NCBI GenBank assembly: GCA_029821635.1 | Contig: JALGSW010000028.1 | Coordinates: 1-41,212, forward strand | DNA: 41,212 nt | Origin: Candidatus Zipacnadia bacterium | Lineage (GTDB): Bacteria; Armatimonadota; Zipacnadia; Zipacnadales; UBA5352 | Reading direction: 5' to 3' | Shown: one piece after another, positions 1 through 41,212 of the stretch | Numbering within the stretch: the stretch's first letter is position 1 | Layout: every line of letters starts with the position of its first letter | Program-made: the position numbers and the translations under genes | The notes under the pieces: model-generated | Told to the model about the DNA's origin: nothing | What the model saw: the letters and a program-made list of their open reading frames with translations, nothing else | The model's database searches: none

Positions 1-26
1 CACGTTTGGGTGCTTGAGGGCTTCAT
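1..26 (-). CDS. Possible 5' end of a leftward gene, cut by the window edge
   Basis: Reading leftward, an ATG at 26-24 opens a frame that runs off the edge (MKPSSTQT...). A good Shine-Dalgarno stretch, GAGGTGA at about 39-33, lies 6-7 bases before it. Only eight residues are visible, so no function can be given. A six-base-stem dyad (81-98) and a TATAAG hexamer (65-60) lie further upstream and may be part of its control region. The ribosome-binding site is the main support; chance is possible. Confidence 0.35.
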
Positions 27-415
27 CTGTTATCACCTCAAGCACGGTAATTCTTGAAACTTATACAAGTACCTCCTCCACCCACAGAAAAATGTGGGTA
101 AAGCATAGCTCCGGGACGGAGAGGGGAAGAGGCCGCCGCGCGCAGCGAGGTGGCCGAAGGGGTGAGGCGCCGTTGCCGTCGCGACCGACGCAGGGCGATG
201 GGGCGTTGGTTCTTCCCGATCAGTCGGAGCGGCTAAAGCCCCTGCGCTCCATACGACTGGGCAACGATCCGCGGCGATGCCACGCGCGGCCGTTCTCCCC
301 CTCTCCCGCTTGTCCCGCCTGCCGTTTAGGCGGGACCAGGGAGAGAGGGACTGGGGGGGAGGCGCCGTCTGCCGTCGCGAACGACGCAGGGCCGCGGGGG
401 GGCCGCGATCGCGGC
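27..415. repeat. Repeat-rich spacer with several palindromes
   Basis: No convincing gene lies here. The stretch holds: a dyad CCCACA-N6-TGTGGG at 81-98; a hairpin-forming unit at 223-266 (GGAGCGG...GCGCTCC) that recurs at 5192-5235; a perfect 9-bp stem GTCCCGCCT/AGGCGGGAC at 312-336 nested in an imperfect CT-rich/GA-rich outer stem; and two copies, about 190 bp apart (near 171-196 and 366-395), of a GCCGTCGCGA-CGACGCAGGG motif. Reading frames that cross it have the arginine/proline-rich composition of non-coding GC-rich DNA. Confidence 0.6.
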
Positions 416-1750
416 TCACTGCTCCTGCGCCTCCTTGCCCGCGGGAGACTCTGCGCCGGACGTGGGTGGCGCTCCCGCGGGATCGACCTCATTGATGTAG
501 TCGAGGTGCATCTGCGCGGCCTCGCGCGCACCGGGGCCGTCCGCGACCTCGAGTGCGCTCTGCGCGTCCGCCCGGGCGGCGGCATAGTCGCAGAGCACCA
601 TGTAGGCGCCCTCCCGCCAGAGGTAGGCGGCTGAGGTCGGCGGGCGCGCCTCGATCTTCTCGCTGTAGAGATCGACGGCGATCTGAGCGTGCATCCGGGC
701 TTCACCGTCATCCCCGCTCCATGACCGCCACTGCGCCAGGTCCACGTGCGCGGACGCCATCCACGGGTCCAGCTCCAACGTGCGCTCAAGGTCCTTTATC
801 GCCCGGCGCCGTTGGAGGTAGTAGTTCACCCACGCGAACAGGTAGCTCCCCGAGCCGGACGCGCTCTGCGCGCGGAGTTCCCCCTCCACGAGGTTTGCGC
901 GAACGAAGTAGCCGCGCGCGCCCTGCTTGTTTGTCCTCACAGCGGTGGCGCAGTCGCGCCGCGCGCTCTTCAGGTCGCCCTGCTGAACGGACAGCCACGA
1001 GCGGTAGAGGAGCGCCGAGGTGCAGTGCGGGCTCACCTCCAGCGCCTGCGACAGGGCCTCGATAGCCGCTTCGTCTTCGCCCATTTCCGAGAGGGCATGG
1101 GCCTTTGCTTCGCACGCCCGCACCGCGTCGGGCCGCGTCGCCAGCACGCGGTCACACTCATCGATCGACTCCTCGAGGCGGCCGTCCACCTGCAGCGCGG
1201 AGGCGAGCAGGAGTCGGAGCCAGGGGTCGTCGGGGTGCGCCGCGAGACCCTCCTCGGCCGCCGCGCTGGCGCCCTTGGTGTCGCTCAGGCTCAGCAGGAG
1301 CCGGCAGCGCAGACGCTGCAGGTGGACGTCATCGGGCAGCTCAGCGAGGGCCGCGTCCACCAATGACAGCGCATGCGCGTAGTCCCTGTCGGCCTGTGCG
1401 TAATCCGCCGGCCACTCATGCAACATGCCCTGACCGTAGTGGGCTTGGGGAAGCTCGGAGTCGAGTTCGAGGGCGCGGGCGATGGAGACTTCGGCGCAGG
1501 CACGGCGCTCACGCGCGATGAGCCCGCTTGCGAGGGCCGCGTGTGCTGCCGCCTCGTCCGGGTGCCGGTGGACGTAGCGTTGCCAGACCCTCACGTACTC
1601 CGCATCGCGGCCCTGGAGGACGAGGTCTTCGCCGAGACTCCGCGTCTCCTCGAGGCTCCGGTTGGGCCCGTAGTAGTTCCGCACCAGCCAACCCGAAAGG
1701 CTCATCACCGCGACCGCGGCGATGAGGAGCGCGACCTGCCTGCGCGGCAT
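416..1750 (-). CDS. Membrane-anchored or secreted TPR-repeat protein
   Basis: A 444-residue protein with a hydrophobic N-terminal segment (about residues 4-24, after MPRRQ) that may be a signal anchor. Helical repeats of TPR type follow, for example around HPDEAAAHAALASGLIARE, DDPWLRLLLASALQVDGRLEE and SPHCTSALLYRSWLSVQQGD, and continue to about residue 410. The C-terminal tail is Pro/Gly/Glu-rich. TPR proteins are protein-interaction scaffolds and no enzyme motif is visible. ATG at 1750 is chosen over GTG at 1759 because GGGGAG lies 8 bases upstream of the ATG. A leftward promoter candidate lies at 1827-1799. The specific role is unknown. Confidence 0.8.
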   Translation of the reverse strand: MPRRQVALLIAAVAVMSLSGWLVRNYYGPNRSLEETRSLGEDLVLQGRDAEYVRVWQRYVHRHPDEAAAHAALASGLIARERRACAEVSIARALELDSELPQAHYGQGMLHEWPADYAQADRDYAHALSLVDAALAELPDDVHLQRLRCRLLLSLSDTKGASAAAEEGLAAHPDDPWLRLLLASALQVDGRLEESIDECDRVLATRPDAVRACEAKAHALSEMGEDEAAIEALSQALEVSPHCTSALLYRSWLSVQQGDLKSARRDCATAVRTNKQGARGYFVRANLVEGELRAQSASGSGSYLFAWVNYYLQRRRAIKDLERTLELDPWMASAHVDLAQWRSWSGDDGEARMHAQIAVDLYSEKIEARPPTSAAYLWREGAYMVLCDYAAARADAQSALEVADGPGAREAAQMHLDYINEVDPAGAPPTSGAESPAGKEAQEQ

Positions 1751-1798
1751 CTGCCCCACTCCCCGACCGTGCGTCAGGAGCGTCTTGCGCGTAGATGA

Positions 1799-1827
1799 AG
1801 TCTACTCCAAGGCCTGTGCGTGGGCAA
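1799..1827 (-). promoter_or_regulatory. Sigma70-type promoter for the TPR gene
   Basis: On the minus strand, TTGCCC (1827-1822), a 17-bp spacer and TAGACT (1804-1799) match a sigma70 promoter. They lie about 50 bp before the TPR start at 1750. The dyad GTAGA-N5-TCTAC (1791-1805) overlaps the -10 and could be an operator. The same TAGACT -10 recurs at 13674 and 16657. Confidence 0.5.
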
Positions 1828-1834
1828 GCGGATC

Positions 1835-2046
1835 GCGACGACCGCAGGCAGGGATGCCTGCGCCACGAACGGCAAGGATGACGACCGGGCATTCGCAGTC
1901 GCCGTTCTCCCCCTCGCCGGGACGGAGGAAGGGCCGCACGAGCCTCGCGAGCGAAGCGAGCGCGGCGAGGTTGGCCCAGGCCGTTCGCATCGCGCGACGA
2001 CCGCAGGCAGGGATGCCTGCGCCACGAACGGCAAGGATGACGACCG
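1835..2046. repeat. Two direct 53-bp intergenic repeats with palindromic core
   Basis: Positions 1835-1887 and 1994-2046 are identical over 53 bp. Each contains a 7-bp stem, GCAGGCA/TGCCTGC, with a GGGA loop. Each is followed by a GCCGTTCTCCCCC...TCGCCGG stretch also seen near 290. A third, inverted copy of the core lies at 19238-19270. Between the two copies, 1929-1993 resembles the reverse complement of 8731-8796. There are only two units and no uniform spacers, so this is not CRISPR. It looks like an interspersed REP-type family. Confidence 0.75.
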
Positions 2047-2142
2047 CGCCCGTGCCGACGCCGTTCTCCCCCCTCGCCGGAACGGAGAGGGGGGCCGGGG
2101 GGGAGAGGTCAGGCCCTCCTTCCCGCCTTTCTTCCCCACCCC

Positions 2143-2179
2143 TTGACTCCCGCCACCCTCCTCACTATAATCAATAACA
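2143..2179 (+). promoter_or_regulatory. Consensus sigma70 promoter overlapped by a PerR-like box
   Basis: TTGACT (2143-2148), a 17-bp spacer and a perfect TATAAT (2166-2171) form a near-consensus promoter. Positions 2165-2179 (CTATAATCAATAACA) match 10 of the 14 fixed positions of the published PerR box TTATAATNATTATAA and overlap the -10. The next gene encodes a PerR-like repressor, so autorepression relieved by peroxide is a natural inference. The leader to the ATG at 2209 is about 30 nt. Confidence 0.7.
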
Positions 2180-2208
2180 GTTCGCATTACTATCTGGGTT
2201 TGATAATC

Positions 2209-2640
2209 ATGGCAGGAGAAGACAGGCTGGCGGCAAAGGTTCGAGAGACAGGCGGACGCATGACGCATCAGCGGCGTGCGGTGCTTGAGGCACTCGCGTC
2301 AGTGGATACGCACCCCACCGCCGCCGAGGTCTACGAGATGGTCCGCCAGGCGCTGCCGGACGTGAGCCAGGGCACCGTCTACCGCAACCTCCGCAAGCTG
2401 ATCGAGCTTGGCTACGCGCAGGAGCTTGACTACGGATCGGGCGCGTCGCATTTCGACGCGTGCGTGGAGCCGCACTACCACGTGCGCTGCACCGACTGCG
2501 GGCGTGTCGCGGATCTGCCGATACATAGCGAGCCCACGCCGTGCATCGACGAAGCTCGGCGGGCTGCAGACGGCTGGACGATCTCCGAGCACCGCGTTGA
2601 GTTCATGGGGCTCTGCCCCGGGTGTCGCAAGAGCGAGTAG
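2209..2640 (+). CDS. perR: PerR-type peroxide-sensing Fur-family repressor
   Basis: A 143-residue Fur-family protein: N-terminal winged helix (about 15-80, with the DVSQGTVYRNLRKL recognition region) and C-terminal dimerisation domain. Regulatory-metal ligands can be placed by family alignment at H35, D83, H89, H91 and D102. Asp at the last position (ADLP) is the PerR-type residue, where Fur has Glu. Two CxxC pairs (C94/C97 and C136/C139) would hold structural zinc. Start: ATG 2209 is preferred to the in-frame codon at 2143, which lies inside the -35 box. The gene heads a cluster of ROS-detoxifying genes, its expected regulon. PerR rather than Fur or Zur is likely but not proven. Confidence 0.85.
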   Translation: MAGEDRLAAKVRETGGRMTHQRRAVLEALASVDTHPTAAEVYEMVRQALPDVSQGTVYRNLRKLIELGYAQELDYGSGASHFDACVEPHYHVRCTDCGRVADLPIHSEPTPCIDEARRAADGWTISEHRVEFMGLCPGCRKSE

Positions 2641-2673
2641 CGTGACGTGCACTGATGAAGGAGGAGACGCACG

Positions 2674-3246
2674 ATGGAGCTCAAGGGCAGCCGGACCGAG
2701 AAGAACATCCTGACAGCGTTCGCGGGGGAGTCGCAGGCGCGCAACCGCTACGCCTACTTCGCCAGTCAGGCGAAGAAGGAGGGCTACGAGCAGATCGCGG
2801 CGATCTTCGCGGAGACCGCCGACCAGGAGAAGGAGCACGCGAAGCGGCTCTTCAAGTTCCTGGAGGGCGGCGAGGTTGAGGTGACCGCGGCGTTCCCGGC
2901 AGGCGTCATCGGCACGACCGCCGAGAACCTGAAGGCCTCCGCCGACGGCGAGAACCACGAGAACACGGTAATGTACCCCGAGTTCTCCGAGATCGCCGAG
3001 GAGGAGGGCTTCAAGCTGATCGCCGCCGCCTTCCGCTCGATCGGCAAGGCCGAGGTCGGCCACGAGAAGCGCTACCTGACGCTGCTGGACCACGTCGCTT
3101 CGGGCACGGTCTTCGAGCGCGAGAGCGAAGTCGTCTGGCGCTGCCGCAACTGCGGCTACATGAGCAATGGCACAGGCGCGCCGAACAAGTGCCCGGCATG
3201 TGACCACCCGCAGGCGCACTTCGAGGTCTACGCCGAACTGCAGTAG
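2674..3246 (+). CDS. rbr: Rubrerythrin (NADH/rubredoxin-linked peroxide reductase)
   Basis: 190 residues. The N-terminal ferritin-like four-helix domain carries diiron ligands in the E-S-Q-A-R segment (near residue 19), EKEH (near 53-56), the ENTVMYPEF/AEEEGF region and GKAEVGHEKRY. The C-terminal rubredoxin-like domain has CRNCGY and CPACDHP, a slightly expanded centre compared with classical rubrerythrin. It reduces H2O2 in the cytoplasm of anaerobes with electrons from rubredoxin. AAGGAGG (2658-2664) lies 9 bases before the ATG. The start is 33 bp downstream of perR, and the likely donor, rubredoxin, is encoded at 5025. Confidence 0.96.
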   Translation: MELKGSRTEKNILTAFAGESQARNRYAYFASQAKKEGYEQIAAIFAETADQEKEHAKRLFKFLEGGEVEVTAAFPAGVIGTTAENLKASADGENHENTVMYPEFSEIAEEEGFKLIAAAFRSIGKAEVGHEKRYLTLLDHVASGTVFERESEVVWRCRNCGYMSNGTGAPNKCPACDHPQAHFEVYAELQ

Positions 3247-3344
3247 CTCGTCTGGCGCATCAGACATGAACCGGCGGCACATCCGGCAAGCGTGTGCCGC
3301 CTCGTGTAGCGAATACTCAGACACAAGACAGGGAGGGCGTACCC

Positions 3345-3719
3345 ATGGCCGCTCCGATGGAAGTCTATAAGTGCGAGAAGTGCGGGAACATCGTCGAGGT
3401 ACTCCACGGAGGCCCCGGCGAGCTGTCGTGCTGCGGTCAGCCGATGACGCTGCTCGAGGCCGCGACCACCGATGAGGGCAAGGAGAAGCATGTGCCGGTC
3501 GTCGAGAAGATCGACGGCGGCTACCAGGTCACGGTCGGCAGCGTGCCGCACCCGATGACCGAGGCGCATCAGATCGAGTGGATCGAGCTGATCGCCGACG
3601 GCAAGGTCCTCCGGGCAAACCTCGACCCCACCGATGCGCCGAGTGCAACCTTCTGCACCGACGCGCAGAGCGTCGTCGTCCGCGAGCACTGCAACGTCCA
3701 CGGCATCTGGAAGGCGTAG
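3345..3719 (+). CDS. dfx: Desulfoferrodoxin (2Fe superoxide reductase)
   Basis: 124 residues. The N-terminal desulforedoxin domain has CEKCGN and the SCCGQP pair that bind Fe(SCys)4. The superoxide reductase domain shows the EKHVPVVEK loop (Glu-Lys-His), [14 protein letters not shown] and the C-terminal CNVHGIWKA, giving the expected His4-Cys iron centre. It reduces superoxide to peroxide, which rubrerythrin then removes. The codon at 3345 is chosen because [14 protein letters not shown] matches the family N-terminus and a GGGAGG lies shortly upstream; a longer frame from 3294 is less likely. Confidence 0.96.
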
Positions 3720-3770
3720 AGGCGGGCGCTCGCGGCTGAACGGCTGCTGAAAGGAGCCGTCTGACTCACC

Positions 3771-4967
3771 ATGCACGTCACGCTGACCGAAGGCATCAAC
3801 TGGGTAGGCGCAATCGACTGGACCATCCGCGATTTCCACGGCTATCACACCGGCCGCGGATCGACCTACAACGCCTACCTGGTGCAGGGCACGGAGAAGA
3901 CCGCGCTCATCGACACCGTCAAGCGCACCTACACCAACTCGCTGCTGGCGAATGTTGATGAGGTGGCCGGGCTCGGCGCGGTGGACTACATCGTCGCGAA
4001 CCACGCTGAACCCGACCACTCCGGCTCGCTGGCCGCTGCGATCGAGGCCACCGGCGCGACGCTCGTGGCCAACGAGAAGACCGTCGGCATCCTCGCGGCC
4101 TACTACGACACCTCCGGCTGGGAGATCGAGGTGGTCGCGACCGGCGACTCCCTCGACCTGGGCGGGCGCTCGCTCACCTTCGTGCAGGTGCCGATGGTGC
4201 ACTGGCCCGACTCGATGGTCAGCTACTGCCCTGAGGAGAAGATACTCTTCTCCAACGATGCCTTCGGTCAGCACATCGCCTCCTCTGGCCGCTTCGACGA
4301 CGAGAACGACCTGTCGGTCGTCATGCAGGAGGCGAAGACCTACTACGCCAACATCGTCATGCTCTACGGCCGCCCGATCGCGAAAGCGCTGGATGCCCTC
4401 GGCGGGCTGGAGATCGGCACCATCGCGCCCGCGCACGGCGTGGTCTGGCGCGCACACATCCCGGAGATCCTCGACGCCTACTCCAACTGGGTGCAGTGCC
4501 GGGCCCGGCCGAAGGTGCTCGTGATCTACGAGAGCATGTGGCACTCAACCGACTGCATGGCCCACGAGATCGTGAAGGGCGCAACCCGCGAGGGCGTCGA
4601 GGTCAAGCTCTTCGACGTTGGCGGCACGCACCGCACCGAGCTGGCGACCGAAATGCTCGACGCGGCAGCGGTCGCCTTCGGCTCGCCAACGCTCAACATG
4701 ACGCTGATGCCCGACATCGCGGGCGTGCTGACCTACATCAAGGGCCTCGCACCCAAGGGCAAGGCGGGCTTCGCGTTCGGCTCCTACGGCTGGGCACCGA
4801 GCGGCCCGAAGGCGGTCAACGAGTACCTTGAGGCGATGGACTTTGACATCCTGCGCGAGCCCCTCACCGCGCAGTGGAAGCCGAGCGAGGACGTGCTGGC
4901 GCAGTGCCGCGAGGCGGGCGCGCTGCTCGCCGACCGCGCGCAGGAGGCCCCGCAGGCCGGCGCGTGA
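3771..4967 (+). CDS. fprA: Flavodiiron protein (FprA-type O2/NO reductase)
   Basis: 398 residues, the usual size of a class A flavodiiron protein. The metallo-beta-lactamase-like domain carries H78-x-E80-x-D82-H83, H144, D163 and H222, the standard diiron ligands. A C-terminal flavodoxin domain starts near residue 248 (VLVIYESMWHST) and includes the FGSYGW FMN loop. It reduces O2 to water (or NO to N2O) with electrons from rubredoxin. AAGGAG at 3751-3756 is 14 bases from the ATG, a long spacing, but the N-terminus fits the family. Dfx lies 51 bp upstream and rubredoxin 57 bp downstream. Confidence 0.95.
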   Translation: MHVTLTEGINWVGAIDWTIRDFHGYHTGRGSTYNAYLVQGTEKTALIDTVKRTYTNSLLANVDEVAGLGAVDYIVANHAEPDHSGSLAAAIEATGATLVANEKTVGILAAYYDTSGWEIEVVATGDSLDLGGRSLTFVQVPMVHWPDSMVSYCPEEKILFSNDAFGQHIASSGRFDDENDLSVVMQEAKTYYANIVMLYGRPIAKALDALGGLEIGTIAPAHGVVWRAHIPEILDAYSNWVQCRARPKVLVIYESMWHSTDCMAHEIVKGATREGVEVKLFDVGGTHRTELATEMLDAAAVAFGSPTLNMTLMPDIAGVLTYIKGLAPKGKAGFAFGSYGWAPSGPKAVNEYLEAMDFDILREPLTAQWKPSEDVLAQCREAGALLADRAQEAPQAGA

Positions 4968-5024
4968 ATCCCGGGACCAGATGACACGGACCGCCCCGAC
5001 CGGGGCGTCAGAGGAGGAAGCATC

Positions 5025-5186
5025 ATGCAGAAGTACGAGTGCGTCGCGTGCGGCTACATCTACGACCCCGAGAAGGGCGATGACACACAGGACATCGCGC
5101 CGGGAACGGCTTTCGAGGACCTGCCGGATGACTGGACCTGCCCCGACTGCGGCGTGGGCAAGGACATGTTCGAGCCGATCGACTGA
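5025..5186 (+). CDS. rd: Rubredoxin
   Basis: A 53-residue one-electron carrier: [18 protein letters not shown]..., with the two iron-binding pairs C6-x2-C9 and C39-x2-C42 (TCPDCGVGK) and the conserved DLPDDW before the second pair. GAGGAGG lies just upstream. It is the natural electron donor to the rubrerythrin and flavodiiron protein encoded before it and completes the detoxification chain. Length and motifs match standard rubredoxins. Confidence 0.96.
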
Positions 5187-5191
5187 GGGCC

Positions 5192-5235
5192 GTCGGAGCG
5201 GCTGAAGCCCCTCCGCTCCATACGACTGGACAACG
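5192..5235. repeat. Interspersed palindromic repeat, second copy of 223-266
   Basis: This 44-bp stretch closely matches 223-266 and contains the stem GGAGCGG/CCGCTCC. It begins 5 bp after the rubredoxin stop. It could act as an RNA-stabilising or terminating hairpin between the two transcription units. Confidence 0.65.
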
Positions 5236-5288
5236 GCACAGCAGGGCCGCCATCGCGAAATTCCCCGCTGAGAATCCGCCCGGACCGG

Positions 5289-5335
5289 TTTACTTTCCCG
5301 CTCGGGCCGGGTATAATGTATGCGAATATTCGCAT
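5289..5335 (+). promoter_or_regulatory. Sigma70 promoter with perfect 16-bp palindromic operator
   Basis: TTTACT (5289-5294), a 17-bp spacer and a perfect TATAAT (5312-5317) precede the ArsR-family gene. Immediately downstream lies ATGCGAATATTCGCAT (5320-5335), a perfect 16-bp palindrome covering the expected transcription start. Its position and form suit a winged-helix dimer such as the ArsR-family product encoded 27 bp further on. Confidence 0.75.
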
Positions 5336-5361
5336 GAGTGCATGATAGGTGAGGGACAGCG

Positions 5362-5700
5362 ATGGCGACCACGGAGACGGCAGCCCGCGGAGGCAAAGAG
5401 AGGCGCGAGGACCTGGCCTGCTGCGAACAGATGGCGACAGTGTTCCGGGCGCTGGGGAACCCCACCCGTATCGGAATACTCAGGCGCATCGTGGACGGTG
5501 AGATGTGCGTGAGTGAGCTGCGCGACGAGCTGGAGTGCAGCCAGCCGAACATCTCCCAGCACCTCGGCGTCCTTCGGGACAGAGGCGTCGTCGTCTCCCA
5601 ACGGGATGGGGCGCGCGTGTGCTACCGTCCGGCCCATTCAGGACTCGCCGATCTGCTGGAGCTCGCGGCTATGATCTTTCATGTCGAGGATCCGCACTGA
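5362..5700 (+). CDS. ArsR/SmtB-family winged-helix repressor
   Basis: 112 residues. The helix-turn-helix region spans about 48-75 (CVSELRDELECSQPNISQHLGVLRDRG in outline), with a wing at VVSQRDGARVCYRP. Five Cys are present: C20-C21 as an adjacent pair, C49, C59 and C87. The canonical ArsR CxC sensor is absent, so the ligand (metal, metalloid or thiol oxidation) cannot be assigned. A perfect palindrome at its promoter suggests autorepression. It heads a short unit with an FmdB-like protein and a thioredoxin, which leans towards redox or thiol sensing; that is inference. Confidence 0.88.
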   Translation: MATTETAARGGKERREDLACCEQMATVFRALGNPTRIGILRRIVDGEMCVSELRDELECSQPNISQHLGVLRDRGVVVSQRDGARVCYRPAHSGLADLLELAAMIFHVEDPH

Positions 5701-5721
5701 CTACCTACAGGAGGACTGACG

Positions 5722-5931
5722 ATGCCGCTGTATGAGTATGACTGTCAGGACTGCGGTGAGCGCTTCGAGACCCTCGTAAGCGCTCGCGGCAAGGATGACG
5801 CGAAGAAGTGCCCCGGCTGCGGCAGCGAGGCGACGACACGAGCGCTCTCGACCTTCGCCGTCGGGACTGCCTCGAAGAGAAGTGACGCGTGCGCGACGTG
5901 CTGCCCGGGCGGGACGTGCGGCCTGCAATAG
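5722..5931 (+). CDS. FmdB-family small zinc-ribbon protein
   Basis: 69 residues beginning [18 protein letters not shown], the hallmark start of the FmdB/CxxC zinc-ribbon family, with the second pair in CPGCGSEA. The Cys-rich C-terminus ([10 protein letters not shown]) is common in FmdB-like proteins of anaerobes. Members are called putative regulators but their biochemistry is largely unknown. AGGAGG lies about 6 bases before the ATG. It sits 21 bp after the ArsR gene. Confidence 0.9.
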
Positions 5932-5993
5932 GCGAGCCCGCAGCGCGAACACTACCCGCCGCGCCCACCGGGCGGTTCATCAGGGAGACTTCA

Positions 5994-6479
5994 ATGATGC
6001 GTTCGACCAACCGACGGTGGATGATGGCTGTGGGCCTACTGGCGACCCTGGCGTTGATCGGCGCGATAGCATCCGGATGCGATCTGGATGAGGAGAGCAA
6101 GCCCGACCCAGCCGACAAGACCTCCGAGGAGGGCGCCGGCCAGCCTGGCACGCCCGGGGAGATCATCAAGGCGGACGCCGCGAGCTTCGACGAGGTGGTG
6201 CTCAAGTCCGACGTGCCCGTGCTGCTGGACTTCTACGCCGACTGGTGCGGTCCGTGCCGCCAGTTGCACCCGACGCTAGAGGAGATCGCGGAAGACTACG
6301 CGGGCCGCGTCAAGGTCGTGCGGGTGGACGTTGACGACAACGGCGCGCTTGCGAGCCAGTACAACGTGCGCGGCATCCCCGCCCTCTTCGTCTTCAAGGG
6401 CGGCCAGGTCGTAGATCAGACCGTAGGGATGCAGCCGAAGGCCGATCTGGAGCGCATGCTCAAGAAGCATCTGGGTTGA
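5994..6479 (+). CDS. Thioredoxin-fold lipoprotein
   Basis: 161 residues. A hydrophobic signal segment (about 8-28) ends at IASGC, with Cys29 as the likely lipidation site. An acidic, Pro-rich linker follows (about 30-55), then a thioredoxin domain with the ADWCGPCRQ active site and the cis-Pro loop [12 protein letters not shown]. It probably acts as a membrane-tethered disulfide reductase or oxidase outside the cytoplasm. ATG 5994 (or 5997) follows CAGGGAGA. The frame is open further upstream, but that stretch overlaps the FmdB gene and lacks the signal context. Confidence 0.9.
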
Positions 6480-6516
6480 TACGAGGACGCACCCTTCCAC
6501 GTAACTGCAAGGCCCT

Positions 6517-6554
6517 GACGCGAGCCGCCACCCCACGGCGGCTCGCGTCTCTTC
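6517..6554 (+). terminator. Rho-independent-like terminator after the thioredoxin gene
   Basis: GACGCGAGCCGCC (6517-6529), a 7-base loop and GGCGGCTCGCGTC (6537-6549) form a perfect 13-bp stem followed by TCTTC. The tail is weak in T, but the stem is long and 37 bp after the stop codon. Confidence 0.75.
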
Positions 6555-6876
6555 ATGTACGCGCGAGCCGCACAGGTGATGCTCGCGGTATACTCCGACG
6601 AAGGTTCTGCCCGCACTCACGCTCGCGGTCGCCATCTGTGCGCCCGCATCGCCTCCCTCGGCCGCGACGTGAACCCCGATTACAGCGCCGGTGCCGAGCT
6701 CCAGTCGCCGGTCGCCGAGGAGTACACCGTGCGCTTCGAGTCCCTGAGCGGCTCGGTCGAGGCCCAATGGAGCGGCGACAGGACCTGAGCCGACGGGTGC
6801 GCATGAAGGGACCCCGGCCACTTGCGGCGAAGGCTCAGGCCACTTTCCTGTGCCGCGCCACGGAGGCCCTTTCACT
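6555..6876. other. Spacer without a convincing gene
   Basis: A 77-codon open frame (6555-6788) crosses this stretch, but its composition is poor, no ribosome-binding site is evident and no family is recognisable. No clear promoter was found, although GGAGG at 6862-6866 serves the next gene. Confidence 0.4.
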
Positions 6877-8628
6877 ATGAAGACGACCATCACCGCCGTC
6901 GCGCTGGCAGCGCTTACCGCGCTGTGTGCGCTCCCAGCCGCCGCGCAGCTCGTCAGCATCGACGCGTATCTGCCCGCGAACTGCCCGACCGACGGCTCGG
7001 TGGACCTCACCGAGCAGATCCAGTCGGCACTCGCCGCCGAGCCCGCGCTGCTGTTCCCCGGCAGCAACGATCCGGCCAACCCGCGCATCTACGCTACGCG
7101 CACCGGCCTTGAGACGCAGGAGAACGCGCAGATCGTCTTCGGCCCGAACTCCCGCCTCCTGCGCCTGCCGAGCGATGGAGTGCTCATCACCCTCGCCGAG
7201 GGCGCGCGTATCTCCGGAGCGATCATCGACGGCAACAAGTACTCGCACTGGCCCGAGTTCCAGGACCTCGGCAAGAATGACGTGGCCATCAAACTGCTCA
7301 ATCACTGCGTGGTCGAGGACTGCGTGGTCTTCAACCATCCGGGCATCGCCTTCTTCACCTACGGCTCCTACAACCGCGTCTACCGCTGCCTCGCCGACCG
7401 CGACCAGTGGAGCGGCGACGGCTTCTACTTCCGCGGCACCGGCAATCTCATCAAGGACTGCGAAGCCTACGATACGATTCGCTGGGACTACTGCTCCTCG
7501 CATAGCGGCGCGCGCCAGAACACCTACGTGGACTGCCGCGGCGGCGACGTCAACTTCCGCACGTACGGCTTCATCGACCTTGAGGGCTCAGACGCCAACA
7601 ACCGCCTCATCCGCTGCATCAGCCCCAACAGCTCCATCGCCATCCCCGGCGCGCCGCAGACCGAGGTCATCGAGTGCATGGCCTCGAGCATCACCTTCTA
7701 CGACCACCAGAACCCCGACAGCATCGAGATGTACGGCGGACAGCGGGGCATCGCGCCGCGCATCGACGGCTGCATCACCACCCAGGGCGGCATCGTCATC
7801 GGCGGCTGGTCGAGTCTGCGCGACCGGATGGTGCCGGGAGCGATCGCGCCGATGGTCACCAATAACCGCATGTACAAGAGCCACAGCGGCCCCAGCGACG
7901 GCTACAGCGACTGGTCGTTCAGCGTCGCCTCGACCGACGGCAGCGGCGTGGTCACGGGCAACATCCTCTTCGAGTTCGACGACGGCTACACGAAGGGCCC
8001 GGGGATGAACCTCGAGAACGTCGAGGGCTCGGACAACCAGGTCGTCTACGGCCAGTGGCAGCTCGACCTGCCGAAGCCGAAGCTCCGCTACGGCTACGTG
8101 AACGAGGAGCAGGTCACCGCGCGCAAGTTCGAATACTTCCGCCAACTGCTCGCACAGAAGCGCGAGGAGCTGGGCGTGCCGGGCGAGATCGTCTCGCTGG
8201 AGTGGCTGCCGCTGACCGCGCAGTTCATCAAGGACCCGCGCAACACCGGCGAGGACGCCGGCTGGCAGAGCGCCGTCCCCGACGAGGGCGACAGCGTGCT
8301 GGAGATCCCCGTCGGCACGCACTGGGACTTCAGCATCGGGCGCTATAGCGGCGTCGGCTGGTACTACCTGCCGCTGCAGACCCCGGAGGTGCCCGCGGGC
8401 GATGACCTCTACCTCTACATCAGCGGCATCGACTCGGAGGCGAAGCTCTTCATCAACGGGGAGCTGATCGGCAACCACGAGGGCTGGGACACGCCCTCGC
8501 TGGTCCGCATCCCGGATGAGCTGCGCAAACCCGAGCAGCAGTTGCTCACACTCAAGGTCTACACGCCGGGCGGCATGGGCGGGGTCTACGGGCCGCTCGG
8601 CCTCGTGTTGACGCGGAAGGGGGCGTAG
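6877..8628 (+). CDS. Secreted right-handed beta-helix protein with C-terminal beta-sandwich
   Basis: 583 residues. The signal peptide MKTTITAVALAALTALCALPAAAQ is likely cut after AAA/AQ. Residues about 40-380 show the turn-rich periodic pattern of parallel beta-helix polysaccharide lyases and hydrolases (ARISGAIIDGNKY, NHCVVEDCVVFNHPG, GSYNRVYRCLADRD, GTGNLIKDCEAYD). The last 150 residues (DAGWQSAVPD...KLFINGELIGNHEGW) resemble the galactose-binding-like sandwich of GH2-type enzymes. It probably acts on an external polysaccharide; the substrate is unknown. ATG 6877 follows GGAGG by 10 bases. Confidence 0.8.
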   Translation: MKTTITAVALAALTALCALPAAAQLVSIDAYLPANCPTDGSVDLTEQIQSALAAEPALLFPGSNDPANPRIYATRTGLETQENAQIVFGPNSRLLRLPSDGVLITLAEGARISGAIIDGNKYSHWPEFQDLGKNDVAIKLLNHCVVEDCVVFNHPGIAFFTYGSYNRVYRCLADRDQWSGDGFYFRGTGNLIKDCEAYDTIRWDYCSSHSGARQNTYVDCRGGDVNFRTYGFIDLEGSDANNRLIRCISPNSSIAIPGAPQTEVIECMASSITFYDHQNPDSIEMYGGQRGIAPRIDGCITTQGGIVIGGWSSLRDRMVPGAIAPMVTNNRMYKSHSGPSDGYSDWSFSVASTDGSGVVTGNILFEFDDGYTKGPGMNLENVEGSDNQVVYGQWQLDLPKPKLRYGYVNEEQVTARKFEYFRQLLAQKREELGVPGEIVSLEWLPLTAQFIKDPRNTGEDAGWQSAVPDEGDSVLEIPVGTHWDFSIGRYSGVGWYYLPLQTPEVPAGDDLYLYISGIDSEAKLFINGELIGNHEGWDTPSLVRIPDELRKPEQQLLTLKVYTPGGMGGVYGPLGLVLTRKGA

Positions 8629-8662
8629 CGATGAGAGCGCTCGACGGCGCGAGCCGTTTGGA

Positions 8663-8796
8663 GGGGCCGCACGAGCGACAATCGCGTCAGCGGTTGTCGC
8701 GAGGCCGGCCCTGCGGTCGTACGAGTTGCGGCGATGCGAAAGGCCGATGGGCCGACCTCGCCGCCCTCCTTCGTCGGGCGGCTCGTGCGGCCCCTT
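8663..8796. repeat. Multi-hairpin interspersed element
   Basis: The outer 13-bp inverted repeat GGGGCCGCACGAG (8663-8675) and CTCGTGCGGCCCC (8782-8794) encloses smaller stems: GCGACAA/TTGTCGC (8675-8700) and CCGCCC/GGGCGG (8761-8781). The reverse complement of 8731-8796 aligns well with 1929-1993, so this is a dispersed family. It lies directly before, and partly within, the open frame of the next gene, which supports the downstream start at 8805. Confidence 0.7.
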
Positions 8797-8804
8797 CAGA
8801 CGGC

Positions 8805-9434
8805 GTGTCGCTGCGCTTCTTCGTGTGTGCCGCGCTCGTCCTCCTCGCCACCGCGGCCCACGCCGCGCCGTACGCGCTTGACTTTGCGGACCCCGCGGCG
8901 CTGGAAGCCGTGCAGCGCAATGGCCGGCAGACCTGCCTGGCGGACGAGGGCTGCGTGCTGCTGCGCGGGGGCGGGAGCATGTACGCGCTGGAGGCCACCG
9001 GGCCGGGCGTCTACCACCTGCGCTTCCGCATGATCGAGGCCGAGAAGTACCAGTACCACGTGCCGCTGGCGGAGTTCTTCAAGGCCGACGCGGCCGACCC
9101 TGAGAGCAATGGCTACGGGATCATCTGGCAGCCGTGGGGGCTCATCACGCTCACCGCGACGGTCGGCGGCGAGCGGGTCTACCGCCGCGAGTTCATCGAT
9201 CCGGGCCGCGACAACCGCAACCGCTACGCGTCCGGCGACATCGTGGACCTGACTCTGCGCGTGCCGCCGCAGGGCGATTGCGTGGAGGTCTATACCTTCC
9301 GCACCGAGCCCGAGGGCGAACCGACCTGCCGCTTCATTCTGCTCGACCTGCCGCTGGAGGGCCACTTCGGCTGGCGCAACACGAAGTGGTTCTCGCATGC
9401 CTGCATCCACGAGCTGTGCTACCGTAAGGAGTAA
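8805..9434 (+). CDS. Secreted protein of unknown function, beta-sandwich-like
   Basis: 209 residues from GTG 8805. The N-terminus (SLRFFVCAALVLLATAAHA) is a good signal peptide ending AHA. The mature part is rich in beta-strand and aromatic residues (YGIIWQPWGLITLTATVGGE, DIVDLTLRVPPQGD, GHFGWRNTKWF), in the manner of laminin-G/concanavalin-like domains. No family is recognised with certainty. The frame is open back to 8631, but that part lies in the repeat element and lacks signal-peptide character. It follows the beta-helix gene and may be co-expressed with it. Confidence 0.65.
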   Translation: MSLRFFVCAALVLLATAAHAAPYALDFADPAALEAVQRNGRQTCLADEGCVLLRGGGSMYALEATGPGVYHLRFRMIEAEKYQYHVPLAEFFKADAADPESNGYGIIWQPWGLITLTATVGGERVYRREFIDPGRDNRNRYASGDIVDLTLRVPPQGDCVEVYTFRTEPEGEPTCRFILLDLPLEGHFGWRNTKWFSHACIHELCYRKE

Positions 9435-9480
9435 GAGCGGCCTTCCCTCCGACGAATGACGCCTCTGAGCAGACCCCCTA

Positions 9481-9509
9481 TTGACTCCAGAGTTAGTTAA
9501 GACTAACAT
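9481..9509 (+). promoter_or_regulatory. Sigma70 promoter with dyad operator before the NifX-like gene
   Basis: TTGACT (9481-9486), a 17-bp spacer and TAACAT (9504-9509) form a good promoter. The dyad GTTAGT-TAAG-ACTAAC (9492-9507) overlaps spacer and -10. TTAG/CTAA-type dyads are common in MarR-family operators. No MarR gene is in the window, so the regulator is unknown. Confidence 0.65.
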
Positions 9510-9597
9510 CACACTGATCGCACCCGAGCCCAGACCGGCAGGCACCCCTCGTGCTTGCGCATGATGGCGCAGGGGAAGCCCCATTGGAGGGAATTCG

Positions 9598-9999
9598 ATG
9601 GAACTGATGGTCGCTTTCAGCACAAATGACGGCGAGAACCTTGTTACTGATGACCACGCGGGCCAGGCAAAGTTCTTTGACGTCTACCGGTACTACGGGA
9701 AAGAGGTTGAGTTCGTTGAGCGCCGCGAGAACTCGAAGTACGGCGGCGACGAGAGGATGCGCCGCGGCGACCCGGACAAGGCAACGAAGTCACTCAGCGC
9801 ACTCGATGGCGTGGACGCGTGGGCGAACCCGCGCTTCGGGCCGAACCTGCCACGGCTGCTGAAGAAGCTGGTCTGCGTCGTGGTGCGCGTGGACACGGTG
9901 CGGGAGGGCGTCGAACTGGTCGGGCAGCACATCGACCAGGTCGTGGAGCAGCACGAGGCGGGCGAAGAGCGCAGCCACGTCGTCCTCAAGCCCGAGTAG
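9598..9999 (+). CDS. NifX/NifB-C-terminal-like (dinitrogenase FeMo-cofactor family) protein
   Basis: 133 residues with the family start: MVAFSTNDGENLVTDDHAGQAKFFDVYRYYGKEVEFVERREN, compared with the usual IAV(A/S)xxDGxxVxxHFGxAxxFxIY of the NifX/NafY/NifB-C superfamily. Such small proteins bind Fe-S or FeMo-co precursors in nitrogen fixers, but stand-alone homologues are widespread in anaerobes without nif genes and their role is unclear. GGAGG is about 7 bases before the ATG. Nothing around it concerns nitrogen fixation. Confidence 0.8.
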   Translation: MELMVAFSTNDGENLVTDDHAGQAKFFDVYRYYGKEVEFVERRENSKYGGDERMRRGDPDKATKSLSALDGVDAWANPRFGPNLPRLLKKLVCVVVRVDTVREGVELVGQHIDQVVEQHEAGEERSHVVLKPE

Positions 10000-10049
10000 A
10001 AACCGCCGCGCAGGACGCGGGTTGTGCAGACAGATCGGGGTAATGATCG

Positions 10050-10727
10050 ATGGAGGCACTGACCTTCGGATCGCCTGAGTTCAATGAGAAGCTCGCGGAA
10101 TCGCCGCATGTAGCGGGCGAGGCACAGATGCTGCGCTCGATATGTCGGCCCGGGATGGTCGCCCTCGACGTCGGTGCCCATGGTGGCAGATCGACGCTGG
10201 TGCTGGCGGACGCTGTTGGACCGCAGGGGCGCGTCTGGGCATTCGAGCCGGTCCCCGAGTACTTTGATGCGCTCAGGGGGAGCCTCAGCGCGAGCGGCGT
10301 GCACAACACGCGCGCCTACAGGCTTGCCCTCAGCGACCATTCCGGCGGCTTCGCGTTCCACAAGCATGGAGGCGGGAGCGGGATCGTGCCTGCCGAAGGT
10401 GCCGAGTGGCTTCCGGTGCCCACCGGCACAGTGGATCAGTTCAGGGCCACGCATGGCATTCCGCGGATTGATGTCATCAGCGCCGATTGCGAGGGCAGCG
10501 AGCTGGCCCTCCTACGCGGCGCCGCGGAGACGCTCACCATTGACGGCCCCGAGATCTTCTGCGAGATCCACCACGGCTACCTTGACGCACTGGACCTGCT
10601 GGCGCGTGATGTCGCGGACTACCTCATGCGGCTCGGATACACGGTCAGGCCGCTTCGCATCGAAGACCTCGATGCGCAGGTCGTCATCGACGAGTGCACG
10701 CACATCCACGCCTTCCGCGCCGACTGA
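10050..10727 (+). CDS. FkbM-family SAM-dependent methyltransferase
   Basis: 225 residues. SAM-binding motif I is VALDVGAHGGRST (about 37-49), and motif II is VWAFEPVPEYFDAL. The FkbM-typical IDVISADCEGSELALLRGA (near 140) carries the D-x-E-G signature. Family members O-methylate sugars or natural-product hydroxyls. No glycan-synthesis genes are adjacent, so the substrate is unknown. The start ATG 10050 lies 50 bp after the NifX-like gene. Confidence 0.88.
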   Translation: MEALTFGSPEFNEKLAESPHVAGEAQMLRSICRPGMVALDVGAHGGRSTLVLADAVGPQGRVWAFEPVPEYFDALRGSLSASGVHNTRAYRLALSDHSGGFAFHKHGGGSGIVPAEGAEWLPVPTGTVDQFRATHGIPRIDVISADCEGSELALLRGAAETLTIDGPEIFCEIHHGYLDALDLLARDVADYLMRLGYTVRPLRIEDLDAQVVIDECTHIHAFRAD

Positions 10728-10735
10728 TCGGCGCG
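10716..10735. terminator. Short hairpin between convergent genes
   Basis: CGCGCCGA (10716-10723), the loop CTGA and TCGGCGCG (10728-10735) form a perfect 8-bp stem spanning the FkbM stop codon, just before the end of the opposing glycosidase gene at 10743. It could stop transcription in both directions. No T-tract is present. Confidence 0.45.
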
Positions 10736-10742
10736 CACGCGC

Positions 10743-13544
10743 TCAGCGCGGCTCCAGTGCGAACCACCGCGTCTCGCCGCGGGTCAGCTCAAGCTCGATC
10801 GTGTCCGCGCGCTCGGAGATGACCTCGCCGCTGGTGAGGTCGGTCACGCGCGAGGGGCGCTCGAGCGTCAGTGTCTCCGGGCCGCCAAAGATCGCGTGCA
10901 CCGTGATGAAGTGCTCGTTCGCGTAGATCGCGTTCCCCGGCTCGCCCGCCACCCACGCACCCGCCAGCTTCGCCAGCCGGTTCGCGAAGTCCGCGGTCAG
11001 GTGCGGCGGGCAGACGTAGACGCTCCGCCAGCCGTCGAACTCCCGCATCGCCGCCGCGACTGTGTCGCTGTCCACGTAGGTCGCCAGCGGCGTCGCGGCC
11101 GCGTCGGTCACCGCGAACGCCGGGCCCTTGATCGCGCCCGGCAACGCGATCCCCGCGGCCAGGTCGGTCACCAGCGGGTCCGCGCCATCGAGCACCATCG
11201 CGTTGAGGTCCGTCCGGTCGGGCAGCGCCTCCACCTCGATGCCCGTGATCTCCGAGATCGCCTCGGCGGCGGTGCCGTCGGTCACCGCGCCGGGCGCATG
11301 CATGAACACGAGCGTGCGGCCGTCGCTCTTGAGGCGCTCGATGGCCGCGCGCTCCTCGTCGCTGATGCGGTAGGGGTTCGCGAAGATGTAGACGCGATGG
11401 TCGGGGATCGTCGGCAGGTCCGACTGCAGGTAGACGCGGTAGGGCACCCCAGAGAGGTTCAGCTCCTCGACCTGGTTCTTCACGCCCTCGTAGCGGAACG
11501 GGCCGCCGTCCTGCGGCGCGACCCAGTGATTGCTGTCCTCGCTGACGATCAGCGCCACGTCCGAGCGCGGCATGCCCTCGATCGACAGGTCGCGGTCGAA
11601 GGCCCGCATCGCCCCCGCGATCCCGGCCATGATGCCCTCATCCGCGAACCAGCCGCCGGACATGTCGTACCACCACGTGCCGGTGCCGAAGGCCAGCGCC
11701 ATCCCGCACTCGCGCCGGACCATCGCGTTGTGCTCCTCGGCGGTCTCCGCGCGCCCCCACGAGAAGTTCTGCGCGGGCTCGCGCGGCACCGAGTGCCACG
11801 AGCGCCAGTCCTGCTCGGTCAGGTACGTCCGCCCGTGGTGCAGCGTTGAGCCGAAGACCGAGCGCATAGCGCCCTGATAGCCGGGCATGCGGATCGTGTA
11901 GGCGGCCGGTCCGGCGAAGAAGTCAATCGCGTCGTCGGCGAGGAAGCGCCCGAGCGCGATGTGATTGCCGGAGTTGCAGGTGATATCCTCGTAGTAGGTG
12001 CCGCAGATGATCGGCCGCGGCGTGGCCTGCTTGATCACGTCCGCGAGGTACATGACCGTCTCCGCCGGGCCCTCGGAGTAGAAGCGGGTCCAATCGGCGA
12101 TGTCGCCGTCGGTGGCTGCGTTGAGCAGCCCACTCGGCTGCACCCAGTAGCGCTCGTAGCCCGGCGGCTCGGCGCTCTCGAAGGTCACGTTCGGCCGGTT
12201 CCACGCCGCGCGCAGGGCCTGCACGTCCCCTGCGTAGCGCCGCCCGAGCCACTCGCGGAAGCTCGCGGTGGCCGCGGGTGAGTAGTCCGCGAGGTGGATG
12301 TCGCCGGGGGTGGGTCGCTGCCACTGGAACCACTGGCCATCGTTGTAGCCGGCCACGTGGTAGCCGATCACGGCCCTGCCCGCCTCGCTCGCCTCCACGT
12401 GCGCCACCAGCCGCCGGAGGGCGTCGGCGGTCTCCTCGCGCAGCGTCTGCGAGACGAGGCTGGGGCCGTAGCGCTCACGGCCCTCGGGCGGCTCGCCGCC
12501 CCACCGCACCGGGTGCATGTCCACGATCGCGGGCAGGCCGTTCTGGTCGAGCGTCACGTCATCGGGGTGCTCGGCGCCCCAGTCCCGGTAGGCGTCGCAG
12601 GCGAGGTAGAAGATCACGTAGCCGTCCGGGTCCACGCGCAGGATGCGCTCGAGGCGCTCGTCTACCTCGGAGAAGTCGAACTCGCCCGGGCCCTTCCACG
12701 GCCCGCGTTCGCCGTAGACGTCCTTGCCGAGCACCAGCGACGCAAGGTAGACGCGCACTCCGGCGTCGCGGAAGTCCGCAACCTGCGCGTTGTCGGAGCT
12801 GTGGAACGGGGCGACGTAGAACGCCCACGGCGTCGGCTCGCCGTCGAGGAACAGCCGAGGCCGGCGCTGCTCGCGCGTGACCTCGACGGAAGCGCGATCG
12901 CGCGCGGCCACGCGGGCCATCGCGGGCTCCAGCGGCGGCAGTTCCTCAGGCACAGGCTCCTCGTAGCGCGGCTCCGGCTCGGTCTCAGCGCCCACGGGCG
13001 CGACAGTCACGGCGTCCCACACGACGTCCGACGCCCAGAACGCCTGCAGGCAGCTTACGCGGATGCGCGCGTTGCCCTCGCGCACCTCCACCCGCGCGGT
13101 GACCTCCTGCCAGCGCCCGCCCTCCAGCGGGATGTGCACGGTGCCGAAGGTGTTGGGGAGCTGCTGGTCGTCGCTGTCGGCGGTGTGCTGGCTGATCATC
13201 AGGTAGACGCCCCGGCGGACGTCGTGCAGGGGCCGCACGCGGGCGGTGACGCGGTAGCTCTGCCCCGCCTCAACAGGCACGAAATCACTTAGCAGAAGTG
13301 TGAACCCTACCGCGCCAATCTTCCTCACTCTGAATGAGCGATCGCCTTCGTCGGAGAGGTCGTCAAGCCACTCGAACTCCCCGCCTGAGCCCTCCGCGGC
13401 GCGCCATGTCCAGGCGTCCGGGCCGTCCGTACCCGCTTCGAAGCCCCAGTTGGGGACTTCGGGCGCCGGGTCCTGCTGCGCGGCGGTGGGGATGCAGATG
13501 CAGACCGTGAGTGCGGCGATGAGCGCGACTGTGGATCTACGCAT
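10743..13544 (-). CDS. Secreted GH42-like glycoside hydrolase
   Basis: 933 residues. Signal peptide: MRRSTVALIAALTVCICIPTAAQ. A carbohydrate-binding-like sandwich lies at about 27-185 (NWGFEAG...YRVTARVRP), then a Pro/Glu linker (about 190-215). A TIM-barrel region of beta-galactosidase type spans about 235-650 (GEFDFSEVDERLERIL, GRAVIGYHVAGYNDGQWFQW, YLTEQDWRSWHS). A Rossmann-like domain of glutamine-amidotransferase type follows (about 660-830), then a small beta domain. This is a GH42-like order. The usual acid/base Glu position appears to read DGQW. ATG 13544 is preferred to 13553 because GGGAG lies 9 bases from the former and abuts the latter. The substrate is unknown. Confidence 0.82.
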   Translation of the reverse strand: MRRSTVALIAALTVCICIPTAAQQDPAPEVPNWGFEAGTDGPDAWTWRAAEGSGGEFEWLDDLSDEGDRSFRVRKIGAVGFTLLLSDFVPVEAGQSYRVTARVRPLHDVRRGVYLMISQHTADSDDQQLPNTFGTVHIPLEGGRWQEVTARVEVREGNARIRVSCLQAFWASDVVWDAVTVAPVGAETEPEPRYEEPVPEELPPLEPAMARVAARDRASVEVTREQRRPRLFLDGEPTPWAFYVAPFHSSDNAQVADFRDAGVRVYLASLVLGKDVYGERGPWKGPGEFDFSEVDERLERILRVDPDGYVIFYLACDAYRDWGAEHPDDVTLDQNGLPAIVDMHPVRWGGEPPEGRERYGPSLVSQTLREETADALRRLVAHVEASEAGRAVIGYHVAGYNDGQWFQWQRPTPGDIHLADYSPAATASFREWLGRRYAGDVQALRAAWNRPNVTFESAEPPGYERYWVQPSGLLNAATDGDIADWTRFYSEGPAETVMYLADVIKQATPRPIICGTYYEDITCNSGNHIALGRFLADDAIDFFAGPAAYTIRMPGYQGAMRSVFGSTLHHGRTYLTEQDWRSWHSVPREPAQNFSWGRAETAEEHNAMVRRECGMALAFGTGTWWYDMSGGWFADEGIMAGIAGAMRAFDRDLSIEGMPRSDVALIVSEDSNHWVAPQDGGPFRYEGVKNQVEELNLSGVPYRVYLQSDLPTIPDHRVYIFANPYRISDEERAAIERLKSDGRTLVFMHAPGAVTDGTAAEAISEITGIEVEALPDRTDLNAMVLDGADPLVTDLAAGIALPGAIKGPAFAVTDAAATPLATYVDSDTVAAAMREFDGWRSVYVCPPHLTADFANRLAKLAGAWVAGEPGNAIYANEHFITVHAIFGGPETLTLERPSRVTDLTSGEVISERADTIELELTRGETRWFALEPR

Positions 13545-13651
13545 GGGTGGCATCTCCCGTCTACGTGGAGTGGCGGGCCGGCGGCGGCGGTGGAGGTCTG
13601 CGCGTCTTCGCGTGGCTTCTCCGAGGAAGCGCTCGATGGCTTCGCGCCGAC

Positions 13652-13679
13652 TTGACGTACCGTGTCAACTCGTTAGACT
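13652..13679 (+). promoter_or_regulatory. Sigma70-type promoter of the pseudopilin gene
   Basis: TTGACG (13652-13657), a 16-bp spacer and TAGACT (13674-13679) lie 40 bp before the ATG at 13720. TTGAC at 13652-13656 pairs with GTCAA at 13664-13668, a possible operator half-site pair. Confidence 0.6.
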
Positions 13680-13719
13680 GATGCGCTCGTGACAGTCATC
13701 TGAGAGTGGAGGTTTCGTA

Positions 13720-14361
13720 ATGCGCAAAGGCTTTACCTTGATCGAACTTCTCGTCGTCATTGCGATTATCGCAATCCTGGCAGCAATCCTGTTCCCGGTG
13801 TTCGCGAAGGCGCGGGAGAAGGCGCGGCAGAGCTCGTGTCTGAGCAACACCAAGCAGATCATGCTGGCCGTGATGCAGTATGCGCAGGACTACGATGAGA
13901 CCTACCCGTACGCCTCGTCATGGGGCGACCCGGCCAACCGGACGCTGTGGGTCGATGCCCTGCAGCCGTACATCCGCAACACGCAGATCATCCGGTGCCC
14001 GAGTGTGCAGACCGCGACGTACGGCTACGGCTGGAACTACCAGAACTTCGGCTACATGTCGTCGGCCGGCGGCTTCTCGTACAACCCCGGCCGGGCGCTG
14101 GCGGATGTCCCCCAGCCCGCCGAGACCATCCTGATCGGTGACAACCCCGATCCGGGCTCCTACGGCGCCAGCAGCCTGTTCATCTACGGACCGAGTCAGC
14201 GCGACACCTCAGGCACGGCCACCGATGATCCCGGCCTGGCCAACGTCGCGAAGCGCCACAACGAGGGCGGCAACTACGCCTTCTGCGACGGCCACTCCAA
14301 GTGGCTCGGCGCGGGTGCCGCAACCGGCGAGGACCGCCTCTGGACGGTCACCGAGGACTAG
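13720..14361 (+). CDS. DUF1559-type (H-X9-DG) type II secretion/type IV pilin-like protein
   Basis: 213 residues. It starts with a class III signal, [28 protein letters not shown]: cleavage before Phe5 and Glu at +5, then a hydrophobic helix. The continuation [22 protein letters not shown] is the form seen in Armatimonadota and Planctomycetes. The C-terminal [17 protein letters not shown] carries the H-X9-DG motif that defines the family. Such proteins are numerous in these phyla and thought to form pseudopili or surface structures; precise roles are unknown. GGAGG lies 7 bases before the ATG, and the gene is monocistronic between a promoter and a hairpin. Confidence 0.93.
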
Positions 14362-14390
14362 AGCTCGCGCAGTGATGCCGTGAAACTCAT

Positions 14391-14418
14391 GGCGGGGCCG
14401 GAGCGATCCGGCCCCGCC
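14391..14418. terminator. Bidirectional terminator hairpin
   Basis: GGCGGGGCCGGA (14391-14402), the loop GCGA and TCCGGCCCCGCC (14407-14418) form a perfect 12-bp stem between the pseudopilin stop (14361) and the opposing gene end (14444). The tail TGTGTGT is only partly T-rich. Confidence 0.75.
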
Positions 14419-14443
14419 TGTGTGTACCGGTGGTCTCCGACGC

Positions 14444-15394
14444 CTACAGCGCCTCGCCCAGCCTCCGCAACGCCGCCAGCCCGCGTTCCTCGGCGGCCTT
14501 CGCCTCGCGCAGCATCGCCGCGCATTCGGCGTCCTGCACCGTCGCGGCCTCAGCGTCGGAGTCGTGCGCCATCTCGAACGGAATGCGCTCCACCACGCGG
14601 CTCAGCGCGTCCGCGACCGTCGCGTAGTGCTCGACGGCCTCGTCGAAGAGCCCCGTCTCGCGGCCAAGCCGCGCCTTCGCCTCGCGCAGGAACTCCGCGG
14701 CCATCGCCCGGCATTCGCGCCAACACTCACCGTTGTAGCCCGCGCCGAAGCGGTTAGCCTTCCCGCTCTCGAGCGCGCTCGCCCACAACTCCAGCGCCTC
14801 CGGGCCCGCGGAATAGTGCTCGTGGAGGTACTTCCCGGCCGCGTGATCGAGCGCGAACTCAATCGCCGCGGTCACGATCTCCTCGTCCGGCGAGGGCCTG
14901 CAGGGCACCACGCAGTTGACGTGCAGCCACCCAATCTCCGTCCGCGCCAGCTCCTGGGGGTCCAGCGGCATCCGCGACTCATCGGCGCCGGGGCCGGAGT
15001 AGTAGTAGCCGCCGTCATCGTAGCCGCTGATCACGTACCACTCGGGGATCGCCAGCTCCCAGCCGTAGCAGGGCATGCCCGTGTCGATGCAGCCGGTCAC
15101 GAGCGCCCAGGCGATCTTCTGCTTGGCCTCGAAGTCGCGCTCGGAGACGTGTCCGGTGACGCCCTCGACGAGGTAGCCGATGTTCGCGGCGAGGTGATCG
15201 ACCTGTTCGGTCTTCCACGCCGTCGGCCCGCTGGGGCAGAGCTCCTCATGGATGTTGATCGCGAAGGCGTGGCCTGTGCCGCCGAAGATCCACGCGCGGG
15301 AGATCCCCAGCTCGAGGTACTCACCGCAGCCGTGCTGGCAGCCCATGTGCGAGATCCACGCCGGTTTCCACTCAAGGCCCTCAAGTCGCGTCAT
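14444..15394 (-). CDS. Conserved hypothetical protein, possible Cys/His papain-like fold
   Basis: 316 residues, no signal peptide. The N-terminal third has Cys in GCQHGCGEYLELG (residues near 18-30) and His in FGGTGHAFAINIHEELCPSGP (near 37-57). This resembles BtrH-N/C39-like domains in which Cys and His form a catalytic or acyl-transfer pair; the assignment is tentative. The C-terminal half is helical, with Ala/Glu-rich repeats (ECWRECRAMAAEFLREAKARLG, AAEERGLAALRRLGEAL). GGAGG lies 8 bases before the ATG. It sits 46 bp after the dehydrogenase gene in the same direction, probably one unit. Confidence 0.6.
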   Translation of the reverse strand: MTRLEGLEWKPAWISHMGCQHGCGEYLELGISRAWIFGGTGHAFAINIHEELCPSGPTAWKTEQVDHLAANIGYLVEGVTGHVSERDFEAKQKIAWALVTGCIDTGMPCYGWELAIPEWYVISGYDDGGYYYSGPGADESRMPLDPQELARTEIGWLHVNCVVPCRPSPDEEIVTAAIEFALDHAAGKYLHEHYSAGPEALELWASALESGKANRFGAGYNGECWRECRAMAAEFLREAKARLGRETGLFDEAVEHYATVADALSRVVERIPFEMAHDSDAEAATVQDAECAAMLREAKAAEERGLAALRRLGEAL

Positions 15395-15440
15395 GGCAGC
15401 GGCCTCCAGTCACGGCGGACCGGCATGTAGTGCGGGCGAG

Positions 15441-16298
15441 CTACTCCTCGCCGGGGTAGGTGTAGAAGCCCTCTCCGGACTTCCGGCCCAGCTTCCCCTC
15501 GCGGACCATCCGCACGATACGCTCAGGCGGTCGGTAGCGCTCCTGCCCGGTGCTCTCGAACGGCGAGCGCAGCATGCTCAGGGCCATGTCGAGCCCCATC
15601 AGGTCCGCGGTACGCAGCGGGCCCATCGCGTGCCCCATGCCCATCTCGATCGCGCCGTCGATGGCCTCAGGCTGCGCTCCCTCGTCGAGCAGGTCGATAG
15701 CCGCGGTCAGCACGGCTCCGAAGGCCCGGTTCACGACATGGCGGGGCACTTCCATCGAGGTCATGGAGTGCTTACCGAGCCGCTCGCAGAGGAGCCGTGC
15801 GGCCTCGACGACGGCCGGCGCGGTCTGTGAGCCGGGATCGATCAGCACGAGCCTCATCGCGGGGGCGGGGTTGAAGAAGTGGACGCCCAGGAAGCACTCG
15901 GGGCGCCCGTAGGCCTCTCCCAGATCGTCGATGGGGAGCGCCAGCGTGTTCGTGGAGACGGGCGTGTCCGGGCGGATGCTGCGCGCGGCCTGGCTGAGCA
16001 CCCCGCGCTTGACCGCGAGGTCCTCTGAGACCGCCTCGATGACCCAGTCCGCCTCTTCGAGCACCTGCCAGGTCGGGTCCCAACTGACCAACTCCCGGAC
16101 GCGCTTTGCGTCATCGGGAGTGATCCTGCCGGTCTCCACGGCGCGCCGCAGCGACCGCTTGAGCAGCCTCTGACTGCGGTACATCGCCTCCTGTGAGGTG
16201 TCGAGCAGATGCGCGCGGATGCCGGCCTGGGCCGCGGCCTGCGCGATGCCCGTGCCCATGGTGCCTGCGCCGATGATACAGATCTCTCGGATCTCCAC
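15441..16298 (-). CDS. 3-hydroxyacyl-CoA (3-hydroxybutyryl-CoA) dehydrogenase
   Basis: 285 residues, the usual HBD length. The NAD-binding motif is IGAGTMGTGIAQAAAQAG at the N-terminus. The catalytic His lies in LGVHFFNPAPAMRLVLI. The C-terminal dimer domain has GHAMGPLRTADLMGLD and ends GRKSGEGFYTY. It oxidises or reduces 3-hydroxyacyl-CoA with NAD(H), in beta-oxidation or butyrate-type fermentation. The conserved PGFxxNR is changed to PRHVVNR. GTG 16298 is chosen because GGAG lies 8 bases upstream and the Rossmann motif then begins at the usual place; the open frame extends to 16571 without family similarity. No thiolase or crotonase is nearby. Confidence 0.88.
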   Translation of the reverse strand: MEIREICIIGAGTMGTGIAQAAAQAGIRAHLLDTSQEAMYRSQRLLKRSLRRAVETGRITPDDAKRVRELVSWDPTWQVLEEADWVIEAVSEDLAVKRGVLSQAARSIRPDTPVSTNTLALPIDDLGEAYGRPECFLGVHFFNPAPAMRLVLIDPGSQTAPAVVEAARLLCERLGKHSMTSMEVPRHVVNRAFGAVLTAAIDLLDEGAQPEAIDGAIEMGMGHAMGPLRTADLMGLDMALSMLRSPFESTGQERYRPPERIVRMVREGKLGRKSGEGFYTYPGEE

Positions 16299-16619
16299 CG
16301 CAATCACTCCACCGTACGGCGTTTTGATGCGCGTTCCCGCAGATCTTGCAGCGATTCTTGCCTGCATGACGCAACGGCGGCGGAGAATGCCTGCCCTGTT
16401 CCGACCTCTGTCGCGTGTTCCTGAAGGAGTCTTCCCCGCCGGTGTGCGGCAACCCTCTGTCGAATACAAAGGACAGCTGCCTCTTTGCGGTGAAGTCGAT
16501 GCCCTCGTGGACCAGCGCGTCCCGAACATCGAGTGGTTCAGCGGCGTCGTCATCGACGAGGAACAGCGCAAGGCGGCTGTCCGGGACGGACTGAGGGCCG
16601 TTGCCGTCGCTGTCGCTGC

Positions 16620-16655
16620 TTCCGTTGCTGCCGTTGCTTCCGTTGCTGCCGTATG
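16620..16655. repeat. Imperfect 9-bp tandem repeat in a promoter
   Basis: Four units alternate TTCCGTTGC and TGCCGTTGC; the last is changed to TGCCGTATG. The second and third units supply the -35 hexamer of the promoter at 16634-16662. The array is short and copy number in relatives is unknown. Confidence 0.6.
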
Positions 16656-16662
16656 TTAGACT
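16634..16662 (+). promoter_or_regulatory. Extended -10 promoter for the paralogous secreted protein pair
   Basis: TTGCTT (16634-16639), a 17-bp spacer and TAGACT (16657-16662) preceded by TGT form an extended -10 promoter. It lies 50 bp before the ATG at 16712. Confidence 0.6.
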
Positions 16663-16711
16663 GCCAGAGGACCCTGTAACGCTCTTCTTGGCGCAGAAGG
16701 TGGGTAGCAGC

Positions 16712-17587
16712 ATGGGCAGGCGGAAGGCACTGGCGGTCGCGGCGGCACTGGCTCTCGCGGCACTCCCGGCGGCGGCGCAGACGCCCACGCCGGGGATGCC
16801 GGAGGTGCCGCGTGACGCCGCGCAACTCTACGAAGACGTGCAGCTTCTCCGCAGCATCCGGACCCTTGACCTCACCAGCGAGCAGCTCGGCATGCTGATG
16901 CAGGTGAACACGAGCCTGCTTGAGCAGGCGGCGGGGCTCACCCGGCTTCGCGCGAGCACCTGGGCCGACGCTCACGAGCAGGTCGAGGCGGTGCTGGAGG
17001 CGTGGATGAGCGGTGAGACCGCCTCGGCCCGCAACAAGACCGCGGCCGACCGCGCCGTGAACCGCGTGAACGAGGCGCGCTCGGAGTATGAGAGCACGCG
17101 ACAACGAGCGGCCGAAGGACTGTACGCTCAACTCTCCGCCGAGCAGCGCGCGCTGGTGGAGGCGCCCGGGGTGGCCGAGGAGCGTGCCGCGCGCATCGCC
17201 CGGATGGGCGGGGCGGAATCCCCCGGGCAGTACGTGCTGGCCGAGCTTGACGCGATCCGCGACCTGATGCCCGACGAGTTCCGAATGCTGGCGACGGGCG
17301 AGGCGCAGCGCGTCGCGCGGGCGATCGTCGGCCCCGATTCGACGGACCTCCAGCAGATGACCGCGGCGGTGCTGGGCGTGCTGCAGCAGGTCTACGGCTG
17401 GACCCCGCAACGCTACCTCGAGCAGCGCCCGACGCTGCCGCAACAGATCGAGGCGCTGCTGGGCATACAGGCGCTCGCGAAGAGCCCGCCGGTGCCGTGG
17501 AGCGAGCTGGTGCGACTGACGGCGAGCACGAGGACGTCGGTTGTTGTGATGGCGATTGTGCCGCCCGGCGGGGGTGAGGTGGAGTGA
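16712..17587 (+). CDS. Secreted helical protein of unknown function (first of a related pair)
   Basis: 291 residues with a signal peptide MGRRKALAVAAALALAALPAAAQ. The mature part is almost all alpha-helix with coiled-coil-like stretches (RTLDLTSEQLGMLMQVNTSL, RVNEARSEYESTRQRAAEGLYAQLSAEQRAL). The SEQL/AEQR motifs recall helical periplasmic proteins of the Spy/LTXXQ kind, but identity is not established. The C-terminus PPVPWSELVRLTASTRTSVVV matches the end of the next protein (VPWSQLYRVVTNPQTLVVV), so the two look like diverged tandem paralogues. The stop overlaps or touches the next start. Function unknown. Confidence 0.8.
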   Translation: MGRRKALAVAAALALAALPAAAQTPTPGMPEVPRDAAQLYEDVQLLRSIRTLDLTSEQLGMLMQVNTSLLEQAAGLTRLRASTWADAHEQVEAVLEAWMSGETASARNKTAADRAVNRVNEARSEYESTRQRAAEGLYAQLSAEQRALVEAPGVAEERAARIARMGGAESPGQYVLAELDAIRDLMPDEFRMLATGEAQRVARAIVGPDSTDLQQMTAAVLGVLQQVYGWTPQRYLEQRPTLPQQIEALLGIQALAKSPPVPWSELVRLTASTRTSVVVMAIVPPGGGEVE

Positions 17588-17589
17588 GG

Positions 17590-18438
17590 ATGAAGCGGAT
17601 GAGATGGCTGGCGGGTGTGCTGATGGCATTCGTGGTCGCGCTCCCTGCGGCCGCCGACGAGATGCAGGACGCGATGGATCGCGCCGACGCGCTGAACCTG
17701 ATGCTGCAGGTGCGTGTGCAACCCTCGCAGGCGCAGCAGATGGTGGGGCCGCTGCAGCGCATCCAGGAACTCGTGAAGGCGTACGATGACACGCAGACTA
17801 ACGCGCTCAACCGGCTGGCTACGTCGCTGCAGCGTGCCCGGGCGGAGCTGATCGCGGGCGAGGAACTGTCCGCGCAGATGACCGCTGCGCTGGACGGCTA
17901 CCAGCAGCAGCGTGAGGCCGGGAGGCAGGCGCTCTACTCCTCAGTGGCGGCGCAGATGCAGCTCGTCGCATCGACGCTCACAGCCGAGCAGAACCGCTAC
18001 CTGGACTGGACGCCGCCGGGGTCGATCCGCCCTGAGGAGCTCCTGGCGGAGCGCATGGAGATGCAGCAGGTCGCGATGGGGCGCGTTCAGGAGGCCGCGC
18101 GGATGCTCGACGCGGTCAAGCACCTGGACGCCTTCAACTTCGTGACCGCCCGCAGCCCGATGATCAACGACTACCTTGCGCTCTACTTCCGACCCGACGC
18201 GCAGCAGTTCCAGCAGGCCTACCAGATCGCAATCAACTACACGAGCCAGGTGCGGATGCTCTCCGAGCAGCAGTGGCAGGCACAGTCGCTCGACATCGGG
18301 GCGGGTCTGGTCGAGGAGCTCGGGCTGATGCCACAGATGGACCCGGGCGTACAGCCGGGCACGGTCCCGTGGAGCCAACTCTACCGCGTGGTGACGAACC
18401 CGCAGACGCTCGTGGTCGTCCGGGGGCTTGCGCGATAG
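17590..18438 (+). CDS. Secreted helical protein of unknown function (second of a related pair)
   Basis: 282 residues with the signal peptide MKRMRWLAGVLMAFVVALPAAA. Long amphipathic helices follow, rich in Gln and Ala (QPSQAQQMVGPLQRIQELVKAYD, AEQNRYLDW), with a C-terminal VPWSQLYRVV motif shared with the preceding protein. ATG 17590 is chosen with GGTGGAG 5 bases upstream; GTG 17584 is the alternative and would overlap the previous stop. Translational coupling with the first gene is likely. No catalytic motif is visible. A role in envelope stress or as a scaffold is only a guess. Confidence 0.8.
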   Translation: MKRMRWLAGVLMAFVVALPAAADEMQDAMDRADALNLMLQVRVQPSQAQQMVGPLQRIQELVKAYDDTQTNALNRLATSLQRARAELIAGEELSAQMTAALDGYQQQREAGRQALYSSVAAQMQLVASTLTAEQNRYLDWTPPGSIRPEELLAERMEMQQVAMGRVQEAARMLDAVKHLDAFNFVTARSPMINDYLALYFRPDAQQFQQAYQIAINYTSQVRMLSEQQWQAQSLDIGAGLVEELGLMPQMDPGVQPGTVPWSQLYRVVTNPQTLVVVRGLAR

Positions 18439-18581
18439 GCATGACGGACGATCACGACGCGTCGATCGAGGGAGAAGCCGCACTACTAAGCCCGCCCGTC
18501 CAGGTGGAACTGCTCGTGCCCGCAACCGGCGGCGCATGACCACCTGGCTGTGAGACGCATGACGTGCAGGAGCTGGTCACG

Positions 18582-19163
18582 ATGGGAACGGTCGGCCCCG
18601 CATCCGATGTCGCCGCCATACGCACGCGCCTGCGAGACCTGCTCGTCGAGCGAGCGATCCAGTACGGGCACTTTGTGCTGGCATCCGGCCAGACGAGCAC
18701 CTACTACGTGGACAAGGCGCAGATCACGCTGATGGGCGAGGGGCTGTACTGCCTCGCGCGCGTGGTCCTCGACCAGATCGACGGCATGGACGTGCAGGCG
18801 GTCGGCGGGATGACAATCGGCGCGGATCCGATCGCAGGCGCGGTGTCCGCGCTTGGCATCTGCCACGGCCAGCACCTCGACGCGTTCATCGTGCGCAAGG
18901 AGCGCAAGGAGCGCGGCACGCGCCAGCGCGTCGAGGGGCCGCTGCCGCAGGGCGCGCGCGTGGTGGTCCTCGAGGACGTCATCACCACCGGAGGCTCCGC
19001 CATCGAGGCCATCAAGGCCGTCGAGGAGGAGTGCGACGCCACGGTGGTGCAGGTCATCGCGATGGTGGACCGGCTCCAGGGCGGCCGCGAAGCCATCGTC
19101 GAGGCGGGCTACGAGATCACCGCGCTCTTCACCGTCGAGGACCTGGGTGTCGAGCGGGAGTAG
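18582..19163 (+). CDS. pyrE: Orotate phosphoribosyltransferase
   Basis: 193 residues. It joins orotate and PRPP to give OMP in pyrimidine synthesis. The N-terminal region reads VERAIQYGHFVLASGQTSTYYVDK, a usual PyrE start with the substrate hood. The PRPP-binding motif is VVVLEDVITTGGSAIEAI, with the catalytic loop KERKERGTRQRVEG before it. ATG 18582 follows AGGAG by 9 bases; GTG 18564 is an alternative. It lies 143 bp after the secreted pair, with no other pyr genes in view. A terminator hairpin follows. Confidence 0.93.
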   Translation: MGTVGPASDVAAIRTRLRDLLVERAIQYGHFVLASGQTSTYYVDKAQITLMGEGLYCLARVVLDQIDGMDVQAVGGMTIGADPIAGAVSALGICHGQHLDAFIVRKERKERGTRQRVEGPLPQGARVVVLEDVITTGGSAIEAIKAVEEECDATVVQVIAMVDRLQGGREAIVEAGYEITALFTVEDLGVERE

Positions 19164-19189
19164 CGGACGCGGCGGAAGCGAGGAAGATC

Positions 19190-19230
19190 ACGGGCGGGCA
19201 GACGATGCCCGCCCGTTCAGCGTTTCTGCT
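19190..19230 (+). terminator. Terminator after pyrE
   Basis: ACGGGCGGGCA (19190-19200), the loop GACGA and TGCCCGCCCGT (19206-19216) form an 11-bp perfect stem followed by TCAGCGTTTCTGCT, 26 bp after the stop codon. Confidence 0.75.
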
Positions 19231-19237
19231 CATCGTC

Positions 19238-19270
19238 GTTGCGTGGCGCAGGCATTCCTGCCTGCGGGCG
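19238..19270 (-). repeat. Third copy of the 53-bp repeat core, inverted
   Basis: The reverse complement of this stretch matches the core of the repeats at 1835 and 1994, including the 7-bp stem around GCAGGCAGGAATGCCTGC. It lies between the pyrE terminator and the next gene. Confidence 0.7.
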
Positions 19271-19363
19271 GTTTGCCATTGCTCAGAGGACCTTCCGCCC
19301 CGGAAGGGAATTAGGCAGTGACTGTTCAGCAGCGCCGTGGCACACTCGTGAAGGATGAGACTG

Positions 19364-20623
19364 ATGGAGAAGCTCGTTCAGATCGGCGCCGGGAACATCG
19401 GCCGCAGCTTCGTCGGCCAGATCTTCTCCCGCGCCGGCTTTGAGGTAGTGTTCGTGGACGTGAGCCAGGAGATCGTCGGGGCGCTCAATGAGCGCGGCAG
19501 CTACACCGTCGAGATCAAGGACCGCGAGCCGAGGACAATCCTCGTCGAGAGCGTGCGCGGCGTCGATGGCCGCGACACCCGCGCGGTCGCGAAGGAGCTC
19601 GCGACCTGCCGCGTCGCCGCCACCGCCGTCGGGCCGGCCGCGTTGCCCTACATCTACCCGAACCTGGCCGCCGGGCTCGTGCGCAGGCGCGAGGCGGGCA
19701 ACGGGCCGCTCGACGTGATCATCTGCGAGAACATGCGCAACGCCGCCGAGGCCATGTACGAGGGCGTCGCCGAGCACCTGCCCGCCAGCTTCCCCGTGCG
19801 CGAGATGCTCGGCGCGGTCGAGACCTCGATCGGGAAGATGGTCCCGATCATGGATGAGGAGATCCGCGAGCGCGACCCGCTGCTGGTCTACGCCGAGGCC
19901 TACAACACGCTTATCTGCGACGCGAAGGGCTTCCTGAACCCGATCCCGGACGTGCCCGAGCTTGCGCCCAAGCAGAACATGAAGGCCTACGTGGACCGCA
20001 AGCTCTTCGTGCACAACCTCGGGCACGCGCTGTGCGCCTACTTCGCGCACCTCGAGGCGCCGGAGCTGATATACACCTGGGAGGCCGTGCGGCACCCGAC
20101 GGTCGGCCCGGCGACGCGCGCGGGCATGATGGAGTCGGCCCGCGCGCTCATCCGCGCTTACCCCGACGAGTTCAGCGAGGCCAATCAGGCCGAGCACGTG
20201 GACGACCTGCTGCAGCGCTTCGAGAACAAAGCGCTCGGCGACACGACCTACCGCGTGGGCCGCGACGTGCGCCGCAAGCTCGGGCGCGAGGACCGCGTGA
20301 TCGGCGCGTTGCGCTTCAACGCGCGCTGGGACACCGACGCGCCCTTCACGACGCTATGCGCGGCGGCGGGGATGCGCTTCCGCGCGCTCGATGAGAACGG
20401 GGAGATGTACGAGAACGATCGTGACTTCGCGAACCACGTCTACCCCGAGGGTGCGGAATACGTGCTGCGCGCGGTGGCCGGGCTTGCGCCCGGCGACCCG
20501 CTCGACCGCGACGTCTTCGCGGCGGTGATGGCCGCGGACGCGTTCGTCGGCGAGCGCCTCGCCGCGGGCGAGAGTATCCTCGACATCACCGGCGACGAGT
20601 TCGCACAGTTCGGTGAGGAGTGA
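19364..20623 (+). CDS. mtlD: Mannitol-1-phosphate 5-dehydrogenase-like protein
   Basis: 419 residues of the polyol dehydrogenase family. The N-terminal Rossmann domain has QIGAGNIGRSFVGQIFSRAGFEVVFVD. The C-terminal domain carries the K-x4-N-x2-H signature in RKLFVHNLGHA, typical of mannitol/mannitol-1-phosphate dehydrogenases. The expected reaction is mannitol-1-P + NAD to fructose-6-P, cytoplasmic. No PTS genes are adjacent, so another polyol phosphate or uronate is possible. Start 19364 is chosen with AAGGA about 8 bases upstream; 19355 is the alternative. It precedes a BNR-type protein gene by 147 bp. Confidence 0.82.
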   Translation: MEKLVQIGAGNIGRSFVGQIFSRAGFEVVFVDVSQEIVGALNERGSYTVEIKDREPRTILVESVRGVDGRDTRAVAKELATCRVAATAVGPAALPYIYPNLAAGLVRRREAGNGPLDVIICENMRNAAEAMYEGVAEHLPASFPVREMLGAVETSIGKMVPIMDEEIRERDPLLVYAEAYNTLICDAKGFLNPIPDVPELAPKQNMKAYVDRKLFVHNLGHALCAYFAHLEAPELIYTWEAVRHPTVGPATRAGMMESARALIRAYPDEFSEANQAEHVDDLLQRFENKALGDTTYRVGRDVRRKLGREDRVIGALRFNARWDTDAPFTTLCAAAGMRFRALDENGEMYENDRDFANHVYPEGAEYVLRAVAGLAPGDPLDRDVFAAVMAADAFVGERLAAGESILDITGDEFAQFGEE

Positions 20624-20635
20624 TCTTCCGTGCGA

Positions 20636-20695
20636 CGGACACTCCTGTCCGTCGGTCTGCTTGCGCTCCCCTGGCTGCCCGGACAGGAGTGTCCG
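20636..20695. repeat. Perfect 15-bp inverted repeat (REP-like hairpin)
   Basis: CGGACACTCCTGTCC (20636-20650) and its exact reverse complement (20681-20695) are separated by 30 bp. The element lies between two genes and inside the upstream extension of the next open frame. This argues that translation starts downstream of it. Confidence 0.75.
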
Positions 20696-20770
20696 GGCCA
20701 CGGAGCGCGCCGCCGTCGCCGTTACTTGCCACTTGCAGCCTGCTGCTTGCTGCTGTCAGGAGCGATCGCC

Positions 20771-22120
20771 ATGTCCGCTGAGAACACGCTTCCGCCCCCC
20801 GAGACCCGTGGCGTCTGGTACCACTGCGGCTCGGCGAACCTGCTGCCCGATCAGGGCGCGGTCTACTGCGGCCCGATGGCCACCTACTGCGCGTGGCACC
20901 GGCCGATGGCGATCTACCGGGCGGACGCGAACCGCTCGTACTTCGTCTTCGGCAGCGCGGGCAACCGGCCGACGATCAGCTACTACGATCACTCCGCCGG
21001 CACGTGGGCCTACCCGGTGGTCATCGGCGAGAACCCCGATGGCGACGCGCACCGCAACCCCACGCTGCTGATCGACGAAGAGGGCTACCTCTACATGTTC
21101 TGGGGCGCGCACGGGCATGAGAGCTTCGTGCATCGCTCCGTCCGCCCGCATGACATCAGCGAGTGGGAGGGGCGTGCGGCGCTCGAGGAGACCGGCGCGA
21201 CCTACCCGCAGCCGTGGATGCTGCGCGAGGGCGAGCTGTTCGTCTCCTACCGCAAGGCCCCCGGCTGGCGCTGCCGCTTCTCGACCGACGGGGCGCTGAC
21301 CTGGTCCGACCCGGTGGACATCGCCGCATTCGGCGTGGCGGACAATGCGAGAGGCGCCAGCGAGTTCGCGATCTACGGCTCAACCGTCGCCGAGGAGGGC
21401 CCCCACCCGCGCAAGCTGCACTTCGCCTTCTCACGCCTCGGCGGCGGCACACCCGAGGAGGTCGCCACCAAGCACCTCTGGGGCAGGCGCTACAACCTCT
21501 ACTACACGCGCTCCGACGATGGCGGCCGCACCTGGCGCCGCTCCGACGGCACGCAGTACGACCTGCCCACCGGCGAGGAGCAGGCCGAGAAGCTCTACGA
21601 CTCGGGCACCCGCGGCGTCTGGATCAAGGACATCCAGCTCGACCTCGACGGCAACCCCATGATCCTCTTCCTCGAGGGCGAGGTCGAGACGTTCCACGCG
21701 TGGTGGAAGGTCGCGCGGCAGACCCCCGACGGCTGGGAGATCGCCGACGTGACCGAGAGCGATCACATGTATGATGCCGGCGCGCTGATGGTCTTCGCGC
21801 GCGACGACATACGCATGTGGGGCGCGAGCGGCGACAATCAGCCGCACGAGGATGGCGGCGAGATCGAGGAGTTCACGTCCACCGGCGGCGGCGCGACGTG
21901 GTCGCTCACGCGCCGGCTCACCGAGGGCTCGCAGTACTCGCACAACCACGTGAAGCCGATCATGGGCCATCGCGACGGCCCCGGCGACGTGCGGGCGATC
22001 TGGAGCTACGGCGACTCGCGCAAGCCGCCGGAGACCGACGACGTGCGGCTCTACTACATCGGGGATGGCATGGATCGGGGCCGGGAGATCCCCTTCCCGC
22101 CCGGCCCGGAGGAGGACTGA
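20771..22120 (+). CDS. BNR-repeat (sialidase-like fold) protein
   Basis: 449 residues of the BNR_4-like type, with repeated beta-propeller blade signatures: FSTDGALTWSDP, YTRSDDGGRTWRRSDG and TSTGGGATWSLT (Asp-box-like S-x-D-x-G-x-T-W). Early conserved stretches are YRADANRSYFVFGS and HRNPTLLIDEEGYLYMFWGAHGH. Such proteins bind or cleave polysaccharides, including ulvan-type lyases; the activity here is unknown. ATG 20771 follows AGGAG by 8 bases. The frame is open to 20630 and includes a hydrophobic stretch, so a signal peptide from a non-ATG start between 20720 and 20771 is possible. The cysE-like gene starts 2 bp after its stop. Confidence 0.82.
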   Translation: MSAENTLPPPETRGVWYHCGSANLLPDQGAVYCGPMATYCAWHRPMAIYRADANRSYFVFGSAGNRPTISYYDHSAGTWAYPVVIGENPDGDAHRNPTLLIDEEGYLYMFWGAHGHESFVHRSVRPHDISEWEGRAALEETGATYPQPWMLREGELFVSYRKAPGWRCRFSTDGALTWSDPVDIAAFGVADNARGASEFAIYGSTVAEEGPHPRKLHFAFSRLGGGTPEEVATKHLWGRRYNLYYTRSDDGGRTWRRSDGTQYDLPTGEEQAEKLYDSGTRGVWIKDIQLDLDGNPMILFLEGEVETFHAWWKVARQTPDGWEIADVTESDHMYDAGALMVFARDDIRMWGASGDNQPHEDGGEIEEFTSTGGGATWSLTRRLTEGSQYSHNHVKPIMGHRDGPGDVRAIWSYGDSRKPPETDDVRLYYIGDGMDRGREIPFPPGPEED

Positions 22121-22122
22121 GG

Positions 22123-23121
22123 ATGGTCCAGGAGAGGTACCCGCTCGAGCGCTGTGAGCAGTGCGACGCGCGCGACCTGTGCTCGTGCCGCGGCCCCGCG
22201 CAGCTCTCGTGCTACGTCGTCGATCAGCTCTTCCAGAGCTTCGGCGAGGACGGCATCGACACGCCCGAGGAGGTCGGGACGCCGGTCCCCTCGCCCGGGC
22301 GGGTGCTGGAGGCGCTCTTCTGCGTCATGGACGTGCTCTTCCCAGGCCGCATGCACACCGAACTCGACGTGGACTCCTCCACCGAGGCCTTCATCGAGGA
22401 GCGGCTCGCGCGCGCCTTCCGGCTGATCGGCCGGGAGATCGGGCGCGCGCTGCCCTTCCGCTGGACCGGTGCCTACGCGCGGGCGAAGAGCGAGACGGAC
22501 GCGGACGCCAACGCCACCGAGACCGCGGCGCTGCTGGCGAGCCGCTTCATCGCCGAGATCCCGCGCATCCGCGAGCTGCTGGTCGCCGACGTGCAGGCCG
22601 CCTACTACGGCGACCCGGCCGCGCACACCTACGCCGAGATCATGCTCAGCTACCCCGGCCTGCAGGCCATCACCGTCCAGCGCGTGGCGCATGTGCTCTA
22701 CGAACTGGACGTGCCGCTGATCCCGCGCATGATGAGCGAGTGGGCGCACACCACCACCGGGATCGACATCCACCCTGGCGCGAAGATCGGGAGGAGCTTC
22801 TTCATCGACCACGGCACCGGCGTGGTCATCGGCGAGACCTGCGAGATCGGCGATAGCGTGAAGCTCTACCAGGGCGTGACCCTCGGCGCTCTCAGCTTCC
22901 CCCTCGACGAGGACGGCAACCCGATCAAGGACATCAAGCGCCATCCCACTCTGGAGGACGACGTGGTGGTCTACGCGAACGCTACGATCCTCGGCGGTGA
23001 CACGGTGATCGGCAGGGGCTCGGTGATCGGCTCGAACGTCTGGCTCATCAAGTCCGCTCCGCCCGGCAGCACCGTCACGCAGGGCGACGTCGAGGTGAAG
23101 GTGAAGCGCAACAACGACTGA
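22123..23121 (+). CDS. cysE: Serine O-acetyltransferase with Cys-rich N-terminal extension
   Basis: 332 residues. The core is the left-handed beta-helix acetyltransferase of EpsC/SAT type: YPGLQAITVQRVAHVLYE, GIDIHPGAKIGRSFFIDHGTGVVIGETCEIGD, KRHPTLEDDVVVYANATILGG. It transfers acetyl from acetyl-CoA to serine, the first step of cysteine synthesis. The N-terminus is unusual: five cysteines within residues 11-30 (C11, C14, C20, C22, C30), which could bind a metal or Fe-S cluster; that is inference. GAGGACTGAGG immediately precedes the ATG. Its end is 66 bp before a small acidic protein gene. Confidence 0.92.
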   Translation: MVQERYPLERCEQCDARDLCSCRGPAQLSCYVVDQLFQSFGEDGIDTPEEVGTPVPSPGRVLEALFCVMDVLFPGRMHTELDVDSSTEAFIEERLARAFRLIGREIGRALPFRWTGAYARAKSETDADANATETAALLASRFIAEIPRIRELLVADVQAAYYGDPAAHTYAEIMLSYPGLQAITVQRVAHVLYELDVPLIPRMMSEWAHTTTGIDIHPGAKIGRSFFIDHGTGVVIGETCEIGDSVKLYQGVTLGALSFPLDEDGNPIKDIKRHPTLEDDVVVYANATILGGDTVIGRGSVIGSNVWLIKSAPPGSTVTQGDVEVKVKRNND

Positions 23122-23187
23122 CGCTCGCTCCGTAGCCGTTCCCGTCGCCGTCCGCACACGTTCGCACACTCGGGAGGAACGATCACG

Positions 23188-23358
23188 ATGAAGATGCAGA
23201 GCCCACGCGATCACATCCGCGAGGCGCAGATGATCCTCGAAGACATGCAGCGCCCGGTGGAGATGCGCTACAACGGCACGCAGGCGCACGCGATGCTCGC
23301 CATCGCCAAGATGATGCTCACGCAGATGGGCGATGACTACGAAGAGGACGACGACTGA
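23188..23358 (+). CDS. Small acidic helical protein of unknown function
   Basis: 56 residues: MKMQSPRDHIREAQMILEDM..., then a Met/Ala-rich second helix (AHAMLAIAKMMLTQMG) and an acidic tail (DDYEEDDD). GGGAGGA lies about 9 bases before the ATG, and codon third positions are GC-biased like neighbouring genes. The pattern of two short helices with AHAMLAIA resembles many small unnamed bacterial proteins. It lies 66 bp after the serine acetyltransferase gene and 39 bp before the pectate lyase-like gene. No function can be assigned. Confidence 0.75.
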   Translation: MKMQSPRDHIREAQMILEDMQRPVEMRYNGTQAHAMLAIAKMMLTQMGDDYEEDDD

Positions 23359-23397
23359 ACGACCGCGCGCCTGAGGTGGACCGGGGAGGTGGCTGTC

Positions 23398-24885
23398 ATG
23401 CGAGTGAGAGCAATCGCGCTCGCGTCGCTGCTCGTCCTGCTGCCCGCGATCTGCACGGCCCAGCAGCCGTCCGCAGCCGACGCCGAGGAGGCCCTGCGCG
23501 CGGCCGTCGGCTTCTACCACGGGCAGGTCGCCGACCACGGCGGCTACGTCTGGCGCTACGCCGGCGACCTGTCGCTGCGTGAGGGCGAGGCGCGCACGGA
23601 CGGCTCGGCCGTCTGGGTCCAGCCGCCCGGCACGCCCGCCGTCGGCATGGCCTTCCTCGACGCCTACGAGGCCGCCGGCGACCAGCTTCTCCGCGAGGAG
23701 GCCCTTGACGCGGCCCTCGATGCCGCCCAGTGCCTCCTGCAGGGCCAGCAGCTCTCCGGCGGCTGGTACTACTCCGTGCAGTTCGACCCCGCGGAACGCG
23801 CGAAGCGCATGTACCGCGTCGATCACCCCGACGCCGGCCGCGGCCCCACCACCGGGCCCGATGGCGAGGAAGGCTGGCTGACGTGGAAGCAGCGCAAGTA
23901 CGAGCCGAACATGACGCTCGTGGATGACGACGTGACTGCCTCGGCGATCCGCTTCCTCGCGCGCCTCGATGAGCTGCTCGACTTCGAGGACGCGGCCATC
24001 CACGAGGCGGTGCTCTACGCGCTCGATGCGGCGCTGATGGTCCAGCACCCGATCGGCGCGTGGGCGCACAACTACGACCGCTTCCCCGCCCACCGGCCCG
24101 ACCTGTCCACCTACCCGGTCATCCCCGCCAGCTACCCGGACGAGTGGTCGCGGACGTGGGTGAGGGGCTGGACGGGCGGTTACGCGCTCAACGACAACAT
24201 CACGCCGAACATGATCGCCGCGATGCTCGACGCATGGCGCGTCTACGGCGACGAGCGCTACCTGCGCTCGGCCGAGAACGGTGGCGCGTTCCTGCTGCTC
24301 GCGCAAATGCCTGAACCGCAGCCCGCGTGGTGTCAGCAGTATGACCGCGCGATGCAGCCGGTCTGGGACCGCAAGTTCGAGCCGCCCGCGATCACCGGCG
24401 AGGAGTCGCAGGGCGCGCTGGAGTGCCTGCTGGCGCTCTACCGCGCGACCGGCAACGCGCGCTTCCTCGATCCGGCGCCGCGCGCGATCGAGTACCTGCG
24501 GGCCTCGCTGCTGCCCGACGGACATCTCGCGCGCTTTTACGAGCTGCAGACGAACCGGCCGATCTACTTCGATCTCAACTACGCGATCACGTACCGCGCC
24601 GAGGACATGCCGAAGCACTACAGCTTCCTGCGTGAGAGCCGGCTGGATGCGATTGAGGCGGAGTATCAGCGGCTGCTGGCGGAGGGGGCGTGCGAGGCGC
24701 CGACCTCTCCCCCATCGGCTGACGAGGTCGCGGCGATTATCGGCGCGATGGACGCACGCGGGGCCTGGGTCGAGCGAGGCGTGCTCGACGCCTGGGATCG
24801 CGAACCCGAGACGGGCATCATCGCAAGCGCGACCTTCAACGCGAACGTGAGCGCGTTGGCGGCGTACATCGCCGCACAGCAGTAG
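23398..24885 (+). CDS. Secreted PL10-like pectate lyase family protein
   Basis: 495 residues with the signal peptide MRVRAIALASLLVLLPAICTAQ. The body is an alpha/alpha-toroid. Family-typical segments are VGMAFLDAYEAAGD, LSGGWYYSVQFDP, DDDVTASAIRFLARL, PAWCQQYDRAMQPVWDRKFEPPAI, and GHLARFYELQTNRPIYFDLNYAITYRA near residue 380. These resemble Pec_lyase (PL10), which cleaves polygalacturonate with Ca2+. The catalytic Arg/Asp have not been verified, so a related uronate polymer is possible. ATG 23398 follows GGGGAGG by 8 bases. A strong hairpin follows the gene. Confidence 0.82.
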   Translation: MRVRAIALASLLVLLPAICTAQQPSAADAEEALRAAVGFYHGQVADHGGYVWRYAGDLSLREGEARTDGSAVWVQPPGTPAVGMAFLDAYEAAGDQLLREEALDAALDAAQCLLQGQQLSGGWYYSVQFDPAERAKRMYRVDHPDAGRGPTTGPDGEEGWLTWKQRKYEPNMTLVDDDVTASAIRFLARLDELLDFEDAAIHEAVLYALDAALMVQHPIGAWAHNYDRFPAHRPDLSTYPVIPASYPDEWSRTWVRGWTGGYALNDNITPNMIAAMLDAWRVYGDERYLRSAENGGAFLLLAQMPEPQPAWCQQYDRAMQPVWDRKFEPPAITGEESQGALECLLALYRATGNARFLDPAPRAIEYLRASLLPDGHLARFYELQTNRPIYFDLNYAITYRAEDMPKHYSFLRESRLDAIEAEYQRLLAEGACEAPTSPPSADEVAAIIGAMDARGAWVERGVLDAWDREPETGIIASATFNANVSALAAYIAAQQ

Positions 24886-24894
24886 CTACGCGAA

Positions 24895-24923
24895 GAGGCG
24901 GCGCCCATCGCGGGCGCCGCCTC
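24895..24923. terminator. Bidirectional terminator between lyase gene and hydrogenase operon
   Basis: GAGGCGGCGCCC (24895-24906), a 5-base loop and GGGCGCCGCCTC (24912-24923) form a perfect 12-bp stem between the convergent genes ending at 24885 and 24956. Confidence 0.8.
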
Positions 24924-24955
24924 GTTGGTGTCTGGTCGGTTGAGCTGCGCGGAGG

Positions 24956-25393
24956 CTACGGTACGAGCTCGGTGTCCACCTGGCAGCCCTCGTCGTCCAC
25001 CTCGTCTTTTGCGCCGCGCATCATGAACAGATCGCGGGTCGGCTGCGCCAGCTCGAAGTCCTTCGAGAATGTGATTGAGCCGGAGTTGCACGAGTAGGCG
25101 CACTGGCCGCAGAACACGCAGCGGTCCATCTCGAACTCCACGTGCCCGACGGTCTCCTTCTTGCCATCCTCGCGCTCGACGCGCTTGCGCACAACCTTGA
25201 TGACGTCGGCCGGGCAGTCGCGCTGGCACAGGCCGCACAGGGTGCAGCTCTCGGGGTCATACTTCATCCTGCCCCGGAAGCGGTCCGGCGGGGTCAGTCG
25301 CTCGATCGGATACATGACGGTCGCGGGCTTGCGCACGAGCAGCGACTCCATCAGTTCCATCGCCATCGCTGCGATGCTGAACTTGCGGGCCAT
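24956..25393 (-). CDS. Group 4 hydrogenase 2x[4Fe-4S] subunit (NuoI/MbhN-like)
   Basis: 145 residues. Two ferredoxin-type clusters: C50-x2-C53-x2-C56-x3-C60-P and C92-x2-C95-x2-C98-x3-C102. The spacing is that of NuoI and MbhN. It would carry electrons from ferredoxin to the proximal cluster of the small subunit. It is the last gene of the operon: start 25393 (GGGAG 8 bases upstream), 3 bp after the NuoH-like stop. The C-terminal 40 residues are acidic and variable. Confidence 0.93.
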   Translation of the reverse strand: MARKFSIAAMAMELMESLLVRKPATVMYPIERLTPPDRFRGRMKYDPESCTLCGLCQRDCPADVIKVVRKRVEREDGKKETVGHVEFEMDRCVFCGQCAYSCNSGSITFSKDFELAQPTRDLFMMRGAKDEVDDEGCQVDTELVP

Positions 25394-25396
25394 GGG

Positions 25397-26377
25397 TTAC
25401 GCTCCCACCCGACTCATTGTGAACATGATGATCCCAAGGTTGACCAGCGCCGGGATGCCCAGCCACAGCAGGCACCACGGGACCATCTGGTCGATGCGGA
25501 TGCGCGCCATCGCCGCCTGGGTCAGTGACAGGAAGAACACGATCAGCAGGATCTTGACGCCGAGCACAATCATCCCGACCAGCCCCGCCAGCCAGACCGG
25601 CATGGCGTCGAAGGGGATGCCCCAGAAGTGCGGGCCGCCGAGGAACAGCGCGGCGATCAGCGCGGAGCCGACGATCGTCTCGGTCAGGAAGGTCAGCTTC
25701 CAGAGCGCCAGCCGCCTGCCGGTGTACTCGACCTCGGGGCCGGTGACGATCTCCTGCTTGGCCTGAGGAATGTCGAACGGGACGCGCTCGAGCTTCCCGA
25801 TCAGCGCGATCATCGCCACCGCGAAGGACAGCGGCGCGGCCGCGATCAGCCACCCGCCGTCCACCTGCTGGAAGGTGATGTCGCTGATCGACCAGCTCCC
25901 CGCCACCAGCGCGGGCCCGAGGCACGCGAGGAAGAAGGGCACCTCGTAGCCGAAGAGCTGTGAGAGCACGCGTGTCGCGCCGATCGTCGCGAACGGGTTC
26001 GCTGAATACCAGCCGCCCAGAAACAGCGCGAAGGCCGGCAGCGTGAGCAGGTAGAGGACCACGATCAGGTCACCGGCGAAGGAGTTTGCGGCCTGGAAGG
26101 ACCACATCGGCACGTAGATCGCCGAGGCGATAACACCCGCGAACGCGACCAGGGGCGCGATCGCGAACATCGAACGGTCGGCCGACTCGGGGACAATGTC
26201 CTCCTTGGCCAGCAGCTTGATCAGATCGGCGAAGGGCTGCATGAGCGGCGGCCCGACGCGATTCTGCATCTTCGCGATGAGCTTGCGGTCCACCCATGAC
26301 GCGAAGAGCCCGAAGGCTATGAGGAACAGGAACCCCGGGAAGACAAATACGTGAAACAGCGGCGTCAACACCTGCAT
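25397..26377 (-). CDS. Group 4 hydrogenase membrane subunit (NuoH/MbhM-like)
   Basis: 326 residues with about eight transmembrane helices. Conserved features of the NuoH/MbhM/EchB family include DRKLIAKMQNRVGPPLMQPFADLIKLL near the N-terminus and FDIPQAKQEIVTGPEVEYTGRR in the middle loop, where the Glu residues form part of the proton-entry path near the redox module. It anchors the hydrophilic arm to the ion-pumping modules. GAGAGG lies 7-8 bases before the ATG, and the gap to the large subunit gene is 82 bp. Confidence 0.93.
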   Translation of the reverse strand: MQVLTPLFHVFVFPGFLFLIAFGLFASWVDRKLIAKMQNRVGPPLMQPFADLIKLLAKEDIVPESADRSMFAIAPLVAFAGVIASAIYVPMWSFQAANSFAGDLIVVLYLLTLPAFALFLGGWYSANPFATIGATRVLSQLFGYEVPFFLACLGPALVAGSWSISDITFQQVDGGWLIAAAPLSFAVAMIALIGKLERVPFDIPQAKQEIVTGPEVEYTGRRLALWKLTFLTETIVGSALIAALFLGGPHFWGIPFDAMPVWLAGLVGMIVLGVKILLIVFFLSLTQAAMARIRIDQMVPWCLLWLGIPALVNLGIIMFTMSRVGA

Positions 26378-26459
26378 TGACGGTCCTCTCGTCTCCTGTT
26401 GACCCCCGGGCGGATCCTCGGAAACGCCCCGTAGGGACCTACCCGCGGGTCCTGGCTTG

Positions 26460-27623
26460 TTACGCTCTGCGGCCCAGCTTCACCAGCTCGGACCAGGTCA
26501 TCGTGCGGCTGTCGCCGGAGTTCACGTCGTCCAGCTCGACCATCCGGTCCGTGCATGAGAAGCACGGGTCGATCGACGCGAAGGCGATCGGTATGTCCGC
26601 GATTTGCCCGCCCTTGACCATCTCGAGCGAGACGGGCAGGTTCGCGAGGGTTGGTGTCCGGATCTTCACGCGCTCGGGCACGTCCGTACCGTTGCTGCGC
26701 ACGTAGTAGATCAGCTCGCCCCGCTGCGCCTCGATCCGCACCACGGCCTCGCCCTCGGGCACCTTGCGCGGGAAGCGCATGTTCACGTCACCCTCGGGCA
26801 TCATGTCGAGGCACTGGAAGCAGATGTCGCAGGCGTCGATAACCTCCCGCACGCGCACGAGCGTCCGCCCCAGCACATCGCACAGCTCGGACGTGCGGAT
26901 CGGGAACTCGACCTTGTCATACTGCAGGTACGGGAAGGCGCGGCGCACATCGTAGCCGACGCCCGAGGCCCGCAGAACCGGGCCGCACGCGCCAAGCTCC
27001 ACGCAGCGCTCGCCCGAGACCGCGCCGACGTTGGCGGTGCGCTGGAGGAAGGTCTGCTCGCTCGTCGCGATGTCCGCGTAGTGCTCCGCGCGGTCGCGCA
27101 GGAACTGCAGGCCCTCGCGGATCTTCCCGACCATCTCGTCGGTGATGTCGTAGCGCACGCCACCGAGCATGGTCATCGCGTAGTGTCCGCGGTTGCCCGA
27201 GACGGTCTCGAGGATGTCCTGAATGACCTCGCGGTCGCGCCAGACATACATGAACAGCGTCTCGAAGCCGATCTCGTGGCCCGCCACACCCAGCCAGAGC
27301 ATGTGGCTGTGGATGCGCTCGAACTCGTGCATGAGCATGCGGATCCACTGAGCGCGCTCGGGGATCTCCACCCCCACGATGGCCTCGACGGCCTGGCAGA
27401 AGGCCAGGGTGTGCGCGTTGGAGCAGATGCCGCAGACGCGCTCACACAGGTAGAGGTCCTGCACGTAGTTGCGCTCCGAGCAGCTTCGCTCGATGGAGCG
27501 GTGCACATAACCAATGCGGATGTCGGCGTCAACGACCAGCTCGCCATCCACGGTGAACCGCAGGTTCTCTGGCTCCTTGAGAGCCGGATGCTGCGGACCG
27601 ATAGGGAACGAAAGCTTAGCCAT
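26460..27623 (-). CDS. Group 4 [NiFe]-hydrogenase large subunit (NuoD/MbhL-like)
   Basis: 387 residues. It resembles complex I NuoD but keeps both metal-binding motifs of a [NiFe] hydrogenase: C64-G-I-C67 within [11 protein letters not shown], and C354-F-S-C357 within DPCFSCTDR. NuoD has lost these. The start [18 protein letters not shown] is MbhL/EchE-like. It should hold the H2-forming site, fed by ferredoxin. Twenty-seven residues follow the last Cys motif; whether they are cleaved is unknown. ATG 27623 lies inside the last codons of the NuoC-like gene (8-bp overlap), showing coupling. No hyp maturation genes are in the window. Confidence 0.93.
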
Positions 27624-28080
27624 TGTTCTCCTCGCCCTCCTCTGCCCCGGTGTCATCTCGCCGCAGCGGATAGTCACCCTCGGGCCAGTCCTCGGGGAGG
27701 ATGAGCCTGCGCGGATCGGGGTGTCCGGCAATGGTGACGCCGAACATGTCCTGGACCTCGCGCTCGTACATGATCGCCGCGGGGACGATGCGGGTGATCG
27801 TGTCGACCTCGTCAACTGCCTTGTCTACGGCCGCGCGAAGGTTGAGTGACACGCCGTCGGCGACGAAGTGGTAGATGACGTCAACATGACCCCCGCGGTC
27901 ATTGCCCGTGATCGTAGACAGATGCACCGGGCCCCACGCATCGACGATAAACTGCGCCATCTTCTGCACGTCTACGGAGGGCACGCCGACCCAGGCCTGG
28001 CTGTCGGGTCGCGCCTCAGCCTCGGTCAGCTCGCCCTCGTATTGTGACTGCACCTGTGCAATCAGCTCGGCTGCCGTCAA
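27616..28080 (-). CDS. Group 4 hydrogenase accessory subunit (NuoC/MbhK-like)
   Basis: 154 residues of the 30-kDa complex I subunit family. The conserved part is [42 protein letters not shown] near the C-terminus. It supports the large/small subunit interface and has no cofactor. The start is TTG 28080 with AGAGGG 6 bases upstream; no ATG is nearby. The gene begins 12 bp after the small subunit stop and overlaps the large subunit start by 8 bp. Confidence 0.92.
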
Positions 28081-28092
28081 CAGAATCCCTCT

Positions 28093-28665
28093 CTAGCTCT
28101 GCCCGGACCGGTCGCCCCGAGCGGGGCTCTGGCCCAGCGATGTCTCGGTATCTCCACGCATCTCGTCTATATCCTCGGGGGTGTAGACCAGCCCCGTAGT
28201 GTCTTGCGTGGCCTCGATCTCCTTGACCAGCGCCTCCGCCTGCGGGTCGAGGGTTGCGAGGAGTTTGAGGACGCCGTACGCGATTGCGTCCGGCCGCGCC
28301 GGGCAGCCCGGCACGTACATGTTGACCGGCATCGCCGCGTCAACCCCGCCCAGCACGTTGTAGCCGGGGTAGAACGGCGCGCCGGAAACCGCGCAGGTGC
28401 CGACCGCCACGACGAACTTCGGCTCGGCGACCTGCTCGTACACCCTGACCACGCGGTCACGGATCTGCCGCGTCACCGGGCCCGTCGCCATCACGACGTC
28501 CGCATGACGCGGACTACCCTCAAGCAACACTCCGAAGCGTTCGAGGTCGAAGCGCGGCATCAGTGCCGCCACGATCTCGATGTCACAGCCATTGCACGAA
28601 CCGCAGTTGAGATGGCAGACCCAGGGACTCTTACCCCGTGCCCACTTTACCAGTCCATTCAGCAT
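28093..28665 (-). CDS. Group 4 [NiFe]-hydrogenase small subunit (NuoB/MbhJ-like)
   Basis: 190 residues. Proximal [4Fe-4S] ligands fit C24 and C27 (GSCNGCDIE), C91 (VGTCAVSG) and C121 (VPGCPARPDAI). Two more Cys, C17 and C21, precede them. The text SPWVCHLNCGSCNGCDIEIVAAL is closer to Mbh/Ech/Hyc small subunits than to NuoB, which has an adjacent CC pair. ATG 28665 is chosen with GAGGG 6 bases upstream; the longer frame to 28773 overlaps the preceding gene. About 50 C-terminal residues are polar and probably disordered. Confidence 0.93.
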   Translation of the reverse strand: MLNGLVKWARGKSPWVCHLNCGSCNGCDIEIVAALMPRFDLERFGVLLEGSPRHADVVMATGPVTRQIRDRVVRVYEQVAEPKFVVAVGTCAVSGAPFYPGYNVLGGVDAAMPVNMYVPGCPARPDAIAYGVLKLLATLDPQAEALVKEIEATQDTTGLVYTPEDIDEMRGDTETSLGQSPARGDRSGQS

Positions 28666-28709
28666 ATCGGTCCCTCTGTTGAAGCAGCGTCGCGCGGCGA
28701 GCCAGCCGC

Positions 28710-29036
28710 TTAGTCCTTGAACAGAATGACGATCGCGACAAGGCCCACTACGAGATACGATCCGGCCAGCCATACAAACGCGTGACCCGGGGTTGTCCCG
28801 AGCACCAGCGCCACGACATCCAGCAGCGTGAAGATGAAGGCCGCGTGGAACAGATGATACGCGGTCGGGAACGAGCTGGCCTCCACATTCTCACCACAGG
28901 CGTACGTCTTCAGCTTCCCGCCCACCGCGCGCGACGCGGGGGCGAGCGCCTTGCCAAACAGGTAGAGCAGCCATCCGGCAAACATGCTCATACCGAAAAC
29001 CGTGACCGGGTGATACAGCACACCTGACGCAGTCAT
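28710..29036 (-). CDS. NuoA-like membrane subunit
   Basis: 108 residues, three predicted transmembrane helices. The loop KLKTYACGENVEASSFP with the YxCGE motif is that of NuoA. The second helix has LLDVVALVL where NuoA normally has an acidic FDVE, so the family's membrane Glu appears lost. It probably links the hydrophilic arm to the membrane arm. GGAGG lies 9-10 bases upstream. The gap to the antiporter-like gene upstream is 117 bp, the longest in this operon, and could hold an internal promoter, though none is clear. Confidence 0.85.
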   Translation of the reverse strand: MTASGVLYHPVTVFGMSMFAGWLLYLFGKALAPASRAVGGKLKTYACGENVEASSFPTAYHLFHAAFIFTLLDVVALVLGTTPGHAFVWLAGSYLVVGLVAIVILFKD

Positions 29037-29153
29037 CTGCGTGTTCCTCCGTGCGGCGATCCGTCGCGGTCTCCGCTGGTTTGGACACCGCGCTCCGCTT
29101 CAATGTTCAGCGCGTCAGTTGACTTATCCCGCCCAGTCGGGAAGGCGCGCAGA

Positions 29154-30644
29154 CTACATCCCGCCGCCGATCAGAGACGCCACGTACTCGGCGGCCGGAT
29201 CGACGATCACGAGCCCGATGTCGGGCAGTACGCCCAGCAGCAGCGTGAGGATCGCCAGTGTCACGATCGGCAGCACGACCAGGAAGGGCAGGGGCTTGAG
29301 CGTCCGCGGCCGGTCCTCGGGCACGGGCCCGAAGACGATGGTGTTGAGCGCGTCCAGGTAGTAGAACAGGGATATGACGCTGTTGAGCACGAGCATGACG
29401 ACCATGAAGGTTCCCCAGCCGCCGACGTCGGCGCCGGCCTTGGCGATGAGCACCTTCGAGAACCAGCCGTTGAACGGCGGCGTGCCAGCGAGGGCGAGGG
29501 CGAAGAACAGGAAGCAGATCCCCACGATCGGGAACTTGCGACCGATGCCCGAGAGCTTGCGCATGTCCCGCGTGCCGAGGACCCACAGGAAGGCCCCGGC
29601 GCAGAGGAAGGCTCCGCCCTTCATGATCGCGTGGTTGAGGATGTGATACAGCGCGCCGCGCATGCCGCTGAAGCCGGCCGCCATCGGGAAGCCCAGCGCG
29701 AGCCCCATGCCCATCAGGATGTAGCCCATCTGCGCGACGGACGAGTAGGCGAGCATGCGCTTGAGGTCGCTCTGGCGCAGCGCGATCAGGTTACCGACCA
29801 GCATCGTCACCAGCGAGAGCGCCACGAGCAGCATCCCGAAGTTGACCGTGCCGAGGGCGATGAGCGCCTTGAGCATGGTGATCAGGCCGGCCTGGATGAC
29901 GATCCCCGAGAGCATCGCGGAGATGCCGCTGGGGGCGGCCGAGTGCGCGTCCGGGAGCCACGTGTGCATCGGGACGATCGCGGCCTTCACGCCGAAGCCG
30001 ATGACCATCAGCGCGACGACGGCCATCAGTTGCGAGCTCCCCGCGTGCGACTCGAGCAGGGAGGGCAGCGCGGCCAGATCGAGCGTGCCGGTCCAGGAGT
30101 AGACGACGCCGATCCCCAGCAGCGCGAGCAGCGAGCCCACGGTGGAGAGCACCAGGTACTTCACGCCCGCCTCGACCGGCTCCCACTCCTCGCGCTCGAA
30201 TGCCACGAGCACGAAGGACGAGATGCTCATCGCCTCAAAGAGCACGTAGAGGGTGAAGAGATCGCCCGCGAAGCCCACGCCCACGATGCCGGCGGTCATC
30301 AGCAAGAGCAGCGCGTAGAACTTGCCGATGTTGCGCCTGTGCATGTAGCGCATCGAGTAGATGACGACCAGCAGCGAGAGCAGCAGCGCTGTGGCGGCGA
30401 GGAAGACGCCCAGGTAGTTGCCGGACAGGTAGGCCTGCAGGCGCGTCTGCGCGTACGAGGCCGGCCAGCCGACGGACATGCCCTCTTCGAGGGTCTGCCA
30501 GACCTGGTAGACGGAGGAGCCCGACCCCAACAGCGCCAGGAAGGCGATGAAGCCGGTGAGCGTGCGGCTGCGCGAGAGCCGGCCTACGAGGTAGACCAGT
30601 AGCGCCGCGCCTGACAGTATCGCGATGGAGAGAAGCACTTCCAT
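29154..30644 (-). CDS. Antiporter-like subunit (NuoN/MrpD/MbhH-like)
   Basis: 496 residues, about 14 transmembrane helices. Family features: Glu in VLFEAMSISSF, Lys in GFGVKAAIVPMHTWLPDAHSAAPS, and SDLKRMLAYSSVAQMGYI, the conserved charged positions of the ion-translocation chain. It should pump H+ or Na+. It starts 4 bp after the NuoL-like stop. It is the only NuoM/NuoN-type protein in the operon, whereas complex I has both. Distinguishing MrpD, NuoM and NuoN would need a tree. Confidence 0.92.
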   Translation of the reverse strand: MEVLLSIAILSGAALLVYLVGRLSRSRTLTGFIAFLALLGSGSSVYQVWQTLEEGMSVGWPASYAQTRLQAYLSGNYLGVFLAATALLLSLLVVIYSMRYMHRRNIGKFYALLLLMTAGIVGVGFAGDLFTLYVLFEAMSISSFVLVAFEREEWEPVEAGVKYLVLSTVGSLLALLGIGVVYSWTGTLDLAALPSLLESHAGSSQLMAVVALMVIGFGVKAAIVPMHTWLPDAHSAAPSGISAMLSGIVIQAGLITMLKALIALGTVNFGMLLVALSLVTMLVGNLIALRQSDLKRMLAYSSVAQMGYILMGMGLALGFPMAAGFSGMRGALYHILNHAIMKGGAFLCAGAFLWVLGTRDMRKLSGIGRKFPIVGICFLFFALALAGTPPFNGWFSKVLIAKAGADVGGWGTFMVVMLVLNSVISLFYYLDALNTIVFGPVPEDRPRTLKPLPFLVVLPIVTLAILTLLLGVLPDIGLVIVDPAAEYVASLIGGGM

Positions 30645-30648
30645 GGCT

Positions 30649-32406
30649 TTATCCCCAACCCAGGAACATCAGCAGCACGGCGATGAAGCCTATCGCCAGC
30701 CACAGGCTGTTGTAGTTGAGATCCCCCGTCTGGAAGAGGCTGAGCACGGACGCAACCGCCCGCATCAGCACGACCCAGAAGCCCCAGACCCAGTCGAAGA
30801 AGCCCTTGGTGTCGGTGACCAGGTCCGCCCACATCTGCGGACCCTCCGGCACCGGCGCTCCTCGCCGGCCCCACTGCACCCCCAGCCACACGAATATCGC
30901 CACCACCGCCAACCCCACCAGGATCAGCGGGCTGGCGAACGTGTGGTGCCATAGCTCCCCGAGCTCTACCACGGGCACCACATGGTGGGACAGCAGCTTC
31001 CCGAGGTTCGTGGAGTAGGCGCCCACGTGCAGCCACGAGAACAGCGTTCCCGCCGCGAGCAGCCCGAGCGGGACGGTCATCTGCCACGGCGACTCGTGCG
31101 CGTCGGCCTCCGTGCGCGGCTCCGCCTGGAAGGTCAGCCAGTACATCCGCCACGAGTAAACCGCGGTAAGCAACGCGGTGATAATCAGCAACACCAGCGG
31201 GCCTATCTGGCCGGAGGCGCTCAGCGCCTCGAAGATCGCGTCCTTCGACCAGAAGCCGTTGAACAGCGGGATGCCCGCGAGCGCCATCGTGCCGATCAGA
31301 AAGGCCAGGTGCGTGACCGGCATCGAGCGCTTCAGGCCTCCCATGTCGTACATGTTCCGGGTGTGCGTGGCGTGGATGACCGAGCCGGCGCACAGGAACA
31401 GCAGGGCCTTGAAGATGGCGTGGTTCATCAGATGGAACTGGCTCGCGAACACCGAAGCCGCGCCCACCGCCGCCATCATGTAGCCGAGCTGCGAGATGGT
31501 CGAGAAAGCCAGCACCCGCTTGAGGTCCTTCTCCACGAGCGCGAGCAGTGCCGCGAGCAGCGCGGAGATCGCGCCGATCCAGGCCAGCGCCGGCAGCCAC
31601 CAGGAGATGGCCGCGAACATCGGCAGCGTCCGCACACACAGGTAGATCCCTGCGTTGACCAGCGTGGCCGCGTGGATCAGGGCGCTGATCGTGGTGGGCG
31701 CCTCCATTGCGTCGGGCAACCACACATGCAACGGGAACTGCGCCGACTTGCCCACGGCGCCCGCGAGGAAGCCCGCGCCCGCGATCGCCAGCAGGTGGTA
31801 GGGGATCTGCCCCGCCACCGCGGCCTGGATGGTCGCCCGGATGCTGAAGGGGTCCTCAGCGCCGAGGTTGCGCATGGCCGACCAGAGGACCGCGACGCCC
31901 ACGAGCAGGCCGATGTCACCGAAGCGTGTGACGATGAACGCCTTCGTGCCCGCCTGCCGCGCCTTCGCGCGCTTGTACTCATACGCGATCAGCGCGAAGG
32001 AGCAGAAGCCGATGATCTCCCAGAAGACGTAGAGCACCAGGAAGCTGTCCGCGAGGGCCAGCGCGATCATCGAGCCGATGAACAGGAGCGTGAGGAAGTA
32101 GTAGCGGGTGGGCGGGTACTCCTTCTCGAGGTCCTCCATGTACCTGATCGAGTAGAGGACCGCGAGGGAGCCGATGCAGCCTGCAATGGCCGCGACATAC
32201 ATCCCGACACCGGTGAGCTGGAGCCCGAAAGTGGCGTCGATGCCGGGGATCCAGTAGAGCGCGCCGATCTCCTGACCGTTGGCCGCGCTAATCAGCGCCA
32301 GGGTCAGCGCGGCGGTCGCGAATCCGACCAGCACCGAGTACCACTTCATCAGCCGCTCGTTGATCGCCCCGAATACCGGGACAAGCAGGCAGCCGCCGAG
32401 CGGCAC
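30649..32406 (-). CDS. Antiporter-like subunit (NuoL-like)
   Basis: 585 residues, about 16 transmembrane helices. Conserved segments: FWEIIGFCSFALIAYEY (Glu), VGKSAQFPLHVWLPDAMEAPT (Lys), EKDLKRVLAFSTISQLGYM (Lys), and the long C-terminal part with terminal helices typical of NuoL's lateral arm. It pumps H+ or Na+. GTG 32406 is the first standard start in frame, 43 bp after the NuoK-like stop, but lacks a good ribosome site. The conserved hydrophobic N-terminus seems to begin upstream (ELLAILTIV), so the true start may be a rare codon near 32436 or a sequence error. Confidence 0.92.
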   Translation of the reverse strand: MPLGGCLLVPVFGAINERLMKWYSVLVGFATAALTLALISAANGQEIGALYWIPGIDATFGLQLTGVGMYVAAIAGCIGSLAVLYSIRYMEDLEKEYPPTRYYFLTLLFIGSMIALALADSFLVLYVFWEIIGFCSFALIAYEYKRAKARQAGTKAFIVTRFGDIGLLVGVAVLWSAMRNLGAEDPFSIRATIQAAVAGQIPYHLLAIAGAGFLAGAVGKSAQFPLHVWLPDAMEAPTTISALIHAATLVNAGIYLCVRTLPMFAAISWWLPALAWIGAISALLAALLALVEKDLKRVLAFSTISQLGYMMAAVGAASVFASQFHLMNHAIFKALLFLCAGSVIHATHTRNMYDMGGLKRSMPVTHLAFLIGTMALAGIPLFNGFWSKDAIFEALSASGQIGPLVLLIITALLTAVYSWRMYWLTFQAEPRTEADAHESPWQMTVPLGLLAAGTLFSWLHVGAYSTNLGKLLSHHVVPVVELGELWHHTFASPLILVGLAVVAIFVWLGVQWGRRGAPVPEGPQMWADLVTDTKGFFDWVWGFWVVLMRAVASVLSLFQTGDLNYNSLWLAIGFIAVLLMFLGWG

Positions 32407-32448
32407 GACAATCGTCAGTATAGCGAGCAGTTCGATGGACGTGTCAGC

Positions 32449-32745
32449 TCACCCCTTCAGCCGCCGAAGAGCCGTGATCGAGAGGCTCTTGTTATGTTGG
32501 TAGGCGGCAACCACCAGGGAGAGTGCGATTGCCACGGTGACAGCTTCGATCAGGATCGTGGTGACGACCACCGCCTGCGCGGCGGCCAGCGTCCCGCTCT
32601 GCGCCCCGCCGAGGATGAACACCAACGAGACGCCGCGCGCCATGATCTCCAGCCCAATGATGATCTGAAGCAGGTTCGTGCGGGTGATGGTGGCGTAGAG
32701 GCCGATAATGACCAGCGCCACGCCCCCGGCAGCATAGCCACTCAT
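32449..32745 (-). CDS. NuoK/MrpC/MbhG-like membrane subunit
   Basis: 98 residues with three transmembrane helices. The two conserved membrane glutamates appear in IIIGLEIMARGVSLVFI and ILIEAVTVAIALSLVV, key positions for proton transfer in NuoK and MrpC. The ATG (32745) shares one base with the stop of the preceding gene (TGATG), showing translational coupling. The next gene is NuoL-like, as in complex I. Confidence 0.92.
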   Translation of the reverse strand: MSGYAAGGVALVIIGLYATITRTNLLQIIIGLEIMARGVSLVFILGGAQSGTLAAAQAVVVTTILIEAVTVAIALSLVVAAYQHNKSLSITALRRLKG

Positions 32746-32969
32746 CAGCGCTCAACCCTCTCCTTGACGAGCACCAGCACGCCGAAGGTGCCGGCCAGAA
32801 TGATCATCATCTGGCCGATCAGATCCGGCGCCCGTAGGTTCCACAGCATTTGCCGGAAAGATCGGGTCTCCCCGACCATCATCCCCACCGGCTCCGGCTC
32901 GATGAAAAAAATGTACAGTAGCCCGGCCAGGATCACGACCGAGACCAGGACGCCCGCAGCCTTAGTCAT
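32745..32969 (-). CDS. Small membrane subunit (MbhE / NuoJ C-terminal half-like)
   Basis: 74 residues: one N-terminal transmembrane helix (VLVSVVILAGLLYIFFI), a short loop, and a second helix in APDLIGQMMIILAGTFGVLVLVKERVE. This looks like the C-terminal half of NuoJ, or MbhE/MrpB-type proteins. Together with the gene before it, it would make up a split NuoJ. It overlaps the upstream gene by 8 bp and the downstream gene by 1 bp. Confidence 0.75.
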   Translation of the reverse strand: MTKAAGVLVSVVILAGLLYIFFIEPEPVGMMVGETRSFRQMLWNLRAPDLIGQMMIILAGTFGVLVLVKERVER

Positions 32970-33213
32970 TCTGCTCTCTCCCCTCCGTCAGCGCGATGAC
33001 CGCCAGGAAGAGGACAGTGATGAAGCCCGCGCACACGCTCAACTCGAACATCGCCGCCCACGGAGCGCCGAAGTGGTAGAACATCGCGGCGAGTATCGCG
33101 GACATCACTGCCAGTGACAGCGCGCCCTTGAGCAGGTCGCGCAGGTACACTGCCAGCACCGCCAATAGCAGGACCAGACCGAGAGCAACCCAGTTGAGAA
33201 CCTGGACCGCCAT
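32962..33213 (-). CDS. Small membrane subunit (MbhD / NuoJ N-terminal half-like)
   Basis: 83 residues, three transmembrane helices: LGLVLLLAVLAVYL, GALSLAVMSAILAAMFYHF, and AMFELSVCAGFITVLFLAVIAL. The Glu in the third is the family's conserved acidic residue. It matches MbhD/DUF4040-type or NuoJ N-terminal segments. ATG 33213 follows AAGGAG by 10 bases; the open frame to 33243 adds only basic residues. It is the first gene of the hydrogenase operon. No clear promoter was found in the 300-bp spacer upstream. Confidence 0.8.
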   Translation of the reverse strand: MAVQVLNWVALGLVLLLAVLAVYLRDLLKGALSLAVMSAILAAMFYHFGAPWAAMFELSVCAGFITVLFLAVIALTEGREQND

Positions 33214-33516
33214 GATGCGCTGTCTCCTTACCTTCGGCGCCAAACCGGCGCCTGTGTCGGGATCACCACTGCGCGCACGCCAAGGCCTCCCCTACCCCGG
33301 AAGCGTGCACATCGCCTCCGTGCAGATGGCGACCTCGTCGTTGACCCCGTGCGTTGTCGTGTGGCTTCGGCCACTGCGCGCCGGGCTTTCGCCGCCCGGC
33401 GTCCCCCCACCTCCCCCACATTAAGGGGGCGTGCACAGTTTCTCCAGTGCGTCAGAACCGCGGCGGCGGCGCCATCAACCGTTGCCGTTCCCGATTGCCG
33501 ATTGCCCACTGCCGGT
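33214..33516. repeat. Spacer with three consecutive hairpins between ackA and the hydrogenase operon
   Basis: No gene is supported. Three stems follow one another: GTGGC-TTCG-GCCAC (33361-33374), CGCCGGGC/GCCCGGCG (33379-33401) and CCCCC/GGGGG (33413-33429). The block has the look of a mobile intergenic repeat. It could end ackA transcripts or be a structured leader of the hydrogenase mRNA. Confidence 0.55.
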
Positions 33517-34740
33517 TCACGCCGTTGCCGTCAGCACCTCGACGGTATCGCGCGCGATCATCAGCTCTTCGTCGGTCCTGATCACCAGCAGGTGCGTCGG
33601 CGAAGCGTCCGTCCCGATCGCCGTGATCCCGTCGTCAAAGGGCAGCGGGTGCGTGTTCTTCGCCGGATCGACCTCGATGCCGAGGAACTCCAGGTCCTGC
33701 ACGCACCACTTCCGCTGCAGGTGATCGTTCTCACCGATCCCGCCGGTGAGCACCACGCAGTTGACCCCGCCCATCGCCGCTGCGTAGGCGCCGATGTACT
33801 TGCGCACGCGGTAGGCGAACAGGTCCATCGCCAGCCTCGCGCGGTCGTTGCCCTCGTTCGCGGCCTTCTGCAGGTCGCGCATGTCGTTGCTGATGCCAGA
33901 CAGGCCCTTGAGGCCCGATTCCTTGTTCAGTGTGTTATCGATCTCGCCAAGTCCCATCCCGAGCGTCTGCGCGAGGTAGATCACGATCGCCGGGTCAAGG
34001 TCGCCGCAGCGGGTGCCCATCAGCAGGCCCTCAAGCGGTGTGAAGCCGAGGGTGTTGTCGATCGACACACCGGCTTTCACGGCCGTCATCGAGCAGCCGT
34101 TGCCGAGGTGGCAGGTGACGATGCGGTGCTCCTCGTCCGGAATGCCCCGCTCGCGCAGGTACTGCTCGGCCCGCAGCGCAACGTAACGGTGCGAGGTGCC
34201 GTGGAAGCCGTAGCGCCGGATGCCGTTCTCGGCGTACATCTCCCACGGCAGCCCGTAGATGAACGCGTGGGGCGGCATCGTCTGGTGGAAGGCCGTGTCG
34301 AAGACCGCCACGTGCGGCACGTTCGGGAGGAGCTTGCGGGCGGCGCGGATACCCATCAGGTTCGGCGGATTGTGCAGCGGCGCGAGCTGTCCGAAGCGGT
34401 CCACCGCGTCCTCGACTGCGTCGTTGATGACCACGGATGAGGCGAACTCCTCGCCACCGTGGACGACGCGATGACCGACCGCATCGATGGCCGCGAGCGA
34501 GTCGATCACTCCCGCCTCGTCGCCGCTGAGAGCCGCCATGGCCTGCCCAAAGGCAACGGAGTGGTCCGGCATCGCGACCTCGGCCTCATACTCCCGGCCA
34601 TCGTGCGTCTCCTGCTCGATATTGGCGCCCTCGTCGCCGACCCGCTCGCACAGGCCCCGTGCGAGGGACTGCTCCGCGTCCATGTCATAGAGCTCATACT
34701 TCAGGGAGGAACTTCCGGCGTTGACTACCAGTACGTTCAA
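33517..34740 (-). CDS. ackA: Acetate kinase
   Basis: 407 residues. It interconverts acetyl phosphate + ADP with acetate + ATP, the energy-yielding end of acetate fermentation. Motifs: MNVLVVNAGSSSLKYELYDM at the start, VGHRVVHGGE (catalytic Arg region), VAVFDTAFHQTMP, YGFHGTSHRYV, HLGNGCSMTAV and LTGGIGEND. The start is TTG 34740, with GGAGGT 6 bases upstream. It is the last gene of the rsmD-coaD-coiled coil-ackA unit. Phosphotransacetylase is not in the window. Confidence 0.95.
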   Translation of the reverse strand: MNVLVVNAGSSSLKYELYDMDAEQSLARGLCERVGDEGANIEQETHDGREYEAEVAMPDHSVAFGQAMAALSGDEAGVIDSLAAIDAVGHRVVHGGEEFASSVVINDAVEDAVDRFGQLAPLHNPPNLMGIRAARKLLPNVPHVAVFDTAFHQTMPPHAFIYGLPWEMYAENGIRRYGFHGTSHRYVALRAEQYLRERGIPDEEHRIVTCHLGNGCSMTAVKAGVSIDNTLGFTPLEGLLMGTRCGDLDPAIVIYLAQTLGMGLGEIDNTLNKESGLKGLSGISNDMRDLQKAANEGNDRARLAMDLFAYRVRKYIGAYAAAMGGVNCVVLTGGIGENDHLQRKWCVQDLEFLGIEVDPAKNTHPLPFDDGITAIGTDASPTHLLVIRTDEELMIARDTVEVLTATA

Positions 34741-34847
34741 GAATCTACCTCCGTGCGGGTAAGGGGGACGGACGCTGCTTCGGCCGCAGCCCTCCCGGGC
34801 GCGCGGCGATGTCGGGGTGAGGCGATGGTGCGAGTGGCCCGCGAGGG

Positions 34848-35351
34848 CTACTGCTCCAGCGGCGCTCCGGGCTCCTCCAACTCGCGCCCGCCCTGCTGCG
34901 CGAGCAGCATCTTCTTCGTCTTCTGCACCGTGGCCTGAATCCGGTCGGTGTAGTTCTCCAGTCGCTCCACCACGCTCCGCGCCCACGCTTCGGCCTCGGA
35001 GCGGATGTGATCGGCCTCGACCTCTGCCTCGTCGAGGAGCTGGTCGGAGCGCGTCTCCGCCTGCTTGACCAGCTCATCGTTCGAGGTCATCAGTTGCGCC
35101 TGTTCGCGCGCGGCCTCGATGATCTTGGCCCGCTGCTCGTGCGCCTCCTCGAGGATGCGGTCGCGGTCCCGCGCAAGCGCGGACGCCTCCGTCATCTCGT
35201 GGGGAAGGCTCTGGCGCATCTGGTGGATCAGATCGAACAGGTCGGCCGCGTCGACCACCGTCTTGCCGATGAACGGCGGGAAGCGGCAGTACCACTTTTC
35301 GCCGCTGTCGGCCATGTCCTCCAGCTCATCCAGCAGCCTCAGAATCTCCAT
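34848..35351 (-). CDS. Coiled-coil protein of the coaD-ackA neighbourhood
   Basis: 167 residues, soluble. A short N-terminal domain (MEILRLLDELEDMADSGEKWYCRFPPFIGKTVVDAADLFDLIHQMRQ in outline; W-Y and P-P-F are notable) precedes a long Ala/Glu/Arg coiled coil (about 55-150). The latter resembles ATP synthase b-subunit/DivIVA-like rods. Function unknown; proteins of this form sit beside coaD in several Gram-positive and related genomes. GGGAGG lies 7 bases before the ATG. The adjacent genes suggest co-expression with cofactor and acetate metabolism. Confidence 0.75.
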   Translation of the reverse strand: MEILRLLDELEDMADSGEKWYCRFPPFIGKTVVDAADLFDLIHQMRQSLPHEMTEASALARDRDRILEEAHEQRAKIIEAAREQAQLMTSNDELVKQAETRSDQLLDEAEVEADHIRSEAEAWARSVVERLENYTDRIQATVQKTKKMLLAQQGGRELEEPGAPLEQ

Positions 35352-35445
35352 GCCACGACCTCCCTGCTCACGCACTCCCGAGACCCCATCCCGTTCGCGT
35401 TGCCGCGGGGAATGTGACCCGGTCTGCGTAGCCTGTGCCTCGGCT

Positions 35446-35946
35446 TCATCTCTGCCGCGATTGATGGCGCATTTCCTCCAGGGCCTCGGCGACCGGCTGC
35501 GGCACAAAGCCGCTCACGTCACCGCCGAGAACCCAGATCTCCCGTATGAGCGAAGAGCTGATGTATTGCACGTGCGGTGAGGTCACGAGGAGGACGGTGT
35601 CTGTATCGGGCAGTAGTCGGCGGTTCATCATCGCCATCTGCTGCTCGTGCTGGAAGTCGTCGATGGATCGGAGCCCCTTGACTATGGCCGCCGCCCCGAA
35701 CCGACGCGCGCTATCGACAAGCAGCCCCTCGAACGTATCGACCACGACGTTTTCAAGGTGCTCCGCCGTCGCCCGCGCCAGCTCCGCGCGCCGCGACAGC
35801 GGAAGCAACGGCTCTTTGCCCGAGACAGCGGCAACGAGAATGATGACACGGTCGAACAGCACCGCGGCGCGCTCGAAAATGTTCAGGTGCCCGAGATGGA
35901 CCGGATCGAAGGTCCCCGGGCAGATTGCGGTGCGAAGCTCGCTCAT
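35446..35946 (-). CDS. coaD: Phosphopantetheine adenylyltransferase
   Basis: 166 residues. It makes dephospho-CoA from 4'-phosphopantetheine and ATP, the penultimate step of CoA synthesis. The nucleotidyltransferase motif GTFDPVHLGHLNIFERA includes the T/HxGH site. Further family segments are VKGLRSIDDFQHEQQMAMMNR and YISSSLIREIWVLGGDVSGFVP (the ISSSxIR motif). Length and order are standard. It begins 28 bp after rsmD, the common bacterial pairing. Confidence 0.97.
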   Translation of the reverse strand: MSELRTAICPGTFDPVHLGHLNIFERAAVLFDRVIILVAAVSGKEPLLPLSRRAELARATAEHLENVVVDTFEGLLVDSARRFGAAAIVKGLRSIDDFQHEQQMAMMNRRLLPDTDTVLLVTSPHVQYISSSLIREIWVLGGDVSGFVPQPVAEALEEMRHQSRQR

Positions 35947-35974
35947 GCTCTCACGTCATCCCCGCGCGCCGTCC

Positions 35975-36529
35975 TCATGCCCATGCCGCCTCCACGAAGA
36001 AGAACGCGAGCACGCTCTCGCCGAATTGCTTGATCCTGTCGGGCTCGCGCACCCCCGGCAGCTCCTGCCGACCGGGATACTGCAGCACCACGGTGGCGAA
36101 CTCCGCCAAGCCCTCACCGGAGAGAAGTCTGCACGCGATCTCCGCGAGCTCCTCCGCACCGTAGGGCGGGTCGGCGAACACGATCTCAAACGGCCCGAAG
36201 CGCTCGGCAACGTCTGCGTAGCGTCCCAGCACATCGCCGCGGACGACGGTGCAGACATCACTGAGCCCGCAATGCGCCGCATTGGCCTCGATCGTCTCGA
36301 CGCCAAGGCGCGTGCGTTCAATGAACACGACGGACGAGGCGCCACGGCTGGCCGCCTCGATCCCGACGCCGCCACAGCCCGCGTAGAGGTCACAGAAGAC
36401 CGCTGCGTCAACCTCCGGCCCGAGGCTGTTGAACAACGTCTCCCTAATAGTATCAGCAGTCGGGCGAATGCGCAACCCCTTCGGGCACTGAAGCTGCAGC
36501 GAGCCCGCAGTGCCACCGATCACACGCAT
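35975..36529 (-). CDS. rsmD: 16S rRNA m2G966 methyltransferase
   Basis: 184 residues. It methylates G966 of 16S rRNA. Motifs: MRVIGGTAGSLQLQCPKG, then RIRPTADTIRETLFNSL, the SAM-binding LYAGCGGVGIEAASRGA and the catalytic FADPPYG. ATG 36529 is chosen with AAGGAGGG 9-10 bases upstream. The longer frame to 36778 runs through the repeat element. The pairing with coaD is typical. It is the first gene of the leftward unit. Confidence 0.95.
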   Translation of the reverse strand: MRVIGGTAGSLQLQCPKGLRIRPTADTIRETLFNSLGPEVDAAVFCDLYAGCGGVGIEAASRGASSVVFIERTRLGVETIEANAAHCGLSDVCTVVRGDVLGRYADVAERFGPFEIVFADPPYGAEELAEIACRLLSGEGLAEFATVVLQYPGRQELPGVREPDRIKQFGESVLAFFFVEAAWA

Positions 36530-36570
36530 TTGCGGGACGCCCTCCTTAAGCCGAGAGTGCAAGTGTGTGT

Positions 36571-36795
36571 GAAGGGAAGAGTGGAGGGTGAAGAGGGAAA
36601 AGGGAACGACTACGACCTGGTGTGCTACCCATCGCGCATCATCATTGCCGTTCGTGGGGCAGGCTTCCCAGCCTGCCATGTCTTCCGCCCGGCAACGACT
36701 GACGGGCTGGAAGCCCGTCCTACAAACGGATGACGACGGACACGGCTCGCCTAGGCCGTTCCCCTTTTCACTCTGCACTCTTCACTTTTCACTCC
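36571..36795. repeat. MITE-like element with purine-rich terminal inverted repeats
   Basis: The ends, GAAGGGAAGAGTGGAGGG... at about 36575 and the inverse of ...CTTCACTTTTCACTCC at 36795, are imperfect inverted repeats that each run into a GGGAACG motif. Inside are two hairpins: GGCAGGCTTCCCAGCCTGCC (36658-36677) and GACGGGCT-GGA-AGCCCGTC (36701-36719). Both recur at 38070-38133. The element fills the space between the divergent genes at 36529 and 36872. No transposase is present. Confidence 0.65.
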
Positions 36796-36871
36796 ATTGC
36801 CCTTCCCTTCTCTCCGGCCTATGCGCTATCCTCTCCCCATCGCCGACCGCCACACACCAAGGTGACCGCCC

Positions 36872-38005
36872 ATGCCCACCATCGCCGAGAGACTGCAGGC
36901 CCTTGAGCCCACTGAGCGCGTCATGCGCGACTTCATCGAGACCCGCATGATCGACGAGGCCGGCCTCGTCTACTCCCACCTGCACACCGCGACCCTCGAG
37001 CCGTGGCGCGCTGAGGACCTCGCCCGCAAGGGCTGCCGTCTCTCGTTCTACAACATCGACCGCGGCGACCCCGTGGGCCAGCTCGGCTATGAGGACACCA
37101 TCATGGCCACCGGCGAGTACGCCCTCGCGAGCCTCGTGCGCCACGACGTCAGCGGCGCCCCGGACGCCATCGGCGCAGCGTCACTCGCGCTCTTCGCGAT
37201 CCTGCGCGTCATCTACGAGGGCGAGCTGTACGAGAAGGGCTTCCTCCCCAAGCCCCACGGCGGCATGAGGCGCGCGGGCTACTCGCACGAGATCAGCGTC
37301 GATCAGTACATCAAGGCGATCGTGGCGATGGAGGCTTACCGCCCGTTCGCCTCGCCCGCACTCGCGCGGCTGATGGACGAGAAGCTCGTGGAGATGGCCG
37401 ACTACCACATGAACCGCAACTTCATCCACCCGCGCCGCGAGAGCTTCGTGGTCACTCCCGAGAACCGCACGCACGGGATCGCGTTCTTCATCCCGATCTG
37501 CTGGCTGGCGTACCGCATCACCGGCGAGGAGAAGTACCGCGACGCCCTCCCGCGCTTCGACGCGGTGCTCAACGAGCTGCTCGCCGGCGAACTGCCGCTG
37601 ATCTGCAACATCATCGGCCTGTTCATGGAGGGCTTCCACCTTGCGCTGCAGGCCGGCTATGACGATGAGCGCCTCGCACGGCTGCTCGGGCGCCTGTGGG
37701 ATGAGCGCGCGGCGCTGACCCGCGAGCGTGGCCTGCGCCACAACATCCCCGAGCAGGACTTCCCATCCACGCGCGTGACGCGCATCTCGTCCTTCGCGCC
37801 GATCGTGCAGCGTTACTTCCCGGAGAAGCAGCCGCTGGAGCTTGGCCTGGAGATCCTCGAGGACATCCGCGACCCGGCGACGATGGTGCACGTGGGTGAC
37901 GCGTCGAAGGCCCATCCGTTGCATCGGTATAACGCGGAGACGATCCACGGCGTCAACATCGCGTCATGGCTGGTGGGCTACTGGCGGATGAGAACGGAAG
38001 AGTGA
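36872..38005 (+). CDS. Alpha/alpha-barrel-like protein of unknown function, possibly glycan-related
   Basis: 377 residues, no signal peptide. It is rich in helices with repeated aromatic/His turns: SLFYNIDRGDP-like text near 57, GYEDTIMATGEYALASLVRHDV, GGMRRAGYSHEISVDQYIKAIVAMEAY, MADYHMNRNFIHPR, GIAFFIPICWLAYRITGEEKYRD. This pattern fits (alpha/alpha)6-barrel glycosidase or epimerase-like proteins acting in the cytoplasm. No family is recognised with certainty and no catalytic pair can be named. Repeats on both sides are inverted copies of each other over about 50-90 bp, so the gene may have moved or been bracketed by element insertions. Confidence 0.65.
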   Translation: MPTIAERLQALEPTERVMRDFIETRMIDEAGLVYSHLHTATLEPWRAEDLARKGCRLSFYNIDRGDPVGQLGYEDTIMATGEYALASLVRHDVSGAPDAIGAASLALFAILRVIYEGELYEKGFLPKPHGGMRRAGYSHEISVDQYIKAIVAMEAYRPFASPALARLMDEKLVEMADYHMNRNFIHPRRESFVVTPENRTHGIAFFIPICWLAYRITGEEKYRDALPRFDAVLNELLAGELPLICNIIGLFMEGFHLALQAGYDDERLARLLGRLWDERAALTRERGLRHNIPEQDFPSTRVTRISSFAPIVQRYFPEKQPLELGLEILEDIRDPATMVHVGDASKAHPLHRYNAETIHGVNIASWLVGYWRMRTEE

Positions 38006-38216
38006 AGAGAGAAGAGTGAAAAGGGGAACGATTGAGGGGCGAGCCGGGTCCGTCGTCATCCGTTTGTAGGACGGGCTTCCAGCCCGTCTGCCGTTGCCGC
38101 GAGCCGTTCGTGGGGCAGGCTTCCCAGCCTGCCGCCGTTCGCAGTTCCCCGGGCGGACGACCGACAGGCGGGGACGCCTGTCCTACGAACGACAGGATGA
38201 CGGGTAGCGCGGGCCG
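37999..38216. repeat. Repeat block containing inverted copy of the upstream element
   Basis: Positions 38039-38088 match the reverse complement of about 36701-36750 with one mismatch seen. The purine-rich stretch before them (GAGTGAAAAGGGGAACG) matches the inverse of the end of the upstream element. Then come GGCAGGCTTCCCAGCCTGCC (38114-38133) and a third hairpin GACAGGCG-GGGA-CGCCTGTC (38163-38182). No gene is supported. The block separates convergent genes. Confidence 0.65.
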
Positions 38217-40607
38217 TCACAGCGTCCACATATCACTCCCCCTCGCCCGCCGCACAAGCTCGCGAAGCGCGACGTGCTCAGGGCTTGCGAGCGTCGGGTC
38301 GCGCTCGATGATCCCGAACGCATCCTCCCGCGCGTCCGCCAGCGCACCCGTGTCCGCGATCAGGCTCGCGATGCGGAAGTCAGGCAGCCCGCTCTGGCGC
38401 ACGCCGTCCAGCTCCCCCGGCCCGCGCCGGCGCAGGTCCTCCTCGGCGATCTCGAAGCCATCGGTCGTGCGCGTGAGCACCGCCAGGCGGTCGAGCGTCT
38501 CCGGGTTGCCCGAGCCCGTCAGCAGCAGGCAGTGCGGCTGCCAGCCCGCCCGCGCCACGCGCCCGCGAAGCTGGTGGAGCTGCGCGAGACCGAAGCGCTC
38601 CGCGTTCGCGATCACGATCGTGCTCGCGTTGGTGACGTTCACGCCCACCTCGATCAGGCTCGTCGCGACCAGCACGTCCGTCTCGCCCTCGCGGAAGGCC
38701 CTCATCGCCCCGTGGCGCGCATCCGCCTCCAGCCGCCCGTGCACGAGCCCCAGCCGCAGGTCGGCCAGCGGGCCGCTCGCGAGCGTCTCGAAGGTCTCGA
38801 CCGCCGCCGCCATCTCCTCCGACGGGTCGATCGCCGGGCAGACCACGTAGGCCTGCCGGCCCTCGGCCACGCGCTCCCGGACGAACTCCCACGCGCGCTC
38901 GCGCAGGCCCTCGGGCAGCAGCTCGGTCTCCGGATCGCGCCGCCCGGGCGGCAGCTCGTCGATCACGGAGATGTCGAAGTCGCCATGCACCGCCAGCGCC
39001 AGCGTCCGCGGGATCGGCGTCGCGCTCATCACGAAGACGTTGGGCCGCTCGCCCTTGCGTGACAGTCGCGCGCGCTGCCGCACGCCGAAGCGGTGCTGCT
39101 CGTCGATCACCGCCACCGCGAGGTCGGCGAAGGCCACGCCCTCGGAGAACAGCGCGTGCGTGCCGACCGCGCAGGCCACGCGCCCCTCGGCCAGCGCCTC
39201 CAGCGCCGCGGAGCGCTCGTAGCCGGGCAGGCTGCCGGTGAGCAGCACGGGCTCGATCCCCAGCGGCCCGAGCAGCTCGCGCAGGCTCTCGTGGTGCTGC
39301 TCGGCAAGCACCTCGGTCGGCGCCATCAGCGCGGCCTGGCGCCCGGCGCGGGCGGCGAGCGCCAGCGCCAGGGCCGCGATGACCGTCTTCCCCGAGCCGA
39401 CCTCCCCGTGGATCAGCCGGTGCGCGGGAGCGTCGGCCGCAAGGTCGCCGGCCACCTCGTCCATCACGCGGTCCTGCGCCCCGGTCGGCGTGAAGGGCAG
39501 CGCGGCCACCATCTCCTCGCGCACGCCCTCAGCGGCCAGCGCCGAGCCCGGCTCGGGGGCCTTCGCCCCGCGCCTGCGCAGCGCCAGGGAGAGCTGCAGG
39601 CCGAGCAGCTCCTGATACGCGAGGCGGTGGCGCGAGGCGCGGGTGGCGGGCAGGTCCGAGGGCAGGTGCATCTCCCGCAGCGCGTCGGGCAGCGGCATGA
39701 GCTTGCGCCTGCCCAGCACGCGCTCGGGCAGCGGATCGTCGGGCAGCGCGCAGCGCTCCAGCACCTGCGCCACCCAGCTTCGCAGCATGTTCTGCGAGAC
39801 ACCCTCAGTGGTCGGGTAGACGGCCACAATGCGCGCGGCCGACTCGGCATCGCCGTCACCGTCGAGCGTCTCGAACTCGGTCACCGCGATCGCGGGCTTG
39901 CCATCGTCGATCTTCGCGGTGCCGATCACCAGCAGCTCGTCGCCCTCCGCGAGACTGTCGATCAGGTAGGGCCTGCCGAAGAACAGCAGCTCGCCCTCGA
40001 TGCCGCCGGACTTCGCGGGGATCACCGCCGTCGCGCCGCGGAAGGGCTTCGTGCGCCTGCCTTTGCCGGAGACGGTCACGCGCACCACGGCGGCCTGACC
40101 GTGCTTGAGTTCGCGCATCGTGAGCACCTGGCGGCGGTCCTCGTAGCGCGCGGGGCAGTGCAGCAGCAGGTCGCCCACGCACTCGATGTTCATGCGCGCC
40201 AGCGCCTCCGCCCGCGACGAGCCCACGCCCTTGAGCTGCGTAATGCTGTCATGCAGTGCAAGCGGCGGCAGCGCCTGCTCGGCCGGAGCCGCATCGGCCG
40301 GGCGTTCGGGCGCGGGTGGTGGTGGCGGCTCGGGGGCGATGGCGTCGAGCAGCTTCTCCGCGCGCGTGAGCAGCGAAGTGCGCTGGTTCGGCGGCAACTC
40401 GTGGTAGCCACGGGCATCGTGTTCGAGGCGGCGGAGCGACTCGCGGGCGGGGCGGGGGACCTCGGCGGAGGCGAGCTGTCCGGCGGTATGCCGGATCAGC
40501 TCCTCGACACCACCGGGCACGGAATCATCGCAGCCGCGCCTGCGTTCGAGGCGCAGCGCGCGGAGGGTCCGGCGGATAGTTATGATTGTGGCCTGGTCCA
40601 TGCTCAT
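38217..40607 (-). CDS. recG: ATP-dependent DNA helicase RecG
   Basis: 796 residues. It remodels stalled forks and Holliday junctions. The N-terminal region is helical, then a helix-hairpin-helix (SITQLKGVGSSRAEALARMNI), an OB-type wedge domain (about 160-260), and the helicase core: Walker A GEVGSGKT, DEQHRFGVRQR (motif II, DEQH), SATPIPRTLAL (motif III) and the RVARAGWQ motif VI region. Length is slightly above the usual 690-800. The ATG (40607) overlaps the stop of the upstream gene (ATGA), so it is translationally coupled. Confidence 0.96.
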   Translation of the reverse strand: MSMDQATIITIRRTLRALRLERRRGCDDSVPGGVEELIRHTAGQLASAEVPRPARESLRRLEHDARGYHELPPNQRTSLLTRAEKLLDAIAPEPPPPPAPERPADAAPAEQALPPLALHDSITQLKGVGSSRAEALARMNIECVGDLLLHCPARYEDRRQVLTMRELKHGQAAVVRVTVSGKGRRTKPFRGATAVIPAKSGGIEGELLFFGRPYLIDSLAEGDELLVIGTAKIDDGKPAIAVTEFETLDGDGDAESAARIVAVYPTTEGVSQNMLRSWVAQVLERCALPDDPLPERVLGRRKLMPLPDALREMHLPSDLPATRASRHRLAYQELLGLQLSLALRRRGAKAPEPGSALAAEGVREEMVAALPFTPTGAQDRVMDEVAGDLAADAPAHRLIHGEVGSGKTVIAALALALAARAGRQAALMAPTEVLAEQHHESLRELLGPLGIEPVLLTGSLPGYERSAALEALAEGRVACAVGTHALFSEGVAFADLAVAVIDEQHRFGVRQRARLSRKGERPNVFVMSATPIPRTLALAVHGDFDISVIDELPPGRRDPETELLPEGLRERAWEFVRERVAEGRQAYVVCPAIDPSEEMAAAVETFETLASGPLADLRLGLVHGRLEADARHGAMRAFREGETDVLVATSLIEVGVNVTNASTIVIANAERFGLAQLHQLRGRVARAGWQPHCLLLTGSGNPETLDRLAVLTRTTDGFEIAEEDLRRRGPGELDGVRQSGLPDFRIASLIADTGALADAREDAFGIIERDPTLASPEHVALRELVRRARGSDMWTL

Positions 40608-41212
40608 CTCAACAACGTCTCGTCCTCGGACTTCGGCATGATGAAGCGCCGATTCGTGTGTGCCCGCACGAGGCGGTCGAAGACTCCGAGGTCGTTCGCG
40701 CGGCAGTACGCCACGATCGCCTCGGAGAGCGGCTCGCCGACCGCGACGGCTCGTTCGTACGCAGCCTGCACCGCCTGCTCGTCAGCGCGATCGATACCCT
40801 TGAACTCGGCCTGCATCCGCGTGAGGTAGTCCATCGTCATGGTGGTGAACTCCACCGTCACCCGGCACTGGCGGACGCGCTCGCGCACGGCCTCGGACTG
40901 CGCGAGTGCCTCAGCTTCGGTCACGGCCTCATCGAGCTCGGCCAGTACCTCGGGTGTGAGGAACTTCGGAGCCGCGAGGGTGGTCCACTCAAGTCCGAAG
41001 GGCGCCATGTGGTTTGGATTCTCTTCGAAGGCCGCTTCCAGCCGCTCCCAGTAGCGACCCATCGGCTCGGACGCTTCCTCGTAGAAGCGCTCGTAGAAGT
41101 CCGCCAGCAGCAGGTCCACATCGAGGTCGGCGTCCCACAGGAGCTTGCTGGCGATGTAGTGGTTCAGGCCGACCACGGGGAAGCGTCGGCCCGCGGCCTG
41201 CGTGTAGAAGCC
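40604..41212 (-). CDS. C-terminal part of a DUF4838-like glycoside hydrolase-related protein (partial)
   Basis: The frame is open to the right edge (…GFYTQAAGRRFPVVGLNHYIASKLLWDADLD), so the gene continues beyond the window; about 202 residues are seen. The stretch GLNHYIASKLLWDADLDVDLLLADFYERFYEEASEPMGRYWERLE in outline is typical of the C-terminal part of DUF4838 proteins, which are linked to carbohydrate-binding/GH20-like domains. Codons before 41176 are in frame and conserved-looking, so GTG 41176 is not the true start. The stop overlaps the recG start by 4 bp. Confidence 0.75.
   Translation of the reverse strand, partial: GFYTQAAGRRFPVVGLNHYIASKLLWDADLDVDLLLADFYERFYEEASEPMGRYWERLEAAFEENPNHMAPFGLEWTTLAAPKFLTPEVLAELDEAVTEAEALAQSEAVRERVRQCRVTVEFTTMTMDYLTRMQAEFKGIDRADEQAVQAAYERAVAVGEPLSEAIVAYCRANDLGVFDRLVRAHTNRRFIMPKSEDETLLR

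Follow-up and report, generated by a model that had tools for sequence, protein, structure and literature searches.

The window analysed here, i.e., the whole stretch of 41,212 nucleotides from Candidatus Zipacnadia bacterium, carries on its minus strand an 11-gene operon that runs from 33213 to 24956 in the order J1-J2-K-L-N-A-B-C-D-H-I, with adjacent genes that either overlap or lie less than 120 bases apart. These genes, along with the one directly upstream of them, are the following:

33517..34740, minus strand: ackA, acetate kinase (PF00871), directly upstream; an associated gene, not a subunit
32962..33213, minus strand: J1, first half of a split NuoJ (MbhD, PF13244)
32745..32969, minus strand: J2, 74-aa membrane protein, second half of the split NuoJ (MbhE-like), overlapping both neighbours
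32449..32745, minus strand: K, NuoK/MbhG-like subunit (PF00420)
30649..32406, minus strand: L, antiporter-like subunit of the NuoL type, exceeding the TIGR01974 NDH_I_L cut-off
29154..30644, minus strand: N, antiporter-like subunit of the NuoN/MbhH type, best solved match MbhH
28710..29036, minus strand: A, NuoA-like membrane subunit with a weak PF00507 match and the motif YACGE
28093..28665, minus strand: B, NuoB/MbhJ-like small subunit, 190 aa, with CGSCNGCDIE (C24, C27) plus C91 and C121
27616..28080, minus strand: C, NuoC/MbhK-like subunit (PF00329), with an 8-base overlap with the D gene
26460..27623, minus strand: D, NuoD/MbhL-like predicted hydrogenase large subunit, 387 aa, with putative [NiFe] ligands C64, C67, C354 and C357
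25397..26377, minus strand: H, NuoH/MbhM-like membrane anchor (PF00146)
24956..25393, minus strand: I, NuoI/MbhN-like subunit with two CxxCxxCxxxC motifs, for two [4Fe-4S] clusters

The operon has no gene for NuoE, NuoF, NuoG or MrpE/F/G, and nothing encoded from ackA down to I gave a match to MrpE/F/G or MrpB. Its membrane arm resembles that of complex I and consists of A, H, the split J, K and the two antiporter-like subunits L and N. The split of NuoJ is read as that of MbhD/MbhE because the PF00499 match reaches into J2 when J1 and J2 are joined end to end; J2 is easily overlooked, and it was found in every related locus inspected.

The D gene starts with the ATG at 27623, with GGAGGGCGAGGAG upstream, and its stop occupies 26460-26462. 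The coordinates 26460-27623 given in the initial annotation are correct, and the strand, unstated there, is minus; a plus-strand reading of the same positions was rejected because these bases are non-coding on that strand. The translation contains all four of the cysteines that had been reported, namely C64/C67 within ERVCGIC and C354/C357 within DPCFSC. The initial annotation had also named cysteines lying off the L1 and L2 positions as the outcome that would overturn it, and an alignment to solved structures places them at the ligand positions, with C64/C67 aligning with C68/C71 of MbhL, C354/C357 with MbhL C374/C377, and the matching cysteines of HycE likewise. Chance is excluded as the source of the four aligned cysteines.

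Other residues of the catalytic subunit follow the same pattern. MbhL E21 has been described as a key residue for proton reduction, and H38 and Y87 of Nqo4 as quinone residues (PMC7684303). In the alignment, E17 of D corresponds to MbhL E21. Both quinone positions are changed, with K16 standing where complex I has H38 and G65 where it has Y87. E17 and the four cysteines are invariant across an alignment of 17 sequences, made of 11 members of the clade to which D belongs and six Ech-type proteins. NuoD-type proteins from other Armatimonadota and from two Actinomycetota have none of the four cysteines, and among the aligned structures MbsL has two of them, i.e., the first of each pair, and complex I none. 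The solved proteins nearest to D are MbhL of the Pyrococcus furiosus MBH (E-value 1.6e-84), HycE of the Escherichia coli formate hydrogenlyase (8e-75) and Nqo4 (6e-70), in this order.

It had been considered probable that automatic annotation would name D as NADH-quinone oxidoreductase subunit D, and this stands in part. The nearest named models are indeed NuoD and FpoD, but the NCBIfam NuoD models score below their cut-offs (NF004739, 357 bits against 360; TIGR01962, 308 against 459) and Pfam reports, in addition to Complex1_49kDa, a NiFeSe_Hases match over the N-terminal ligand region, so that a wrong name is likely rather than certain. AlphaFold models of D and A, with mean pLDDT values of 48 and 63, are both too poor for use because just nine close sequences were usable.

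Regarding the other subunits, B carries the CxxC proximal-cluster motif of hydrogenases and not the tandem CC of complex I, the cysteine pair of the small subunit being two residues apart in MBH and adjacent in complex I (PMC7684303). The best solved match of B is MbhJ (6cfw), to which it aligns without gaps, and in this region the proteins of complex I have three residues fewer; the small-subunit loop of MBS is likewise three residues shorter than that of MBH (PMC7684303). The best solved matches of L are the NuoL proteins of NDH-1/complex I, and for H the complex I match is slightly better than that to MbhM. Single sequences give a weak PF00507 match for A (E 0.006), with six of nine orthologues passing 0.01, and searches of solved structures with A and with the 74-aa J2 returned nothing useful.

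The clade to which D belongs is present in 13 of 291 Armatimonadota genomes. Nine of these carriers, including the genome of the window, fall in one family, hereafter f1 (73-100% identity), and the other four in a single genus, g15, of a second family, f4 (57-59%). The order of the operon is kept in both families, down to 57-59% identity of D. In one relative, the H gene (locus L008, 4927-5920) is broken over three reading frames, possibly by assembly frameshifts.

A tree was built from 57 large subunits, of which this clade contributed 12, and 4a, 4d and MBS are represented in it by single PDB sequences. Here, complex I and MBS split from the hydrogenases at 100/100, and the clade stands separate on the hydrogenase side with a support of 100/99. 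The Ech-type proteins form a clade of their own (100/100), and so do the HycE-type proteins, which include E. coli HycE (100/100). Branching among the hydrogenase clades is weakly supported (62/7 and 66/24), with a single MbhL reference, and their order is unsettled because of the long branches of the single PDB references; given this low support, the clade is not claimed to be the closest to complex I. An Ech (4e) identity was rejected for D, which lies outside the Ech-type clade and in an operon larger than the Ech type. The Ech-type set itself was recognised by its operon type and a 359-residue E subunit, and contains no named Ech reference.

None of the 13 carrier genomes lists a canonical NuoD at E <= 1e-30. 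These genomes are 86-98% complete, a range for which one absence is weak evidence and 13 of 13 is not. The remaining D homologues that they encode are 41-43% identical to D, and their frames span some 535-650 aa, a length that fits HycE-type proteins; they look like a second hydrogenase, and the one in the genome of the window has all four cysteines. NuoD proteins free of these cysteines occur in other genera of the same order.

Moreover, there are traces of a maturation pathway. In D, a 27-aa C-terminal tail, at 26460-26540 of the window, follows the CTDR motif, as in HycE, and the f1 orthologues are built in the same way. Each of the other nine family genomes has the HycI endopeptidase, which fits the HycE-like tail of D, and this endopeptidase was not found in the genome of the window (87.6% complete). 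HypD and HypF, the two hyp products sought, are both encoded on contig 130 of this genome. There, hypF lies in two frames (locus L023, 2116-4420), and it is a single frame in five relatives; either an assembly error or a real break could be the origin. The f4 orthologues (loci L058, L059 and L060) stop exactly at CTDR, without a cleavable tail, and a tail has been gained or lost inside one clade of group 4 hydrogenases.

The surroundings of the operon and the rest of the genome offer further context. The adjacency of ackA is kept in the five other f1 genomes whose contigs extend that far, and it was not seen in the f4 loci. Homologues of ferredoxin oxidoreductases are encoded in the genome, as is a sulfhydrogenase-like (group 3b-like) large subunit on contig 25. 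A second group 4 hydrogenase, resembling group 4b, lies on contig 27 (locus L015, 1465-9326). Its genes encode a C/D fusion that is HycE-like and has the four cysteines, a molybdopterin oxidoreductase, subunits of the iron-sulfur and flavin types, and one antiporter-like subunit. On contig 134 (locus L122, 150-4689), NuoE-like and NuoF-like genes are followed by HydG, recognised by TIGR03955 with 499 bits against a cut-off of 312, and this proximity points to an electron-bifurcating [FeFe] hydrogenase; PMC10290634 reports no [FeFe] hydrogenase in its Armatimonadota MAGs. Within the window itself, the translations at 2143-4967, read by eye, suggest a cluster for defence against oxygen, of the kind that anaerobes typically have, i.e., a row of genes for a Fur/PerR-like regulator, a rubrerythrin, a desulfoferrodoxin-like protein and an A-type flavoprotein.

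Judged from its sequence, D is very probably the large subunit that carries the catalytic site of a group 4 [NiFe] hydrogenase of the energy-converting kind, with 4g as the most probable group. This enzyme is encoded by the 11-gene operon and would couple ferredoxin-driven H2 evolution to ion export. The sequence features of group 4 are found: the L1 and L2 CxxC pairs, the CxxC of the small subunit, a NuoH-like anchor together with an antiporter-like subunit, and hyp genes. The initial annotation had argued that the product should be moved from a quinone reductase to such a hydrogenase, and this view is borne out by the four ligands, E17, the loss of the quinone residues and the CxxC of B, as well as by the placement on the hydrogenase side of the tree and the hyp maturation genes. 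The counterpoints to it are the missing HycI of this genome, the split hypF, the tail-less f4 orthologues and the weak NuoA match. Between H2 production and uptake, the two directions that the initial annotation had named, production is favoured.

In the mechanism that we propose, electrons would pass from reduced ferredoxin to the two [4Fe-4S] clusters of I, the expected entry point for ferredoxin, then to the proximal cluster of B and on to the Ni-Fe site of D, held by C64, C67, C354 and C357, where protons would be reduced to H2. The redox reaction would be coupled through the region of D, H and A to the complex I-like arm, with its pumps L and N, the split J and K, and this arm would export H+ or Na+. 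The enzyme may in this way re-oxidise the ferredoxin produced in the breakdown of sugar or pyruvate to acetate. We infer the ferredoxin donor, the usual direction of H2 evolution and the pumped ion from what is known of the family.

Several other readings deserve to be weighed. That the operon encodes a true complex I, or an Fpo-like enzyme reducing quinone or phenazine, with the cysteines as relics, is very improbable, even if NuoD and FpoD are the nearest named models of D, L and H are closest to complex I, and D retains the YDVRxxxPY segment of complex I. Such an enzyme is at odds with the replacement of H38 and Y87, with the invariance of the four cysteines and of the E21 equivalent, with the CxxC in B, and with the position of D outside the complex I/MBS clade (100/100); NuoD of complex I was rejected as the identity of D on the basis of K16/G65, the lack of a tandem CC in B and the scores below the NuoD cut-offs. 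A sulfane sulfur reductase (MBS/Mbx), or an Ehr-type complex lacking the metal site, would share the two-antiporter layout and, in MbsL, the YDVR segment, and is nonetheless hardly credible, as MbsL has only two of the four cysteines and D has all of them, the MBS loop is three residues shorter and B aligns gap-free to MbhJ, and Ehr complexes are defined by the lack of the ligands (PMC6349859); with no loss of [NiFe] ligands in D, this identity was rejected too.

The two remaining alternatives keep the hydrogenase and change its use. It is unlikely, if considerably less so than the foregoing, that the same enzyme works mainly in H2 uptake, with the ion gradient driving ferredoxin reduction, e.g., to supply a Wood-Ljungdahl pathway that reduces CO2. 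The HydDB table lists Ech-type group 4 enzymes as physiologically reversible, and PMC10290634 reports Wood-Ljungdahl genes in the class; against this, that paper calls the Zipacnadia heterotrophic, and the linkage to ackA in f1 suggests fermentation to acetate. A donor other than ferredoxin, such as formate, NADH delivered by a separate NuoEF-like pair, or F420, appears quite unlikely. An archaeal group 4g enzyme does adjoin an F420-reducing subunit (PMC12533140), and NuoF-like proteins are encoded in the genome of the window, but the operon contains no such gene, and one of the two NuoF homologues adjoins HydG. Ferredoxin-driven H2 evolution coupled to ion export is the reading that we retain.

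The assignment to HydDB group 4g is most probable by elimination and through a shared source: PMC10290634 gives 4b, 4g, 3b and 1a for these classes, and of its 64 MAGs from Zipacnadia (UBA5377), to which this genome belongs, HydDB assigned 4g to 16. The second group 4 enzyme of this genome is HycE-like and thereby 4b-like. HydDB describes 4g as a loosely clustered class with putative ferredoxin coupling and an undetermined role. The enzyme studied here shares with it the four cysteine ligands, the membrane-bound state and the antiporter-like subunits, whereas descriptions of other 4g enzymes link them to Mrp and this operon lacks MrpE/F/G genes. The likeness to the Pyrococcus MBH (4d) lies in D, B and N, which match MBH best, in the J subunit split as MbhD/MbhE, and in the same ligands and E21 equivalent; unlike MBH, the operon has a second pump of the NuoL type and a NuoA-like subunit, and an MBH-type Na+ antiport unit appears to be lacking because no MrpE/F/G- or MrpB-like genes were seen in it. 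With Ech (4e) it has in common the build of the hydrogenase core, D and the phylum's Ech-type proteins being 39-47% identical; the operons of the latter are smaller, and their large subunits form their own clade (100/100). Complex I is matched in subunits A, B, C, D, H, I, J, K, L and N, and best in H and L, but differs in that the operon here has the [NiFe] ligands and a split J, and lacks the quinone residues, the M antiporter-like subunit and the NADH module. Finally, the Pyrococcus MBS resembles it in the two antiporter-like subunits and in the YDVR of D, but has lost two ligands and reduces polysulfide at its proximal cluster (PMC7684303).

The occurrence of group 4g in Zipacnadia is already known; what is new is the anatomy of the operon and the absence of canonical NuoD from the 13 genomes. 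Neither the 11-gene build nor its link to a partial Nuo complex was found in the open-access papers searched. Since the gene set joins a hydrogenase site to a complex I-like membrane arm, it is a useful comparison for the origin of complex I, and we tentatively suggest, as a possibility rather than an expectation, that a hydrogenase with a near-complete complex I-type arm replaces complex I in two Armatimonadota families, with a build near the step between hydrogenase and complex I. According to PMC10290634, a partial Nuo complex occurs in 70 of 77 Armatimonadota MAGs and a complete one in none. In the families that carry the clade, and in these only, this "partial Nuo" is likely the hydrogenase itself; if so, their predicted metabolism would shift from quinone respiration to an H2-evolving fermentation with ion pumping.
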